Shown: in pieces, positions 1 through 64,000 of the stretch
Position numbering within the stretch: position 1 is the stretch's first letter
How the letters are laid out: each line of letters opens with the position of its first letter
DNA from: Novacetimonas maltaceti
Lineage (GTDB): Bacteria > Pseudomonadota > Alphaproteobacteria > Acetobacterales > Acetobacteraceae
Assembly (NCBI RefSeq): GCF_002906255.1
Contig: NZ_POTC01000002.1
Coordinates: 62,001 to 126,000 of the forward strand
Length of the DNA: 64,000 bases
Reading direction: 5' to 3'
Position numbers and translations under genes: made by a program
The notes under the pieces: generated by a model
Seen by the model: the letters and a program-made list of their open reading frames with translations, nothing else
Database searches by the model: none
What the model was told of the DNA's origin: nothing

Positions 1-737
1 ACATCGACCGAGCGCAACTGCTCCTTGAATTCCATGGTCGATTGCGAACGGATGGCGGCGATGAAGCGGTACATGAACTTTTCGGCCGACATGTAGGCGA
101 CCGAGACCCTGCCCTCGCGCACCAGTTCGGAGCCGATCGCATGCATCAGGTGCGTCTTGCCGAGGCCGACGCCACCATACAGGAACAGCGGGTTGAACCC
201 CGGGCTTGACGGGCGCTCGGCCACGCGCCGCGCGCAGGCATAGGCGAATTCGTTGGGCTTGCCGACAACAAAGGTCTCGAACGTGAAACGCGGGTCCAGC
301 GGGGCGGCAAGGTCGCTGCGCACTTCCGCCGCGCGGGGTTCCGCCTCCGCGGCCGCGACTTCCACGGCGGGCGTGGCCGTGGCGGAGGCAGGCACGGACT
401 CGGCAATCACGGCCTCCCCATCCCCTGCCGGGGACGGGCCACGCGCGACCTGGAGTTCGACGCGGCGGATGGCCGGGATTTCCGCATGCCACAGCGCGCC
501 GAGGCGATCGCCATACTGCCCCCGCACCCAGTCGCGCAAAAAGCGCGTGGGCAGGTACAGCGTGATCTCGTCCTCCTCGACGGTGCCGACACCCATCTGT
601 CTCAGCCAGGTGTTGTATTCCACCTCCCCGACCTCGGCCTTGAGGCGGGCGCAGATACGCGACCAATGGATGTCGAGAATGCTTTTCTGCGCATTCGCCT
701 CGGCAACCTCGTCATATCCTTCCAGTCCGCCCGTCAT
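1..737 (-). CDS. dnaA: Chromosomal replication initiator DnaA (5' part, runs off window start)
   Basis: DnaA is the AAA+ ATPase that opens the origin and starts chromosome replication. About 245 N-terminal residues are visible; the rest of the ATPase and the DNA-binding domain lie outside the window. Domain I covers about residues 20-95 (YNTWLRQM near 41-48), followed by an Ala/Glu/Pro-rich linker (about 100-145) and the start of the ATPase domain, with DPRFTFETFVVGKPNEFA and Walker A GGVGLGKT at 188-195. The start ATG at 737 is preceded by GGGAG about 8 bases upstream. rpsT lies upstream on the same strand, a common alphaproteobacterial arrangement, but a terminator-like hairpin separates them. 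Confidence 0.96.
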   Translation of the reverse strand, partial: MTGGLEGYDEVAEANAQKSILDIHWSRICARLKAEVGEVEYNTWLRQMGVGTVEEDEITLYLPTRFLRDWVRGQYGDRLGALWHAEIPAIRRVELQVARGPSPAGDGEAVIAESVPASATATPAVEVAAAEAEPRAAEVRSDLAAPLDPRFTFETFVVGKPNEFAYACARRVAERPSSPGFNPLFLYGGVGLGKTHLMHAIGSELVREGRVSVAYMSAEKFMYRFIAAIRSQSTMEFKEQLRSVD

Positions 738-1116
738 CTTCACTCCCGGCCATTCAGGGACATGACAGTCCGCGCCCGCGAAATGCCTGTTCAACGTTAA
801 ACACACCATCCCCAACGCATGCGGACACGTTCGCGTTTTCCGCGCCATGAAGGCACGAAAACCCATGCGCCGACACATCGACGCCCCAGCAGCATACCGA
901 TGAGGATGTGCAGAAGTTAGTGCAGGGAATCGGAGGAAGCAACGGGAATCTGGCCGCGCGGCGATCAAAACCGACTCCGCGACAGAAAAACGCACGAAAA
1001 GGAAACGCCCCGCAAATAAAAAGGACCGCACCATGCCCAAATGACACGATACGGTCCCAATCGTTACACGTGCAATACTTTACCCGTGCAGGCAGTCCTC
1101 AATCCAGTTCAATGGA
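738..1116. other. Gene-free stretch between rpsT and dnaA
   Basis: This 379-base interval must hold the dnaA promoter on the minus strand. It also holds a terminator-like hairpin near 1016-1057 that would end rpsT transcription. One imperfect DnaA-box-like 9-mer (TTAAACACA, 797-805) is present. There is no cluster of boxes and no clear AT-rich unwinding element, so it does not look like oriC. Confidence 0.6.
1016..1057 (-). terminator. Probable intrinsic terminator after rpsT
   Basis: Read on the minus strand, GGACCG pairs with CGGTCC across a long loop and is followed by TTTTT. The position just downstream of the rpsT stop fits a terminator separating rpsT from dnaA. The stem is only six pairs, so strength is uncertain. 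Confidence 0.45.
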
Positions 1117-1386
1117 TCAGGCGGCGGCCAGCGCCTTGATACGTGCGGACAGGCGCGAAATGCGGCGGGCCACGGTGTTGGCGTGCATGACGCCCTTGCC
1201 AACCGCGCGCTGCAGTTCGGGCTGCGCCGCGCGCAGGGCGACGGAGGCGTCTTCCTTCTTGCCTGCCTCGATCGCGGCTTCGACCTTCTTGACGAAGGTG
1301 CGCACGCGGGAGATGCGGGCGGTGTTGCGCGCGTTGCGGCGCTCGGTCTGACGGATGCGCTTACGCGCTGATGCAGTATTGGCCAT
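1117..1386 (-). CDS. rpsT: 30S ribosomal protein S20
   Basis: S20 is a small helical protein that binds 16S rRNA in the 30S body. The 89-residue product is the usual family length and is rich in Arg, Lys and Ala. It has the typical start [20 protein letters not shown] and the conserved segment [22 protein letters not shown] near the C-terminus. It lies between mutM and dnaA on the same strand, as in many alphaproteobacteria. The mutM stop is about 100 bases upstream, so rpsT probably has its own promoter in that gap. Confidence 0.97.
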
Positions 1387-1489
1387 CGTTCTCAGTTCAG
1401 CAAAAAATCAGGTTACGGCGGTCCGCCACCCGATAGTTGCGGACATCCAGATATCAGGATCGCGGTCTAGTCCACCCTTTCCCCATCCG

Positions 1490-2356
1490 TCAAGACAAGT
1501 CTTGCGCCCCCGGCGCGGTTTCCTGCCGTCGCGGGCAGAAAAATGACGACCTCCCGCCCTGGACGATCCGCACCACGCCATCGCAGGCGGACGGGCCGGG
1601 ACAGTCGGGGCAGCCCTGCCCCGCGCGGCCATAGACACGCCACGCATGCTGGAAATACCCAAGCTCCCCGTCGGGTTTCACGTAATCACGCAGACTCGAC
1701 CCGCCGGCGGCGATTGCCTCGGTCAGGACATCGCGAATGCTCGTGACAAGGGCCGCGCAGTCCCCATCGCCCAGGCTCGCCCCCGTGCGTTCGGGATGCA
1801 CGCCCGCGCGGAACAGCGCCTCGGACACGTAGATGTTGCCCAGCCCCGCCACGACGCGCTGATCCAGCAGCAGCGCCTTGACCGAGGTCCTGCGTCCCCG
1901 TGCCGCGCGGGCCAGTCCTTCGGCACTGAACCCGTTGCCCAGCGGCTCCGGCCCCATGCGCGCCAGCAGCGGGTGGGATGCGACCGCATCGGCCGCCAGC
2001 AGGTCCACGATGCCAAAGCGGCGCGGGTCCACAAGACCGCAGCGCGCGCCCTGCTCGGTCAGGATCAGCAGGTGTTCATGCCGCGCGGCGGGCACGCCGG
2101 CGTCATGGCCCAGCACGACGCGCCCCGACATGCCAAGGTGCAGCAGAAGCACCTGACCGTCATCAAAGTGGACGAGGATGTATTTGCCCCGCCGCTCGAA
2201 CCGCGCGATCACGCGGCCACGCAGCGAGTCGGCCAGTCCCGGCGGGAAAGGCCAGCGCAGCCCCTCGCGCAGGGGGGTGGCAGTTGCAATCTTGTGACCT
2301 TCGAGATGCAATCGCATCCCGCGCATCACAGTTTCTACTTCAGGGAGTTCCGGCAT
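1490..2356 (-). CDS. mutM: Formamidopyrimidine-DNA glycosylase (Fpg/MutM)
   Basis: MutM removes oxidised purines such as 8-oxoguanine and nicks the abasic site. The mature N-terminus begins PELPEVE, with the catalytic proline as residue 2 and the catalytic glutamate as residue 3. The H2TH region ([20 protein letters not shown]) is intact, and 288 residues is near normal length. The C-terminal zinc finger is odd. Family members have CxxC-x16-CxxC; here Cys249 and Cys252 are followed by a longer loop containing Cys258, then Cys274, and the fourth ligand position is Arg277 (CPRRQ). The extra Cys258 might substitute. Only 29 bases separate its start from the divergent ubiE start. Confidence 0.95.
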
Positions 2357-2385
2357 GACTGATTATAAGGTTATATCTCCTCATC

Positions 2386-3192
2386 ATGAGCGACAATAGC
2401 CACCACCCACACCCCACCCCATCCCCGTCCGCCGGCGCAGCGCCAGGCGGCGGTCCCTCCGGCACGACCGATTTCGGTTTCCGCGACGTTCCCGTCACGG
2501 AAAAGAAATCCATGGTCCGCCAGGTCTTCGACAGTGTCGCGGGCAAGTACGACGTCATGAACGATGTCATGTCCCTGGGCATCCACCGGGCCTGGAAAAA
2601 GATCTTCGTCACGGAACTCGGCCCGCATCCGGACCTGCGCCTGCTCGACCTTGCTGGCGGGACGGGCGACATCTCGTTCGGCTGGCTGCGTGGCGGCGGA
2701 GGCCCCGCGATCCTGTCGGACATCAATGTCAGCATGCTGGCGGTCGGGCGTGACCGCGCCCTGTCGCGCGGCCTTGTCTCCGGCCTCAATTTCGTTGCCG
2801 TCGATGCGGAGGCCATCCCCATCGCCGACTGTTCCGTCGATCGCGTCTCCATCGCGTTCGGCCTGCGCAACTGCACCGACAAGCTGCAGGTCCTGCGCGA
2901 GGCGCGGCGCGTGCTGCGTCCGGGCGGGCGGTTCCTGTGCCTTGAATTCTCCCGCGTGCAGGTGGCCGCGCTGGCCCCGGTCTATGACGCGTGGTCGTTC
3001 CAGGTCCTGCCGCGCATGGGGGCGGCCATCGCGGGGGATCGCGAAAGCTACCAGTACCTTGCCGAAAGCATCCGCATGTTCCCCGACCAGGAGACGCTGG
3101 CGGAGATGATGCGCGAGGCCGGACTGGAACGCGTGACCTACCAGAACCTGTCGGGCGGGATCGCGGCCATCCATTCGGGCTGGCGCATCTGA
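2386..3192 (+). CDS. ubiE: Ubiquinone/menaquinone biosynthesis C-methyltransferase UbiE
   Basis: UbiE is the SAM-dependent methyltransferase that C-methylates the quinone ring precursor, serving the ubiquinone-based respiration typical of this group. The SAM-binding motif I (LLDLAGGTGDIS) is at residues 86-97. The UbiE signatures VFDSVAGKYDVMND (48-60) and AFGLRNCTDK, and the post-motif segment RPGGRFLCLEFS, are present. The 268-residue length includes a low-complexity His/Pro/Ser/Gly leader of about 28 residues before the core, so an internal start cannot be excluded. It is divergent from mutM and leads a compact run with coaBC and dut. Confidence 0.95.
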   Translation: MSDNSHHPHPTPSPSAGAAPGGGPSGTTDFGFRDVPVTEKKSMVRQVFDSVAGKYDVMNDVMSLGIHRAWKKIFVTELGPHPDLRLLDLAGGTGDISFGWLRGGGGPAILSDINVSMLAVGRDRALSRGLVSGLNFVAVDAEAIPIADCSVDRVSIAFGLRNCTDKLQVLREARRVLRPGGRFLCLEFSRVQVAALAPVYDAWSFQVLPRMGAAIAGDRESYQYLAESIRMFPDQETLAEMMREAGLERVTYQNLSGGIAAIHSGWRI

Positions 3193-3206
3193 CGGGGACT
3201 GCGGCC

Positions 3207-4463
3207 ATGAATGACGCGCGCCCGTCCGTCCTGCTGGTTGTGTGTGGCGGGATCGCCGCGTTCAAGGCGCTGGAACTTGTCCGCCGCCTGACGGCGCGTG
3301 GCGTGCGGGTGCGCGCGGTCCTGACCCGCGCGGGCGCGCGCTTCGTCACCCCGCTCAGCCTGCAGGCGCTGACGGGGGAGCGTGTTTATGAAGACCTGTT
3401 TTCCCTGACGGACGAACAGGAAATGGGCCATATTGCCCTGTCGCGCGCCAGCGACCTGATTGTCGTATGCCCCGCCACGGCGGACATGCTGGCGCGCATG
3501 GCGGCAGGACTGGCCGATGACCTGGCCAGCACGGTCCTGCTGGCGACCGACACGCCGGTCATGGCCGTGCCCGCGATGAACGTGCGCATGTGGCTACATC
3601 CCGCAACCCGCGCCAATGTCGCGACACTGGCCGCGCGCGGCGTCACCTTCGTCGGGCCGGAAGACGGCCTGATGGCCTGCAACGAGACCGGGCCCGGCCG
3701 GATGAGCGAACCCGACACCATCGCCGATGCCATCATGGGGGCCCTGCGCCCTGCCGCGCGGCCCCTGCATGGCCTGCGCGCGCTGGTCACGGCGGGGCCG
3801 ACGCACGAACCGATCGACCCGGTGCGCTACCTCGCCAACCGGTCTTCGGGGCGGCAGGGATATGCGATCGCCAATGCGCTGGCGCGCGCGGGAGCCACAG
3901 TCACGCTGGTCAGCGGGCCGACCACCCTGCCGCCCCCACCGGGCGTCGAACTGCGGCGGGTGGAAACGGCGGTTCAGATGCTGGCCGCGTGCGAGGCCGC
4001 CCTGCCGTGCGATATCGCCGTCTGCACCGCCGCCGTGGCCGACTGGCGCGTGGCGGGGGCAGGTGCGCACAAGATCAAGAAGACACCCGGCGCGCCGCCG
4101 CCAACCCTGACGCTGGTGCCCAATCCCGATATCCTTGCCCACCTGTCGCAGCCCGGCCCGATGCGCCCGCGCCTCGTGGTCGGCTTCGCGGCCGAGACCG
4201 ACGATGTGCGCGACAATGCGACGGCCAAGCGCCAGCGCAAGGGCTGTGACTGGATCATCGCCAACGATGTGCGCGCCGAAACCGGCATCATGGGCGGGGA
4301 TGAAAACGAGGTCACGCTGATCACCGCCACGGGTTGCGAACACTGGCCCCGCATGTCCAAGGACGCGGTGGCGCAGGGACTGGCCCGCAGGATCGTGGCG
4401 GCGTTCGCGGCCATACCTGATACCGATACACCTGATACCGCCCCTGACGGAGTTCCTGCATGA
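3207..4463 (+). CDS. coaBC: Bifunctional phosphopantothenoylcysteine decarboxylase/phosphopantothenate-cysteine ligase
   Basis: CoaBC joins cysteine to 4'-phosphopantothenate and decarboxylates the product, two steps of coenzyme A synthesis. The N-terminal flavoprotein (CoaC) half has [15 protein letters not shown], the HIALS segment carrying the likely active-site histidine, and the substrate-clamp motif PAMNVRMW. The C-terminal CoaB half has [21 protein letters not shown] and [18 protein letters not shown] 3207 was chosen, 14 bases after the ubiE stop; an in-frame extension upstream would overlap ubiE heavily. The stop overlaps the dut start by 4 bases (ATGA), suggesting translational coupling. 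Confidence 0.96.
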
Positions 4464-4945
4464 CCCCCCCTTCCCTTCCCGTCCGCATCCGCCGCCTTGC
4501 CCATGCCGAAGGGCTCCCGCTGCCTGCCTATGCCACCGCGGGGGCCGCGGGCATGGACCTTGTCGCGGCGGTGCGCGAACCCATGACGATCTGGGCGGGG
4601 GGACGCGCGCTGGTGCCCACGGGCCTGTGCGTCGCGCTGCCTGCGGGATACGAACTGCAGATCCGCCCGCGTTCGGGCCTTGCGCTGAAACACGGCATCA
4701 CGCTGCCCAACGCCCCCGGCACGATTGACGAGGATTATCGCGGCGAGATCGGGATCATCATGCTCAACACCGGGGAGGAGGCGTTCGTGATCGAACGCGG
4801 CATGCGCATCGCGCAGGCCGTGCTGGCCCCCGTGGTGCGTGGCGTGTGGGAGGAATGCGAAACCCTTGACGACACCGCGCGCGGCACGGGCGGCTTTGGC
4901 AGCACCGGGACGGCGACGGGAACGGCACCGGGGACGACAGGGTGA
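4460..4945 (+). CDS. dut: Deoxyuridine 5'-triphosphate nucleotidohydrolase (dUTPase)
   Basis: dUTPase hydrolyses dUTP to dUMP and pyrophosphate, keeping uracil out of DNA and feeding thymidylate synthesis. All five trimeric dUTPase motifs are visible: [17 protein letters not shown], the [14 protein letters not shown] catalytic-Asp loop, RGMRIAQAV and the C-terminal GTGGFGSTG arm. The protein is 161 residues, slightly longer than usual because of a Thr/Gly tail. It overlaps coaBC upstream and the ABC permease gene downstream by 4 bases each, so these genes are probably co-transcribed. The coaBC-dut pairing is common in bacteria. Confidence 0.97.
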
Positions 4946-6663
4946 ACGAACCGCCCCTTCCCGCACACAGCCACAGGGTCCGCCCGAACCTGTTCGACCT
5001 TGTGGGGCTTGTCATCCTGATGGGGCTTGCCGTGGCGCTGGCCACGGTGGGGCGGCGCATGCTGGTGCCGCTGCCCCCTGCCGCGGCACAGGTCATCCAT
5101 CTCGACCCGACATGGCTGCCGGGCTACGCCCTGCGCACGACGTTCCGCATGTTCGCCGCCCTGCTGGCGTCGGTGGCCTTTACCTTCACCTATGCCGTAT
5201 GGGCCGCGAAAAGCCGCCGCGCCGGGCAGATCCTGATCCCGATGCTCGACATCCTGCAATCGGTGCCGATCCTCGGGTTCCTGACCTTTACGGTGGTCTT
5301 CTTCCTCGGACTTTTCCCCGGCCGGATGATGGGGGCGGAACTCGCGGCGATCTTCACCATCTTCACCAGCCAGGCGTGGAACATGGCCTTCAGCATGTAC
5401 CAGTCGCTGCGTACCGTGCCTGCCGACCTGGAGGAAGCGGCCCGCTGCTTCGGGCTGACGGCATGGCAGCGGTTCTGGCGGCTGGAGGTGCCGTTCGCCA
5501 TCCCCTCTCTGGTGTGGAACGCCATGATCTCCATGTCGGGCGGCTGGTTCATGGTCGTCTATTCCGAGACGATCACCGTGGGCAATACGGACATCGCCCT
5601 GCCGGGTATCGGGTCATATGTCGGCACCGCCATCGCGCATCGCGACCTGCCGGCGATCTTCTATGCCATCGTGACCATGCTGGTGGTCATCCTTGCCTAT
5701 GACCAGCTACTGTTCCGCCCGCTGGTCGCGTGGTCGGCGCGTTTCAGCGTCGAGGACACGCAGGGCGAGGCAGCACCCGACCCGTGGGTGCTCGCACTCC
5801 TGCGCCGGACGTCGCTGCTGCGCCGCACCAGCGATGCGCTGGGCCGGGCGCTGACCTTCATCGGCTGGCTGCGCATCGGGCGCGCGCCCTCCGACATCAC
5901 GCCATCGCATGTCTCGGGCCGGGTGCTCGACCTTGTCTGGTGGGCGTGTCTTGGCGTGTGTACGCTTGTGGTGGGCGAACGGGTCGTGACCTATGCCGCC
6001 GGGCATTTCACCGCATCGCAGGTGCTGCATGTCATGGGGCTGGGCGGACTGACGCTGCTGCGCGTGCTGGCGACGCTGCTGGTGGCGTCGCTGGTGTGGG
6101 TGCCGGTGGGCATCTGGCTGGGGCTGGACGCACGCCGCGCACGCCGGGCGCAGTTCGTGGCACAGTTCATGGCCGCCTTCCCCGCCAACCTGTTCTTTCC
6201 GCTGTTCGTGCTGTTCATCGTGCGTTTCAACCTCAACAGCAACATCTGGCTGACGCCGCTGATGCTGCTGGGCACGCAGTGGTATATCCTGTTCAACATC
6301 GTCGCAGGCGCCGCGTCCTATCCCACCGACCTGCTGGAAGCGGCGCGCAATTTCCAGGTGCGCGGCAGGTTGTGGTGGATGCGCGTGATGCTGCCGGGTA
6401 TCGTGCCGTTCTTCATCACCGGGGCGATCACCGCATCGGGCGGGGCATGGAATGCCGCCATCGCCACGGAAATGGCAAGCTGGGGGTCCACCACGCTGCG
6501 CGCGCAGGGGCTGGGCGCCTATATCGCGCAGGCCACGATCGACGGCGCGACCGACCGCGTGGGGCTGGGGATGGTGGTCATGTCCCTGTTCGTCCTGCTG
6601 TTCAACCGTGCGGTATGGCGTCCGCTGGCCAATTACGCCGCGCGCCACTTCACCTTCAACTGA
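4942..6663 (+). CDS. Fused ABC transporter permease, NitT/TauT type (two permease domains)
   Basis: This 573-residue inner-membrane protein carries two binding-protein-dependent transport permease domains in one chain. The first has an EAA-type loop ([20 protein letters not shown]); the second has its own ([20 protein letters not shown]). Hydrophobic segments are frequent throughout, with a break around residues 260-315 between the halves. The start is GTG at 4942, overlapping dut by 4 bases. The ATPase gene follows 9 bases later. The fold resembles nitrate/sulfonate/bicarbonate importers, but no substrate-binding protein gene is adjacent, so the substrate is unknown. Confidence 0.85.
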
Positions 6664-6672
6664 AAGCCCGAG

Positions 6673-8040
6673 ATGCCTTCCGCACCGCCTTCCCCGCATA
6701 CACCCCCCGAAAGCGAGACCCTGGTCCGGATCATCGACTGCAAGCAGGCTTACCACAAGGAAAGCGCGACCGACCTGGTTGTGCTGGACAATGTGAACCT
6801 GACCCTGCATTCGGGGGAGATCGTGGGACTGCTGGGCCGGTCCGGGTCGGGCAAGTCCACGCTGCTGCGCATCATCGCCGGACTGCTGACGCCCACATCG
6901 GGCGAGGTGATCTGGAAGGGGAAGAAACTGACCGGCCCGGCCGCGGGCATCGCCATGGTGTTCCAGTCCTTTGCGCTGTTCCCGTGGCTGACGGTGCAGA
7001 AGAATGTCGAACTGGGGCTGGAGGCCAAGGGCGTTCCCGCCGCCGAGCGCGAGGACCTGGCCGAACGCGCGATCGACCTGATCGGGCTGGGCGGTTACGA
7101 AAATGCCTACCCCAAGGAACTGTCGGGTGGCATGCGCCAGCGCGTGGGCCTGGCGCGCGCGCTGGTGGTGCATCCCGACCTGCTGCTGATGGATGAACCG
7201 TTTTCGGCGCTCGATGTGCTGACGGCGGAAAACCTGCGTACCGACCTTGTGGAACTGTGGTCGGAGCGCAAGCTGCCGATCAAGTCGATCCTGCTGGTGA
7301 CGCATAATATCGAGGAAGCGGTCCTGATGTGCGACCGCATCCTGATCTTCTCCTCCAACCCCGGGCGGGTGGCGCATGAACTCAGCGTGCCGTTCGACCA
7401 TCCCCGCAACCGCGAGGACGCGGCCTTCCGGCAGTTCGTGGACCGTATCTATGCCCTGATGACCCGTCGCGCCCCGGTCATTTCCGAAGCCGACCTGACC
7501 GAGACCGGGATGGCCACGGCCGCCGCGCCGGTCGAAGCCATCGCCCTGCCGCGCCTTGCGATCAATACGATGGTCGGCATGATGGAAACACTGGCCGCCG
7601 ACCCGCTGGACGGACGCGCCGACCTGCCGCTGCTTGCCAGTCGGCTGCAGCTTGAACTCGACGACCTGTTCCCGCTTGGCGAATCGCTCCAGCTTCTGGG
7701 CTTCGCGGAGCTTGAGGACGGGGACATCCTGCTGACGCCCGAGGGCATGCGCTTTGTCCAGAGCGAGCATGACGAACGCAAGCAGATCCTGTCGCACAGC
7801 CTGCTGCGCAACATCCCGATGGTCCGTTCCATCCGCTCCGTCCTTGATGAACGTCCCAACCATCGCGCCAGCGCCGAACGCTTCCGCGATGAACTGGAAG
7901 ACAGCATGTCGCCCGATTATGCGAAACAGACGCTGCAGACCCTGATCGGGTGGGCGCGTTATGCCGAACTGTTCGATTTTGATGAAGAAGCGGACCAGCT
8001 TTTCCTTGACGACCGCGACCGGAGCAACGGCGCGGTCTGA
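6673..8040 (+). CDS. ABC transporter ATP-binding protein with C-terminal AAA-associated domain
   Basis: This is the ATPase partner of the fused permease just upstream. Walker A (GRSGSGKST), Q-loop (FQSFALFPWL), signature (LSGGMRQRVGLARAL), Walker B (LLLMDEPFSALD) and the H-loop (THNIEEA) are all intact, as in the NitT/TauT group. After about residue 290 a second domain of roughly 160 residues follows, rich in Leu, Glu and Asp (ALPRLAINTMVGMMETLAADPLDG onward). It matches the known AAA-associated C-terminal extension of this subfamily, whose role is unclear. The gene ends the ubiE-dut-transporter run and is followed by a palindromic repeat. Confidence 0.88.
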   Translation: MPSAPPSPHTPPESETLVRIIDCKQAYHKESATDLVVLDNVNLTLHSGEIVGLLGRSGSGKSTLLRIIAGLLTPTSGEVIWKGKKLTGPAAGIAMVFQSFALFPWLTVQKNVELGLEAKGVPAAEREDLAERAIDLIGLGGYENAYPKELSGGMRQRVGLARALVVHPDLLLMDEPFSALDVLTAENLRTDLVELWSERKLPIKSILLVTHNIEEAVLMCDRILIFSSNPGRVAHELSVPFDHPRNREDAAFRQFVDRIYALMTRRAPVISEADLTETGMATAAAPVEAIALPRLAINTMVGMMETLAADPLDGRADLPLLASRLQLELDDLFPLGESLQLLGFAELEDGDILLTPEGMRFVQSEHDERKQILSHSLLRNIPMVRSIRSVLDERPNHRASAERFRDELEDSMSPDYAKQTLQTLIGWARYAELFDFDEEADQLFLDDRDRSNGAV

Positions 8041-8078
8041 GGCCACAGGAAAGACCCAGAAGGAAGACTGAAAACTAC

Positions 8079-8113
8079 AAAAGTTTTTGGTGAAGCTTTT
8101 TTCAAAAAGCTTC
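8079..8113 (-). repeat. Palindromic intergenic repeat, copy 1 (short form)
   Basis: The arm AAAAGTTTTTGGT (8079-8091) is followed by the palindrome GAAGCTTTTT-TC-AAAAAGCTTC (8092-8113). It is the reverse complement of the core plus tail of copies 2-5, and the GC-rich second hairpin is missing. It lies 3' of the ABC ATPase gene. Confidence 0.88.
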
Positions 8114-8391
8114 AGGAGACGTCACATACCCGGATGAAACGGCGACATCCCAAAACCTTCATGGTTTTTTACTGCCAATATATTTAAACAAGACTTCCTC
8201 CAGCCAGAAGCTGGCCATACTGGCCGTCCGACTCGGGTATTCTGTGCCACCTTCCCATTGACCGTAAACGTCACCCCCACAGACCCAGTCATCGCGCAAT
8301 GACCTGATACCATGACCCGCACAAGGGGACATAAGAAACTGCGGTTTTCGGGGAATATGTCAACTACGGCCCTTCCCTGTCATGGAAGGAT

Positions 8392-8465
8392 TGGAGGTCC
8401 GGGCGGGAATCGAACCCACATTCACGGATTTGCAGTCCGCTGCATCACCACTCTGCCACCGGACC
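8392..8465 (-). tRNA. tRNA-Cys (anticodon GCA)
   Basis: Read on the minus strand this is a complete cloverleaf. The acceptor arm GGTCCGG pairs with CCGGACC, followed by the discriminator T and an encoded CCA. The anticodon loop is CTGCAAA, giving anticodon GCA for cysteine. The T-arm has the GGTTCGATTCC loop region. The 74-base length includes CCA. A sigma-70-like promoter lies upstream. Confidence 0.96.
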
Positions 8466-8481
8466 TGACCGGGACAAGCGC

Positions 8482-8510
8482 TATATCCACTCAATCGCGC
8501 CGCAGGTCAA
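8482..8510 (-). promoter_or_regulatory. Sigma-70-like promoter for tRNA-Cys
   Basis: On the minus strand TTGACC (8505-8510) and GATATA (8482-8487) are spaced by 17 bases and lie just upstream of the tRNA. The -35 element differs from TTGACA at one position. The assignment rests on consensus and position only. Confidence 0.55.
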
Positions 8511-8651
8511 GCCGTTGTGTGCAGCCAACCTGCTAGGCAGACATGAAAAGCGGGAATAGAACGGAACCTGCGGGCAACAACAATCAAGCACCCGTCGCGA
8601 TTGCACGGATCGCCGCCCCCGCCCCGGCGGGAGCCGATGGAAGGGAAGGTC

Positions 8652-9350
8652 ATGAAGCAGCCAGTTATCGAATATCCCCCCCTTGATTACGAAGCGGCGC
8701 GCCAGCGCATGGTCGATGCGCAGATCCGCCCCGCACAGGTGAACGACCCGCGCATCATCGCCGCAATGCGCCGCGTGCCGCGTGAACTCGCCCTGCCCGA
8801 ATCCATGCGGGAATTCGCATATGCGGACCAGTCCCTGCCGCTGCCCGACGGACGGGTGCTGACGGAACCCCGCGTGGTCGCGCGGATGCTGCAGGTCGCC
8901 GCCCCGCAGGAGGGCGAGCGTGTATTGGTCGTGGGCGCCGGGACGGGCTACCTCGTGACGCTGGCCTCGGCAATGCAGGAAGGGCTGCGCATCGACGCAC
9001 TGGAATCCGACGCGACCCTTGCCGCCATCGGCCGCGCCCTGTGCCAGACGTTCGCCCCTGACGTGTCATGGCATGCCGGTCCCCTGTCGGCCGGGGTGCC
9101 GGGCAATGCGCCTTATGACCTGATCCTGATCGACGGGGCGGTCCGCGCCATCCCGCCGGCCATCGTGTCGCAATGCGCGCCGAACGGGCGCATCGTAGCA
9201 CCCGTCTGGCCCGAAGGCGGGGTGGCATCGGTGTGCATCGTGGTGCCCACGGCAGATGGCAGCGCGACCAGCGCCGCATTCGACGCGAACGTGCCGCTGC
9301 TGCCGGAACTGGCCCCCGCGCCGGCATTCTCGTTCGACGCCTATGCCTGA
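8652..9350 (+). CDS. Protein-L-isoaspartate O-methyltransferase family protein
   Basis: The protein belongs to the SAM-dependent PCMT family, which repairs isoaspartyl residues in damaged proteins. Typical N-terminal features are present (ARQRMVDAQIRPAQVNDPRI and VPRELALPES), as is SAM motif I VLVVGAGTGYL at residues 91-101. ATG 8652 is preferred because AAGGGAAGG sits at a good distance upstream; an in-frame ATG at 8637 is possible. The segment after motif I is shorter and less conserved than in the enzyme from enteric bacteria. In alphaproteobacteria this member is often found beside a TolC-type gene, as here, so its substrate may differ from the classical repair enzyme. Confidence 0.85.
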   Translation: MKQPVIEYPPLDYEAARQRMVDAQIRPAQVNDPRIIAAMRRVPRELALPESMREFAYADQSLPLPDGRVLTEPRVVARMLQVAAPQEGERVLVVGAGTGYLVTLASAMQEGLRIDALESDATLAAIGRALCQTFAPDVSWHAGPLSAGVPGNAPYDLILIDGAVRAIPPAIVSQCAPNGRIVAPVWPEGGVASVCIVVPTADGSATSAAFDANVPLLPELAPAPAFSFDAYA

Positions 9351-9475
9351 AAGACCACGACATTCCCCACGCGGCCCCTGCCGGGAACGGTTAACCTGAG
9401 CGCAATATCCCCGCGATAGTGTCTGCCCCGCAGGCAGTTGCGCCTGCGTCATGGGCCGGACGCTGGGGATATCAC

Positions 9476-10915
9476 ATGAAGGGATACTGGGTCGTTGGAA
9501 TCGGGTTTGCCGCAAGCCTCCAGCTGGGCACTGCGCTGGCACGCAGGCCCGCTCCCGCGCCGCAGCAGGCCCCGGCCACGGTTCCCCATACCCTGCAGGA
9601 GGCGCTGGCCGCCGCGTATCTGAGCAATCCGGTCCTGCGCCGCGAACGCGCCACCCTGCGCGCAACCGACGAACAGGTGCCCGCGGCCCTTGGCGGATGG
9701 CGGCCGACCATCACCGGCACCGCCAACATGAGCTATTACAGCGGCAGCATGCTGATGGCGCCCGAAGGCGGCGGAAACGGGTATGCCCGCCGCTATGACC
9801 TGCCGGGCTATGGCGCGGGCGTGAACATCAGCGAACCGATCTATACCGGCGGGCGTACCACGGCCTCCACCCACCGCGCGGTGCATGACGTGATGGCCGA
9901 ACGCGCGCGCCTGATCCAGACCGAACAGCAGGTCTTCACCGATGTCGTCAACGCCTATGTCGGCGTGATCGAGGATGAGCAGATCCTCAGGATCGATATC
10001 AATAACGAGAAATTGTACCAGGAGCAGCTCCATACCACGGAACTGCGCGCCCACGGGGGCGAGATCACGCACACCGACGTCGCGCAGGCGCAGGCCGCAC
10101 TGTCGGCCGCGCGCGCCACGCGCCAGCAGGCCGAAGGCACGCTGGAGGCCGCACGCGCGACCTACCTGCAGGTCGTGGGCGCGGAAGCCCCCGACAACCT
10201 GCAGCCGCCACAGCCGCTTGTCCTGCCGGTACAGTCGGAACAGGACGCCACGGCCCGCGCGATGGAAAACAACCCCGGCGTCATCGCCGCCCTGTTTGAC
10301 GAGGCGGCGCGCAAGGACGCGGTGGGCGTCGCCTTTGCGGCCCTGCTGCCCTCCATCAGCGCACAGGCCAGCTACGCCCACGACATCAACCAGGAGGAAG
10401 GGCGCTCCAACTACGACAACAAGATGGCGCTCGTCTCCGCGTCGGTCCCGCTCTATCAGGGGGGCAGCGAATATGCCGCCGTGCGCGAGGCCAAGCAGCA
10501 GGTCACGCAGGCCCACCGCGCGGTGGAGGTCCAGCGTCGCAGCGCCATCCAGCTGGCCGAGGCCAGCTGGCAGCGCATCCTTGCGAACCGCGCCGCCATC
10601 GCCAGCAACCGCGAGGCAATTTCGGCCAACATCTCCGCCCTTGCCGGGGTGGAGCGGCAGGCCATCGTCGGCACCGGCACGACCCTTGCCGTCCTGCAGC
10701 AGCAGGAAACCCTGCTACAGGCGCAGGTCGCCCTGGTCATGAGCCTCGGCAGCCTTGTGCAGGCGTCCTATCAGGAGGTCGCGGCAATCGGGCGGCTGAC
10801 GGCGCGTGACCTGAACCTCGATGTGCCGCTCTATAATGAAAAGGCGTATTACAGGGCCGTGCATGACCGGCTGTGGGGCATCAGCGACTATGCCCTCAAG
10901 GAGCCGGGACGCTGA
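9476..10915 (+). CDS. TolC-family outer-membrane efflux/secretion channel
   Basis: The 479-residue protein has a signal peptide (about residues 1-22, MKGYWVVGIGFAASLQLGTALA). It then has the repeated outer-membrane-efflux architecture: a long alpha-helical region rich in Ala, Gln and Glu, with beta segments such as YGAGVNISEPIYTGGRTTAS and MALVSASVPLYQGGSEYAAVREAKQQV. TolC proteins trimerise into a channel across the outer membrane and periplasm for type I secretion or drug efflux. The start at 9476 places the signal peptide correctly. The neighbour is the PCMT-like gene 125 bases upstream. No inner-membrane partner is adjacent, so the exported substrate is unknown. Confidence 0.92.
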   Translation: MKGYWVVGIGFAASLQLGTALARRPAPAPQQAPATVPHTLQEALAAAYLSNPVLRRERATLRATDEQVPAALGGWRPTITGTANMSYYSGSMLMAPEGGGNGYARRYDLPGYGAGVNISEPIYTGGRTTASTHRAVHDVMAERARLIQTEQQVFTDVVNAYVGVIEDEQILRIDINNEKLYQEQLHTTELRAHGGEITHTDVAQAQAALSAARATRQQAEGTLEAARATYLQVVGAEAPDNLQPPQPLVLPVQSEQDATARAMENNPGVIAALFDEAARKDAVGVAFAALLPSISAQASYAHDINQEEGRSNYDNKMALVSASVPLYQGGSEYAAVREAKQQVTQAHRAVEVQRRSAIQLAEASWQRILANRAAIASNREAISANISALAGVERQAIVGTGTTLAVLQQQETLLQAQVALVMSLGSLVQASYQEVAAIGRLTARDLNLDVPLYNEKAYYRAVHDRLWGISDYALKEPGR

Positions 10916-10921
10916 GCGCGG

Positions 10922-10988
10922 GTGCCGTCTTTTTCAAGTCATCCGCGTTCTTCGAAGCTTTTTGAAAAAAGCTTCACCAAAAACTTTT
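10922..10988 (+). repeat. Palindromic intergenic repeat, copy 2
   Basis: The core palindrome GAAGCTTTTT-GA-AAAAAGCTTC lies at 10954-10975, followed by the tail ACCAAAAACTTTT at 10976-10988. A degenerate version of the GC-rich first hairpin lies just upstream (about 10922-10950). It sits 3' of the tolC-type gene. Confidence 0.88.
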
Positions 10989-11028
10989 GATACTCTGCAA
11001 AGCCATGCCGGGACCGAAGTCATGGTTT

Positions 11029-11071
11029 CCAAAGGGCAATGCCCTTTGGCGGGTTTCAGGGCAGCGCCCTG
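11029..11071. repeat. Pair of GC-rich palindromes downstream of repeat copy 2
   Basis: Two perfect short palindromes stand side by side: CCAAAGGGCA/TGCCCTTTGG around a single A (11029-11049) and CAGGGC/GCCCTG around AGC (11057-11071). They lie 40 bases after repeat copy 2 in the tolC-valS gap and share the GGGC/GCCC theme. They may be part of a longer compound element. Confidence 0.7.
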
Positions 11072-11193
11072 AGCCTCCCCCAAACAACCCGCGCATCTTG
11101 CGCCGTTTCTTTCGTGGCGGATTGGGGTATATCTGCGTGCGGCGGACATGTCGTGCGCCCTGCGTCTGATTTAGGTGGATCTGGTTTTTAGCA

Positions 11194-13890
<2,697 letters not shown>

Positions 13891-13965
13891 TCGTGCCGCC
13901 GCCATCACTGGCGGCGGACCTTCATCCTGACAAACTGTTGAAAAACAATCGCTTGGTAAAAAAGT

Positions 13966-14047
13966 AAAAGTTTTCGGGCGCCGCCTTCTGGATGACAAAG
14001 GCGGCGTTCTTCGAAGCTTTTTAAAAAAAGCTTCACCAAAAACTTCT
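13966..14047 (+). repeat. Palindromic intergenic repeat, copy 3 (full form)
   Basis: This is the most complete copy. The left outer arm AAAAGTTTTCGG (13966-13977) is complementary to the right tail CCAAAAACTTCT (ends 14047). Between them stand hairpin 1, CGCCGCCTT (13979-13987) with AAGGCGGCG (13998-14006), and the core palindrome 14013-14034. It lies between valS and msrA, 30 bases before the msrA start. Confidence 0.9.
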
Positions 14048-14076
14048 ACTGGTTTCACGCAGGCAGGGAGCCTTCC

Positions 14077-14625
14077 ATGACACAGCACAAGACAGAGACA
14101 GCCGTTCTGGCCGGTGGATGCTTCTGGTGTATCGAAGCGCCCCTGCGTGACATACGCGGCGTCCTTTCGATCGAACCCGGCTATGCCGGCGGGCAGACGC
14201 CCGACCCGACCTATGAGGCGGTCTGCACCGGAAAGACAGGCCATGCGGAGGTGGTGCGAATCGAATTCGATCCCGCCCTCCTGTCCTATCGCGACCTGCT
14301 GGGCATGTTTTTCGTCCTGCATGACCCGACGACGCTGAACCGGCAGGGCAATGATGTCGGCACGCAGTACCGTTCGGCCATTTTCACCCTGTCACCAGAA
14401 CAGGATAGGATCGCCCACGAGGTGTGCGACGAACTGGCGGCCGCCCATGTCTGGCCCGACCCGATCGTGACGCAGATTGAACCGCTGGACCATTTCTATC
14501 CGGCCGAAACCTATCACCAGGACTATTTCGCCAAAAATCCGGGCAACCCGTACTGCGCCGCAGTCATCCCGCCCAAGATCGCGAAAATCCGCAAGCTGTT
14601 CCGTGATCGTCTGGCCACGACCTGA
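14077..14625 (+). CDS. msrA: Peptide-methionine (S)-S-oxide reductase
   Basis: MsrA reduces methionine-S-sulfoxide in oxidised proteins using a thioredoxin-type donor. The GGCFWC motif is at residues 13-18, with the catalytic cysteine as residue 15. The family segments [25 protein letters not shown] and QYRSAIF are intact, and 182 residues is the usual length for a single-domain MsrA. No msrB is adjacent. The start ATG follows the full-length repeat copy 3 by about 30 bases, so the repeat may lie in or near its leader. Confidence 0.96.
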
Positions 14626-14677
14626 CCGTCACGCCATCATCGCGGTGCCGACCGGGATGATGGCGTGACCGGACGCA

Positions 14678-15025
14678 TCAGGGCTTCGGGTCGAACCCGT
14701 CCATCAGCCCGTCGAAAAATGACTTCAGCCCCAGTCGCGGGGACTGCGCCTGTTCGATGGCCACCCCGTTGACCCCATCTTCCGGATATTTCGGCAAGGT
14801 GGGGATGGCCGTGCTCAGTTCCCGCCACAATGCCGCAAGCTTCTGGTGCTCCGCCTCGTGCGAGGCCGCGATGTCCTGCACCAGCTTCATGCAGGCAAGA
14901 GCCTGCGGGTCCTTGTTCTTCACCCCATCCTTCAGCAGGTTGGCAATGTCCAGCACGTCACTGGAACTCTGGTCCATCTGCGCGGACAGGGCGGAATAGG
15001 CATCAAGGATCGGTTTGAGATTCAT
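14678..15025 (-). CDS. Hypothetical protein, 115 residues
   Basis: I do not recognise the family. The ATG at 15025 was chosen because GGGAGAAG lies about 6 bases upstream; a longer frame exists but has no better signal. The product starts MNLKPILDAYSALSAQMD and is mostly helical in appearance, with a Ser/Asp/Leu-rich first half and a His/Glu segment (SHEAEHQKLAALWREL). It has no signal peptide or membrane segment, so it is probably a cytoplasmic accessory protein. It is convergent with msrA, and a palindrome (GATAAAATTATC) lies about 250 bases upstream. Confidence 0.65.
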   Translation of the reverse strand: MNLKPILDAYSALSAQMDQSSSDVLDIANLLKDGVKNKDPQALACMKLVQDIAASHEAEHQKLAALWRELSTAIPTLPKYPEDGVNGVAIEQAQSPRLGLKSFFDGLMDGFDPKP

Positions 15026-15425
15026 CGGATCTTCTCCCTCGGGTTTCACTGACATTTCTATCGCTTCCGCACCGACTGCGCACCCTGCAGCAGGTCGTAA
15101 TCTCGTCACCCTCCCCTTCATTGCACGCCACGACACCACGCAGGCCGGAAGGCCCGGTATGTGACCCGCCTGCCCGCGCTTCCTGCACAACCCCACGAAA
15201 CCACGGGAAGTTGCCAGGGCGGCACATACAGGCACGCCGATCCAGAACATTATGAATTATGTAACGTGCGATAAAATTATCACCCGGACGGGATGCCACC
15301 TGCGCACACCGCACGGCCCCCTGCCCCACCACGCACAAAAAAGGGCGGCAGGATCATGAATCCCGCCGCCCTGCCTGTTCCCGGCGCGTCTCAGGCGACG
15401 CGCACGGGCAGGATGTCCGTGGTCC
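15026..15425. other. Gene-free stretch between hypothetical gene and glk
   Basis: This 400-base interval contains the glk terminator (15337-15371) and an AT-rich patch around 15250-15281. The patch includes the perfect palindrome GATAAAATTATC (15270-15281), a plausible promoter/operator region for the minus-strand hypothetical gene. The rest is GC-rich with no recognisable gene. Confidence 0.6.
15337..15371 (-). terminator. Intrinsic terminator after glucokinase gene
   Basis: On the minus strand GGGCGGC-G-GGAT pairs with ATCC-T-GCCGCCC through a 5-base loop and one mismatch, followed directly by TTTTTT. It lies 55 bases after the glucokinase stop. Stem and T-run are both good. Confidence 0.8.
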
Positions 15426-16394
15426 TTAGCGATAGGCCTCGGCAAATGCCGCGGCAGCACCCAGCAGACCCGGCTGGGGATAGGTAATCAGCTTGACCGG
15501 CATTGCCGCCATCAGGCTTTCAAAGCGCCCCTTGGCGACAAACCTCTCCGCAAAGCCAGACGCACCGAGATGCTTGGCCAGCCGCAGGCCGAGCCCACCG
15601 GCGATGACCACGCTGCCGCCGCCCTGCGCCAGGGCAAGGTCGCCCGCCACCGTGCCGAGCGACAGGCAGAACCGCTCCAGCGCGGCGCCTGCCACATGGT
15701 CGCTGCCATCAAGCGCCATGGTCCACAGCGTCTTGTCATCGCGGGTACGCACCGGCAGGTTGCCGATTTCGGCAATGGCCTCATACAGGTTGGCCAGTCC
15801 CGGCCCCGAGACCACGCGCTCCACCGACACCCGGCGATAGCGCAGCCGCAGCAGTTGCAGGATACGGTCCTCGAACTGGTCAAGGGGGGAGAAATCGATA
15901 TGCCCGCCCTCGGTCTCGCACACGAAATACCCGTTCTTGCGCCGCACGACATAGGCGGAGCCCAGACCCGTGCCGGGACCGACAATCGTGATGATCCCTT
16001 CCTTGGGCAGCGGCACGTCCGGCCCGCAGACATGCTGGAGGCTTTCCTCGCCCACCTGCGCCACGGCATGGGCGACGGCGCCGAAATCATTGACCAGCAC
16101 ATGTTCGTCAATGCCCAGCTTCGCCCCAAGCTGCGCGGGCTGGATGACCCACGGGTTGTTCGTCAGCTTCAGGATGTCGCCCTTGATCGGGCATGCCACG
16201 GCAATGCCCGCCGCACGCGGCAGGGGCTTGCCCACCACGCGGCCGAATGCCTCCCACGCCAGCTGCAGGCTGGCATGTTCGGCGCATTTCAGGGTCGTGG
16301 CCTCGCCCAGGCTGACGACACGGCCGCCTTCCACCTGTGCCAGCGCAAAACGGGCATGGGTGCCCCCGATATCGACGGCTACGATTTCTTTCAT
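15426..16394 (-). CDS. glk: Glucokinase
   Basis: Glucokinase phosphorylates glucose to glucose 6-phosphate with ATP. The protein has the ROK/hexokinase-type phosphate motif VAVDIGGTHARFAL at the N-terminus, LVNDFGAVAHAV carrying the likely catalytic Asp, and the adenosine region GPGTGLGSAYV. The EGGHIDFSP segment is typical of bacterial group A glucokinases, and 322 residues is the family length. In acetic acid bacteria much glucose is oxidised in the periplasm, and this enzyme would feed the cytoplasmic pentose phosphate and Entner-Doudoroff routes. It ends at a strong terminator. Confidence 0.95.
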   Translation of the reverse strand: MKEIVAVDIGGTHARFALAQVEGGRVVSLGEATTLKCAEHASLQLAWEAFGRVVGKPLPRAAGIAVACPIKGDILKLTNNPWVIQPAQLGAKLGIDEHVLVNDFGAVAHAVAQVGEESLQHVCGPDVPLPKEGIITIVGPGTGLGSAYVVRRKNGYFVCETEGGHIDFSPLDQFEDRILQLLRLRYRRVSVERVVSGPGLANLYEAIAEIGNLPVRTRDDKTLWTMALDGSDHVAGAALERFCLSLGTVAGDLALAQGGGSVVIAGGLGLRLAKHLGASGFAERFVAKGRFESLMAAMPVKLITYPQPGLLGAAAAFAEAYR

Positions 16395-16603
16395 GTGGGA
16401 TTACTCTCCGCGGTCAGCAGGCAATCTTCTTTCGGGGGTGCGGGCCTGTCGCACGCCATGAAACGTCGCAGGCCCCGTCCCCGTCAAATCAGATCCTCTA
16501 AAATAGTGATGGGTTGTCTTCCCCAGCTAAGGCAGGGAGATGACGAATGACATTGATAAAAGTCACGTTATCCCATCAATTCCGACATCGGATCGCAGGA
16601 ATA

Positions 16604-17437
16604 TTATTTTTTCTGTCCATCCCCCGCGGCCTGCCCGCGCGGCACCTGCCCGGCCTTCAGTTGCGACAGGATCCACCGCTTGAGCGGCCACGGCACGATG
16701 ACATCCACGAACCGGAGGATGGAAAACAGGAACGGGAACACCAGATGCGCCTGCCCACGGTCCACCGCATGGACGATCCGCCGCGCGGCGGAGGCCGGCG
16801 TCTGCAGGAACGGCTTGAAGCCCACGACGCGGCGGCTCATCGCCGTATCGACAAAGCCGGGGGAGATCAGCGTCACCCCCACCCCATGCGGGGCCAGCGC
16901 CATGTGCAGCGATTCCGAAAACCGCTTCAGCCCGGCCTTCGACCCGGAATAGGCGGCGGCGAACGGTATGGCGTGGAAGGCCGCGACCGAACCGACCAGC
17001 ACGATATGCCCGCGTCCGCGTCCGACCATGGCCTCCGCCGCGGCAGCGGCCATGGCCGACGGGGTGGCGTAATTGACCAGCCCCAGTTCAAGCACCGTCT
17101 CCGCCTTTTCGGTCGCGTCATCGGCGGTCTTCATGTCGCCAAGCCCGGCGGCAAGGATGGCAAGGTCGATGGGGCTGGCGGCATCATCCTCGCGGTAGGC
17201 CGTGATGGCGGCATGCCCGTCCTGCAGGTCAAGCGCGCGCGTCGTGACATTCACCCCGCAGTTGCGGCAGTCGCGCGCAATGGCCTCCAGCCGGCCCGCA
17301 TCCCGCCCCCAGAGCAGGAGATCACGCCCCCGGATGGCATAAAGCCGCGCCAGTTCCGCGCCGATCCCCCCCGATGCACCGGTAATCAGCACCCGTCCAT
17401 GGGCCCCGTTCATGGTCTGGCTGGGCTGTGCTTCCAT
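16604..17437 (-). CDS. Short-chain dehydrogenase/reductase family protein
   Basis: This 277-residue protein is a classical SDR. The cofactor-binding TGASGGIG motif lies near residues 20-27. A central VNYATPSA segment is present, and the catalytic serine and YSGSK (Tyr/Lys) follow at about 150-170. The C-terminal part (FPFLFSILRFVDVIVPWPLKRWIL) is hydrophobic and may touch the membrane, as in SDRs acting on lipids. The substrate cannot be read from the sequence. ATG 17413 (MNGAHGRV) is an alternative start. It is divergent from the GNAT-like gene. Confidence 0.85.
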   Translation of the reverse strand: MEAQPSQTMNGAHGRVLITGASGGIGAELARLYAIRGRDLLLWGRDAGRLEAIARDCRNCGVNVTTRALDLQDGHAAITAYREDDAASPIDLAILAAGLGDMKTADDATEKAETVLELGLVNYATPSAMAAAAAEAMVGRGRGHIVLVGSVAAFHAIPFAAAYSGSKAGLKRFSESLHMALAPHGVGVTLISPGFVDTAMSRRVVGFKPFLQTPASAARRIVHAVDRGQAHLVFPFLFSILRFVDVIVPWPLKRWILSQLKAGQVPRGQAAGDGQKK

Positions 17438-17588
17438 TGTCTGTCTTCCTTTCCACCACCATTTTGTGCCATCAGCACAACGAACGGGTTATTCAACCTT
17501 TCTACACCACTCGCGGGCATCTCCGCCACGCCACGCCCCCGCGCGGCACTGGCTGACGCCCGCACAGTCAGGAAGCTGCGGACAGGTC

Positions 17589-18758
17589 ATGAACGAAGCC
17601 GACCAACTTGTCATTATTCCCGTTTCCGGTTTTCGTCAGATGACCACCTTCATCCAGTTGCCGCGCCTGCTCTATGCGGGGCTGCCCGGATATGTGGCCC
17701 CGCTGGACATGGTGCAGCGCGACCTGCTGCTGCCTTCGCGCAACCCGTTCTTCCGCCGTGGCCAGGCGCAGTATTTCCTTGCCATGCGCAACGGGCAGGC
17801 CGTCGGCCGCATTTCCGCACAGATCGATCCCGTCGCGATCAATCATATTGGCGAGAAGGTCGGCTTCTTCGGCGCGCTGGACGCGGTGGACGACCTCAGC
17901 GTCGTCTCCGCGCTGATCGACACGGCAGCGACGTGGCTGCGTGAACGCGGGATGAAGGTCATGCGCGGCCCGCAGACCCCCAACAGCAATGGGGAGTTCG
18001 GGATGATGATCGAGGGGCAGCACGAACTGCCCATGGTCGCCATGCCGTGGCACCCGCACTGGCTGCCGGGGATGATGGCGGCCTGCGGCATGGTCGGGCA
18101 GGAGGACCTGCTCGCCTATCGCATCTTCACCGGCCCCGATGCGGAGGAGGCGCACCTTGTCCCCTCCAGCCTCAAGATGGGCGAAGGGCGGCTGGGCAGC
18201 ATCACCACGCGCGGGCTGGACATGAGCCGGCTGCATGAGGAAGGGGAGACCCTGCGCCAACTCTACAACGACGCATGGCGCAACAACTGGGGCTCCCTGC
18301 CGCTGACCCGTGACGAGATGGCCGGCATGATCAGCGAGCTGCGCCCCCTGCTGAAGCCCGAGCATTATGTCCTGATCGAACAGGACGGCCAGCCCGTGGC
18401 CTTCGCGCTGGTGGTGCCCAACGTGTATGACATTTCCGCCGACCTTGGCGGCGCGCCGTCCCCCGTGGGGTGGCTGAAGCTGGGCAAGCGGCTGCTGCGG
18501 CATGAATTCCATTCCGCGCGCGTCATCCTGCTTGGCGTCAGCTCCCGGCTGGAGGGCACGGCCCTTGGCGCGATCATGCCCGCGCTGGCAATCTCCGAAC
18601 TCATGAAACGCGGGCGCAGCCTGCCCTACCGGACGGTCGAACTGGGCTGGGTGCTGGAAAGCAACCTGCCGATCCGCCGCCTGATCGAACGGATCGCGCC
18701 ACAGCCTTACAAGCGCTATCGCGTGTATGACCGCGCCCTGACCGACGACGACCTGTAA
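17589..18758 (+). CDS. Uncharacterised GNAT-like N-acyltransferase family protein
   Basis: The 389-residue product resembles a family of large GNAT-fold proteins of unknown substrate that is widespread in alphaproteobacteria. Visible landmarks are an N-terminal segment ending NPFFRRGQAQYFLAMRNGQAVGRISA, then GFFGALDAVDDLSVVSALIDTAATWLRERG. The motif GPQTPNSNGEFGMMIEG and a C-terminal acyltransferase-like half (VAFALVVPNVYDISADLGG) follow. ATG 17589 was chosen because the longer frame would extend into the divergent SDR gene. The product is predicted cytoplasmic. The opposite-strand neighbour is an SDR, so a shared lipid-related role is possible but unproven. Confidence 0.72.
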   Translation: MNEADQLVIIPVSGFRQMTTFIQLPRLLYAGLPGYVAPLDMVQRDLLLPSRNPFFRRGQAQYFLAMRNGQAVGRISAQIDPVAINHIGEKVGFFGALDAVDDLSVVSALIDTAATWLRERGMKVMRGPQTPNSNGEFGMMIEGQHELPMVAMPWHPHWLPGMMAACGMVGQEDLLAYRIFTGPDAEEAHLVPSSLKMGEGRLGSITTRGLDMSRLHEEGETLRQLYNDAWRNNWGSLPLTRDEMAGMISELRPLLKPEHYVLIEQDGQPVAFALVVPNVYDISADLGGAPSPVGWLKLGKRLLRHEFHSARVILLGVSSRLEGTALGAIMPALAISELMKRGRSLPYRTVELGWVLESNLPIRRLIERIAPQPYKRYRVYDRALTDDDL

Positions 18759-18789
18759 GCCACGGATTGCGACCCTTTCCTGAGTCATG

Positions 18790-18866
18790 AAGCTGTTTGG
18801 GGTCGCCATTTTTCACAAGGCGACGCTTTCTGAAGCTTTCTGGAAAAAGCTTCACCAAAAACTTTC
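18790..18866 (+). repeat. Palindromic intergenic repeat, copy 4
   Basis: Hairpin 1 is GTCGCC (18802-18807) with GGCGAC (18819-18824). The core palindrome, with two changes, is at 18832-18853, and the tail ACCAAAAACTTTC runs to 18866. It lies between the convergent GNAT-like gene and thiL. Confidence 0.87.
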
Positions 18867-18961
18867 ATAATTTTCAGTGGGTTGTTGGGAGCATTGTTCA
18901 GGATAACCTGAGTGACGGATCGCCGGCTTCCGGTTCTTTTTTACAAAAAACCTGCTGCCCC

Positions 18962-19945
18962 CTACAGGTGGCTCCACCCCGTGTGCGCGACCTTCACCTC
19001 CGCACCATGCGCATCACGCAACTGCACGCCAGCGCTCCCGGCAGGATCGATGAAACGCCCGATGCGCGTCATGCGCACCCCATGGTGGCGTCCCCGCGCC
19101 AGCAGCGCCTGTTCATGTTCCGGTGGCACCGCAAGCAGCAGTTCGTAGTCATCCCCACCCGTCAGGCAGGTTTCGCGCCATTGCGGCCCCGCCGCCCGCG
19201 CGGCATCGGACAGCGGCACGCGATCGACCTCGATCACCACGCCCACCCCGCTCTCACGCGCCAGGTGGCCCGCATCCTGCACCAGTCCGTCGGAGACATC
19301 CATCGCGGCGGAGGCAATCCCATGCAGCCCCAGCCCAAGGCGCGGGCATGGCAGGCGGTAACGCGTGGCAAGGGCATGGTCCGGGTCAGGCACCTGCCCA
19401 CGCAGCGCCAGCAGTCCCAGCGCACCATCCCCGATGGTTCCCGTCACCCACAACCCGTCGCCCGCACGTGCCGTGGTACGGCGCAGCGCGCATCCGGGGG
19501 CCACATGCCCCACGATCGTCAGGGACAGCACCAGCGGCCCGGTGGTCGACGTCGTATCCCCCCCCAGCAGGCCCAGCCCATACGTTCCCTGATCGGCACG
19601 CAGGCCATCGGCAAAGGCCGTGAACCACGGTTCCGCAACATGGCGGGGGCGCGCCACCGTCAGCAGGTAGCCCAACGGCGTCGCATCCATGGCGGCAAGG
19701 TCCGACAGGTTGCAGCGCAGCAGCTTGCGCCCCACCGTGTCGGCCGGGTCATCGGGCAGGAAATGCACGCCCTCGACCATCGCATCGACCGCCATCACCA
19801 TTTCCCGTCCCGCAGGTGGGGTCAGGACAGCGGCATCGTCACGCAGGTCGAGCGCCCCTTCCCCCGCCAGGGGACGGAATATGCGGCCGATGAAGCCGAA
19901 TTCCGCAGGCAGGGCATCAGAGGTGCCTGATGGACGGGTGGACAT
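18962..19945 (-). CDS. thiL: Thiamine-monophosphate kinase
   Basis: ThiL phosphorylates thiamine monophosphate to thiamine pyrophosphate, the last step of cofactor synthesis. The PurM/AIR-synthase-like fold is shown by the segments DDAAVLTPPAGREMVMAVDAMVEGVHF, LSDLAAMDATPLGYLLTVA and GLLGGDTTST. The glycine-rich ASAAMDVSDGLVQDAGHLA and the late CLTGGDDYELLLAV motif are also present. The start ATG at 19945 has GGGGAGAA upstream and gives 327 residues, the normal size. nusB lies 40 bases upstream on the same strand, a pairing seen in many proteobacteria, so the two are likely co-transcribed. Confidence 0.95.
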   Translation of the reverse strand: MSTRPSGTSDALPAEFGFIGRIFRPLAGEGALDLRDDAAVLTPPAGREMVMAVDAMVEGVHFLPDDPADTVGRKLLRCNLSDLAAMDATPLGYLLTVARPRHVAEPWFTAFADGLRADQGTYGLGLLGGDTTSTTGPLVLSLTIVGHVAPGCALRRTTARAGDGLWVTGTIGDGALGLLALRGQVPDPDHALATRYRLPCPRLGLGLHGIASAAMDVSDGLVQDAGHLARESGVGVVIEVDRVPLSDAARAAGPQWRETCLTGGDDYELLLAVPPEHEQALLARGRHHGVRMTRIGRFIDPAGSAGVQLRDAHGAEVKVAHTGWSHL

Positions 19946-19985
19946 GCTTTTCTCCCCTGCGGCCCTTGCGATATCTGGCGTGGGG

Positions 19986-20522
19986 TCAGGAGGCCGAAGG
20001 CCCGGCATCCACCGCCGGAGTCGCATTGCCGGCTTCCCCGCCCGCAATGCGCCGGGACATCGCATCGAGAACGCCATTGAGCATGCGCGGTTCATCGCCG
20101 GAGAAGAAACCGTGCGCGACATCCATGTATTCATTGATGATCACGCGGCTGGGCGCCGGGTCCTGCGCGGTCAGTTCCCCGCCCGCCGCGCGCAGCAGCG
20201 CGCGCAGCACGGGATCAAGGCGTTCCATCGGCCACGACGACGGCAGGACATCGACCACCATCGCGTCGATTTCCTTCTGCCGGGCCACGCTGCCACGCAC
20301 GATGGCGGTGAACAGCCGCACGTCGGCATCGGGCACCAGCCCTTCGGCATAGCCGGACGCGGCATCGCCGGTGGCAAGGCGATGGCGGGTGAACTGTGAC
20401 ACCACGGCTTCGGCGTTGTCGCCCGCCTGCTCGATCTGGAACAGGGCCTGCACCGCGCCCACGCGCGATGCCGTGCGTGAACGGTTCCTGCCGCCCCGGG
20501 GGGTCTCGCCTGTCTGTGTCAT
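19986..20522 (-). CDS. nusB: Transcription antitermination factor NusB
   Basis: NusB binds boxA RNA with S10 and promotes antitermination of rRNA operons. The 178-residue product starts MTQTGETPRGG from ATG 20522, with AGGAGACA upstream. It shows the helical NusB landmarks SRVGAVQALFQIEQAG, RLDPVLRALLRAAGGEL, SRVIINEYMDVAHGFFSGDEPRMLNGVLDAM. A basic, Gly/Arg-rich N-terminal extension of about 15 residues and an Ala/Gly-rich tail flank the core. In many alphaproteobacteria ribH lies upstream; here nrdR precedes it 85 bases away. Confidence 0.95.
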   Translation of the reverse strand: MTQTGETPRGGRNRSRTASRVGAVQALFQIEQAGDNAEAVVSQFTRHRLATGDAASGYAEGLVPDADVRLFTAIVRGSVARQKEIDAMVVDVLPSSWPMERLDPVLRALLRAAGGELTAQDPAPSRVIINEYMDVAHGFFSGDEPRMLNGVLDAMSRRIAGGEAGNATPAVDAGPSAS

Positions 20523-20607
20523 GTCAACTGTCTCCTGCTGTCGGGCATCGTGCGCAATGCAGGGCTTCATCGCCTCTTTGGCGCATGGGGTCCATAGGCT
20601 TTTGCCG

Positions 20608-21114
20608 TCATTTGTCGTCCACGGGCGGGTTCTCCCCGTCCTGCGGGGTCACATCCGCCGCGACCGAGGTGGAGATCGTCTCCAGTATCGCGGCGAAATC
20701 CTTGGTTTCCCTGAAATCCCAGTGCACGCTGGCAAAGCGGATATAGGCGACCGAATCGACCTCCCGCAAAGTTTCCATCACCCTGCGTCCGATATCGATC
20801 GACAGGATCTCCGGCTCGCCCGCCGCCTCAAGGTGGCGGACAAGGCCATTGACGATGCGTTCGATCCGTTCCTCGTCCACCGGGCGCTTGCGCAGCGCAA
20901 TGCGCACCGAACGCGCCAGCTTGTCACGCTCGAACGGCACGCGCCTGCCATCCGCCTTCACCACGATCAGGTCGCGCAGCTGGATGCGCTCGATCGTCGT
21001 GAAACGCTGCCCGCAGGATGCACAGATGCGACGCCTGCGGATCGCGGCCCCGTCCTCGTGCGGGCGGCTGTCCTTGACCTGGGTATCTTCATGTCCACAA
21101 AACGGGCAACGCAT
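20608..21114 (-). CDS. nrdR: Transcriptional repressor NrdR
   Basis: NrdR is the zinc-ribbon, ATP-cone repressor of ribonucleotide reductase genes, sensing dATP/ATP. The N-terminal zinc ribbon has the cysteine pairs CPFC (residues 3-6) and CASC, followed by the basic RRRR and RFTTIERIQ segments. The ATP-cone follows ([28 protein letters not shown]), and 168 residues is slightly longer than the usual 150-160. Start MRCPFCG at 21114 is preferred over a start three codons upstream. It would act at NrdR boxes upstream of nrd operons, which are not in this window. Confidence 0.96.
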
Positions 21115-21228
21115 GGCAACCACTCAATTCAGGCGGGAATGCTGCGCGGGCCATGGCCCCCCACGGTCGCGCACCTTCACATTCCATTAGCAGAAAAACA
21201 TGTCCTTCGCAGGACGTCGCGGCACACG

Positions 21229-23064
21229 TCAGGCCGACGGGGTTTCGGACAGGACCTGCAGCACCGCATCGCCATAGCGTTCCAGCTTGGACGACCCCAC
21301 CCCCTTGATGGTGCCGAGTTCGTGCAGCGTGGTGGGGTGTTCCTGCGCGATGTCATGCAGCACGGCGTCGTGGAAGATGACATAGGGCGGGATTTCCTGC
21401 TCCCGCGCCTCCCCCAGCCGCCATGCCTTGAGGGCGCGGTACACCGCCGCCACGTCGGGGGGCAGCGTATCGGGGTCGAACCGGCCGCTGCTGCTGCGTT
21501 TCTCCCCCACCGATGCACGCAGGTCCTCGGTCGCATCCTCACGCAGGGAGACGACCTCCTCCCCCCTCAGGATGGGACGCGCGCGCGTCTCGTCAAGGGA
21601 AAGGGCATTGTATTCGCCACTGACGCGGATGGCGCCACGGGCGATCAGTTGCCGGATCACCCCACGCCAGAAGGCCTCCGGCCGGTCCTTGCCGATGCCA
21701 TAGACACTCAGCCGGTCATGGCCATGGCGCGCGGCCATGTCCGATGCCTTGCCACGCAGGACGGCGGCCACATGCACCGCGCCGAAACGCTGCCCCGTGC
21801 GATAGATGGCCGAAAGCACCTTCTGCGCCGCCACGGTACCGTCGAACGTGACCGCCGGGTTGCGGCAGTTGTCGCAATGCCCGCAGGGCTGCTCCAGCCG
21901 TTCGCCAAAGCACGCCAGCAACGCCTCCGTCCGGCATCCCGTCGTTTCCGCCAGCGCGATCATCGCCTCCAGCCGCGCGCTCATGATCCGGCGCTGGGCC
22001 TCTGGCGCACTGGACTGCTCCAGCCAGTAGCGGGCGCGTGCGATGTCGTCGCCACCGTACAGCAGCACCGTCTCCGCCGGTTCGCCATCACGCCCGGCGC
22101 GGCCGATCTGCTGGTAATACCCCTCGGGCGAGGAGGGCATGTCCAGATGCACCACCGTGCGCACGTCGGGACGGTCGATCCCCATGCCGAACGCGATGGT
22201 CGCGACGATCACCACCGCCTCGCCGGAGCGGAAACGCATCAGGGCCGCGCGCTTTTCCACCGGCGACAGGCCCGCATGGAACGCCAGCGCGACATAGCCG
22301 CGATCACACAGGGATTTCGCAATCCGCTCTGTCTTGTTGCGGCTGCCGCAATAGACGATGCCCGCCTCCCCCCTGTGACGGTCGAGGATGCTGACAAGCT
22401 GGCGCATCTCCGACGTCTTGGGACGCACCACGACGTCAAGGTTGGGACGGTGGAAGCTGGCCTTCAGCACCGTGGCGTCGGGCATCGCCAGTGCTTCGAG
22501 GATGTCGCTTTGCGTGCGCGGGTCGGCCGTCGCGGTCAGCGCGATGCGCGGCACGCCGGGGAAATGCTCCGGCAGGGTGGCAAGCGCGCGGTATTCGGGG
22601 CGGAATTCATGCCCCCATGCGGAAATGCAGTGGGCCTCGTCAATCGCGATGACCGACAGCGTCAGCCGCGAAAGGCGTTCGAGCATCCCCGGCGACAGCA
22701 GGCGCTCTGGCGAGACATAGAGGATGTCCAGACGCCCCGCCGCAAGGTCGGAGCGCACGCGCGCCGCGTCGTCGGCTTCCTGTTCGGAATGCAGGGCGCC
22801 GGCATTGACGCCCAACTGCCGCAGGGCCGCGACCTGATCGTCCATCAGCGCGATCAGAGGGGAAATGACAAGCCCGGTGCCCGGACGGCTGAGGGCGGGC
22901 ACCTGGTAGCAGACGCTCTTGCCCCCGCCCGTGGGCATCAGGACAAGGCAGTCCTGCCCGGCCATGACCTGATCCACCGCCTGCTGCTGCAGGCCGCGGA
23001 AATCAGGGAAGCCGAAGACACGCGAAAGGATGCCGCGCGGGGGTGTGTCGATGTCCGCAGTCAT
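21229..23064 (-). CDS. recQ: ATP-dependent DNA helicase RecQ
   Basis: RecQ is a 3'-5' superfamily 2 helicase acting at gaps and stalled forks in the RecF recombination pathway. Walker A is in TGGGKSVCYQVPAL, the DEAH box in IDEAHCISAWGHEFRP, and motif VI in YYQQIGRAGRDG. The RecQ-Ct zinc-binding cysteines are in ACFGERLEQPCGHCDNC, and an HRDC domain ends the protein (about residues 535-610). At 611 residues it is full length. The start ATG 23064 has GGGGGTG upstream. A lipoprotein gene lies 61 bases upstream on the same strand. Confidence 0.95.
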   Translation of the reverse strand: MTADIDTPPRGILSRVFGFPDFRGLQQQAVDQVMAGQDCLVLMPTGGGKSVCYQVPALSRPGTGLVISPLIALMDDQVAALRQLGVNAGALHSEQEADDAARVRSDLAAGRLDILYVSPERLLSPGMLERLSRLTLSVIAIDEAHCISAWGHEFRPEYRALATLPEHFPGVPRIALTATADPRTQSDILEALAMPDATVLKASFHRPNLDVVVRPKTSEMRQLVSILDRHRGEAGIVYCGSRNKTERIAKSLCDRGYVALAFHAGLSPVEKRAALMRFRSGEAVVIVATIAFGMGIDRPDVRTVVHLDMPSSPEGYYQQIGRAGRDGEPAETVLLYGGDDIARARYWLEQSSAPEAQRRIMSARLEAMIALAETTGCRTEALLACFGERLEQPCGHCDNCRNPAVTFDGTVAAQKVLSAIYRTGQRFGAVHVAAVLRGKASDMAARHGHDRLSVYGIGKDRPEAFWRGVIRQLIARGAIRVSGEYNALSLDETRARPILRGEEVVSLREDATEDLRASVGEKRSSSGRFDPDTLPPDVAAVYRALKAWRLGEAREQEIPPYVIFHDAVLHDIAQEHPTTLHELGTIKGVGSSKLERYGDAVLQVLSETPSA

Positions 23065-23125
23065 CGTCACACCCCCGTCACGGCCACACGGGACCATGCC
23101 ATGGGCAAACGCATCCCGTCGGGGA

Positions 23126-23500
23126 TCAGTTGCGGGTGACCTCGATCTCGACCCGGCGGGACGCAAGGGCGCCGTCCTCGTTGTTCACGGGGCCACGGGG
23201 CTGCTGGCGGATGCGGCTGGCGTCCACGCCATCGACGGCAAGCTGGCGGGCCACGATCTTGGCGCGGTCGATCGCAAGCAGTTCATCGGCGGACAGGTCC
23301 TTGGACGCGGCGGCATAGCCTTCGACGCGAACCGTGCCCTTGCCCGACAGCGCGCGCTGCGCCGCCTGGGAGATGACCGTCTGGGCCGGGGTATCAAGCT
23401 GGGTGGAGTTCTGGGTGAAGAAAACAACGAACTTGGCGGGGTGTCCCCCCGCGCAACCCGTCAGCAGACCAAGACCCAGAAGGAGAGACAGGCGACGCAT
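23126..23500 (-). CDS. OmpA-like lipoprotein (peptidoglycan-binding type)
   Basis: The 124-residue product begins with a lipoprotein signal peptide, MRRLSLLLGLGLLTGCAGG, whose lipobox LTGC would be cleaved before Cys16. The rest resembles an OmpA C-terminal domain: FVVFFTQNSTQLDTPAQTVISQAAQRAL, then VRVEGYAA and a final SRRVEIEV. The D..L..A..R segment, here LLAIDRAKIVARQLAVDGV, is also visible. Such proteins anchor the outer membrane to peptidoglycan. It is shorter than Pal and lacks a linker. Its neighbours, recQ and cydC, give no functional hint. Confidence 0.8.
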   Translation of the reverse strand: MRRLSLLLGLGLLTGCAGGHPAKFVVFFTQNSTQLDTPAQTVISQAAQRALSGKGTVRVEGYAAASKDLSADELLAIDRAKIVARQLAVDGVDASRIRQQPRGPVNNEDGALASRRVEIEVTRN

Positions 23501-23622
23501 GATGGACCACTCCTGATAAAAATATATTTACGCGGGATCGTCGTGACCGCGTATCATTTTGTAACACGGGTCCGGTACGACCCTTAATTTCCGCTACTTC
23601 GTGCCCTCTGAGTGCCCCTGCG

Positions 23623-25350
23623 TCAATCCTTTCCGGCCGCAGAACGCCCATTACCCGGCACCGCGACGGCATGGCCGCCCGAAATACGCCATATTTGATC
23701 GAGTTGCTCCACCCCCGTCAGGCGATGGGCGATCAGGATGACGGTGCGCCCCTGCGTCACCTCATTCAGGGTGCGCAGGAAATCCTGCTCCGTCTGGGCA
23801 TCCAGTCCGGTAGCCGGTTCGTCAAGGATCAGGATCGGCGCATGTGACAGCAGCGTCCGCGCCAGCGCGATGCGCCGCCCCTGCCCGCCGGAAACCCGTG
23901 CGCCGCCCTCGCCCAGCCATGTATCGAGGCCTTCGGGCATGTCCCGCACAAGGTCGCCCACGCGCGCACGGTCAAGTGCCACCCACAGGTCATCATCCGT
24001 CGCATCGGGCCGCCCCAGCAGGAGGTTGGCGCGAATCGTATCCTCGAACAGGTGCGTCGCCTGCGACAGCCACGCCATGCGCTGGCGCAGGGCGTCATCG
24101 TCGATGGTGGCGACATCCACCCCGCCCAGCAGCACGCGCCCCGCATCCGGGGCCACGACCTTCAGCAGCAGGGCCGCCAGCGTGGACTTGCCCGCCCCGG
24201 ACGGTCCCAGCACGGCAACGCGGCTGCCCGCAGGGATATCCAGCGACAGGCCATCGAACACGGGCACGCGGTCGCTGGCCCAGCGGAAATGGACATCGTC
24301 AAAGCGGATGTCCGTGCCTGCGGGCGCCGGGGCGGTCCCCTTCGTGGCCACGCCATGGGGGTTTTCATCCACCGCGACCACGCGTTCGGCCGCCCGAGTC
24401 ACATTCCCCGCAAGCGCGCCGGCACGGGTCAGGCCGCCGATGCTTTCAAACGCCGCAACCGTCAGGAACAGCACGCCCGCGGCAGGCAGCGGCGCCAGCG
24501 GCCCCATGCCACCGATGCCAAGCGCGGCCGCAAGCACCACGACCACCGCCGCCTGCCCGCACAGGTACGACGCCATCCCCGCAAGCGACAGCGCGCGCGA
24601 CTGGCGCATCTGCGCGCGGTACAGGGCGTCATCGCGCGCCGTGACATGCGCCAGCATGCGGCCTTCCGCGCCAAAGGTGCGGATTTCACGCAGGCCGCTG
24701 ACCATGTCCAGCACGCCAATGCGCAGTTGCGCCGCCTGATGGTTGACCAGCCCCCCGTCACGCCGCGCCAGAACGGCGGCGCAGGCAGGCATCACGAACG
24801 CGCCAAGCGCGAACAGCACCGCAATGGTGATGGCCAGCGGCGAATTGACCAGGTTGATGGCGATGAACAGGAACGGCAGCACCAGAAGCGCACCGGCCAG
24901 CGGCACGATGATGCGCAGGTACAGCCCATCCAGTGTCTCCACATCCGAAACCAGCCGCGACAGCAGGTCCCCCGCGCGCCGGAAACCAAGCCCCGCCGCG
25001 GCGCCGCGCGCCAGATGGCGGAAGAACCAGACACGCACGTCCGCCAGCGCGCGGAACATCGCGTCATGGGTGACCAGACGCTCCACATACCGCATGACGA
25101 CACGCGCGACACCCAGCACCCGCAGGGCGGCGACCGTGATCACGATGCCCCCCATCGCCATGCCCGCGACACGGATCCCCGCCTCACGCATCAGCAGCAG
25201 GCCACACAGCAGCGCCAGCAGCGACAGGATGCACCCCGCCGTCAGCAGCGGCGCACGCAGCCGCCAGATCGACAGGATCGTCAGGACGGGGGCCAGCACA
25301 TGCGCCCGCCGTCCGGTATGGTGACGATGTTCCGTGCGCGAGCGCATCAT
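23623..25350 (-). CDS. cydC: Thiol reductant ABC exporter subunit CydC
   Basis: CydC forms a heterodimeric inner-membrane exporter with CydD. The pair exports glutathione/cysteine to the periplasm and is needed to assemble bd-type oxidases and c-type cytochromes. The first roughly 310 residues form a six-helix membrane domain; the C-terminal ATPase has Walker A GPSGAGKST, signature VSGGQGRRIALARTLL and Walker B ILILDEPATGLD. The length is 575 residues. It starts within the last 4 bases of cydD, so the two are translationally coupled. No cydAB lies beside it in this window. Confidence 0.9.
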   Translation of the reverse strand: MMRSRTEHRHHTGRRAHVLAPVLTILSIWRLRAPLLTAGCILSLLALLCGLLLMREAGIRVAGMAMGGIVITVAALRVLGVARVVMRYVERLVTHDAMFRALADVRVWFFRHLARGAAAGLGFRRAGDLLSRLVSDVETLDGLYLRIIVPLAGALLVLPFLFIAINLVNSPLAITIAVLFALGAFVMPACAAVLARRDGGLVNHQAAQLRIGVLDMVSGLREIRTFGAEGRMLAHVTARDDALYRAQMRQSRALSLAGMASYLCGQAAVVVVLAAALGIGGMGPLAPLPAAGVLFLTVAAFESIGGLTRAGALAGNVTRAAERVVAVDENPHGVATKGTAPAPAGTDIRFDDVHFRWASDRVPVFDGLSLDIPAGSRVAVLGPSGAGKSTLAALLLKVVAPDAGRVLLGGVDVATIDDDALRQRMAWLSQATHLFEDTIRANLLLGRPDATDDDLWVALDRARVGDLVRDMPEGLDTWLGEGGARVSGGQGRRIALARTLLSHAPILILDEPATGLDAQTEQDFLRTLNEVTQGRTVILIAHRLTGVEQLDQIWRISGGHAVAVPGNGRSAAGKD

Positions 25351-27071
25351 GCCGCCGTTTCCCCTGAAATCACCTGTCCATGGTCAAGATCGACCCGCTG
25401 CCCCGTGAACATGCCCACCGCCGCAGAATGGCTGGCGAGGATCACGGTGCGCCCCTGCGCCAGCGTGCGCAGGCATTCAAAGACATCGGCCTCCGTCGCG
25501 GGATCGAGGTGGGAGGTCGGTTCGTCCAGCAGCAGCAGCGGCGCATCCTTGAGGAAGGCGCGCGCGATGGCGATGCGCTGCGCCTGCCCGCCCGACAGGC
25601 CGAAGCCCCCTTCGCCAATGCGGGTTTCAAGTCCCTGCGGCAGGCCATCGGCAAAGCGATCGACCGAAGCCGCGCGGATCGCTGCCTGCAGCGCGGCCTC
25701 GTCCGCGCCGGGACGGGCGAACAGGATGTTCTCGCGCAGCGTGCCGGCAAACAGGACCGGCTTCTGCCCGATCCATGAAATCATCTCGCTCAGCGCCTGC
25801 GGCATGATCGTCGTGATGTCGGTGTCGTTGAACAGCACCCGCCCCTGCTCAGGCGTAATGAAGCCCAGCAGCATCTCGATGATGCTCGACTTGCCCGAAC
25901 CCGACGGGCCGGCAAGGATCAGCGTCTGGCCCGCAGGCACGCTGAAGCTGACATCACGCAGGGTCGGGCCACGCGCGGCATCCCACGTGAAACCGACATG
26001 CTCGAAACGCACGCCGATGCCATGGCCGGTCGCCCCCCCGCCTGCAAGAACCCTGTCCTCCGCTGCGCGGACCTGCGTGGCCGACGGCAGGGCCACCATG
26101 GCCGCCGCCGCGCCAGAGGCATGGGCACGGTCCTGGTACGCCAGCGCCAGTCCCCGGAACGGCGCGAAGAATTCCGGCACCAGAAGCACCACGAACAGCG
26201 CGCGCACGGCGGTTTCCGTCATCTGCGCCGCCGGCGCCCCGGACTGGTGCAGCGCCATGAGCACGGCCCCGTTGCGCAGCGCGATGACCACCAGCGCCAC
26301 GACCATGGCGCAGTCGATGGAGGCCGAGGACAGGAACGCCACGCGCAGCACCTTCATCGTGCGGCGCCGCAGGTCATCAGCGGACGTGGCCAGCCTGCGG
26401 GCCTCATCCTCCGTCCGTCCGGCCAGCACGATGGTCGCGATCCCGCGCACGCGGTCAAGGAAACGCGCCTGCAGACGCTGCATCGCAAGGAACTGGTTGC
26501 GTGAGGCGACGGCGGCGCCAATGCCGAAGATTGCCTGCCCGAACGGCACCGCAATCCCGCACAGCGCCATGACCAGCGCCGATCCGGGCTGCACGAAGGC
26601 CGCGATGACGCCAAGGACGAAGGGGGCGGCCATCCACAGGATGGATGCCGGAAGCCAGCGGGCGAAGAAACCGTCCAGCGCCTCGATCCGGTCCACCGCC
26701 AGCGCCGTCAGCGCGCCCGTATGCTGCTGGCGCAGCAGGGCGGGGCCACCATGGAGGATGGACGACACGACATCGCCACGCAGCCGCCTGCGCGCCTGCA
26801 TGCCCGCGCGCGCGGCCGCCATGTCCGAAAGCGCCTGGCACAGCCCCCGCAGCAGCACGAGCACCACCAGCGCGCCAAGCGACCATCCCGCAGGCGTGCC
26901 CGCGTCGGACGGCAGCAGCACATGGCCAAGCACATTGGCCACGCACCACACCTGCCCCGCGCCCAGCATGCTGGAGATCAGGCCAAGGCACACGACGGGC
27001 ATGGCCTGCCTGCGTCCCAGACGTGACTGCGCCCGCGTCCACGCCTTCATCACTGTCTTGTCATCACTCAT
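25347..27071 (-). CDS. cydD: Thiol reductant ABC exporter subunit CydD
   Basis: This is the first gene of the cydDC pair and encodes the partner half-transporter of CydC. The N-terminal membrane domain (about residues 20-330) contains several hydrophobic helices, including the LGALVVLVLLRGLCQALSDM region. The ATPase domain has Walker A GPSGSGKSS, signature LSGGQAQRIAIARAFL and Walker B LLLLDEPTSHLD. The length is 574 residues. The strong Ala/Arg content follows the local GC-rich codon use. In acetic acid bacteria the terminal oxidases include a cyanide-insensitive bd-type (CioAB), a likely client. Confidence 0.9.
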   Translation of the reverse strand: MSDDKTVMKAWTRAQSRLGRRQAMPVVCLGLISSMLGAGQVWCVANVLGHVLLPSDAGTPAGWSLGALVVLVLLRGLCQALSDMAAARAGMQARRRLRGDVVSSILHGGPALLRQQHTGALTALAVDRIEALDGFFARWLPASILWMAAPFVLGVIAAFVQPGSALVMALCGIAVPFGQAIFGIGAAVASRNQFLAMQRLQARFLDRVRGIATIVLAGRTEDEARRLATSADDLRRRTMKVLRVAFLSSASIDCAMVVALVVIALRNGAVLMALHQSGAPAAQMTETAVRALFVVLLVPEFFAPFRGLALAYQDRAHASGAAAAMVALPSATQVRAAEDRVLAGGGATGHGIGVRFEHVGFTWDAARGPTLRDVSFSVPAGQTLILAGPSGSGKSSIIEMLLGFITPEQGRVLFNDTDITTIMPQALSEMISWIGQKPVLFAGTLRENILFARPGADEAALQAAIRAASVDRFADGLPQGLETRIGEGGFGLSGGQAQRIAIARAFLKDAPLLLLDEPTSHLDPATEADVFECLRTLAQGRTVILASHSAAVGMFTGQRVDLDHGQVISGETAA

Positions 27072-27167
27072 GATCGCTCCCTATACCGAATGAACCGGGT
27101 CAGGGACAGTCATCAGGCCCCGTGCGGGTGTAACGCTGGCATGGGGCAGCCATGCAATTTTTACCCC

Positions 27168-28979
27168 TCAGATATCGTCCTGGTCTGGTTCGGGCTGCTG
27201 CAGGACGAATACCAGCACATAGCGCGTGCCGTTTTCCTCGAACATCTGCAACTCCCCTCCCAGCTGGCGGGCGAAACCGCGGATCAGCTGCAGCCCGATG
27301 CCGCTGCGCTCCTCGTTTCCGCGCCGCACGCGCCCGGCCGCCATGCCCACGCCGTCATCGGCGATCCACAGGCAGGCACGCATCTTGTCCACCTGCCGCA
27401 GCCCGACCTCCAGCGTGCCGCGCGCGCCGTCGGGAAACGCGTATTTTATGGTATTACTGACCGCCTCGGTCACGATCAGGGCCAGCGGCACCGCCTGGTC
27501 AGGGACCATCAGCAGGTCCTCGACATGGATGTCGAGCGTGATGCGCCCGTCATCCGCCTCCCCGATCGCATGCATGATCTGCCCGCACAGTTCGCGCACG
27601 AAGCTCTGCATGTTCAGGTTGTACAGCCCCCCCTCGGCATAGAGGTAGCGGTGCAGCGTCGCCAGTGCGCGCACGCGGTCGCGCGCCTGGGCGAATTCCT
27701 CCCGCGCGGCGGGCTGCGTGATGCGCCCGGCCTGCAGGTTGAGCAGGGAGGCCACGATCTGCAGGTTGTTCTTGACCCGGTGGTGCATTTCCTTGAGCAG
27801 CAGTTCCTGCCGCACGGCCGCGCGCTCCAGCCTGCGCTCATGCCGGGCAAGCCTGCGCGTCGCCTTGCTGAAGGCATGGGCCAACTGGCGCACCTCGAAC
27901 GGCATGGCCCAGTTGGAGCGCACGTCATACACGCCCCCCAACTGCCACAGGTTGACCGACGCCGTCAGCTTGCGCAGGGGGGAGACGATCAGCACGTCCG
28001 CGCTTTTCGACGCGCCCAGCAGCCCGGTCAGCAGCAGCAGCCCCCCACCGACCAGCGCGATGGCGAACATCAGCACGGCATGGCGTTCGTTGGCATTGCG
28101 CCGCGTGACCGCCAGCACCACCACGCCCCCTTCGACACGGCCGAGGGAGAATGCGCCATCAGGCAGCGCACCACTCGCATGGTCATGGCCCGTGCGCATG
28201 ATCCGCCGCACCCGCTCCATCAGCATGGCCGATGGCATGCGCGGCCAGTCGCAGTCCCCGCACAGGGGGGCGGCGGCCGACGCATCGGGGCTGAGCACCC
28301 AGATCGCAACGGGATTGTCACGCTGCACGATATCCAGCCGGGGGTCCCCGGGGCGCAGCGTCCATTCATCCCACGACAGCGGCATGATGGCCGTCAGGAA
28401 ACCGCTGCGGGCAAGGTGGCCGCTGCCATCGCCGATCATGGTGGCGACAGTCACGCGGAAGGCGACGGGAAGCCCGTGGACCTCCGCGCCGCCATTGATG
28501 GAGGAAACACGCACGTCGCCCTGGAAACGCGGCATGTCGTCAAGGACGAGGCGCCTGTGCCCCTCCGTCCGCCCGACCTGCGTCAGGATGTTGCCCAGCG
28601 CATCCACCAGCGCGATCTGGTCGTAATGATGCCCCGTCAGGGACTGCGCCAGTTCCAGCATGCGCTTGATGCCCTGGTCATCAAGCGCCATGTGGCCGAC
28701 GACGCGCAGCATGCTGCCAAGGTCATCGACCTCATGACGGATTTCGAGGTTGACGCGCTCCAGCGTCAGGTCGGTCCGGTACCCGGGGGCGGCGATCGTC
28801 TTGTCATAATTCCGCCATGCCTGCACCGCGCCGATCAGGGCGATCGGCATCGCCGCGAACAGGATGATGGCCATCATGCGCATCCGCACCGCATCGAACA
28901 GCCGCCCGATGCGAAGGAGCGGGCGCCAGGGCCTGCCCTCGCCGTTCCGGGAGGAGGAACGGCGGAACATGGTTTTCAT
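27168..28979 (-). CDS. Membrane sensor histidine kinase, HisKA_2 type, general stress response
   Basis: This 603-residue kinase has an N-terminal membrane helix (about 37-55), an extracytoplasmic sensor region of about 230 residues and a second helix (about 300-320). A HAMP-like linker follows, then a HisKA_2 phosphoacceptor segment (EMHHRVKNNLQIVASLLNLQ, likely phospho-His near 400) and an HATPase_c domain (LALIVTEAVSNTIKYAF, LWIADDGVGM). HisKA_2/HWE kinases typically feed PhyR in alphaproteobacteria. Its ATG follows the nepR stop with no gap (TAG-ATG), so it is coupled to nepR. The sensor domain is not a recognised fold to me, so the signal is unknown. Confidence 0.9.
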   Translation of the reverse strand: MKTMFRRSSSRNGEGRPWRPLLRIGRLFDAVRMRMMAIILFAAMPIALIGAVQAWRNYDKTIAAPGYRTDLTLERVNLEIRHEVDDLGSMLRVVGHMALDDQGIKRMLELAQSLTGHHYDQIALVDALGNILTQVGRTEGHRRLVLDDMPRFQGDVRVSSINGGAEVHGLPVAFRVTVATMIGDGSGHLARSGFLTAIMPLSWDEWTLRPGDPRLDIVQRDNPVAIWVLSPDASAAAPLCGDCDWPRMPSAMLMERVRRIMRTGHDHASGALPDGAFSLGRVEGGVVVLAVTRRNANERHAVLMFAIALVGGGLLLLTGLLGASKSADVLIVSPLRKLTASVNLWQLGGVYDVRSNWAMPFEVRQLAHAFSKATRRLARHERRLERAAVRQELLLKEMHHRVKNNLQIVASLLNLQAGRITQPAAREEFAQARDRVRALATLHRYLYAEGGLYNLNMQSFVRELCGQIMHAIGEADDGRITLDIHVEDLLMVPDQAVPLALIVTEAVSNTIKYAFPDGARGTLEVGLRQVDKMRACLWIADDGVGMAAGRVRRGNEERSGIGLQLIRGFARQLGGELQMFEENGTRYVLVFVLQQPEPDQDDI

Positions 28980-29162
28980 CTATTTCTTGCGCTCGCGGTC
29001 GTTTTCTATCAATCGCAGCAGTTCATCAGGTACCGGTTCGTTGGCGACATCATCGAACAATTGGTGCAGTCCCCGCTTCAACCACAGTTCGAATGCGTCA
29101 TTCGACCCGTTCTTGCTTTTCTTCTCTGGTTGCCTAGGAGGACAGTTCTCCTTTAACGGCAT
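28980..29162 (-). CDS. nepR: Anti-sigma factor NepR
   Basis: NepR binds and silences the EcfG sigma factor until phosphorylated PhyR takes it away. The product, 60 residues from ATG 29162, carries the family core LKRGLHQLFDDVANEPVPDELLRLIEND, matching the NepR pattern of two short helices around the EPVPD motif. A basic N-terminal segment (PPRQPEKKSKNG) precedes it. A start 17 codons upstream is open but starts within an AT-rich leader; GGGAA supports 29162. The placement between an ECF sigma gene and a HisKA_2 kinase, with phyR nearby, supports the call strongly. Confidence 0.9.
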   Translation of the reverse strand: MPLKENCPPRQPEKKSKNGSNDAFELWLKRGLHQLFDDVANEPVPDELLRLIENDRERKK

Positions 29163-29338
29163 CTCATTTTCCCGAAGCTTATACTCATGCACCCACAAAC
29201 TTCGGATAAGCATCGCAGTTGCAATCTATTTTCCGAAAGAAGTCGGGAGCAACCCAGATCCCGCCCCTTCCCCGTGCCACATTTTGATCACAATTCAAAG
29301 CATCATTTTAAGAATTGATTACGTTTGCGTCCCTATCC

Positions 29339-29911
29339 TCACCCCGCCCGGGGGCGTGTGGCCTCGCGCTGGCCCACCCCCTGGCGCAGGCGGGCGACGA
29401 CGCTGCGCAGGCGCACCGTCTCCGTGCTCTGCTCCTCACCCTCCAGCCATGTCCCGAGCTGGCGGCGGGCGCGAAAGACGCGGCTCTTGGCGGTCCCCAC
29501 GGCGCAGCCGCTGGCCTCGGCCAGCTCCTCGTAGCTCATGCCCTGCATGACAACCATCACCAGCGCCTCGCGCTGGTCGGCGGGCAGGCGGTCCATGGCG
29601 CTGGCCAGTTCCTTGACGGCGAGGCGCTCCTCATGCGCGCCGCTGCACGCCAGCGCGGAGGTGGGCACGTCCTCGATATCGCCGGTCTCGCGCTTCTTGC
29701 GCAGGTCGGAAATGAAACGGTTGCGCAGGATGCGGTGCATCCATGCGGGGAAATTCGTTCCGGGGGTAAAGCTGTGCTGCGCCGAAAGCGCATTGCACAC
29801 CGCATCCTGCACGAGATCGTCGGCAGCGGCGCGGTTGCGCGTCAAGGACAGGGCCTGGACCCGCAGTCGGGGCAGGAGGGCAATCACCTGGTCGTGAAAG
29901 TCATTTGTCAT
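29339..29911 (-). CDS. RNA polymerase ECF sigma factor, EcfG type (copy 1)
   Basis: This 190-residue ECF sigma factor has region 2 (LPRLRVQALSLTRNRAAADDLVQDAVCNAL ... FPAWMHRILRNRFISDLRK) and region 4 (LPADQREALVMVVMQGMSYEELAEASGCAVGTAKSRVFRARRQL). It resembles the EcfG/ECF15 group that drives the general stress regulon. ATG 29911 has AAGGGGACA upstream. It lies 86 bases downstream of a second ECF gene and 176 bases upstream of nepR, all on one strand, so it is the likelier NepR partner. A C-terminal Arg-rich tail of about 30 residues follows region 4. Confidence 0.88.
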   Translation of the reverse strand: MTNDFHDQVIALLPRLRVQALSLTRNRAAADDLVQDAVCNALSAQHSFTPGTNFPAWMHRILRNRFISDLRKKRETGDIEDVPTSALACSGAHEERLAVKELASAMDRLPADQREALVMVVMQGMSYEELAEASGCAVGTAKSRVFRARRQLGTWLEGEEQSTETVRLRSVVARLRQGVGQREATRPRAG

Positions 29912-29997
29912 TGTCGTGTCCCCTTTCATACACGTCCAATGGACGGGCTGGCGAAAGGGTTGCATACAGAATGTAACGAAACCGTGAGTTGTAGCCC

Positions 29998-30543
29998 CTA
30001 CCCCTCTGCATCCGGGTCCGGCGGGGGATGCCCGTCACGCGCGGCGGCGACCATGGCCATGATCTGCGCGCGTGCGCGCGACACCCGCGCCTTGATCGTG
30101 CCGACACTTACGCCACAGACCTCCGCCGCCTCGGCATAGGTCATTTCCTGCACCCCCACGAGCAGCAGCGCCTCACGCAGGCGGGGCGTCAGCCGCCATA
30201 TCACGCTGTCGAGGTCCCGCAGGTCATCCCCCCTGCTGGCCGGTGCGTCGGTACGGGCAAGGTCGGGACTGGTGGCGTAATCGGACATCACGTCGCGCTC
30301 ACGCCTGCGCCTGCGCGCGGTTTCATAAAAAAGGTTGCGTGCGATGGTGTACAACCATGCGCGCAGGTTCGTGCCCTGCTGGAACTGCTCCAGCGCGGCA
30401 AGCGCGCGCAGCACCGTTTCCTGCACGAGATCGTCGGCCGAGGAGACTTCCCCGGTCAAAAATCTGGCAAAGCCCCGCAATTGCGGCAAAAGAGACATGA
30501 TCTCCTTGCGCAGTTGGGTTACGCTCTGCGAATTGGCTGACAT
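29998..30543 (-). CDS. RNA polymerase ECF sigma factor, EcfG type (copy 2)
   Basis: The second ECF sigma factor of the locus has 181 residues. Region 2 is LLPQLRGFARFLTGEVSSADDLVQETVLRALAALEQF with GTNLRAWLYTIARNLFYETARRRRRE. Region 4 is LTPRLREALLLVGVQEMTYAEAAEVCGVSVGTIKARVSRARAQI. It is clearly related to copy 1 but diverged across most positions, so the two probably differ in promoter choice or NepR affinity. It is divergent from phyR with a 99-base shared upstream region. The ribosome-binding site is weak; an internal ATG 15 codons in is possible. Confidence 0.87.
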   Translation of the reverse strand: MSANSQSVTQLRKEIMSLLPQLRGFARFLTGEVSSADDLVQETVLRALAALEQFQQGTNLRAWLYTIARNLFYETARRRRRERDVMSDYATSPDLARTDAPASRGDDLRDLDSVIWRLTPRLREALLLVGVQEMTYAEAAEVCGVSVGTIKARVSRARAQIMAMVAAARDGHPPPDPDAEG

Positions 30544-30589
30544 GCTCTGGGTCAGTGTGTTTGACTCTCCGTGTTCCAGCAGCGCAGCC

Positions 30590-30615
30590 TAACGCCGTAA
30601 TGGTTTACGGTGTAA
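30590..30615. promoter_or_regulatory. Imperfect 11-bp inverted repeat between phyR and ECF sigma gene
   Basis: TAACGCCGTAA (30590-30600) and TTACGGTGTAA (30605-30615) are inverted repeats matching at 9 of 11 positions around a TGGT spacer. They sit in the 99-base divergent region between phyR and ECF copy 2. The position and symmetry suggest an operator; no regulator is identified. Confidence 0.4.
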
Positions 30616-30642
30616 CAATTTCTTCGGGGAGATGAAGTCCAC

Positions 30643-31380
30643 ATGCCGCTTTCCCGGCGTCAAGATCTGCTCCGCGCCCTTCCTTACGCCAGACGCTATG
30701 CAAGGGCGCTGTCCGGCAGCCAGTCACGGGGGGATCTCCTTGTGGCCGAGAGTCTGCGTGAACTTATCGCCGTCGATGATCCCACCATGCGCCCGCGCCT
30801 GCGCCTGTATCAATGGATATCGCGCCACTACACCTCCTCCACCACGCCGCCCGCGGCGGGCGACCTGACGGTGCTCGACCGGCAACTGCTGCTGCTGACC
30901 GCGCTGGAGGAACTGGGCCTTGCGGACGCCGCGCGCGTGCTGGGACTGGACGAGGCGACGGCGCGCGTCACGCTGGAGCATGCCTATTCCGGGCTGCGAT
31001 CCTGCGCGCAGACGAATGTCCTGATCATCGAGGACGAACCCATCATCGCGATGGATATCGAGGAACTGGTCCACAAGTGCGGCCACCGGATCGCCGGTGT
31101 CGCCGCAACCGAAAAGGAAGCCATCGAGATCGCGGCACGCACGCGGCCGGGCCTCATCCTTGCCGACATCAACCTCGGCGCGGGGGGCGACGGCATGACG
31201 GCGGTGTCGCAGATCCTGCAGGAGCAGAACATTCCCGTGATCTTCGTCACGGCCTACCCCGAGCGCCTGCTGACGGGGGAGCGGATCGAACCCGCCTTCG
31301 TCATCACCAAGCCGTTCGAACCCCTCACCCTGGCGATCGCGACCTACCAGGCGGTCAGCGGCGGCCTTCCGCTGGCCTGA
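30643..31380 (+). CDS. phyR: General stress response regulator PhyR
   Basis: PhyR is the partner-switch response regulator of the alphaproteobacterial general stress response. Its N-terminal half (about residues 1-120) mimics an ECF sigma factor but lacks a DNA-binding role. The C-terminal half is a receiver domain (about 124-240) with acidic pocket Glu130-Asp131, phosphoacceptor Asp175 in LADINLGAGG and the conserved KPFEP lysine. When phosphorylated it captures NepR and frees EcfG. The start ATG 30643 has GGGGAGATG upstream. It is divergent from the ECF/nepR/kinase run, so the whole module is in one place. Confidence 0.95.
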   Translation: MPLSRRQDLLRALPYARRYARALSGSQSRGDLLVAESLRELIAVDDPTMRPRLRLYQWISRHYTSSTTPPAAGDLTVLDRQLLLLTALEELGLADAARVLGLDEATARVTLEHAYSGLRSCAQTNVLIIEDEPIIAMDIEELVHKCGHRIAGVAATEKEAIEIAARTRPGLILADINLGAGGDGMTAVSQILQEQNIPVIFVTAYPERLLTGERIEPAFVITKPFEPLTLAIATYQAVSGGLPLA

Positions 31381-31657
31381 TCCGGGCGCTGCCCGCACCC
31401 GCGGGTTGCGCCCCGCCCGGGCAGACCGTCCCCGGCCGCGCGCCGGATGAAGGCGCCCCCCTGCCCCGCCACACGGCATGACCACCCGGCCGCCATGGCG
31501 GGATGCGGCGGGCGGACGCAGAACAGTCACGCGATACAGGCATGACAATGACTGCCTTGCATCCGCCGCACGCCCTGCGACATTGTGAGGATACCCGGAT
31601 CACGCATGCCCGGGGGACGCACGCAGTGCACGTGTGGACAGATTGGAAGAGGAAAAC

Positions 31658-33034
31658 ATGAAACGGCTGGTCATCGTCTCCAATCGTGTTCCCGTCCCCA
31701 AGGAAGGCCTGCGGCCGGGGGGGCTGGCGGTCGTGCTGCATGACCTGCTCGCGCTGCAGGGCGGGATGTGGTTCGGCTGGAACGGCACCACCAGCGCGGA
31801 TGCGGAAACGACACCGCCGCAGATCCAGCACGCAGGCGGCGTCGAATACGCCACGATCGGCCTGACACCGGCCGAGCACAAACATTATTACACCGGCTTT
31901 TCCAACTCGACCCTGTGGCCGCTGATGCACTCCCTGCCGGAGTTCATCCATTTCGAACGCCGCGAACTTTCGACCTACTGGGCGGTGAACGAACGGTTCT
32001 GCGACAACCTGCTGCCGCTGCTGCGCGAAGACGACACGATCTGGATCCACGACTACCACCTGCTGCCCCTTGCCGCACAACTGCGGCGCAAGGGCGTCAA
32101 CATGCCGATCGGCTTTTTCCTGCACACGCCCTTCCCCGCGCCGGACATGCTGGCCATCGCGCCCGACGGGGGCACGTTCCTGCGCGACCTGCTGTGCGCG
32201 GACCTGCTGGGGTTCCAGACCAGCGACGACACCGCCAATTTCATCTTTGCCGCGCAACGCACGGCGGGCGCCAAGCTGGTCGCCCCCGACACGCTGTCGT
32301 TCGAGGGGCACAAGGTCCGCGTCGGCGCCTTTGCCGTGGAAATCGACCCCGACGCCTTCGCCAGAACGGCCGCCGATGCGGTGGAGGCCCCGGAACTCAA
32401 ACAGCTTCGTTCCTCCCTTGCCGGGCGCAAGCTGATCTTCGGGGTGGACCGCATGGACCCGACCAAGGGGCTGTGCGACCGGCTTGCGGGTTATGACCGC
32501 CTGCTCGAAAGCTATCCCATCTGGCAGCGCAACGTCACGTTCCTGCAGATCGCCGCCGAAAGCCGGGTGGATGTCGCCGCCTACAAGGCGCTGCGCAACG
32601 AGCTTGAAAGCATGATCGGCCGGCTCAACGCACGGCGCGGGCAGGCCGACTGGACCCCGCTGCGCTTCCTGACACGCGGCAGCCCGCGCCGCGTCGTGGC
32701 GGGTTACATGCGCCAGGCGCAGATCGGCTACATCACGCCGCTGCGTGACGGGATGAACCTTGTGGCCAAGGAATATATCGCGGCACAGGACCCTGACGAT
32801 CCCGGCGTGCTGATCCTGTCGCGCATGGCCGGGGCCGCCAGGCAGCTGGATGCGGCGCTGCTGGTCAACCCGCTGGACCATGACGACCTTGCCGATGCGC
32901 TGAACCGGGCGCTGGGCATGCCCAAGGCCGAACGCCGCGACCGCTGGCAGACATGCCGCGCGCACCTTGACGGCTGCACCGCGCTGGGCTGGGGGCAGGC
33001 GTTCCTGCGCACGCTCGAAGCCACGGTGGCCTGA
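31658..33034 (+). CDS. otsA: Trehalose-6-phosphate synthase (UDP-forming)
   Basis: OtsA makes trehalose 6-phosphate from UDP-glucose and glucose 6-phosphate; trehalose protects against osmotic and other stress. The glycosyltransferase-20 landmarks are present: RLVIVSNRVPVP at the N-terminus, the WIHDYHLL motif, HTPFPAPD, GVDRMDPTKGL and the nucleotide-sugar region TPLRDGMNLVAKEY. The 458-residue length is a single OtsA domain with no phosphatase fused. No otsB is adjacent. ATG 31658 has GAGGAAAAC upstream. It follows the general stress locus, and otsA is commonly a target of that response, but I saw no EcfG-type promoter here. Confidence 0.95.
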   Translation: MKRLVIVSNRVPVPKEGLRPGGLAVVLHDLLALQGGMWFGWNGTTSADAETTPPQIQHAGGVEYATIGLTPAEHKHYYTGFSNSTLWPLMHSLPEFIHFERRELSTYWAVNERFCDNLLPLLREDDTIWIHDYHLLPLAAQLRRKGVNMPIGFFLHTPFPAPDMLAIAPDGGTFLRDLLCADLLGFQTSDDTANFIFAAQRTAGAKLVAPDTLSFEGHKVRVGAFAVEIDPDAFARTAADAVEAPELKQLRSSLAGRKLIFGVDRMDPTKGLCDRLAGYDRLLESYPIWQRNVTFLQIAAESRVDVAAYKALRNELESMIGRLNARRGQADWTPLRFLTRGSPRRVVAGYMRQAQIGYITPLRDGMNLVAKEYIAAQDPDDPGVLILSRMAGAARQLDAALLVNPLDHDDLADALNRALGMPKAERRDRWQTCRAHLDGCTALGWGQAFLRTLEATVA

Positions 33035-33089
33035 GCGCGCGGCCCATCGTTCCCCTTGCGCGGGCGGCGGGAGTAGGTGACAAACGCGC

Positions 33090-34901
33090 ATGGCCTTACC
33101 TCCCCTTCTCCTTCTTCAGGATATCACCCTGACCCTCGGTGGCGCGCCGCTCCTTGACGGGGCGGGTTTTGGCGTCGCCCCCGGTGAACGCATCTGCCTT
33201 GTCGGGCGCAATGGCTGCGGCAAATCGACGCTGCTGCGCATCGCCACGGGCGAACTGCAGGCCGACAGCGGCACGCGCTTCCTGCAGCCCGGCACGACCG
33301 TGCGCTACCTGCCGCAGGAACCCGACCTGTCGGGGTTCGAGACCACGCTGGATTACGTGCTGGCGGGCATGGGGCCGGGCGACCCGGATTACCGGGCGGC
33401 GGCGCTGCTGTCGGAACTGGGCATGACGGGGCGTGAAAACCCGGCCAACCTGTCCGGGGGGGAGGCCCGGCGCTGCGCGCTGGCCCGCGCGCTGGCGCCG
33501 GAGCCTGACCTGCTGCTGCTGGATGAGCCGACAAACCACCTCGACATGCCGACCATCGAATGGCTGGAGCGTGAACTGCTGTCGCTGTCATCGGCCATGG
33601 TCATCATCAGCCATGACCGCCGCCTGCTTGAAACGCTGTCGCGCTCGGTCGTGTGGCTCGACCGTGGGGTGACGCGCCGCCTGGACCATGGTTTCGCGAA
33701 ATTCGAGGCCTGGCGCGAAGAGGTGCTGGAGCAGGAAGAGCGCGACGCGCACAAGCTTGACCGCCAGATCGCGCGCGAGGAAGACTGGATGCGCTATGGC
33801 GTGACGGCGCGGCGCAAGCGCAACGTCCGCCGCGTGGCCGAACTTGCCACCCTGCGCCAGACACGTCGCGAGGCGATCAAGCCCGCCGTCGGCGCGAAAA
33901 TGGAAGCGCGCGAGGCCGAACTGTCGGGCAAGCTGGTTTCCGTCGCAGAAAACCTGTGCAAGTCCTATGGCGACCACGACATCGTGCGCGACCTTGACCT
34001 GCGCATCCTGCGCGGCGACCGACTGGGTATCGTGGGGGCCAATGGCGCGGGCAAGAGTACGCTCCTGCGCCTGATGACGGGACAGGACACGCCCGACAGC
34101 GGCACGGTCACGGTTGGCACGGCCCTGTCCATCGTGACGCTGGACCAGCAGCGCCGGCAGCTTGACCCCAACCGCACCCTTGCCGACACGCTGACGGGTG
34201 GTGGTGGCGACATGGTGCAGGTCGGGCACGAAAAGCGCCACGTCATCGGATACATGAAGGATTTCATGTTCCGTCCCGAACAGGCCCGCACGCCGGTGGG
34301 CGTCCTGTCTGGGGGGGAGCGTGGGCGCCTGATGCTGGCCTGCGCGCTGGCGCGGCCGTCGAACCTGCTGGTGCTTGACGAACCGACCAACGACCTTGAC
34401 CTCGAAACGCTCGACCTGCTTCAGGACATGCTGGCGCAGTATTCCGGCACCGTGCTGCTGGTCAGTCATGACCGTGACTTCCTCGACCGTGTCGCCTCCT
34501 CCGTGCTGATGGCCGAAGGGGCGGGCCGGTGGGTCGAATATGCCGGTGGCTACAGCGACATGCTGGCACAGCGGCAGGACGAGACACTGGCCACCCGGCA
34601 TGAGGCGCCAGCCCCCACAAAGGCACGCCCGGCGCAGGCACCGGCGGCAAAACCCGCCAGCCGCAAGCTGTCATACAAGGACCAGCACGCGCTGGAGCGC
34701 CTGCCCGGACAGATCGCGGAACTTGAGGCGGAGATCGAGCGCCTGCGCGCCATCCTGGCCGATCCCGGCCTGTATGCCCGCGATCCGGACGGCTTCACCG
34801 CCACCACGCAGAAACTGGAGGACGCGCAGGCGAAACTGACGGCGGCGGAAGAACGGTGGCTGGAACTGGAGATGCTCAGGGAATCGCTGAAATCCGGCTA
34901 G
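33090..34901 (+). CDS. ABC-F family ATPase (Uup-like)
   Basis: The 603-residue protein has two ABC ATPase domains in one chain and no membrane segment, as in ABC-F proteins acting on ribosomes or on DNA-related processes. The first domain has GRNGCGKST, LSGGEARRCALARAL and LLLLDEPTNHLD; the second has GANGAGKST, LSGGERGRLMLACAL and LLVLDEPTNDLD. A linker with many Arg residues lies between (about 225-280). The C-terminus ends in a coiled coil (about 535-600, LPGQIAELEAEIERLRAIL), which is characteristic of Uup. It starts 55 bases after otsA and ends at a repeat. Confidence 0.9.
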   Translation: MALPPLLLLQDITLTLGGAPLLDGAGFGVAPGERICLVGRNGCGKSTLLRIATGELQADSGTRFLQPGTTVRYLPQEPDLSGFETTLDYVLAGMGPGDPDYRAAALLSELGMTGRENPANLSGGEARRCALARALAPEPDLLLLDEPTNHLDMPTIEWLERELLSLSSAMVIISHDRRLLETLSRSVVWLDRGVTRRLDHGFAKFEAWREEVLEQEERDAHKLDRQIAREEDWMRYGVTARRKRNVRRVAELATLRQTRREAIKPAVGAKMEAREAELSGKLVSVAENLCKSYGDHDIVRDLDLRILRGDRLGIVGANGAGKSTLLRLMTGQDTPDSGTVTVGTALSIVTLDQQRRQLDPNRTLADTLTGGGGDMVQVGHEKRHVIGYMKDFMFRPEQARTPVGVLSGGERGRLMLACALARPSNLLVLDEPTNDLDLETLDLLQDMLAQYSGTVLLVSHDRDFLDRVASSVLMAEGAGRWVEYAGGYSDMLAQRQDETLATRHEAPAPTKARPAQAPAAKPASRKLSYKDQHALERLPGQIAELEAEIERLRAILADPGLYARDPDGFTATTQKLEDAQAKLTAAEERWLELEMLRESLKSG

Positions 34902-34920
34902 CCGAATTAGCACGGTAGAT

Positions 34921-35000
34921 AAGAGTTTCTGGGTGCCGCCTTTTTTTAAAAAGATGGCGTCTTTCGAAGCTTTTTGAAAAAAGCTTCACCAAAAACTTTT
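34921..35000 (+). repeat. Palindromic intergenic repeat, copy 5 (full form)
   Basis: The left arm AAGAGTTTCTGG (34921-34932) is largely complementary to the right tail (34988-35000). Hairpin 1 is GCCGCC (34935-34940) with an imperfect partner ATGGCG (34954-34959). The core palindrome is at 34966-34987. It lies between the convergent ABC-F gene and the Gfo/Idh/MocA gene. Confidence 0.88.
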
Positions 35001-35016
35001 ACCTTTGAATCTCCTT

Positions 35017-36030
35017 TCAATCCGGGACGTGCAGCAGTCCCGACGCCTCCATCCGCGCGCGGGTATCGGCAATGCTCTGCCCCACGGCCAGCGCGGCTGC
35101 CAGCGCCCGGCGCCCGGCCTGCGCATCCACCAGCACCGGCGCACCATCAAGGCAGGAGGCGGCAAAGGCCTCATGCTCCGCCGCCAGCGTGTCATGGTCG
35201 CTCCATGTCACGCTCTGCCGCCGGAAGCCGCCCGTCCCCGGCAGGGGCAGGCCGCTCTTGCGCCCGATCATCGTCAGTTCGCGGCGCACGAAATCGGCAG
35301 ACAGGTAACCCTCCTGCGAAAACAGGCGCATGCGCCGCTCGGTCTTCAGCGAAATCCGGCTTGCGGTAATGGTCGCGACACAGCCATTTTCAAACCGGAC
35401 GCGGGCATTGGCGATATCCTCATGCTCCGAACTGACGGCGGCCCCCAGCGCATCGACGCTGGCGATGGGGCTGTCCACGATCGCCAGCACAAGATCGAGG
35501 TCATGGATCATCAGGTCGAGGATGACGGAAACATCCGTCCCGCGCGGCTTGTACGGCGCGATGCGCGTGGCCTCGATATACAGGGGGCGGCTGATGCGTT
35601 CGGTAATCGCGCGATGTTCCGCGGAATAGCGCAGCAGGTGGCCGACCTGCAGCACAAGCCCCCGCGCGCAGGCCAGTGCCGCGAGGCGGTCGGCCTGTTC
35701 CAGAGTGGCGGCGATCGGCTTTTCCACCAGTACGTGGCGCCCGGCCTCCAGCGCCTGCTGCGCCAGTTCGAAATGATATTCGGCAGGGGCCGCCACCACG
35801 ATGGCGTCCGAGACCTCCAGCAGTTGCGCATACGACAGCGCAGGCGCGCCCCCGGCCTCCCGCCCCACCTTTTCGGCGCGCGCATGGTCAGGGTCGTAGA
35901 TGCCCGAAAGGGTTTCGCGCGCGGACGCCGCAACCTTGAGCGCATGGTAGCGCCCGAAATGACCGGCCCCCGCGATTCCAACGCGCAGGCGGCGCTGCCC
36001 CCCCCCGACATCCGACCGTGCCTGCCCCAT
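35017..36030 (-). CDS. Gfo/Idh/MocA family NAD(P)-dependent oxidoreductase
   Basis: The 337-residue protein has an N-terminal Rossmann fold (RVGIAGAGHFGRYHALKV) with the family signature EKPIAAT (VLVEKPIAATLEQAD). The C-terminal substrate domain includes LDLMIHDLDLVLAIV with a probable catalytic His. Family members oxidise sugars, inositols or nucleotide sugars. Similar alphaproteobacterial proteins near lipid A genes have been assigned UDP-GlcNAc 3-dehydrogenase activity (GnnA), but no gnnB or lpx gene is beside this one, so the substrate is open. ATG 36030 has GGGAG upstream. Its 3' end faces repeat copy 5. Confidence 0.82.
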   Translation of the reverse strand: MGQARSDVGGGQRRLRVGIAGAGHFGRYHALKVAASARETLSGIYDPDHARAEKVGREAGGAPALSYAQLLEVSDAIVVAAPAEYHFELAQQALEAGRHVLVEKPIAATLEQADRLAALACARGLVLQVGHLLRYSAEHRAITERISRPLYIEATRIAPYKPRGTDVSVILDLMIHDLDLVLAIVDSPIASVDALGAAVSSEHEDIANARVRFENGCVATITASRISLKTERRMRLFSQEGYLSADFVRRELTMIGRKSGLPLPGTGGFRRQSVTWSDHDTLAAEHEAFAASCLDGAPVLVDAQAGRRALAAALAVGQSIADTRARMEASGLLHVPD

Positions 36031-36324
36031 GACCGCCGCTCCCAACCATCGCAATACCTGTCCGAAGCAGTCTCATGAATGGGCGCGTTTCACAACCCGC
36101 CCGGCGGGAGTGGCCGCCATGCCGGGGCGCCCCGGACCTCACGCAGATGCGACAAAACGGCAACGCAATGACCCCGACCTCCGCAACAGCGGTTGCATCC
36201 TGCGCTGTGGACCGGCATGTTCCCGCCCTGTTGTCATTGCGCCATGACGCCATGACGCCACAGATACGACACCAACAGACAGGGAGCCGGTCGCGGCCGG
36301 GCGTGGGGAGCACTCCTTTCAGTC

Positions 36325-37878
36325 ATGATGTATTATAGTCGGCTCAAGATGGCTTCGGTCATTGGCATATGCCTGATCGGCCTGGCGCTGTGCCTGCCCA
36401 ATTTCATACGCCAGCCCGCAGCCTCCATCCCGTGGCGGCAGATCCACCTCGGGCTTGACCTGCGTGGCGGTTCCTACCTGCTTCTGCAGGTGGACATGCA
36501 CAGCGTCACCTCCGACCGCCTGCGCACGCTGACCGATGAAACCCGCCAGACGCTGCTGAAGAACGGGCTGGGATACCGCAACCTTGCGACCGGGGCGCAG
36601 GCGGTGACCTTTACCCCGCGCGCGCCCACGGAGGCCGAGGCCGACCTGAAGGCGCTGCGGGCGATGCCGATGAACGTGCCCTCGGAGTTCAGCGTCAGCC
36701 AGACGCCCGACGGCCTGATTTCCGTCGCCCTGTCGGAAGATGCCAGCCACCAGCGCGCACGTGACGCGATCACGCAGTCGATCGAGATCGTGCGCCGCCG
36801 CATTGACGCCACCGGCGCGATCGACCCGCAGATCACCCGCCAGGGGGAAGACCGGATCATCGTCGAACTGCCCGGCATCAGCGATCCGGAGCGCGTGAAG
36901 CACCTGCTGGGCACCACGGCGAAGATGACCTTCCACCTTGTCGCGGATTCCGCGATCGGGTCCGCCGTGCCGCCGCCGGGCGTAAGCATCCTGCCGATGA
37001 GCGAGGCCGCGCAGGGCACGCTGCCGGTCTATAACCATGTGGATGTCGATGGCGCGGACCTGACGAACGCATCGGCGTCGATCGACCAGCAGAGCGGCGA
37101 ATGGGCCGTCAACTTCACCTTCGATTCCGTCGGCGCCCGCCAGTTCGGCGAGGTCACGCGCGCCAATGTCGGCAAGCGCTTTGCCATCGTGCTCGACAAC
37201 AAGGTGATCGAGGCCCCGGTCATCCGCACCGCCATCACCGGCGGGTCGGGCCAGATCACCGGCGGGTTCAGCGCGCAGCAGGCGACCGACATGGCGCTGC
37301 TGCTGCGTGCGGGCGCGCTTCCCGCGCCGCTGAACGTGATCGAGCAGCGCTCCATCGGGCCGTCGCTGGGCGCCGATTCGATCCGGGCCGGCGCGATGAG
37401 CCTGCTGGCGGGCCTTGTCCTCGTCATCGCGTTCATGACGCTGTTCTATGGCCGGTTCGGCTGGTACGCGAACATCGCGCTGCTGGCGAACCTGGTGCTG
37501 ATGATCGCCATCCTGTCGATGTTCGAGGCGACGCTGACGCTGCCGGGCATGGCGGGCATGCTGCTGACCCTTGGCATGGCGGTGGACGCCAACATCCTGA
37601 TCAACGAACGCATCCGCGAGGAAATCGCGCGCGGCCGCACCGCGCTGCAGGCGATGCAGGCCGGGTTTGAACGCGCGACCTCCACCATCATCGACAGTAA
37701 TGCCACCGCGCTGCTGGCGCATGTCATGCTGTTCGTATTCGGAACCGGGCCGGTCAAGGGTTTCGCCCTGACCATCACGATCGGCATCGTGACGACCCTG
37801 TTTACCACCCTTGTGCTGTCACGGATGCTGATGGTGCGCTGGTATGCGCGCACCCGTCCGACAGTCCTGCCGGTCTGA
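36325..37878 (+). CDS. secD: Protein translocase subunit SecD
   Basis: SecD with SecF uses the proton gradient to pull proteins through SecYEG. The 517-residue product has one N-terminal helix (about 10-26), the periplasmic P1 domain starting GLDLRGGSYLLLQVD, and a C-terminal bundle of five helices. The bundle includes the conserved FMTLFYGRFG and DANILINERIREE motifs, the latter carrying the proton-relay region. secF follows 11 bases later. In many bacteria yajC precedes secD; here the 294 bases upstream hold no such gene. ATG pairs at 36325 and 36328 are both possible starts. Confidence 0.96.
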   Translation: MMYYSRLKMASVIGICLIGLALCLPNFIRQPAASIPWRQIHLGLDLRGGSYLLLQVDMHSVTSDRLRTLTDETRQTLLKNGLGYRNLATGAQAVTFTPRAPTEAEADLKALRAMPMNVPSEFSVSQTPDGLISVALSEDASHQRARDAITQSIEIVRRRIDATGAIDPQITRQGEDRIIVELPGISDPERVKHLLGTTAKMTFHLVADSAIGSAVPPPGVSILPMSEAAQGTLPVYNHVDVDGADLTNASASIDQQSGEWAVNFTFDSVGARQFGEVTRANVGKRFAIVLDNKVIEAPVIRTAITGGSGQITGGFSAQQATDMALLLRAGALPAPLNVIEQRSIGPSLGADSIRAGAMSLLAGLVLVIAFMTLFYGRFGWYANIALLANLVLMIAILSMFEATLTLPGMAGMLLTLGMAVDANILINERIREEIARGRTALQAMQAGFERATSTIIDSNATALLAHVMLFVFGTGPVKGFALTITIGIVTTLFTTLVLSRMLMVRWYARTRPTVLPV

Positions 37879-37889
37879 GGCGCGCTGAC

Positions 37890-38843
37890 ATGATCCTTGA
37901 TCGTCCCCTTCTGCGTTTTGTCCCCCGTGGCACGAAGATCGACTTCATGCGCGGGCGCTTCATCGGGCTTGCGACGTCGGCCGTGCTGTCGATCGCGTCG
38001 CTGATCCTGTTCTTCCATCCCGGACTTACGCTCGGCCTCGATTTCCGCGGCGGCATCGTCGTCGAAGCCCACACGCAGGGACCGGCCGATGTGTCGGCCA
38101 TCCGCACGGCCCTGGCGGCACAGCATGTCACGGCAGCGGGGGTGCAGTCCTTTGGCGGTCCCGACGACGTGCTGATCCGCCTTGACGCACCGCCGCAGGG
38201 CGACCCCGCGCATGAAGCGCAGACACAGGCGCTGGTGGATTCCGTGCGCCATGCCATCGGCACCATTCCCGGCGCGCAGGTCCTGCGCGCGGATGCGGTC
38301 GGGGCTTCCGTCTCGGCGGAACTGTTCCGCAACGGCATGCTGGCGCTGGGCATCAGCCTGCTGATGATCCTCGCCTATATCTGGTTCCGCTTTGAATGGG
38401 AGTTCGCGGTCAGCGCCGTCGTCACACTGGTGCTGGACCTGACGAAGACGGTCGGGTTCCTTGTGCTGACGCATTTCGAATTCGACCTTGTGATGGTCGC
38501 GGCGATCCTGACGATCCTTGGCTACTCCACCAATGACAAGGTGGTGGTGTATGACCGCATCCGCGAAAACCTGCGCAAGTACCGCTCCATGCCGCTGGCG
38601 GAACTGATCAACCTGTCGATCAACGAAACGCTGAGCCGCACGCTGGGCACGTCCTCCACGGTGTTCCTTGCCGCACTGCCGCTCGCGCTGTTCGGTGGCG
38701 CCAGCCTGTCGGGCTTTGCGTGGGTCATGCTGTTCGGGATCGTGGTCGGGACGTCCTCGTCCATCTTCATCGCCGCCCCCCTGCTGCTGCTGCTTGGTGA
38801 AAAGCGGCTGCGGCGCAACGCACGGCCCGGCGCGCGGGGCTAA
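37890..38843 (+). CDS. secF: Protein translocase subunit SecF
   Basis: SecF is the partner of SecD. The 317-residue protein has an N-terminal helix (about 27-46), a periplasmic loop with GLDFRGGIVVE, and a C-terminal bundle of membrane helices. The bundle includes the typical YSTNDKVVVYDRIRENLRKY and LSRTLGTSSTVFLAALPLALFGG. The spacing to secD (11 bases) indicates one transcript. The gene ends at repeat copy 6, whose first hairpin is perfect and could act as a terminator. Confidence 0.96.
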   Translation: MILDRPLLRFVPRGTKIDFMRGRFIGLATSAVLSIASLILFFHPGLTLGLDFRGGIVVEAHTQGPADVSAIRTALAAQHVTAAGVQSFGGPDDVLIRLDAPPQGDPAHEAQTQALVDSVRHAIGTIPGAQVLRADAVGASVSAELFRNGMLALGISLLMILAYIWFRFEWEFAVSAVVTLVLDLTKTVGFLVLTHFEFDLVMVAAILTILGYSTNDKVVVYDRIRENLRKYRSMPLAELINLSINETLSRTLGTSSTVFLAALPLALFGGASLSGFAWVMLFGIVVGTSSSIFIAAPLLLLLGEKRLRRNARPGARG

Positions 38844-38872
38844 GACGCCGGTCGGGGCCTCATGAAATCAGG

Positions 38873-38953
38873 GACGTTTCCGGGATGCCGCCTTTTCCGA
38901 AAGGCGGCATTCCTTTTTTGAAGCGTTCTGGAAACGGCCTCGCCAGAAGCACT
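38873..38953 (+). repeat. Palindromic intergenic repeat, copy 6 (degenerate, strong hairpin 1)
   Basis: Hairpin 1 is a perfect 11-bp stem, ATGCCGCCTTT (38885-38895) with AAAGGCGGCAT (38900-38910). The core palindrome (38920-38941) and the tail (to 38953) carry several changes from the consensus. It sits between the convergent secF and lipoprotein genes. Confidence 0.78.
38885..38920 (+). terminator. Probable secDF terminator formed by repeat hairpin
   Basis: The perfect 11-bp stem with TCCG loop is followed by TTCCTTTTTT, giving a good intrinsic-terminator shape 41 bases after the secF stop. It is built from hairpin 1 of repeat copy 6. Confidence 0.6.
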
Positions 38954-38968
38954 CAGTCCTTTAAGGGT

Positions 38969-39382
38969 CTATTTCCCGGCGTTCTTCAGCAGGGCACGGG
39001 CATCGGGGATGCAGCGCGGCGCGGGCGGGGCATCCTTGCTCAGGGTATCGGGCTGGTCCGTGCAGGCGATGATGAGTTCAACCGCCTGGCGCGCGCGTTC
39101 GCGCCTGCGCCGCGACGGGTGCATCAGGTTGTTCAGGATCATCAGCTTGCCGTATTTCAGCGAAATCGACATGTCCTGCACCTGTTCGCGCGACAGGGCG
39201 CCATCCTGCACACGGCTGAGCAGCCCGCCCTCCGCCATCGCATAGGTCGTGACCAGCAGGTAGCTCTGCACATCGGGTGGCAGGTGATTGACGTCGCGCA
39301 CCTGCCCATGACAGGCCGCAAGGGTGCAGCACCCGGCCATGGCGACGACCGACATGCGTAATTGCCTGAAAATACTTTTCAT
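38969..39382 (-). CDS. Hypothetical lipoprotein, 137 residues
   Basis: I do not recognise the family. The N-terminus MKSIFRQLRMSVVAMAGCCTLAACHG looks like a lipoprotein signal with lipobox LAAC near residues 21-24. The mature part is helical in appearance, with a long basic run (HPSRRRRERARQAVELI) and two further cysteines (IIACTD, PRCIPD) that could form a disulfide. It would be an outer- or inner-membrane lipoprotein of unknown role. It is convergent with secF and stands apart from mscL downstream. Confidence 0.7.
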   Translation of the reverse strand: MKSIFRQLRMSVVAMAGCCTLAACHGQVRDVNHLPPDVQSYLLVTTYAMAEGGLLSRVQDGALSREQVQDMSISLKYGKLMILNNLMHPSRRRRERARQAVELIIACTDQPDTLSKDAPPAPRCIPDARALLKNAGK

Positions 39383-39465
39383 CAGACCTCAAGCCTAGCA
39401 CGTTCCCGCACGCCATGGGCAAGGGATCAGATCACCGCCCGTTTTCCCCGCCGGGGGACGGATAT

Positions 39466-39502
39466 AAAAAGGGCGGGTCCGGCACAATGTCCGGACCCGC
39501 CC
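39466..39502 (-). terminator. Intrinsic terminator after mscL
   Basis: On the minus strand GGGCGGGTCCGG pairs perfectly with CCGGACCCGCCC through an 8-base loop and is followed by TTTTT. It lies about 50 bases after the mscL stop. Confidence 0.88.
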
Positions 39503-39552
39503 CTGCCATGGCCGCATCAGGCCATGGACGCATCACGACGCATGATCTCGGA

Positions 39553-40047
39553 TCAGGCGGTCGGCGGCGTCTTTGCCTTTTCCTGCTCCTTGAGGACATC
39601 AAGGATGTCCTGCAGCAGGACTTCGCTGCGCGGCGGCGGCGGCGGTGCTGCCGGTGCGGCCTCCTTCTTCGCGGCGAAGCGGGAGATGATGCGCACCACC
39701 CAGAAAATCACGAAACCGATGATGATGAACTGGATCACGGCATTGAGGAACACGCCGATGTTCAGCGTCACCGCACCGGCCTTCTGCGCTTCCGCCAGGG
39801 TAGGCATGTGCGGGCCACGCAGGGTGATGAACAGGTTGGTAAAATCGATGCCCCCGATCAGCAGCCCGAGGAACGGGGTGAAGATGTCCTTTACCAGGCT
39901 GTTGACGATTGCCGTGAAGGCCGCGCCGATGATCACACCGACCGCGAGGTCCACCACGTTTCCGCGCATCAGGAACGAACGGAAATCCCCCAGCCAGCCT
40001 GGGGCATGGATATCGGGTACATGCAGATGCGTAGGCTTTTGCGCCAT
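39553..40047 (-). CDS. mscL: Large-conductance mechanosensitive channel MscL
   Basis: MscL opens under membrane tension to release solutes during hypo-osmotic shock. The first membrane helix region MRGNVVDLAVGVIIGAAFTAIVNSLVKDIFTP is intact, including the pore-lining glycines. The periplasmic loop and second helix follow (IQFIIIGFVIFWVVRIISRF), then a Pro/Ala-rich linker and a C-terminal helix (VLLQDILDVLKEQ). The 164-residue length from ATG 40047 (AAGGAAG upstream) is slightly longer than usual because of an N-terminal stretch containing HLHVPDIHAPGW. A strong terminator follows. Confidence 0.95.
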   Translation of the reverse strand: MAQKPTHLHVPDIHAPGWLGDFRSFLMRGNVVDLAVGVIIGAAFTAIVNSLVKDIFTPFLGLLIGGIDFTNLFITLRGPHMPTLAEAQKAGAVTLNIGVFLNAVIQFIIIGFVIFWVVRIISRFAAKKEAAPAAPPPPPRSEVLLQDILDVLKEQEKAKTPPTA

Positions 40048-40357
40048 CTGTATCTTCCTTTTTTGAAAAGTATATTCTGCGACCTGTCTAACAATCCCCC
40101 GCTCCATTTACGACAGGGGAAATGACATGCTGTGTCATCAAGGGTGCAAGTGATGCTTACGGGTGACAGAATTTGGCCTTTTGCCCGGATATTTGTAACG
40201 CAGCAGATACATTTGCGATGCAACCGGACCGCACGGTCCCCCGAAGGCCGGGCAGCGGGGCAATCAGATGTTGATCGGGCGCGCGTCCTCGTCTATACGC
40301 CAGCGAAAGTCACGCCCCGGTCGGCATCGGGGCCCTTCAGCGCGAAAGTTTTTGAAC

Positions 40358-40588
40358 ATGAAGCCCGGCATCCACCCCGATTACCACGAAATCACCGTCA
40401 TCATGACCGATGGCACCGAGTACAAGACCCGCTCGTGCTATGGCACGCCCGGCGCGACGCTGCGCCTCGATGTCGACCCGAAGTCGCATCCGGCGTGGAC
40501 CGGCGTGCAGCGCATGCTCGACACCGGGGGCCAGGTGGCCAAGTTCAACAAGAAGTTCGGCGGTCTGGGTCAGCGCAAGAAGGCCTGA
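40358..40588 (+). CDS. rpmE: 50S ribosomal protein L31 (type A, zinc-free form)
   Basis: L31 bridges the ribosomal subunits. The 76-residue product begins [22 protein letters not shown] and contains [24 protein letters not shown] and [13 protein letters not shown], as in alphaproteobacterial type A L31. Only one cysteine is present, so the CxxC zinc site of the C+ form is absent. ATG 40358 was chosen by homology; its ribosome-binding site is weak, and an upstream extension of 30 codons has no family match. A hairpin downstream acts as a likely terminator. Confidence 0.92.
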
Positions 40589-40637
40589 GGCCCACAAGCC
40601 TCCCTGCCCTGCGTAAGGTCAGCCTGTCAGTATGCGA

Positions 40638-40669
40638 ATGCCCGGCCCTTGAAAAAGGGACCGGGCATT
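40638..40669 (+). terminator. Hairpin after rpmE, possible terminator
   Basis: ATGCCCGG (40638-40645) pairs with CCGGGCAT (40661-40668), with an inner CCTT/AAGG extension across one mismatch. The T-run after it is short and interrupted, so termination may be partial. Confidence 0.55.
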
Positions 40670-40676
40670 TCCATTT
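40648..40676 (+). promoter_or_regulatory. Candidate RpoH-type heat-shock promoter for the small Hsp gene
   Basis: CTTGAA (40648-40653) and CCATTT (40671-40676) are spaced by 17 bases, matching the alphaproteobacterial RpoH pattern in the -35 and loosely in the -10. It lies about 115 bases upstream of a small heat-shock gene, inside the rpmE terminator hairpin. It is a consensus match only. Confidence 0.35.
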
Positions 40677-40792
40677 CCAGTGGGTCGCAATGCCGCATGC
40701 CGGGTTGCGACGGATACCGACATCACCGCGGTCCGCTCCGGCGTGAGGGACCGCATGACAGCAGACCTTGCTCAGCTTCAGGAGGTTTTCTC

Positions 40793-41389
40793 ATGAGTTA
40801 CGATTTTGCCCCCCTGTTCCGCAGCGCGATCGGCTTCGACCGTCTGGCGCAACTGGTGGATACGGCGGCACAGAACCCCGTCAGCGCGTCCTACCCGCCC
40901 TATAACATCGAGAAGGTGGCGGATTCGCAGTACATGCTGACGATGGCGGTCGCGGGGTTCGGCCCCGGTGACATCGAACTGACGGTGCAGGACAATACGC
41001 TGATCGTGGCCGGGCGTGTCGCCAGCACCCAGCCGGAACGCGAAATCCTGTATCGCGGCATCGCCAAGCGCGCATTCGAACGTCGCTTCGTCCTTGCGGA
41101 CCATATCGTGGTGGAAAATGCCAACCTCGATAATGGCCTCCTGTGCATCGCGGTGCGCCATGTCGTCCCCGAGGCGCTGAAGCCGCGCCGCATCCCCATT
41201 TCCTCCGGCGCGCCCGCAACGGTGACGCAGGCGGCCGAGCATGGGGAAGACCGCACCACGCCTGAAACACAGGCCCCGGTGGCCGTCACGGCGGCGCAGG
41301 CGGACGCGGCGCTTCCCGCCCGTGTGCCGTCCGCCCCCTTCGCCACGGAAGCGGCGGAAGGCGCCACGCCGTCACGGCAGGCGGCCTGA
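40793..41389 (+). CDS. Small heat-shock protein (Hsp20/IbpA type)
   Basis: The protein is an ATP-independent chaperone that holds unfolding proteins. The alpha-crystallin domain covers about residues 34-130: YPPYNIEKVADSQYMLTMAVAGFGPGDIELTVQDNTLIVAG, then LYRGIAKRAFERRFVLADHIVVENANLDNGLLCI. These follow IbpA closely. The 198-residue length is greater than IbpA because of an Ala/Thr/Pro-rich tail of about 60 residues after the domain. ATG 40793 has a strong AGGAGG 8 bases upstream. A terminator follows the stop. Confidence 0.93.
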   Translation: MSYDFAPLFRSAIGFDRLAQLVDTAAQNPVSASYPPYNIEKVADSQYMLTMAVAGFGPGDIELTVQDNTLIVAGRVASTQPEREILYRGIAKRAFERRFVLADHIVVENANLDNGLLCIAVRHVVPEALKPRRIPISSGAPATVTQAAEHGEDRTTPETQAPVAVTAAQADAALPARVPSAPFATEAAEGATPSRQAA

Positions 41390-41414
41390 CATCATTCCAC
41401 CCGGACATGTACGG

Positions 41415-41445
41415 GGGAGGCTGCCCTGGGCGGCCTCCCTTTTTT
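41415..41445 (+). terminator. Intrinsic terminator after small Hsp gene
   Basis: GGGAGGC (41415-41421) pairs with GCCTCCC (41433-41439), followed by TTTTTT. It lies 26 bases after the stop. Confidence 0.8.
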
Positions 41446-41666
41446 CATGTCCGCATTTTCATGTACGTAACGCGATGAAATGGCGTCCCATGCGCACACG
41501 GCCCTTGACCTTTTGCGTGCGTCACCTTCATATCCGTTGCTTCAAGTGCTTTTGTTTTTTGCGCGCCAGCAGGCACGCACGGTGTCGTCGGCGGCACTGA
41601 CGATTTGCCCTTTTCCCCAAGGTGCCTGCGCGTGGCGCCATCACACGCAGTAGGACCTGTTTTGCA

Positions 41667-42245
41667 ATGAACGCTCTGCCCCTTATGCCCAAGGCCACCG
41701 CAGTGTGGCTGATTGAAAAGACTGCGCTGACCTTTACCCAGATCGCCGAATTCTGCGGCATGCACCCGCTTGAGGTGCAGGCCATCGCCGATGGTGAGGT
41801 CGCACAGGGGATCGTGGGCTACAACCCGGTGAAGAACCACCAGGTGACGCAGGCGGAAATTGAACGCTGCGAAAAGGACCCGGCCCAGCGCCTGAAGATC
41901 CTGCCCGCCCCCAACCCGATCCACCGCCGTTCCAAGGGCGCGCGCTATACCCCCGTGGCCAAGCGCAACGACCGCCCGGACGCGATCGCGTTCCTGCTGC
42001 GCAATTTCCCGCAGTTGTCGGAAGTGCAGATGGTCAAGCTGCTTGGCACGACCAAGGACACGATCGAAAAGGTCCGCACCCGCCAGCACTGGAACAGCCC
42101 GAACATCAAGCCGCGCGATCCGGTGATCCTTGGCCTGTGCAGCCAGACCGACCTCAATGCGATGGTCAATGCCGCCAACGAGCGCCTTGCCCGTGAAGGG
42201 CAGGCTGTGCCGCAGCCGATCGAACTCGACAACGACCCGATCTGA
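41667..42245 (+). CDS. trcR: Cell cycle transcriptional regulator TrcR (DUF1013)
   Basis: The 192-residue protein matches the alphaproteobacterial DUF1013 family, which includes TrcR, described as a regulator of cell-cycle transcription. Landmarks are an N-terminal helix-turn-helix-like part (MPKATAVWLIEKTALTFTQIAEFCGMHPLEVQAIADGEVAQGI) and the central KDPAQRLKIL. The C-terminal conserved segment is RPDAIAFLLRNFPQLSEVQMVKLLGTTKDTIEKVRTRQHWNSPNIKPRDPVILGLCSQ, which may form a second HTH. ATG 41667 has AGGACC upstream. It is probably transcribed alone. Confidence 0.85.
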   Translation: MNALPLMPKATAVWLIEKTALTFTQIAEFCGMHPLEVQAIADGEVAQGIVGYNPVKNHQVTQAEIERCEKDPAQRLKILPAPNPIHRRSKGARYTPVAKRNDRPDAIAFLLRNFPQLSEVQMVKLLGTTKDTIEKVRTRQHWNSPNIKPRDPVILGLCSQTDLNAMVNAANERLAREGQAVPQPIELDNDPI

Positions 42246-42307
42246 CCCATGTCCCGGCCCCCGCCATCCTCATGCCGGGGGCCGGAAGTTACGCGATGGC
42301 GCGGGGC

Positions 42308-42478
42308 TCAGCCCTGCACGCTGAGCCGCTCGATCTCCTCCTTGAGCCGCAGCTTTTCAAGCTTGAGCCGCATCAGCACCCGCTGGTCGGGCATCGGTCG
42401 CCTGTCCTCGTCGAAGATCTGGTCATCGAGACGGGCGTGACGTGTCTTGAGGCTGTTGATACGCGCTTCGTACAGCAT
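42308..42478 (-). CDS. DUF465/YdcH-like small protein (56 residues)
   Basis: The 56-residue product, MLYEARINSLKTRHARLDDQ at its N-terminus, is a helical hairpin-type small protein of the YdcH (DUF465) family. Its second half is rich in Leu, Lys and Glu (LMRLKLEKLRLKEEIERLSVQ), giving a coiled-coil look. The function of the family is not known. It is divergent from a second member 163 bases away, and faces trcR 3' to 3'. Confidence 0.78.
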   Translation of the reverse strand: MLYEARINSLKTRHARLDDQIFDEDRRPMPDQRVLMRLKLEKLRLKEEIERLSVQG

Positions 42479-42641
42479 GGACTCTCCTCCAGCATGTTTG
42501 GCTACGACGCGGGTACGCTAACGCAAGGCGCGCGCCAGATGCCATGACAAAATCGCAGGTGTCGGCGAATTCGCGACCATTTCGTTTTTCGTGCGCGATG
42601 TGGTTAGGATGGGTCCATGTTCATGTGCTGGATGGAGCGCC

Positions 42642-42842
42642 ATGCTGACAGACCGGGATACCCTCCTTCGCAAGCTGCACGAACTGCGCAGCGAGCATCG
42701 CGATCTTGACACCGTCATCAGCCGGATGGGTGAACAACCCGTGGACCAGTTGCAGATCCAGCGCCTCAAGAAGCGCAAGCTGCTGCTCAAGGACGAGATC
42801 ATGTGGCTTGAAAGCCGGCTGATCCCCGACAGCATTGCCTGA
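42642..42842 (+). CDS. DUF465/YdcH-like small protein (66 residues)
   Basis: The product, starting [20 protein letters not shown], is a second DUF465-type helical protein ([36 protein letters not shown]). It shares the family pattern of a distal (K/R)KxLLLKDEI helix with its divergent neighbour but is otherwise dissimilar. The start ATG 42642 was chosen at the point where family similarity begins; an in-frame ATG 17 codons upstream has no such support. purE follows about 70 bases later, so co-transcription is possible. Confidence 0.76.
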
Positions 42843-42915
42843 TCGCGGCGTTTCACCTATCTGCCCCCATATCAATGCCGTGTCCCAGCCCGAAAGCCGT
42901 GAGAGTAAAGACGCC

Positions 42916-43434
42916 GTGACCAATTCCCCTGCCCCTTCCTCCCCCAAGGACAGCGCCGCGCGCGTCGGCCTGATCATGGGCAGCCAGTCCGACTGGGAAA
43001 CGATGCGCCACGCCGCCGCCGTGCTGGAAGCGCTGGGCATTTCGCACGAAATCCGCATCGTCTCCGCCCACCGCACGCCCGACCGGCTGGCGGACTATGC
43101 CCGCACGGCGCGCGCGCGCGGGCTTTCGGTCATCATCGCGGGCGCGGGCGGGGCCGCCCACCTGCCGGGCATGTGCGCGGCGTGGACCAGCCTGCCGGTG
43201 CTGGGGGTTCCGGTGGAATCGCAGGCGCTCAAGGGCATGGACAGCCTGCTGTCGATCGTGCAGATGCCCGGCGGCGTGCCGGTCGGAACCCTTGCGATCG
43301 GCCGCGCCGGGGCAAAGAACGCGGGGCTGCTTGCTGCGTCCATCCTGTCGCTTGGTGACGGGGCGCTGGCGCAGCGGCTGGAGGAATGGCGCGCGCAACA
43401 GACGGACTCCGTGGCAGAGGAACCCGTGACATGA
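42916..43434 (+). CDS. purE: 5-(carboxyamino)imidazole ribonucleotide mutase
   Basis: PurE converts N5-CAIR to CAIR in purine synthesis, acting after PurK. The core begins [19 protein letters not shown] and continues with [54 protein letters not shown] and AGLLAASIL, all typical of class I PurE. GTG 42916 is my start choice because GAGAG lies upstream; GTG 42880 is an alternative that adds 12 residues. The stop overlaps the purK start by 4 bases. Confidence 0.93.
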
Positions 43435-44567
43435 CGCCGCTGTCCCCGAACGCCGTCCTTGGCATCGTGGGCGGCGGGCAACTGGGCCGCATGTCGGCGG
43501 TGGCGGCCGCGCGGCTGGGCTTTCGCGCCCACATCCTGACGACGGAGGCCGATGGCCCGGCGGCACAGGTGGCCCATGCGGTGACCGTCGGCGCCTATGA
43601 CGACCATGACGCGCTGCGCCGCTTTGCCAATGCGGTCGATGTCGTGACGTTCGAGTTCGAGAATATCAGCGCCGATGGGCTGGACCTGCTGTCCTCCCTG
43701 CGGCCGGTGCACCCGTCGGGCCACATCCTGCGCATCAGCCAGGACCGCATCGCGGAAAAGACGTTCCTGCGGGACGCGGGTATCCCGCTGGCCCCGTTCC
43801 ATCTGGTCGAAAGCGAATCGGACCTGACGGCGGCGGCGGATGCGCTGGGCTATCCCTTCATCCTCAAGACCACACGACTGGGATATGACGGCAAGGGGCA
43901 GGCGCGCCCCCATGCACCCGAAGACCTCGCCCCCGCTTTCGCCCGCCTGTCGCCGCATCCGCTGGTGGCCGAGGGCATGGTCGATTTCGCCTGCGAGGTC
44001 AGCGTCATGGTCGCGCGCAATGCCGCGGGCGAGGTCGTGACGTTCGATGCGACGGAAAACCGCCACCGCAACGGCATCCTCGACCTCAGCCTCGCGCCGG
44101 CGCGCATTCCTTCCGAACTCGCCACCCGCGCGCGTGGCCTGGCAACGGACATCGCCTGCGCGCTGGACCTGATCGGCATCATGGGGGTGGAGATGTTCGT
44201 CGATCGCGATGGCGGGCTTCTGGTCAATGAAATCGCGCCGCGCCCGCACAATTCGGGCCACTGGACGATGAATGCCTGCCCCGTGGACCAGTTCGAGATG
44301 CATGTCCGCGCGGTGACCGGCCTGCCGCTGCCGCCCGCGACACGGCACAGCGACGCGGTGATGAAAAACCTGATCGGGCCGGACGACATGGCGCTGTGGC
44401 CGCGGATCATGGCGACGCCCGGCCTGCTGGCGCATCATTACGGCAAGGCGCAGGCCCGTCCCGGCCGCAAGATGGGGCATGTGAACGTGCTGTTCCCCCA
44501 TGGTGGCCTGCCCGGTGAGTTCGGGGTGGAGGACGCCCTTGGCCCGCTGGCGACACGCACGCAGTAA
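43431..44567 (+). CDS. purK: 5-(carboxyamino)imidazole ribonucleotide synthase
   Basis: PurK carboxylates AIR to N5-CAIR with ATP and bicarbonate. The ATP-grasp protein has the N-terminal [20 protein letters not shown], the central [14 protein letters not shown], a metal/nucleotide segment [15 protein letters not shown] and the late AIKNLIG-like segment ([10 protein letters not shown]). The 378-residue length is normal. ATG 43431 overlaps the purE stop, so purEK form one operon and act consecutively. Confidence 0.96.
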
Positions 44568-44607
44568 CCGTCTGCCTGCCGCATGGTCGGGGTCTGGCTG
44601 AAGGCCC

Positions 44608-45321
44608 CTAGATCAGCCCCATCTTGCGAAAGCTGATGCTGTGCCCGTTCCCGACCACAAGGTGGTCATGCAGGTGCAGGCCCATGATGCTGGCGACCTG
44701 CTGTATATGCAGGGTCATCTGGATATCCGGGGCCGATGGCGTCGGGTCACCGCTGGGATGGTTATGCGCAAGGATCAGGATGCGCGCATCAAGGTCGAGG
44801 GCACGGCGCATGACCTCCCGCGGGTAGACCGGGGCCTGGTCCACGGTGCCGACCCACATGACGCGGTCCTCGATCAGGCGATGCTCCCCATCAAGGAACA
44901 GCACCCGCAACTGTTCCGTGCTGTCATGCCCCATGACCGCCTGCAGGTATTCCACCACCCTGCGGTGTCCCGACAGGACGTCGCCCTGCCGGACATAGGC
45001 ATGGTGCAGGCGCAGCGCCGCTTCGCGCACGATGGCGATCATGGGGGAAAGCGACGGACTGTCCCCCAGCACCGCATCAAGGTCGTTCGGATGGGCCGAC
45101 AGCGCCATCCCGGCGGAGCCGAAACGCGCAAGCAGCATGTCGACGCACCTGTCGGGTTCCGCATTCCCCGGATCGAGCGTGCCCAGCACATGGCGCAGCA
45201 GCGCCCGGTCATTCATCCCCGCGCCGTCGCGAACGTCATGGCGCAGGCCATCCCCTGGGGCATCCCTTGGGGCATCCCACGGGGCAGGCAGGGCATCATG
45301 GTGGGGATCGCGGCTTCCCAT
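44608..45321 (-). CDS. RadC/JAB-domain protein with intact metal site
   Basis: The 237-residue protein carries a complete JAMM/JAB metalloprotease-like motif, HNHPSGDPTPSAPD, with His186, His188 and Asp199 as likely zinc ligands, and the DHLVVG end. The N-terminal part has a helix-hairpin-helix-like remnant (LARFGSAGMALSAHPNDLDAVLG) but lacks the GHRxRLR segment usual in RadC. A 12-bp tandem repeat encodes PWDA/PRDA/PGDG near the N-terminus, so the true start may be ATG 45216. RadC is a DNA-associated protein of uncertain role. A degenerate paralogue lies 0.8 kb away. Confidence 0.85.
   Translation of the reverse strand: MGSRDPHHDALPAPWDAPRDAPGDGLRHDVRDGAGMNDRALLRHVLGTLDPGNAEPDRCVDMLLARFGSAGMALSAHPNDLDAVLGDSPSLSPMIAIVREAALRLHHAYVRQGDVLSGHRRVVEYLQAVMGHDSTEQLRVLFLDGEHRLIEDRVMWVGTVDQAPVYPREVMRRALDLDARILILAHNHPSGDPTPSAPDIQMTLHIQQVASIMGLHLHDHLVVGNGHSISFRKMGLI
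45249..45284. repeat. Three tandem 12-bp units near radC start
   Basis: Three imperfect units of the form CATCCC-NN-GGGG stand head to tail. If the long reading frame is used they encode PWDA, PRDA and PGDG in the radC product; if translation starts at 45216 they lie in its leader. Confidence 0.75.
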
Positions 45322-45426
45322 TCGCGGACATATCCATGCAGATGTCGATAATTTCGGGACAGATGGCCCGACGGCAGGGCATAGTAGGGTCCAATAATCG
45401 ATAACAGACGGAGGTTACATACCCGC

Positions 45427-46128
45427 ATGAATTTTTCCGCCCCCCCCGCCCCGCGCAACGCGGTCCTGTTCGACCTTGATGGCACGATCATCCGTTCCCA
45501 TGACGGCATCATCGAATCCATCCATGCCGTGCTGCGCGACATGGGGCATGAACCGGACCTGTCGATTGACCTGACATGGGTGGTGGGACCGCCGCTTCGC
45601 GACCTGCTGGCCCATATCCTTGCCCATTACGGCGATGACCGCGTGGATGAGGCGATGGAGCGGTACCGCAGGCATTACGAAGGCGGCGGCATGCGCAAAA
45701 GCCCGCTGTTCGACGGGATGCGCCATGTGATCGAAAGCCTGCACGCGACGGGGACGCGACTGTTCGTCGCCACGTCGAAGCCGCGCTACCTCGCGCGCAA
45801 GATCCTGCACCTGCGCGACCTGTCGCAGTATTTCGACGGGCTGTCCGGCGCGCGCGCGGATGACAGCGGCGCGGAAAAGCCCGAACTGATCGCGGCCCTG
45901 CTGCGGGAACATGATGTCGCGCGCAACCATGCCCTGATGATCGGCGACCGGCGTTTCGACATCACCGGCGCGCATGCGAACCATGTCCGCGCGCTTGGCG
46001 TGCTGTGGGGATATGGCGGACGCGACGAACTGATCGCCGCAGGGGCCGATGCGCTGGTCAGCCAGCCCGACGAACTGCTCGAAGCCATCGACACGCAGTT
46101 CAGGCTGATGGCGAAACACGCCGCCTGA
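45427..46128 (+). CDS. HAD-superfamily phosphatase, phosphoglycolate phosphatase-like
   Basis: The 233-residue protein has all HAD motifs: motif I FDLDGTI near residues 15-21, motif II VATSK, and motif IV GDRRFDITGA. The cap region starts at about residue 25, as in Gph/PPase group HADs. Phosphoglycolate phosphatase is a reasonable role, removing the 2-phosphoglycolate formed in DNA repair, but related enzymes act on other small phosphates. It lies between two RadC paralogues on the opposite strand; the 4-base gap to the second is tail to tail. Confidence 0.88.
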   Translation: MNFSAPPAPRNAVLFDLDGTIIRSHDGIIESIHAVLRDMGHEPDLSIDLTWVVGPPLRDLLAHILAHYGDDRVDEAMERYRRHYEGGGMRKSPLFDGMRHVIESLHATGTRLFVATSKPRYLARKILHLRDLSQYFDGLSGARADDSGAEKPELIAALLREHDVARNHALMIGDRRFDITGAHANHVRALGVLWGYGGRDELIAAGADALVSQPDELLEAIDTQFRLMAKHAA

Positions 46129-46132
46129 GGCG

Positions 46133-46870
46133 CTATAGCAGCTTCTCCCGCCGCAGGGAGGTCCAGTCCACGTCACCTGCGATGATGCAGTCATGCATGA
46201 CCGTGGACAGCAGGCGGCCATGGGCCTCCACCTGCCGCATGACGGTGGCGGCCCCTTCCATCTGGCGGGGGCTGGGCGGGAATGTCCCGTCGTCCCACAC
46301 CACCACGAGCGAGACCGCATGCAGCCGCAGCACGCGCTGCAGGATATCCCGGCACATCTCGGCGGGGGAGCCATCGGGCACCCGCTCCTCCCCCACCAGG
46401 CGGTTGGTGGCGTCCAGCAGCAGGATCGTCACCTGCCCTTCCGCCGCACGCCCCCGCGCGGGCATGGCGGCGCGCGTGGTGATGTAATGGGTCCAGGCCG
46501 CCTGCAGGTCGTGGATATAGGGCTGCGGTCGCACATCCGCCCGGCACAGGCGTCCCGCCACGATGGCGGGCAGGCCCAGCACCGCGCACGCGCGTGGTCC
46601 CACCCCCGCCGCGCGCAGGGCGTCATGACCCGCCGACAGCACCGCCGGAAGCGATCCGAAACGCGCGATCAGGTCCTTGGCCAGCGGCTTGGTGTCGCGG
46701 CGCGGGATCCCGGCGAACAGCAGCACCTCAAGGATCTCGTAATCCGCCAGCGACGCCCCGCCCGCCGCGCGTATGCGCGCGCGCATGCGGGCGCGATGGC
46801 CGCCGGGGCCGGTCCTGCCGCTGCCTGCACGTGATGCCACGTCACCTCCCGCCCATTGCCTGTGCCGCAC
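46133..46870 (-). CDS. RadC paralogue with degenerate JAB motif
   Basis: The 245-residue protein keeps the RadC N-terminal region: GHRARMRARI, YEILEVLLFAGIPRRDTKPLAKDLIARFGSLPAVLS, a helix-hairpin-helix-like segment. In the C-terminal JAB domain the zinc motif is gone: the position of HNHPSGDP is occupied by WDDGTFPPSPRQME. The following DHLIVG region is also altered to HDCIIAG. It may therefore be a non-catalytic or regulatory form. It is divergent from the UvrD-type helicase gene with about 100 bases between. The neighbouring paralogue has the opposite pattern, a weak N-terminus and intact metal site. Confidence 0.84.
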   Translation of the reverse strand: MRHRQWAGGDVASRAGSGRTGPGGHRARMRARIRAAGGASLADYEILEVLLFAGIPRRDTKPLAKDLIARFGSLPAVLSAGHDALRAAGVGPRACAVLGLPAIVAGRLCRADVRPQPYIHDLQAAWTHYITTRAAMPARGRAAEGQVTILLLDATNRLVGEERVPDGSPAEMCRDILQRVLRLHAVSLVVVWDDGTFPPSPRQMEGAATVMRQVEAHGRLLSTVMHDCIIAGDVDWTSLRREKLL

Positions 46871-46967
46871 GCATCATGGCCGATTGCACGCCATCACCAC
46901 AATGATGCAGGTCTGGTGCGCGTGGTCATGGCCTGCCGGGACCGACATTGCTATAGATGGCCGCGTG

Positions 46968-49208
46968 ATGGACAGTCCTTTCCCCCCCGCCCGCGTTCCC
47001 GCCGAAGACGCGCCCGAGTACCTTGCCCGGCTCAATCCGGAGCAACGCGCCGCGATCGAGACGACGGACGGCCCGCTGCTGGTCCTTGCCGGCGCGGGCA
47101 CGGGCAAGACGCGCGTGCTGACGACGCGTTTCGCCCATATCCTGCTGTCGGGACGTGCACGCCCGAACCAGATCCTCGCCGTGACCTTCACCAACAAGGC
47201 CGCCCGCGAAATGCGCGAGCGAATCGGCGCGCTCCTCGGCGCGCCGGCGGAGGGGCTGTGGCTGGGGACGTTCCATTCCCTGTGCGCGCGCATGCTGCGC
47301 CGCCACGCGGAATATGTCGGGCTGTCGAGCAATTTCACGATCCTCGATACCGATGACCAGATGCGCCTGCTCAAGCAGGTGATCGAGTCTTACCGCATCG
47401 ATACCAAGCGCTGGCCGCCACAGGGGATCATGGGCGTCATCCAGCGCTGGAAGGACCGTGGCCTGACCCCGCCGCGCGTCAGCAAGGCGGAGGACTGCGA
47501 CTTTGCCGATGGCAGGTGCCGCGCGATCTATGAGGATTACCAGAAGCGCCTGATACAGCTCAACGCCTGCGACTTTGGCGACCTGATGCTGCACATGACG
47601 GAAATCATGCGCACCCATCCCGACGTGCTGGCGCAGTACCACCGCTTCTTCCGCTACATCCTGGTCGATGAATACCAGGACACGAACACGATCCAGTACC
47701 TGTGGCTGCGCCTGCTGGCCCAGCGGGGCGAGGGGCAGGCCAACATCTGCTGCGTGGGGGATGATGACCAGTCGATCTATTCCTGGCGCGGGGCGGAGGT
47801 GGAGAACATCCTGCGCTTTGAACATGACTTCCCCGGCGCCCATGTCGTGCGGCTGGAGCGCAACTACCGCTCCACCCGGCAGATCCTTGGCGCGGCGTCG
47901 GGCCTGATCGCCCATAACGAAGAACGGCTGGGCAAGACGCTGCATCCGGGCCGCGACGATGCCGAAGGGGAGAAGGTGCGCGTCATCTCCGTATGGGATT
48001 CGGATGACGAGGCCCGCATGGTGGGCGAGGAGCTGGAGCGTCTGCACAAGGACGGCCACCCCCTGTCGGAATGTGCCATCCTGGTCCGCGCGGGCTTCCA
48101 GACCCGCGCGTTCGAGGAACGGCTGATCGCGATCGGCCTGCCCTATCGCGTGGTGGGGGGCCTGCGCTTTTACGAACGCGCGGAAATCCGCGATGCGCTG
48201 GCGTACATGCGGGTGCTGTCGCAGCCCTCGGACGACCTTGCGTTCGAGCGCATCATCAATGTCCCGCGCCGGGGCATCGGCAATACCGGCCTGCAGAAGC
48301 TGCACCTGCACGCGCGCGCCCGCGACATCCCCCTGACCGCCGCCGTGCTGGAGATGCTGGCCGAGGGCCAGATCAAGGGCCGCGCGCGCGAACACCTCAC
48401 CGCGCTGATGAAATGTTTCGGGCAGTGCCGCGAGGACCTGCCCCGCGAAGGGCATGTGGTGGTGGTCGAGCGGCTGCTTGAGGACAGCGGCTACCTCGAC
48501 ATGTGGAAGGCGGACAAGTCGCCCGACGCGCCGGGGCGGCTGGACAACCTCAAGGAACTGGTGCGCGCGCTGGCGGATTTCGAGAACCTTGGCGGGTTCC
48601 TCGAACATGTCGCGCTGGTGATGGAGACGGAGGAGAACGCGGGCAACGAGCGGCTGAGCATCATGACGCTGCATGGCGCCAAGGGGCTGGAGTTCGACAC
48701 CGTGTTCCTGCCGGGCTGGGAGGAAGGGGTCTTCCCCTCCCAGCGCACGCTTGACGAAGGCGGGGCGAAGGGGCTGGAGGAAGAACGCCGCCTTGCCTAT
48801 GTCGGGATCACGCGCGCGCGCCTGCGCGCGATCATCAGCCATGCCGCGAACCGCCGCATCTATGGCAACTGGCAGTCCGCAATCCCCAGCCGCTTTGTCG
48901 AGGAGCTGCCCCCCGAATACGTGCACGCCACCGGGGATGCGACGCGCGCGCGCCATAACGGCGCGATGCGCAGCCCGGTATTCGGGGCCACGCCGTTCCC
49001 GGTCGTGGCACGGCGCCGCCCTGTCGTGGACGCCACGACATCGGACACACCGGCACGCAGGTCGGCCTTTCCCATCGGCACGCGTGTCTTTCACCAGAAA
49101 TTCGGCTACGGCACCGTAACGTCCGTCGAAGGCAACCGTCTGGAGGTCGCGTTTGAAAAAGCCGGCCCCAAACGGGTGATCGACACTTTTGTTGAGCAGG
49201 TATCATGA
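46968..49208 (+). CDS. UvrD/PcrA-family DNA helicase
   Basis: This superfamily 1 helicase unwinds DNA in repair and replication restart. Walker A AGAGTGKT is at residues 41-48. The other motifs are present: GTFHSLCARMLR, the DEYQDTN box, DDQSIYSWRGA, LERNYRST, and the late TLHGAKGLEFDTVFLPGWEEGVFPS and EERRLAYVGITRAR. The 746-residue length and the C-terminal GTRVFHQKFGYGTVTSVEGNRLEVAF module fit the PcrA/UvrD group. ATG 46968 is preferred, though GTG 46965 is possible. The stop overlaps the prmA start by 4 bases. Confidence 0.95.
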   Translation: MDSPFPPARVPAEDAPEYLARLNPEQRAAIETTDGPLLVLAGAGTGKTRVLTTRFAHILLSGRARPNQILAVTFTNKAAREMRERIGALLGAPAEGLWLGTFHSLCARMLRRHAEYVGLSSNFTILDTDDQMRLLKQVIESYRIDTKRWPPQGIMGVIQRWKDRGLTPPRVSKAEDCDFADGRCRAIYEDYQKRLIQLNACDFGDLMLHMTEIMRTHPDVLAQYHRFFRYILVDEYQDTNTIQYLWLRLLAQRGEGQANICCVGDDDQSIYSWRGAEVENILRFEHDFPGAHVVRLERNYRSTRQILGAASGLIAHNEERLGKTLHPGRDDAEGEKVRVISVWDSDDEARMVGEELERLHKDGHPLSECAILVRAGFQTRAFEERLIAIGLPYRVVGGLRFYERAEIRDALAYMRVLSQPSDDLAFERIINVPRRGIGNTGLQKLHLHARARDIPLTAAVLEMLAEGQIKGRAREHLTALMKCFGQCREDLPREGHVVVVERLLEDSGYLDMWKADKSPDAPGRLDNLKELVRALADFENLGGFLEHVALVMETEENAGNERLSIMTLHGAKGLEFDTVFLPGWEEGVFPSQRTLDEGGAKGLEEERRLAYVGITRARLRAIISHAANRRIYGNWQSAIPSRFVEELPPEYVHATGDATRARHNGAMRSPVFGATPFPVVARRRPVVDATTSDTPARRSAFPIGTRVFHQKFGYGTVTSVEGNRLEVAFEKAGPKRVIDTFVEQVS

Positions 49209-50107
49209 CCCTTCCCCCCCGCCGCCACGCCACCGAACTGGAGACCATTGCGGTCACCGTCCCGCCCGAAGCCGTGGAGGCCTATGAAAACGCGCTGTCC
49301 ATCGTCTGCGCGACCATCGGCATTTTCGAAGTGGACGACGCGCAGACCGCATGGCGGGTGGAGGGCGTGCGTGATCTGGGCAACGGGGAAGACGAACTGC
49401 GCACCGCCCTTGTGCTGGCGGCGGCGCTGACGGGGGTGGACGCGCCGCTGGAGCGCACGCCAACCGAATCCGAAGGGTGGCTTGCCCGCACGTACGAGGC
49501 CTTTCCCGAACAGACGGCGGGCCGTCGCTTCGCCATTCGCGGCACGCACCTCGAACCCGGCGCGAACCCGCAGCGCATCACGCTGGTGCTGGATGCAGGC
49601 GTTGCGTTCGGGTCGGGGGAACACGGCTCCACGCGCGGGTGCCTGCGCGCGCTGGAAATGATCGCCCATCGCCGCCCGCACCGCATCCTCGACCTTGGCT
49701 GCGGGTCAGGCATCCTTGCCATGGCGGCGGCGGCGCTGCTGAAACGCCCGGTACTCGCCACCGACATCGACCCGTGGTCCGTGCGCGTCACACGGCGCAA
49801 CGCGCGGATGAACGGGCTGTCGAACCTTGTCTCGTGCCATCTGGGCAACGGGTGGAGCACGCCCGCCATCCGCAGGCATGCGCCCTATGACCTTGTGTTC
49901 GCCAACATCCTTGCCCGTCCGCTGTGTTCGATGGCGGCCGACCTGGCGCACAACCTGCTGCCCGGTGGCACGGCCATCCTTGCCGGCCTGCTCGACACGC
50001 AGGTGCGCATGGTGCTGTCGGCGCACCGCCGGCAGGGGCTGGTGCTCGAACGCCGCCTGCGCGAGGGGGACTGGGCCACGCTGATCCTGAGGAAACCCGA
50101 TGCCTGA
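49205..50107 (+). CDS. prmA: Ribosomal protein L11 methyltransferase
   Basis: PrmA trimethylates ribosomal protein L11. The C-terminal methyltransferase domain has GVAFGSGEHGSTRGCL, motif I ILDLGCGSGILAMAAAAL, and the NANILARPL-like segment (VFANILARPL). The N-terminal substrate-recognition half is present but divergent. The 300-residue length is normal. It overlaps the helicase gene upstream and the acetyltransferase gene downstream by 8 bases, so the three are probably one transcript. Confidence 0.93.
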   Translation: MTLPPRRHATELETIAVTVPPEAVEAYENALSIVCATIGIFEVDDAQTAWRVEGVRDLGNGEDELRTALVLAAALTGVDAPLERTPTESEGWLARTYEAFPEQTAGRRFAIRGTHLEPGANPQRITLVLDAGVAFGSGEHGSTRGCLRALEMIAHRRPHRILDLGCGSGILAMAAAALLKRPVLATDIDPWSVRVTRRNARMNGLSNLVSCHLGNGWSTPAIRRHAPYDLVFANILARPLCSMAADLAHNLLPGGTAILAGLLDTQVRMVLSAHRRQGLVLERRLREGDWATLILRKPDA

Positions 50108-50627
50108 CCCCGTCACCGTCACGGACATCCGGATCCGGCCCGCCACACCCGACGACATCCCCGCGATCGTGGACATCATCAACGATGCCATCCGCAACAG
50201 CACGACATTATGGGAAACCCGCGAAACCACGGTGCCCGTGCGGCTGGAATGGCTGCGTGACAGCAATGCGCAGGGCTTTCCCATCCTTGTCGCGGTCACG
50301 CCCGACGGCACGGTTGCGGGATATTGCAGTTGGAAGACGTTCCGCCCGTTCTCCGGCTATGCCCACACGGTCGAACATTCCATCTACATCGCCCCGGCGT
50401 TCAAGCGGCGCGGCATCGGCAGCCTGCTGCTGGGCCATCTGTGCGAACTTGCGCGCAAATCGGATGTGCATGTGATGGTCGCGGCCATCACCGCGTCGAA
50501 CACGCCCTCGCGCCTGCTGCATGAACGCTTCGATTTCCAGCCCGGCGGCATGATCCCGCAATGCGGGACGAAATTCGGCCGGTGGATGGACCTGATGTTC
50601 CTGTACAAACTTGTCCCCAACGACTGA
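50100..50627 (+). CDS. GNAT acetyltransferase, phosphinothricin/methionine-derivative type
   Basis: The 175-residue GNAT protein matches the Pat/Bar group that acetylates phosphinothricin, methionine sulfoximine and similar amino acids. Landmarks are IRPATPDDIPAIVDIINDAIRNSTTLWE, the acetyl-CoA loop HSIYIAPAFKRRGIGSLLLGHL, and NTPSRLLHERFDFQPGGMIPQCGTKFGRWMDLMFLYK. The native role is probably detoxification or modification of amino acid derivatives. It overlaps prmA by 8 bases, consistent with co-translation, though the functions are unrelated. Confidence 0.88.
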   Translation: MPDPVTVTDIRIRPATPDDIPAIVDIINDAIRNSTTLWETRETTVPVRLEWLRDSNAQGFPILVAVTPDGTVAGYCSWKTFRPFSGYAHTVEHSIYIAPAFKRRGIGSLLLGHLCELARKSDVHVMVAAITASNTPSRLLHERFDFQPGGMIPQCGTKFGRWMDLMFLYKLVPND

Positions 50628-50688
50628 CCGCCGTCATGGACATGACGCGCCGCAGCCTTTCCCTCCTTTTTAACCGGAGCCACGTTCC

Positions 50689-52461
50689 ATGACGGATGCC
50701 CCCACCCGCCTCCACGCATTACGCGAAACCCTGCGACAGGCCAGCGTCGATGGCTTCATCCTGCCGCGCGGGGACGAACATCTGGGGGAATATGTCGCCC
50801 CCTGTTCCGAACGTCTGGCATGGCTGACGGATTTCACCGGCAGCGCGGGCATGGCGGCGGTCCTGATGGATCGCGCGGCAGTCTTTTCCGACGGCCGCTA
50901 CACCACGCAGATGGAACACCAGGTCAACGGCCTGTGCTGGGAACGGCTGCACCTGATCGAAACCCCGCCCGCGCAGTGGCTGGCGCAGCACGGCGCCAAC
51001 GCACGCATCGGATATGACCCGCGCCTGCTGAGCGAGAAGGCGCTGGTGCCCTTCCTCGAGGCGGGGCTGACGCTGGTGCCGCTGGCGCGCAACCCGGTGG
51101 ACGCCATCTGGACCGACCGCCCGATGCCGCCCTGCACCCCCTGCCTTGAACAGCCGCTTGAATATAGCGGCCTCGACAGTGCGACAAAACGCGCGACCCT
51201 TGCCACGGGGCTGCGCGACTCGGGCGCGGACTGCGTCGTGCTCAGCGACCCGGCCTCCATCGCGTGGCTGCTCAACATCCGGGGCAACGATGTCCCCTAT
51301 ACGCCGCTCAGCCTGTGTTTCGCGATCGTGCGTGCCGATGCGGGCGTTTCCCTGTTCATCGACCCGACCAAGCTGACGCCGCGCACGCGCGAATGGCTGG
51401 GCGGGGACGTGCGCACCTTCCTTCCCGATGACCTGTCCGCGCACCTTGCCGCGCTGGCGGGGCAGCGGGTGCAGGTGGACCCGGCCGCCAATTCCGTGTG
51501 GTTCATCCAGACGCTGGAACAGGCCGGGGCCACCGTCCTGCGCGCCACCGACCCGTGCATCCTGCCCAAGGCGATCAAGAACCCGGTGGAACAGGACGGC
51601 GCGCGCCGCGCCCATGAACATGACGCCGTGGCCATCTGCCGCTTCCTGCACTGGCTGCAGACCGAGGGCGTGGGCACGGGCGAACTCGAGGCTACGGAGC
51701 GCCTCGACGCCTTCCGCAGGCAGTGCCTGGATTACCGCGAGGAAAGCTTCCCCGCCATTTCCGGTTCCGGCCCCAATGGCGCGATCATCCATTACCGCGT
51801 AACCCCCGAAACCGACCGCGTCCTGCGCCATAACGAGGTGTACCTGATCGACAGCGGGGGGCAGTATCCCTATGGCACGACGGACATCACCCGCACCGTG
51901 TGGACCGGCCCCGAACAGCCCGATGATGATGTGTGCGACGCCTTCACCCGTGTCCTGCGCGGGCATATCGCGCTGGCGCGGGCGCATTTCCCGCTCGGCA
52001 CCACGGGCCATGCGCTCGACGTGCTGGCGCGCCAGGCGCTGTGGGAAGGCGGGCTGAATTACGACCATGGCACCGGCCATGGAATCGGCAGCTACCTGTC
52101 GGTGCATGAAGGGCCGTGCAACATCTCCACCCATTACCGCCCGGTCCCGCTCGAAGCCGGGATGATCATCTCCAACGAACCGGGATATTACCGCCCCGGC
52201 GCGTTCGGCATCCGGCTGGAGAACCTGCTGCTGGTCCAGCCTGCGGTCACCAATGGCGAAAACCGTCCCTTCCTCGCGTTCGAGGTGCTGACCCTCGCCC
52301 CGTTCGACCGTCGCCTGATTGCGGTGGACATGCTCAACACCACCGAAATCGCGTGGCTCGACGCCTATCATGCACGGGTTTTTGAACAGGTGTCCCCACA
52401 TCTGGACAATGCCGGGCAGACATGGCTGGAGGCGGCCTGCGCACCGTTGAGCGCCAGATAA
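50689..52461 (+). CDS. Xaa-Pro aminopeptidase (aminopeptidase P family, M24B)
   Basis: The 590-residue protein cleaves N-terminal residues next to proline. Two creatinase-like N-terminal domains (about 1-310) precede the M24 catalytic domain. Its metal ligands are visible in order: two Asp in YLIDSGGQYPYGTTDITRT, His in HGTGHGIGSYLSVHEGP, Glu in ISNEPGYY and Glu in RLENLLLV. The size fits the three-domain eukaryote-like APP found in alphaproteobacteria. It starts 61 bases after the acetyltransferase gene. Confidence 0.93.
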   Translation: MTDAPTRLHALRETLRQASVDGFILPRGDEHLGEYVAPCSERLAWLTDFTGSAGMAAVLMDRAAVFSDGRYTTQMEHQVNGLCWERLHLIETPPAQWLAQHGANARIGYDPRLLSEKALVPFLEAGLTLVPLARNPVDAIWTDRPMPPCTPCLEQPLEYSGLDSATKRATLATGLRDSGADCVVLSDPASIAWLLNIRGNDVPYTPLSLCFAIVRADAGVSLFIDPTKLTPRTREWLGGDVRTFLPDDLSAHLAALAGQRVQVDPAANSVWFIQTLEQAGATVLRATDPCILPKAIKNPVEQDGARRAHEHDAVAICRFLHWLQTEGVGTGELEATERLDAFRRQCLDYREESFPAISGSGPNGAIIHYRVTPETDRVLRHNEVYLIDSGGQYPYGTTDITRTVWTGPEQPDDDVCDAFTRVLRGHIALARAHFPLGTTGHALDVLARQALWEGGLNYDHGTGHGIGSYLSVHEGPCNISTHYRPVPLEAGMIISNEPGYYRPGAFGIRLENLLLVQPAVTNGENRPFLAFEVLTLAPFDRRLIAVDMLNTTEIAWLDAYHARVFEQVSPHLDNAGQTWLEAACAPLSAR

Positions 52462-52534
52462 TGTGACCACGAATATGGTCCCGGACGGGGGTGATGGAAT
52501 TGTCACATGCCGGTCTGGGGCCTAGGACTTTTTA

Positions 52535-52620
52535 CCAGTTCCGACGCAACTGGGTCCGACAGCGATGCCCGGAAACAGCCAAGCCGGTGCGCAACCTGAC
52601 CCGCAGTCAGGTGCAAGCAC
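52535..52620 (+). ncRNA. Structured leader upstream of isocitrate dehydrogenase gene
   Basis: Two stable hairpins precede the ribosome-binding site. One is CCAGTT (52535-52540) with AACTGG (52548-52553). The other is CCTGAC (52595-52600) with GTCAGG (52606-52611), itself enclosed by GTGC (52587-52590) and GCAC (52617-52620). The second ends 18 bases before the start codon. I could not match it to a known riboswitch; it may be a cis-regulatory RNA or simply a structured leader. Confidence 0.35.
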
Positions 52621-52638
52621 GATAGGGAGACGTTCAAA

Positions 52639-53667
52639 ATGTCCGCAGAAAAAACAATTCCCGCCACCCTGATCCCCGGCGACGGGATCGGCCCCGAAAT
52701 TGTTGACTCCGTCATCGAGATCCTTGACGCCGTCGGCGCACCGTTCAAGTGGGAGAAGGCGCTCGGCGGTGTGTCCGCCCTTGACGCCACCGGCAGCCCG
52801 CTTCCCAAGGAAACGATCGAAAGCATCCGTCGCACCGGCCTCGCGCTGAAGGGTCCGCTGACCACCCCCGTCGGGGGCGGCTTCAAGTCCATCAACGTGA
52901 CACTGCGCCAGGAGTTCGGTCTGTTCGCGAATGTCCGTCCCACAAAGACGATCGTCCCGGGCGGCCGCTTCGAAAACATCGACCTCGTCATCTTCCGCGA
53001 AAACCTCGAGGGCTACTACGCCGCGCTCGAAAACTACATCCCGGTCGGTGATGACCCGCACGCCATCGCGACGAGCGCCGGCTACACCTCCCGCGCGGAA
53101 TGCAACCGCATCGTCCGCTACGCCTTCGAATACGCGGTCAAGAACAACCGCAAGCGCGTGACGCTGGTGCACAAGGCCAACATCCTGAAGCTGCTGACCG
53201 GCCTGTTCCTTGAGGAAGGCCGCAAGGTCGCAAAGGAATATGAAGGCCGCGTCGAAGTGAACGAACGCATCGTCGATGCCTGCGCCATGCAGCTGGTGAC
53301 CGACCCGTGGCAGTTCGACTGCATCGTCACCACCAACCTGTTCGGTGACATCCTGTCCGACCTGACGGCCGGCCTGGTCGGTGGCCTCGGCCTCGCCCCC
53401 GGTGCGAACATCGGCGAAAAGGCCGCCGTGTTCGAGGCGGTCCATGGTTCCGCCCCCGACATCGCGGGCCAGAACAAGGCCAACCCGACCGCGCTGCTGC
53501 TGGCGGCGAACATGATGCTGCAGCATGTCGGCCGCAAGGACCTTGCCGATCGTATCGACAGCGCGATCAAGAAGGTCATCACCTCCGGCGCGGTGCGCAC
53601 GGGCGACCTTGGCGGCAAGGCGACCACGACCGACCTGACGGCGGCGCTGAAGCAGGCGCTGGTCTGA
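52639..53667 (+). CDS. Isocitrate/isopropylmalate-type dehydrogenase, probable NAD-dependent isocitrate dehydrogenase
   Basis: The 342-residue beta-decarboxylating dehydrogenase has PATLIPGDGIGPEIVDSVIEIL at the N-terminus. The substrate segment FGLFANVRPTKTIVPGGRFENIDLVIFRENLEGYYA and the cofactor/metal region GLVGGLGLAPGANIGEKAAVFEAVHGSAPDIAGQNKANPTA follow. This is closer to NAD-dependent IDH than to LeuB or the large NADP enzyme. It would make 2-oxoglutarate in the TCA cycle, which in acetic acid bacteria is modified. Homoisocitrate or tartrate dehydrogenases are relatives and cannot be wholly excluded. RBS GGGAG is about 10 bases upstream. A strong bidirectional terminator follows. Confidence 0.88.
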   Translation: MSAEKTIPATLIPGDGIGPEIVDSVIEILDAVGAPFKWEKALGGVSALDATGSPLPKETIESIRRTGLALKGPLTTPVGGGFKSINVTLRQEFGLFANVRPTKTIVPGGRFENIDLVIFRENLEGYYAALENYIPVGDDPHAIATSAGYTSRAECNRIVRYAFEYAVKNNRKRVTLVHKANILKLLTGLFLEEGRKVAKEYEGRVEVNERIVDACAMQLVTDPWQFDCIVTTNLFGDILSDLTAGLVGGLGLAPGANIGEKAAVFEAVHGSAPDIAGQNKANPTALLLAANMMLQHVGRKDLADRIDSAIKKVITSGAVRTGDLGGKATTTDLTAALKQALV

Positions 53668-53714
53668 CCTGACCACCCGTTCCCGCAACGGCGCATTGCC
53701 GTCGCGGGAGTGGT

Positions 53715-53753
53715 AAAAAAGGGCCGTGGCATTCCCCTGCCACGGCCCTTTTT
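53715..53753. terminator. Bidirectional intrinsic terminator
   Basis: GGGCCGTGGCA (53721-53731) pairs with TGCCACGGCCC (53738-53748). A-run and T-run flank it on both sides, so it can end both the isocitrate dehydrogenase transcript and the incoming urate operon. Confidence 0.9.
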
Positions 53754-53779
53754 GCGTTCTGTTGTCTCTTAAAGACATC

Positions 53780-53814
53780 AAGCGTTTTTGGTGAAGCTTT
53801 TTTCAAAAAGCTTC
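53780..53814 (-). repeat. Palindromic intergenic repeat, copy 7
   Basis: The arm AAGCGTTTTTGGT (53780-53792) is followed by the core palindrome GAAGCTTTTT-TC-AAAAAGCTTC (53793-53814), in the orientation of copy 1. A degenerate continuation runs to about 53840. It lies between the isocitrate dehydrogenase terminator and the end of uraH. Confidence 0.86.
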
Positions 53815-53845
53815 GAAGAATGTAGTCTTTCTGAAAAACAACCTG

Positions 53846-54202
53846 TCAGCTTCCGCGATAGGTCGAAAACCCGTAGGGCGAGACCAGCAGCGGGACATGG
53901 TAATGCCCCCCCTTCTCCCCCGCCGCACGCTGCGCCATGCCGAATGCGATCGGCACGACATCAAGGAACGGCGGGTCCGACAGCGCCACGCCGCGCCCAC
54001 GGAAATAGGCCGCGACCGCGAATTCCAGCCGGTAGGTCCCGGCTTTCATATCCCCCACTGCCGCCGACAGGTCGGGACAGCGCCCGTCCGTGTTCGTCAC
54101 GCCGGCAAAGAGGCGCTCATTACCCGACCACAGGGTAATTTCCATTCCCGCCGCAGGCTGCCCCGACACAAGGTCAAGGACATGGGTCGAAAGGGTGCTC
54201 AT
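53846..54202 (-). CDS. uraH: 5-hydroxyisourate hydrolase (transthyretin-like)
   Basis: HIU hydrolase converts 5-hydroxyisourate to OHCU, the second step of urate breakdown. The 118-residue protein has the N-terminal LSTHVLDLVSGQPAAGM with the active-site His, the arginine-containing VTNTDGRCPDL, HYHVPLLVSPYGFSTY and the diagnostic C-terminal YRGS. It is the last gene of the urate operon and overlaps uraD by 4 bases. No signal peptide is present, so it acts in the cytoplasm. Confidence 0.96.
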   Translation of the reverse strand: MSTLSTHVLDLVSGQPAAGMEITLWSGNERLFAGVTNTDGRCPDLSAAVGDMKAGTYRLEFAVAAYFRGRGVALSDPPFLDVVPIAFGMAQRAAGEKGGHYHVPLLVSPYGFSTYRGS

Positions 54203-54726
54203 GGCGTTTCCTCCAGCCGTTTGAGGATATCGGCCTGCCGCAGGGCCGCGATCTTCGCGATTTCGTCGAGGGCCGCGCCAATCTCCGTCTCCGGGTCATG
54301 CGCCAGCCGCCGCTCCATCTCGTCCAGGATCCGTGCCTTGTCCGACAGCCGCACGCAGATGATGAACGGAATGCCGAATTTGGCCGCATAGGCATCATTG
54401 AGCGCCCGGAACCGCGCGAATTCCTCCGGCGTCAGGCGGTCCAGCCCGGCCGAGGCCTGTTCACTGGCGGATGCGTCCGTCAGCGTCGGGTCAACCCCGG
54501 CCAGCCGGGCCAGTTCGGGATGCGCGCGGATCAGGGCCATCTGCTGCGTATCGGTGGCGCGGCGCATTTCATGCACCATGACCCGCAGCATGTGCGCTTC
54601 GTCATCAAAGGGCCGGTAATCCAGCGCCTGTTCCGCCACCCATGGGGAATGTTCGAACATCGGGCCGAACAGTTCGATGAAACGGGCCTCATCCAGCGCG
54701 TTGGCGCGTGCAATGGCCGATGTCAT
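54199..54726 (-). CDS. uraD: 2-oxo-4-hydroxy-4-carboxy-5-ureidoimidazoline decarboxylase
   Basis: OHCU decarboxylase produces S-allantoin in the third step of urate breakdown. The 175-residue all-helical protein has the conserved IRAHPELA segment with the catalytic His, the region around TPEEFARFRALNDAYAAKFGIPFIICVR and a final helix bundle. ATG 54726 overlaps the puuE stop (ATGA), and its own stop overlaps uraH; the three are clearly coupled. A longer open frame upstream has no matching sequence. Confidence 0.95.
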   Translation of the reverse strand: MTSAIARANALDEARFIELFGPMFEHSPWVAEQALDYRPFDDEAHMLRVMVHEMRRATDTQQMALIRAHPELARLAGVDPTLTDASASEQASAGLDRLTPEEFARFRALNDAYAAKFGIPFIICVRLSDKARILDEMERRLAHDPETEIGAALDEIAKIAALRQADILKRLEETP

Positions 54727-55637
54727 GCCGGATGCACCGCAAGCCAGTGGCGCGCGATCTCCAGCCGGGTCGTCACCCACACCTGTTCCTTGCCGGCGAT
54801 GTAATCGAGGAACCGGGCCACGGCGCGCGCACGCCCCGGACGCCCGGCCACGCGACAATGCAGCCCCACCGACATCATCTTCGGCGCGCTGGCCCCTTCC
54901 TCATACAGTTCGTCGAACGTGTCGCGCAGGTAGCGGAAGAACTGCTCCCCTTCGGTAAAGCCGTTCAGGGCGACGAAACGCATGTCATTCACATCGAGCG
55001 TATAGGGCACGATCAACTGCGCCCGGCCATTGCTGCGGTCATAGTACGGCAGGTCATCGGCATAGGAGTCGGCGTCATAGACAAAGCCGCCTTCCTGCGC
55101 GACGAGGCGCGCGGTATTGGGGCTGGTGCGGCCCTGGTACCAGCCCAGCGGGCGCGACCCGGTCACCTGTGTATGCAGGGCGATACATTCCTCGATATGG
55201 GCGCGCTCCACCGCTTCGGGGATGTGCTGGTAATCGATCCAGCGCAACCCGTGAGAGGCGATTTCCCACCCGGCATCCTTCATCGCACGCACCGCGTCGG
55301 GATTGCGGGCCATGGCCATCGCGACACCGAATACCGTCACCGGCTGGCGGCGCTGCGTGAAAATCCGGTGCAGGCGCCAGAACCCGGCACGCGCGCCATA
55401 TTCATACAGGCTTTCCATCGCGATCGCGCGCGCGCCGGGAATCGACGGCGCACCGATCATTTCCGACAGGAACGCCTCCGACCCGCGATCACCATGCAGG
55501 ATGGAGTTCTCGGCCCCTTCCTCGTAATTGATGACGAACTGCACCGCGATACGCGCGCCACCGGGCCATTTCGGGTCGGGCGGTGATCCGGCATAGCCGA
55601 CCAGGTCACGCGGATATCCGTTGGGCTGCCCCATCAT
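54723..55637 (-). CDS. puuE: Allantoinase, PuuE type (polysaccharide-deacetylase fold)
   Basis: PuuE opens the allantoin ring to give allantoate without metal-dependent amidohydrolase chemistry. The 304-residue protein has the NodB/deacetylase-like fold with VINYEEGAENSILHGD near the N-terminus and GWEIASHGLRWIDYQ. The PuuE-type segments GWYQGRTSPNTARLV and MSVGLHCRVAGRPGRA follow. Start ATG 55637 (or 55634) lies right after the aminotransferase stop. It is unlike the classical AllB allantoinase, and none of that kind is present. Confidence 0.93.
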   Translation of the reverse strand: MMGQPNGYPRDLVGYAGSPPDPKWPGGARIAVQFVINYEEGAENSILHGDRGSEAFLSEMIGAPSIPGARAIAMESLYEYGARAGFWRLHRIFTQRRQPVTVFGVAMAMARNPDAVRAMKDAGWEIASHGLRWIDYQHIPEAVERAHIEECIALHTQVTGSRPLGWYQGRTSPNTARLVAQEGGFVYDADSYADDLPYYDRSNGRAQLIVPYTLDVNDMRFVALNGFTEGEQFFRYLRDTFDELYEEGASAPKMMSVGLHCRVAGRPGRARAVARFLDYIAGKEQVWVTTRLEIARHWLAVHPA

Positions 55638-55638
55638 C

Positions 55639-56868
55639 TCACTCCCCATATTCCGCAAGGGCGGCATCCACGGCACGGCCGGAAACAAGGCCATGCCCCT
55701 CCTGCCGCAGCACCGCCTCCAGCGCGCCAAGCGTGAGCAGCACCTTGTGCTTCGCCGCGTTGTAGCCCATTGCGCCAATGCGCCAGATCCGGCCCTGCAG
55801 CGGACCGAAGGCGGAACCGATCTCGATCTCGAAATCCTCGCGCATGCGCGTGCGCACCTTCTCGCCATCAACGCCTTCGGGGATGTACACCCCCGTCACG
55901 TTGGCCATGCGGTGTTCGTCACTGCCGAACAGCGTCAGCCCCATCGCACGCAGGCCAGCACCCATTGCGCGGCTTGCTGCGGCATGGCGGGCGAAACGCG
56001 CCTCCAGCCCTTCCTCGACCATGATGCGCGCGGCCTCCCGCGCGGCATAGAGCATGCTCGTCGCCTCGGTATGGTGGTTCAGCCGCTTTTCGGACCAGTA
56101 ATCCATGATCATGGCCAGGTCGAAATAGTTCGAGGCGATGCGCGCGCGCGTGCCATCCGTGGTGTTCGCGCTGCGGATCCCGGCCTCCACATGGCGACGC
56201 GACATGATGTATGCGGCGGCACGGTCCGAAATCGTGATGGGCGAGGACCCCGGCGGCCCCCCCATGCATTTCTGCAGGCCGCCCGTCACGATATCCACGC
56301 CCCACCGGTCGGTCGCAACCGGCATCCCGCCCAGCGTCGCCGTCGCATCGACATAGGACAGGACATCATGCCTGCGGCACAGTTCCCCCACCCCGTCGAG
56401 CGGCTGGGCCATGGTGGTGGAGGTATCGCCATGGATGCACGCCAGCACGTTCGGGCGGTGCGCGATGATGCCGTCCTCGATCTGTTTCAGGGTCGCGACC
56501 TCGCCCCACGGGATGTCGATGGTGAAGATCTCCGCGCCGATCCGCTGCGCGATTTCCGACAGCAGCAGCCCGAAGCGTCCCGCCCGCACGATCAGCAGCC
56601 GCGATCCCGGTTCGAGGAGCGAGACCAGCGCCGCCTCGATCCCCGCGCGGGCCGTGCCGTCAACCAGAAGCGTCCAGCGGTTTTCCGTCATGAAGACCGT
56701 ACGGTACAGCGCCATCGTCTGGTTCATGTATTCCGTCATTTCCGGGTCGAACTGCCCCAGCATGTCGGCGGCCATGGCACGCAGCACGCGCGGATGCACG
56801 TTGACAGGCCCCGGCCCCATCAACATGCGCGAGGGGGGGTCAATCTGACCAAAAATGTTCTGTGTCAT
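55639..56868 (-). CDS. (S)-ureidoglycine-glyoxylate aminotransferase
   Basis: This 409-residue class V aminotransferase uses PLP on Lys200 (GGLQKCMGGPPG). It moves the amino group of ureidoglycine to glyoxylate, giving oxalurate and glycine. The N-terminal GPGPVNVHPRVLRAM and the GTARAGIEAALVSLLEPGSRLL segment are typical of this group (PucG/UGXT). Related alanine-glyoxylate aminotransferases share the fold, but the gene's position within a urate operon beside allantoate hydrolase favours ureidoglycine as substrate. It overlaps the upstream gene by one base. Confidence 0.9.
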   Translation of the reverse strand: MTQNIFGQIDPPSRMLMGPGPVNVHPRVLRAMAADMLGQFDPEMTEYMNQTMALYRTVFMTENRWTLLVDGTARAGIEAALVSLLEPGSRLLIVRAGRFGLLLSEIAQRIGAEIFTIDIPWGEVATLKQIEDGIIAHRPNVLACIHGDTSTTMAQPLDGVGELCRRHDVLSYVDATATLGGMPVATDRWGVDIVTGGLQKCMGGPPGSSPITISDRAAAYIMSRRHVEAGIRSANTTDGTRARIASNYFDLAMIMDYWSEKRLNHHTEATSMLYAAREAARIMVEEGLEARFARHAAASRAMGAGLRAMGLTLFGSDEHRMANVTGVYIPEGVDGEKVRTRMREDFEIEIGSAFGPLQGRIWRIGAMGYNAAKHKVLLTLGALEAVLRQEGHGLVSGRAVDAALAEYGE

Positions 56869-58136
56869 CAGGAACGTCTTTCAAAAAGGCACACGAAATC
56901 CGTCAGCGCGCGCAGGGCGACCTCCACATCCGCCGCCGTCACGGCCTCGGCGGGATTGTGGCTGATGCCCTTTTCACAACGGATGAACAGCATGGAGACG
57001 GGGGCAAGGTGCGCCATGACCATCGCATCATGGCCCGCGCCACTGACCAGCACGCGCGCGGGCGTCCCGGTCACGTCCGCCACCGCCTGTTCCATCAGGC
57101 CGGTCAGGCGCGCATCGCACGGGGTGGCGTCAAGGTCCTGCTGCAACGTCACGTCAAGGATGATGTCGCGCCGCGCCGCAATCTGGCGGATGCCGTCGAT
57201 GATCTCCCGCGCGGCCGCATCGCGCACCGCATTGGTGCCCGCGCGGACATCGATGGTGAACATCACGTCGCCGGGCACCACATTGGCCGCACCGGGCTGC
57301 ACCTCCAGCCGTCCCACCGTCGCGACAAGGTCGGCAGGCCCGTTGCGGCCGACCCGCTCCACCGTGCCGATCGCCTCCGCCGCAGCCGCCAGCGCATCGC
57401 GGCGCAGGTGCATGGCGATCGTGCCCGCATGCCCCGCCATCCCCTGCATCGTCACGCGGTAACGGTGCTGCGCCGCAATCGCGCTGACCACGCCCACGGC
57501 GCGGCCTTCGGCCTCCAGCACGGGGCCCTGCTCGATATGCGCCTCGACATAGGCCAGCACGCGGCCGGGGGCGATCCGGGCCTCGTCGATCGCGGCAAGG
57601 TCGAGGCCGAATTCCGCCAGCGCTTCGGCCAGCGTGATCCCGTCGCGGTCGGCCATCGACAGGTCGAACCCGTCACGCACCCCCGCCACCGTGCGCGAAG
57701 TCAGCATGGCGGCGGGAAAGCGCGAGCCTTCCTCATCCCCGAACCCGATGACCTCGAGCGCGAAGGGAAAGCGCCGCCCTGCCCGCGCGAAGCTGGCGAC
57801 CACCTCGATCCCGAGGATCACGCCCAGCATCCCGTCGTAACGCCCGCCATCGCGCACGCTGTCCACATGCGACCCGATCAGCAGCGATGGCGCGTCCGCT
57901 GTCGTGCCTTCGTACCGTCCGACCACATTCCCCACGGCGTCAACGCGCACGGACATGCCCGCGTCATCCATCCACCCTGCGATCCGGTCCAGCGTCGCGC
58001 GGTATCCCGCGCCAAGGTAGGGACGGAACAACCCGTCCGCATCATCGGAATAGGGCGCGGATCCCAGCAGGTCACACCGCGCCAGCGCACGCTGCCCCGA
58101 AGGGGGCGGGGCGGAAATCGGCTGCAATCCTACCAT
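56868..58136 (-). CDS. allC: Allantoate amidohydrolase (M20/AllC family)
   Basis: The 422-residue binuclear metal hydrolase removes ammonia and CO2 from allantoate to give ureidoglycine. Metal-binding motifs are visible: SHVDSVRDGGRYDGMLG, the EEGSRFPAAML pair of glutamates, HIEQGPVLE and the late SGAGHDAMVM. Members of this family also hydrolyse ureidoglycolate or N-carbamoyl amino acids. The neighbouring PuuE (upstream step) and aminotransferase (downstream step) favour allantoate. It overlaps hpxW upstream by 7 bases. Confidence 0.87.
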   Translation of the reverse strand: MVGLQPISAPPPSGQRALARCDLLGSAPYSDDADGLFRPYLGAGYRATLDRIAGWMDDAGMSVRVDAVGNVVGRYEGTTADAPSLLIGSHVDSVRDGGRYDGMLGVILGIEVVASFARAGRRFPFALEVIGFGDEEGSRFPAAMLTSRTVAGVRDGFDLSMADRDGITLAEALAEFGLDLAAIDEARIAPGRVLAYVEAHIEQGPVLEAEGRAVGVVSAIAAQHRYRVTMQGMAGHAGTIAMHLRRDALAAAAEAIGTVERVGRNGPADLVATVGRLEVQPGAANVVPGDVMFTIDVRAGTNAVRDAAAREIIDGIRQIAARRDIILDVTLQQDLDATPCDARLTGLMEQAVADVTGTPARVLVSGAGHDAMVMAHLAPVSMLFIRCEKGISHNPAEAVTAADVEVALRALTDFVCLFERRS

Positions 58137-59731
58137 GCTGCGACTCCCCCGTCGCTGCGCGGGTCGGTGGCCCCTTCGATCAGGCCGGTCTTTTCATGGC
58201 GCACCAGCGCGCCCGCATGCCCCATGGTGGAGGTGAACGGCCCCATCCGCTCCATCTGATGGCCCGCCGCCTGCATGCGCGCGATCAGTTCGGGGTCAAA
58301 GCGATCCTCGTATTTCAGGCTGACGCTTTCCTCCCCCCATGTCCGGCCCAGCAGCCAGCGTGGCGCGGTGACCGCGCGCTGCAATGGCACGCCATAACAG
58401 GCATAACGGGTGAAGACGGCCGCCTGCGTCTGCGGCTGCCCCTCCCCCCCCATGGTGCCATAGACCATGGTCCGCCCGTCATCGAGGCGCGCGCCAGCGG
58501 GATTGAGGGTATGGAACGGCTTGCGCCCCGGACGCAGGCCATTCCACCCGTCAGGGTCCATGCCGAAACTGGTACCGCGATTCTGCCACACCACGCCGGT
58601 GCGCGGCAGGACGACGCCCGACCCGCATTCGAAATACAGGCTCTGGATCATGCTGACGGCCAGCCCGTCGGAATCGATCACGCCCAGCCATACCGTATCC
58701 CCCGCCTGCGACGGATGGGGCCACGGGGCCGCGCGCTGCGGGTCGATGGAGGCCGCCATGCGGTCCAGCGCGCCCGCATCGTCAAGGATATCCTGCGCCT
58801 GCACCGTCATCAGCGCCGGGTCGCCCACATGCGTGTCACGATAGCGGAAGGCAAGCTTCGTCGCCTCCACCAGCGTGTGCATGTAGTCATAGCTGTCCAC
58901 CTTCGCCGCGCGCAGGCGGTCGAACAGCGACAGGATCAGCAGCGAGGCCACGCCCTGCGTCGGCGGCGCGACGTTGTAAAGGTCCGCGCCACGGATGCGC
59001 GCATGCAGCGCGGGCTGGTGCACGGCGCGATGCGACTGCAGATCCGACAGCGCAAGCGGACTGCCCAGCGCCGCAAGGTCGGCGGCAAGGTCGGCGGCAA
59101 TGCGCCCGCGATAGAAACTGTCCAGCCCCTCATCCGCGAGCACGCGCAGCGTGCGGGCAAGGCGCGGGTTGTGCAGGATGTCGCCCGCATGCGGCAGGCG
59201 GCCTGCCGGCATGAACTGATCGGCGAAACCGGGAACGGCACGCAGTTCATCAACCTTGGCGCGCGTGATGTCCGCGGCCCCGGCCGTAACCGGCACGCCC
59301 TGTTCGGCGTAATAGATCGCATCCGCCAGGATCCGGCCCAGCGGCAGGCCGGGCTGGATCGCGTGGCTCCATGACAGGGCCATGTCCCACCCGGACACCG
59401 TGCCCGCGACCGTGTTCGCCGCAAGCGGCCCACGCCACGGGATACGGTCCAGCCCGGCATTGCGGTAGAATGCGACATCGGCCTTCATGGCCGCGGCCCC
59501 GCTGGCGTCGATGCTTTCCGCGCGCCCGTCCGGCCACAGCGTCAGCCAGAACGCATCACCGCCAATGCCCGTCATGTGCGGGTAGACCACCGCCAGCGCC
59601 GCCGCCGTGGCGACGGCGGCCTCGATCGCCGTGCCCCCGGCCTTGAGGATGTCCAGCCCCGCCTGACTGGCGAGGTGATGGGGCGATGTCACCATCCCCC
59701 GGCAGGAGCGCGGCGTGTTGAGCATGGTCAC
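58130..59731 (-). CDS. hpxW: Gamma-glutamyltransferase-family Ntn hydrolase, probable oxamate amidohydrolase (HpxW-like)
   Basis: The 533-residue protein has the gamma-glutamyltransferase fold, with autocleavage and nucleophile at Thr346 in AGDTVWLGVIDSDGLAVS, where true GGTs have a TTH-type motif. No signal peptide is seen, unlike periplasmic GGT. In Klebsiella, HpxW of this family hydrolyses oxamate to oxalate and ammonia in purine breakdown. The start FMVTSPHHLASQAGLDIL-like segment (SCRGMVTSPHHLASQAGLDI) and GGEGQPQTQAAVF fit that subgroup. Its place between allantoate hydrolase and an AtzE-type amidase supports a role in this pathway. Confidence 0.8.
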   Translation of the reverse strand: MTMLNTPRSCRGMVTSPHHLASQAGLDILKAGGTAIEAAVATAAALAVVYPHMTGIGGDAFWLTLWPDGRAESIDASGAAAMKADVAFYRNAGLDRIPWRGPLAANTVAGTVSGWDMALSWSHAIQPGLPLGRILADAIYYAEQGVPVTAGAADITRAKVDELRAVPGFADQFMPAGRLPHAGDILHNPRLARTLRVLADEGLDSFYRGRIAADLAADLAALGSPLALSDLQSHRAVHQPALHARIRGADLYNVAPPTQGVASLLILSLFDRLRAAKVDSYDYMHTLVEATKLAFRYRDTHVGDPALMTVQAQDILDDAGALDRMAASIDPQRAAPWPHPSQAGDTVWLGVIDSDGLAVSMIQSLYFECGSGVVLPRTGVVWQNRGTSFGMDPDGWNGLRPGRKPFHTLNPAGARLDDGRTMVYGTMGGEGQPQTQAAVFTRYACYGVPLQRAVTAPRWLLGRTWGEESVSLKYEDRFDPELIARMQAAGHQMERMGPFTSTMGHAGALVRHEKTGLIEGATDPRSDGGVAAW

Positions 59732-61098
59732 TTACTCCCCATGGTCAGCGGCGTGCAGCGGGCCAGTCCCGCGCGTTGCAGTTCCGCCGCCACGGCGAAC
59801 AGGGCGGCCTCCGCCCCCGGCGCGCCGATCAGTTGCAGCCCCAGCGGCAGGCCCGACGGGTGCGCCAGCGGCGCGGACAGCACCGGCACGCCTGCAAGGC
59901 TGATGGGCTGGGTGAACAGGCCAAGGTTGGCACGGGCCGAGACCTCGCGCCCCTCCACCATGATGGTCGGCTGGTCGATGCGCGGCGCGGGGCCGACGGT
60001 TGCGGGTGCGACCAGAACGTCATGCTGGCTGAACAGTTCGTGGATGCGCGTACGGAACCAGCTACGGAAACGCTGCGCCTGCACCAGCGTGGCTGACGGC
60101 AGCATCGCGCCCGCCATCAGGCGGCTGCGCGTGGCGGGGTCGTACTGCATTGCGCGCTGGCGCAGACGGGCGAGGTGCAGGCTGCCGCCTTCGGCCGCGG
60201 TGATCAGGAAGGAGGCGGCACGCGCACGCGCGGCCTCGGGCAGTTCGATGACCGTCGTGCTGTTGAGATGGCGCATCACTTCGTCAATGGCGGCAACGAA
60301 ACCGGCGTCGATATTCCGCGCGAACCATCCGCCAAGCCGCGCGATCCGCAGCGACGCGACATCGGGCAGCGCATCGGGCGCGCGGCCGTCCATGACCGCG
60401 AACACGGCGCGCAGGTCTTCAACCGTATCGGCCATTGGCCCCACGACATCGAGGCTGGCGGCAAACGGATAGGCCCCGTCACGCGGCAGGCGGCCGAATG
60501 TCGGCTTCAGCCCCCACACGCCGCACAGTGCTGCGGGCAGGCGGATGGAGCCATTGGTGTCCGACCCCAGCGTAAACGGCATCAGGCCCGCCGCGACCGC
60601 CGCCGCCGAACCACCCGACGACCCACCGGCAAGGCAGGCGGGGTCATGCGGGTTGCGCGTCGTGCCGGTATGCGCGTTCTCGGTGGAGAAGCCGTAGGCG
60701 AACTCGTCCATGTTCAGGCTGGCCACCGCGATCGCGCCCTGCGCCTGAAGGCGCGCGACGACGGTTGCATCGCGTGTTGCAGGCGGATTGCCGCGCAGGA
60801 CGAGGGAACCCGCCGTCGTCACCTCGCCCGCGATGTCGAACAGGTCCTTGACCCCGAACGGAACACCCGCCAGCACGCCGGGGTCCTCCCCCCGGGCGAT
60901 GCGCTGGTCGATGCCTTCGGCACGCGCCACGGCGGCGGGGCCGAAGATGCGCGTGACACTGTTGAAGCGGGTGTCGCGTGCCTCCATGTCGGCAATGACG
61001 CCGGTGATGACGGAAACCGCGCTGCGCCGTCCGGCGCGCACGTCCTGCGCGATCTGCAGCGCCGTGCCCGGATGCTGCGTGTCATGTGCCTGCGTCAC
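59728..61098 (-). CDS. AtzE/HpxY-like amidase-signature hydrolase
   Basis: The 456-residue amidase has the Ser-cisSer-Lys triad: Lys84 in GVPFGVKDLFD, the cis-Ser in GGSSGGSAAAVAAG (about residue 160) and the nucleophile Ser184 in SDTNGSIRLPAALCGVWGLKPTFGR. It resembles AtzE, the 1-carboxybiuret hydrolase of cyanuric acid breakdown, and HpxY of the purine cluster. AtzE needs the small protein AtzG, and an AtzG-like gene overlaps its start here by 4 bases. The likely substrate in this context is oxalurate, by structural analogy; that is inference. Confidence 0.83.
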   Translation of the reverse strand: MTQAHDTQHPGTALQIAQDVRAGRRSAVSVITGVIADMEARDTRFNSVTRIFGPAAVARAEGIDQRIARGEDPGVLAGVPFGVKDLFDIAGEVTTAGSLVLRGNPPATRDATVVARLQAQGAIAVASLNMDEFAYGFSTENAHTGTTRNPHDPACLAGGSSGGSAAAVAAGLMPFTLGSDTNGSIRLPAALCGVWGLKPTFGRLPRDGAYPFAASLDVVGPMADTVEDLRAVFAVMDGRAPDALPDVASLRIARLGGWFARNIDAGFVAAIDEVMRHLNSTTVIELPEAARARAASFLITAAEGGSLHLARLRQRAMQYDPATRSRLMAGAMLPSATLVQAQRFRSWFRTRIHELFSQHDVLVAPATVGPAPRIDQPTIMVEGREVSARANLGLFTQPISLAGVPVLSAPLAHPSGLPLGLQLIGAPGAEAALFAVAAELQRAGLARCTPLTMGSK

Positions 61099-61325
61099 GG
61101 GATGTACTCCCCGGCCGGTTCACACGTATCGGGCAGGACAAAACCATTCAGCAGGTCGGCATATCCCTGCAGCAGCGCGGCATTCGCGGCCACGTCGTTC
61201 ATGCAGGCGGCCGGGACGCCCAGCCCGATGCAGCGCGCGGCCTGGACCACTGGAAAGATGTCATCGCCGCCCTGCGCCACCGGCATCGGTGGTGGCACCG
61301 CATCGTCATTCATGGGGCTGCTCAT
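61095..61325 (-). CDS. AtzG/HpxX-like small subunit (DUF4089)
   Basis: The 76-residue product matches the AtzG-like (DUF4089) group of small subunits that bind AtzE-type amidases. A helical C-terminal half carries the family look: CIGLGVPAACMNDVAANAALLQGYADLLNGFVLPD. The N-terminal 25 residues are Pro/Met-rich. It overlaps the AtzE-type gene by 4 bases and starts 42 bases after the flavoprotein gene. Coupling with AtzE is as in Pseudomonas ADP, where the two form a complex. Confidence 0.82.
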   Translation of the reverse strand: MSSPMNDDAVPPPMPVAQGGDDIFPVVQAARCIGLGVPAACMNDVAANAALLQGYADLLNGFVLPDTCEPAGEYIP

Positions 61326-61367
61326 GCGCTTCGTCTCCCGGAGCTTTGTGTCGTTTACCGACTTCTT

Positions 61368-62834
61368 TTAGACGGGATCACATGCAGGGGGGTCAAGGCT
61401 GATCAGTTCGGGGGTGTCATACGACAGCAGGCTGTCAAGATGGGCCTGCCCGTCCGCGACATACAGGTCGCGCCCGATCCCCTGGGCAAGGCGTTCGACA
61501 CCAAAGCGCATGCCGCTGATGGAGGCGCCCGAAAGGCCCATGCTCGGCGTGGCGGAGAAGGTGAAGTTGTGGATGTTCGCCAGCATCGGCGCCAGCGGGT
61601 CCGCCGGGTCGCGCGCGACGAACTGGTACCGCTCCCCAAGGTAGGGATAGCTGCCCAGAACCTCGCTTTCCTCGCCCGCGGGCGGGGTATAGCGCTCCCC
61701 CCACAGGGCCACGGCATGCGCGAACGAACGGGTTTCGGGACGGCGTGACAGGTCCACGGCAAAGCCGGTGCCGATGATGACGAAATCGAACGCCATCTCC
61801 CCCTTTGGGGTCTGCACCACGACCTCGTCCCCGCGCATGGATACGCCCTGCCACGGACAGCCGGTGTGATAGGCGAAATTCGCATGCCTGCGGCAACGCC
61901 AGAACGTATCCTGCGGCGGTGGCTGGTTCAGTTCGAAGATGCGCCGCATGAAGCCCCAGCGCAGCCGGTCCTCCAGCGCGCAGAAATAGGCGAGGAAGCC
62001 CGTGTTCTCCATCCAGCGGTACGGGTTGATGGAGGGGATTTCCTTACGGCGCAGGCACAGCGTGACCGACGCCGCCCCGGCCTCAAGCGCGGTGGCGGCA
62101 TTGTCGAAGGCCGAGGCCCCCGCACCCAGCACGCCCACGCGCCGGCCCTTCAGGGCCGCGAAATCAATGGATTCGGATGTATGGGCGAAGCGGTCGCGCG
62201 GCAGGCTGTCGCGGATGAAGGCGGGCACATGCCATTCGCCACATCCCTCGATCCCGGTCGCAAGCACCAGTTTGCGCGCGTAATGGACCTGCTGTTCCCC
62301 GGCCGCGTTACGGAACGACAGGCGCAGCAGCCCGTCTTCCCACGTCACCCCTTCGAACGCATGGTCGTTGGCGACCGGCAGGTCGAGGATGTCGCGATAC
62401 CAGTCCAGGTAGGCCTGCCAGTCCTGGCGCGGGATCTTGTCGAGCTTTTCCCACGCCTGCACGCCATAACGGGCCTCGAACCAGGCGCGCGGCGTCAGGC
62501 TGGGCACGCCAAGGTCGGGGCCGGTGACATATTTGGGCGTGCGCAGGGTGATCATGCGCGCGAACGTGACCCATGGCCCCTCGCCGCCGCGCGGGGCACG
62601 GTCGAACACCTGCACGTTGTCGATGCTGCCGCGCTTGAGCGCGAACGCGGTGGCAAGCCCCCCCTGCCCCGCGCCGATGATCGCGACATCAAGCACCCGC
62701 CGCCCGTCATGATAGCGCGCAGGCACCCATTCACGCCGGGGATAGCCGATGATCCCGAGGTCACGCCGCACGGCCCTGCCGAGCGCGCCAAGACCATCGC
62801 GTGCATCCGTGCCGTCATGTCCGTGCATCGTCAT
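61368..62834 (-). CDS. FAD-dependent monooxygenase-like protein, candidate urate-pathway oxidase
   Basis: The 488-residue flavoprotein has an N-terminal FAD-binding motif (VAIIGAGQGGLATAFAL, glycines at 54-59) and a second nucleotide-binding motif GVLGAGASAFDNAATALEAG for NAD(P)H. Just before the second lies RFAHTSESIDF, resembling the class B FMO fingerprint. It is not a class A flavoprotein like HpxO or HpyO. It is the first structural gene after the LysR gene in the urate operon, and no other urate oxidase is visible, so it is a candidate for the first step. It could equally act on another N- or S-containing compound. Confidence 0.75.
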   Translation of the reverse strand: MTMHGHDGTDARDGLGALGRAVRRDLGIIGYPRREWVPARYHDGRRVLDVAIIGAGQGGLATAFALKRGSIDNVQVFDRAPRGGEGPWVTFARMITLRTPKYVTGPDLGVPSLTPRAWFEARYGVQAWEKLDKIPRQDWQAYLDWYRDILDLPVANDHAFEGVTWEDGLLRLSFRNAAGEQQVHYARKLVLATGIEGCGEWHVPAFIRDSLPRDRFAHTSESIDFAALKGRRVGVLGAGASAFDNAATALEAGAASVTLCLRRKEIPSINPYRWMENTGFLAYFCALEDRLRWGFMRRIFELNQPPPQDTFWRCRRHANFAYHTGCPWQGVSMRGDEVVVQTPKGEMAFDFVIIGTGFAVDLSRRPETRSFAHAVALWGERYTPPAGEESEVLGSYPYLGERYQFVARDPADPLAPMLANIHNFTFSATPSMGLSGASISGMRFGVERLAQGIGRDLYVADGQAHLDSLLSYDTPELISLDPPACDPV

Positions 62835-62877
62835 CTGCCTGTCCCACTGTCATTCGCGTCGTTACCGATGCAGCGGC

Positions 62878-62899
62878 CATGGCGTCCCCCGACGCCATG
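62878..62899. repeat. 9-bp perfect inverted repeat in lysR-flavoprotein gap
   Basis: CATGGCGTC (62878-62886) and GACGCCATG (62891-62899) are perfect inverted repeats around CCCC, giving a stable hairpin 44 bases upstream of the flavoprotein start. It may be a leader hairpin or protein-binding site. Confidence 0.5.
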
Positions 62900-62967
62900 A
62901 TAGGCTGTCCCCCCAACCGCACCGTTGATGCAACAGTGTAATCAGGCGGGCAGGTGTTTCGTCCAGT

Positions 62968-63002
62968 AGAATGATTTGACCATTCTGTTTCCTAAAACAG
63001 AA
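62968..63002. promoter_or_regulatory. Overlapping inverted repeats, candidate operator of the urate operon
   Basis: AGAATG and CATTCT are perfect inverted repeats around 7 bases (62968-62986). TTCTGTTT and AAACAGAA are perfect inverted repeats around CCTA (62983-63002). The two overlap and stand between the LysR gene and the first structural gene, where a LysR-type regulator would be expected to bind. A third, imperfect repeat lies at 62920-62938. Confidence 0.45.
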
Positions 63003-63022
63003 CAGCAGACCGGAACAGGCGC

Positions 63023-63979
63023 TTACAGCACCTGCTCGTCCCCCACCCCCTGGATGCGGCGCAGTTCCTGGCGCAACTCCTCGATCACCGTTTCCAGCAA
63101 CGGCGGCAGCCAGCGCGATTCCCGCACATAGACGCCAAGGTCCGTCACCGCGCGCGTATCGCGCAGCGGCACATGGCACAGGCGTTCATGCCCGGCCTGC
63201 ATTTCCACCGCCAGCGGCGACTGGAACGCAAGGCCGCTGCCGGCGGCGACCATGCGGTTGGTCAGTTCGATGGACCCCGTATGCAGCACGACATGCAGGT
63301 GTTCGTGCCACGGGCGCAGCATCGGTTCCATGACACGGTACAGCGACAGGGTGCGCGTCGGCAGGATCAGGCGGTGGCGGACGCACTCCTCGATCGTGAC
63401 GGTGCGCAGGTGCGCGACGGGGTGGTCGGGGCGCACCACCGCGCCGACCGGGAAATGCGCCACCGCGACACGGCGCAGGTCGGGATACAGCGCCAGCGAA
63501 AACGCGATGCCAAGATCGACGCTGCCATCCTGCAGGGCGGAGACGATATTCTTGGGCGAGCCGATTTCCACATTGAGGTCCACGGCCGGATACATCCGCG
63601 TGATCCGTTCAAGCAGTGGCGGCAGGAGTTGCCCTGTCACGCCCTCCACCGCCATGATCCGCAACCGCCCGTCCTGCCGGCCGGACAGGGCGTTGATCTG
63701 CTCCTCCGTGCGGGCGGCGTCCTGCATGACGGTGACGATGTGCCGCGCCATGATGCGTCCCACCTCCGTCAGGACCATGCCTTCGGGCAGGCGGTCGAAC
63801 AGCGGCGCGCCCACCTCCGCCTCCATCTGCGCCAGTTGCCGGGTCAGGGCGGAGGGCGTGACGTTCAGGCGGCGCGCGGCCTCGCGGATGGAACGGCATT
63901 CGCGCACGGCGTTGAAATAGGAAATCCCCCGCGCGTGCAGGCGCATCATGCGCGGGGTACGCAGGAGGGGCTCACTCAT
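63023..63979 (-). CDS. LysR-family transcriptional regulator
   Basis: The 318-residue protein has an N-terminal winged helix-turn-helix (about 17-75: ISYFNAVRECRSIREAARRLNVTPSALTRQLAQMEAEVGAPLFDRL), a linker helix, and a two-lobed effector-binding domain from about residue 100. It stands at the 5' end of the urate operon on the same strand, with inverted repeats in the 188-base gap before the first structural gene. It is therefore the likely regulator, with a purine or ureide as ligand. The start ATG 63979 lies 21 bases from the window end. Confidence 0.9.
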   Translation of the reverse strand: MSEPLLRTPRMMRLHARGISYFNAVRECRSIREAARRLNVTPSALTRQLAQMEAEVGAPLFDRLPEGMVLTEVGRIMARHIVTVMQDAARTEEQINALSGRQDGRLRIMAVEGVTGQLLPPLLERITRMYPAVDLNVEIGSPKNIVSALQDGSVDLGIAFSLALYPDLRRVAVAHFPVGAVVRPDHPVAHLRTVTIEECVRHRLILPTRTLSLYRVMEPMLRPWHEHLHVVLHTGSIELTNRMVAAGSGLAFQSPLAVEMQAGHERLCHVPLRDTRAVTDLGVYVRESRWLPPLLETVIEELRQELRRIQGVGDEQVL

Positions 63980-64000
63980 GCCGCCATCCCCGCTGCGCGA

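Follow-up and report, generated by a model that had tools for sequence, protein, structure and literature searches.

A branch leading from oxalurate to oxalate is not a new idea, since it is known in outline from Klebsiella through the enterobacterial hpxWXYZ arrangement. In Klebsiella, Serratia and other enterobacteria (ggt-atzG-atzE-atzH, PMC6219798), the genes for HpxW, AtzG/HpxX and AtzE/HpxY lie together, beside those for ureidoglycine-glyoxylate aminotransferase (UGXT) and allantoate amidohydrolase (AAH). At NCBI, 'oxalurate catabolism protein' is the name given to both HpxX and HpxZ, and HpxY was termed oxalurate amidohydrolase in a 2025 paper; our literature search found no published enzyme assay of the AtzE/AtzG (HpxX/HpxY) step on oxalurate. 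A like reaction, on 1-carboxybiuret, is carried out by pADP-1 AtzE and gives an N-carboxylated product, which AtzH then most simply decarboxylates (PMC6219798). E. coli also converts oxalurate to oxamate, with the oxamic transcarbamylase AllFGH; the proteins of this route are unrelated, and they act by phosphorolysis, with carbamoyl phosphate as product (PMC11326118). The part available of a paper on Drosophila gut bacteria and purines (PMC7520893) has nothing on bacterial urate genes, and the parts available of PMC4016543, PMC10656689 and PMC10117892 have no bearing on the AtzE step.

The operon described here, from a 64,000-nucleotide stretch of DNA (the window) of the acetic acid bacterium Novacetimonas maltaceti, shares the HpxW, AtzG and AtzE grouping of hpxWXYZ but also includes the urate-to-allantoate genes, and its HpxZ gene is outside the operon, on another contig. 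Furthermore, its AtzG has no match to the HpxX model and its AtzE falls in a clade other than that of HpxY. The atzDGEHF cyanuric acid operon of Pseudomonas sp. ADP likewise has AtzG and AtzE homologues, and its AtzH has a homologue elsewhere in the present genome, whereas our operon is without AtzD or AtzF and is set among urate genes. In plasmid pZM33 of Zymomonas mobilis, with the order DctA-AAH-UGXT-AtzH-AtzG-AtzE, the AtzE is 60.8% identical to ours and of the same clade, with UGXT and AAH adjoining; in contrast to our operon, the HpxZ-like gene is linked there (130.6 bits, just below the HpxZ cut-off of 135) and the stretch has no HpxW.

Results

Organization of the operon and gene assignments

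The genes, their order and their family membership are established at the level of the sequence (Table 1). Profile scans and coordinates placed the genes named in the first-pass annotation where it had put them, all on the minus strand. It had also described overlaps of 1–7 bases, which occur at six junctions (HIU hydrolase/UraD, 4; UraD/PuuE, 4; UGXT/AAH, 1; AAH/HpxW, 7; HpxW/AtzE, 4; AtzE/AtzG, 4) but not at PuuE/UGXT, where the genes overlap by 11 bases (start 55649) or are 1 base apart (start 55637), nor between AtzG and the FAD oxidoreductase gene, which are separated by 42 bases. Since the identical gene order was found again in relatives, the arrangement is not due to chance. The promoter scan found none (1.4 expected from shuffles). 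The hairpin scan gave 3 sites, fewer than the 5.5 that shuffled sequences would give, and the hairpin downstream of the operon is thus distinguished by its stem length only.

Table 1. Features of the operon and its flanks (positions in the window)
Feature	Coordinates	Strand	Basis or remark
LysR-type regulator	63023..63979	-	Upstream, co-directional with operon; PF03466 and PF00126 above cut-off
FAD/NAD(P)-binding oxidoreductase, candidate HpyO-like urate hydroxylase	61368..62834	-	PF13738, 47 vs 30 bits
AtzG-like small subunit	61095..61325	-	PF13318, 34.1 vs 24 bits
AtzE-family amidase (HpxY-like), candidate oxalurate amidohydrolase	59728..61098	-	NF006631 and TIGR02715 above cut-off
HpxW, predicted oxamate amidohydrolase	58130..59731	-	5hft is best solved relative
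Allantoate amidohydrolase (AAH)	56868..58136	-	NF006775, 602 vs 479 bits
Ureidoglycine-glyoxylate aminotransferase (UGXT), predicted oxalurate maker	55639..56868	-	Best solved relatives 3nnk and 3isl (PucG)
PuuE-type allantoinase	54723..55649 (start 55649 or 55637)	-	TIGR03212, 536 vs 425 bits
UraD, OHCU decarboxylase	54199..54726	-	TIGR03164, 184 vs 96 bits
5-Hydroxyisourate (HIU) hydrolase	53846..54202	-	TIGR02962, 111 vs 87 bits
Terminator-like hairpin	53716..53753		16 pairs, A-run and T-run; between operon and convergent dehydrogenase gene

The FAD oxidoreductase has no close solved structure; its domain families and its neighbourhood make it a candidate HpyO-like urate hydroxylase. Of the 42 AtzE loci with both HIU hydrolase and UraD, 39 include a homologue of this oxidoreductase.

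Assignment of the class-V aminotransferase as UGXT is well supported by its solved relatives, the nearest being 3nnk, named ureidoglycine-glyoxylate aminotransferase (1.2e-153), and PucG (1.4e-126), with the next at 6.2e-89. Pyridoxamine-pyruvate and aspartate-glyoxylate aminotransferases were rejected, as the scores were far under the cut-offs (179 vs 600 and 155 vs 650) and the PDB ranking places UGXT first. The two chains of 5hft match HpxW at 4.3e-92 and 1.5e-80, and Thr346 of HpxW aligns with the first residue of 5hft chain B, the start of the beta chain. A gamma-glutamyltransferase function was rejected for this gene (315 against a cut-off of 358; 5hft nearest). In two other genomes an oxalate/formate antiporter gene adjoins HpxW.

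The AtzE/AtzG pair

AtzE scores above the curated NCBIfam cut-offs (NF006631, 602 vs 461 bits; TIGR02715, 586 vs 426), and its best solved relative is 6c62. AtzG has no NCBIfam match, the HpxX model NF033624 included, and passes the Pfam AtzG-like model PF13318; pADP-1 AtzG is likewise under the NF033624 cut-off (21 vs 70). The operon AtzE is 46.7–47.5% identical to Klebsiella HpxY and 47.7% identical to pADP-1 AtzE. All three amidases keep identical Lys-Ser-Ser motifs, so that the substrate is not readable from the active-site motifs.

The tree places the operon AtzE and enterobacterial HpxY in separate clades. Constraining them to one clade was 32 lnL worse (AU p 0.03, for groups named after the tree was seen), and the operon AtzE is probably not the sister of Klebsiella HpxY, a point that is new, if modest. 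The clade containing the operon AtzE has 38 rows, most of them from UGXT or AAH loci. Elsewhere, AtzE's seat is occupied by a third, shorter amidase type, NF006169.

Absent enzymes and the HpxZ homologue

The first-pass annotation recognised no carbamoyltransferase, and this holds for the ten operon proteins scanned. AllG (PF06545), the one component of a carbamoyltransferase route sought genome-wide, also had no match in the whole genome, the E. coli control being positive. Urease alpha was not found in the genome, and no AtzD-like, AtzF or allophanate hydrolase gene is among the same ten proteins. Oxalate breakdown by oxalyl-CoA decarboxylase, the one oxalate enzyme searched for, was rejected because no gene in the genome is above the cut-off (best 165 vs 739).

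An HpxZ/AtzH homologue occurs once in the genome, on a contig without linkage to the operon (NF033625, 163 vs 135 bits). The first-pass annotation had supposed the loss of CO2 from N-carboxy-oxamate and had overlooked this decarboxylase-like partner. A Tyr and an Arg of AtzH are required (PMC6219798), but by plain numbering its residues 22 and 46 are Ala and Ala/Val. The HpxZ of this genome keeps Tyr and Arg three residues before those positions; we infer that the published numbering runs three higher than the annotated start, which would make the kept Tyr and Arg the needed ones.

Co-occurrence across genomes

Among 150 Acetobacteraceae genomes, 27 with UGXT and 123 without, AtzE is present in 26 of the 27. 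It also occurs (E<=1e-100) in 52 of the 123 and is thus not bound to urate only: some Acetobacteraceae loci (L144, L147, L150) have AtzF close to it, and six loci in acetic acid bacteria (L038, L052, L064, L068, L070, L085) have no UGXT, AAH or HpxW nearby. HpxW is found in 20/27 UGXT genomes versus 3/123 without UGXT (p-values here ignore shared ancestry). All 20 UGXT genomes with HpxW have AtzE, while 6 have AtzE without HpxW, one being G071, whose operon has AtzE and lacks HpxW; this one-sided pattern is expected if AtzE acts first. For 10 Acetobacter loci without HpxW in the cluster, HpxW is elsewhere in 9 of the genomes. Among 72 AtzE loci with UGXT or AAH, 58 have HpxW.

HpxZ accompanies AtzE in 69/78 genomes, compared with 18/72 without AtzE. 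Where it was outside the fetched stretch, it was found elsewhere in 42 of the 50 genomes searched. Its association with UGXT is not significant (p 0.08, shared ancestry ignored), and it was not found in 7 of the 27 UGXT genomes, including G115, whose assembly is nearly closed, and G071, which is a single contig; HpxZ therefore cannot be essential.

Outside Acetobacteraceae, 26 UGXT loci were compared: 25 have an amidase at a distance of up to about 10 kb, and 21 have HpxW. As our genome has only 3 amidase-family genes in 3.6 Mb, this is far above chance. In 13 of these 26 regions a different amidase is present, and neither AtzG nor HpxZ was detected.

Discussion

The best explanation, in which we place good confidence, is that the operon encodes a complete urate-to-oxalate route including an AtzE/AtzG and HpxW branch. 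Urate would be converted to ureidoglycine by the HpyO-like hydroxylase, HIU hydrolase, UraD, PuuE and AAH, and UGXT would pass one nitrogen to glycine, leaving oxalurate. AtzE/AtzG would then hydrolyze oxalurate at its ureido end, freeing ammonia; the resulting N-carboxy-oxamate would give oxamate and CO2, probably aided by the unlinked HpxZ, and HpxW would hydrolyze oxamate, yielding oxalate and ammonia. The whole nitrogen of urate would in this way be recovered with no need for carbamoyl phosphate or urease. Comparison of genomes supports the parts of this scheme in which AtzE goes with UGXT, HpxW follows AtzE and HpxZ goes with AtzE; the substrate of AtzE/AtzG, the order of deamination before decarboxylation and the role of HpxZ are inferred. 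The branch proposed in the first-pass annotation, which is not new, gains support from co-occurrence and from loci in which the gene order is rearranged.

In a rival scheme, AtzE/AtzG could attack the same carbonyl and expel oxamate directly, the carbamate decaying to ammonia and CO2; the net products would be equal, no N-carboxy-oxamate would form, and HpxZ would do something else. The seven UGXT genomes in which HpxZ was not found and the 13 regions with another amidase favor this course, but the strong joint occurrence of AtzE and HpxZ and the N-carboxylated product of AtzE in the cyanurate pathway (PMC6219798) go against it, and we regard it as unlikely. A one-step cleavage at the oxalyl amide bond, with oxalate and urea as products, is chemically possible and has nothing specific in its favor. 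Urea nitrogen would be lost in a genome lacking urease alpha, and HpxW, needing some other substrate, would be left without a role beside AtzE despite its frequency in such loci; this course is barely credible. Could the substrate be another ureido or biuret compound (ureidoglycolate, carboxybiuret or triuret products of urate), with oxalurate going elsewhere? The closest assayed AtzE uses 1-carboxybiuret, and the loci near AtzF fit such a substrate. However, the scanned operon proteins include no AtzD-like or allophanate hydrolase, the clade of the operon AtzE comes mostly from UGXT or AAH loci, and oxalurate made by UGXT would have no enzyme, which makes this proposal very improbable.

If the route through N-carboxy-oxamate is true, it would explain full recovery of urate nitrogen in organisms that have neither urease nor oxamic transcarbamylase. 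The operon and its relatives narrow the candidates for conversion of oxalurate to oxamate in the Hpx pathway to one amidase and one dispensable decarboxylase-like partner, and they provide natural variants with and without HpxZ, and with and without HpxW.

As AtzE is probably not the sister of HpxY and NF006169 sits in the equivalent place, the oxalurate step may have acquired its amidase on more than one occasion, which is also a new and modest point. A broader and rather doubtful proposal is that three lineages (AtzE/AtzG of acetic acid bacteria, Sphingobium and Zymomonas; enterobacterial HpxY; NF006169) were separately recruited for oxalurate hydrolysis beside UGXT and HpxW, AtzE/AtzG/HpxZ being an old purine-nitrogen set borrowed by the cyanuric acid operon. 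The proposed route, if true, would give a hint at the origin of the cyanurate-degrading AtzE/AtzG/AtzH set.

Gene content of the operon

The urate operon described in the first-pass annotation was confirmed, with ten genes found in one direction and family matches that support them. In a profile scan, NCBIfam cut-offs were passed by AtzE, allantoate amidohydrolase (AAH), PuuE, UraD and 5-hydroxyisourate (HIU) hydrolase, and the Pfam cut-off by AtzG; HpxW and the oxalurate-making ureidoglycine-glyoxylate aminotransferase (UGXT) passed no specific NCBIfam model. A structure database search gave as their best solved relatives 3nnk for UGXT and, for HpxW, 5hft, which we take to be the Klebsiella oxamate amidohydrolase and which its depositors named gamma-glutamyltranspeptidase. 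PMC5270733 credits oxamate amidohydrolase activity to Hicks and Ealick 2016. The FAD gene was called HpyO-like only from its domain families and neighborhood, HpyO being described in PMC4562309. Among the matches listed, the nearest loci by AtzE identity are those of Gluconacetobacter entanii (96%), Novacetimonas hansenii (93%) and N. cocois (89%), which places the window in an acetic acid bacterium, family Acetobacteraceae.

Coordinates of features in the window and at other fetched loci (prefix L)
Feature	Coordinates	Strand	Content or setting
Ten co-directional genes	53846-63979	minus	LysR, FAD oxidoreductase, AtzG, AtzE, HpxW, AAH, UGXT, PuuE, UraD, HIU hydrolase
Long hairpin	53716-53753		closes operon against convergent dehydrogenase gene
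NF006169 amidase in AtzE seat	L166:5656-6840		beside UGXT
NF006169 amidase in AtzE seat	L167:12772-13962		beside UGXT
NF006169 amidase in AtzE seat	L172:13020-14234		beside UGXT
NF006169 amidase in AtzE seat	L181:6580-7773		beside UGXT
NF006169 amidase in AtzE seat	L183:5754-6947		beside UGXT

A second UGXT (86% identical) adjoins a second AAH (70%) on another contig of the same genome (L124:8366-11031), in a 12 kb stretch where AtzE and HpxW were not matched.

Distribution in Acetobacteraceae

Among 150 Acetobacteraceae genomes, UGXT was found in 27, AtzE in 78, HpxW in 23 and an HpxZ-like gene in 87 (limits 1e-90, 1e-100, 1e-100 and 1e-20, respectively). AtzE is present in 26/27 genomes with UGXT versus 52/123 without, and HpxW in 20/27 versus 3/123 (Fisher 4e-16, shared ancestry ignored). 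Within the UGXT genomes HpxW occurs only alongside AtzE (20/20), and AtzE occurs without HpxW in six. One of the three HpxW genomes lacking UGXT is, by coordinates, the source of locus L031, where the cluster lies at a contig end and UGXT is cut off. A single-contig 2.7 Mb genome, G071, carries the operon with AtzE (L133:4700-12100); since HpxW was not found there at the limits used, nor HpxZ, its pathway may end at oxamate.

Gene calls by bit thresholds around the best 80 of 448 relatives of the window's AtzE placed UGXT or AAH in 72 of the 80 fetched stretches (L041 counted through a 37% AAH paralogue). These 72 have HpxW in 58 and HpxZ in 18, and the short, diverged AtzG was detected in 65 of the 80. 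The other eight of this best 80 include L025, which ends at a contig end, and L049, which carries HpxZ and HpxW; the remaining six (L038, L052, L064, L068, L070, L085) have AtzE with no urate genes nearby, which argues against a strict tie between AtzE and urate.

Ten Acetobacter loci are arranged AAH-UGXT-HpxZ-AtzG-AtzE with HpxW outside the cluster. It lies elsewhere in nine of these genomes (58-62%) and was not found in the tenth, the metagenome bin G014. At 50% identity at least, HpxW was found in 21 of 25 genomes searched and not in G014, G022 and two Commensalibacter. The Acetobacter pomorum locus (L028:6796-20665) gathers almost an entire purine pathway: these same five genes face xanthine dehydrogenase, a permease, HIU hydrolase, UraD, PuuE and HpyO. 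Its HpxW lies at a separate site of the genome.

HpxZ, a probable third partner

In the cyanurate pathway the AtzE product is most simply decarboxylated by AtzH, according to PMC6219798. The window's operon has no AtzH-like gene; the genome has one on another contig, among unrelated genes, and it passes the NCBI HpxZ cut-off. The HpxZ of the ten Acetobacter loci, between UGXT and AtzG, is 62-70% identical to it, and a Zymomonas plasmid has an HpxZ-like gene, just under the cut-off, in the same place. HpxZ tends to occur together with AtzE (69/78 genomes versus 18/72 without AtzE; 6e-16, shared ancestry ignored), and its association with UGXT is not significant (20/27 versus 67/123; p 0.08, shared ancestry ignored).

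With the genome's own HpxZ as query, 42 of 50 genomes, picked mostly for a fetched stretch lacking HpxZ, were positive, counting that of L028 as a linked control and G060, whose match reaches just 47% and contains an internal stop. The eight negatives were G001, G021, G029, G045, G046, G048 and both Commensalibacter. Some absences may be artefacts because small contigs are missing from the searched records, but in the survey of 150 genomes HpxZ was also not found in G115 (5 contigs) and G071 (one contig).

UGXT loci outside the family

Of 397 genomes of the phylum searched, 26 outside Acetobacteraceae have UGXT; their regions and one in-family region, of G111, were fetched. The 27 contain AAH in 26, amidase in 25 and HpxW in 21 (26/26, 25/26 and 21/26 outside the family), the region without AAH being that of G111. 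Eleven regions have HpxW, AtzG/HpxX, AtzE/HpxY and HpxZ together; all belong to one family, presumably enterobacteria from its 63-81% match to Klebsiella HpxY. Another thirteen carry a shorter amidase that resembles AtzE at no more than about 30-41%; HpxW accompanies it in ten, and neither AtzG nor HpxZ was detected. All five of these amidases that were scanned pass NF006169, and HpxW is present at four of their five loci. At L161, AtzE and HpxZ stand roughly 7 kb away from UGXT and HpxW was not found; no amidase was in range at L179 and L187.

In a single run on an Acidithiobacillus caldus plasmid (L129:1297-12997), AtzG-AtzE-HpxZ are accompanied by xanthine dehydrogenase subunits, ureidoglycolate lyase, a ring-opening amidohydrolase (40% to AtzD) and a gamma-glutamyltransferase-like gene. 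The Klebsiella record behind L126 (CP125156.1, 5.4 Mb), filed as a plasmid, is probably a chromosome, judging from its size; its unannotated HpxW matches in two pieces.

Descent of the amidase and the proposed branch

The window's AtzE belongs, in a phylogeny of 74 amidases, to a 38-row clade (100/100) shared by acetic acid bacteria, Sphingobium and Zymomonas. The HpxY proteins of enterobacteria make up a separate clade (9 rows, 100/100), nested in a group with pADP-1 AtzE and AtzE genes of other settings; amidases of the NF006169 type sit on long branches outside the AtzE rows. A tree constrained to unite the two urate-linked clades was 32 lnL worse (AU p 0.03), which is moderate evidence because the groups were named after the tree was seen. 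An amidase thus seems to have entered the pathway two or three times, the best argument for an amidase performing the oxalurate step.

The transcarbamylase route, AllFGH, is absent from K. pneumoniae according to PMC11326118, and profile searches of our genome (162 contigs, 99.99% complete) gave no match to AllG (PF06545) or to urease alpha (PF00449). In PMC12625717 HpxY is named oxalurate amidohydrolase, with Huynh and Stewart 2023 as the source, and, in a figure legend, oxamate carbamoyltransferase. The literature searched, which leaves out most subscription papers, yielded no enzyme assay with oxalurate for either AtzE or HpxY. We consider it likely that the branch is right, with AtzE/AtzG converting oxalurate to oxamate and HpxW converting oxamate to oxalate. 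The novelty claimed for it largely falls away: 'oxalurate catabolism protein' is already the label of HpxX and HpxZ in NCBI models and in database records, and HpxY already has its name in PMC12625717. The location of HpxZ and the NF006169 amidase as a stand-in for AtzE are new, as is the probably separate descent of the window's AtzE.

At two further loci (L131:8992-12017, L149:6200-9200), where AtzE and UGXT were not matched, an oxalate/formate antiporter gene directly adjoins HpxW, which fits oxalate as the HpxW product.
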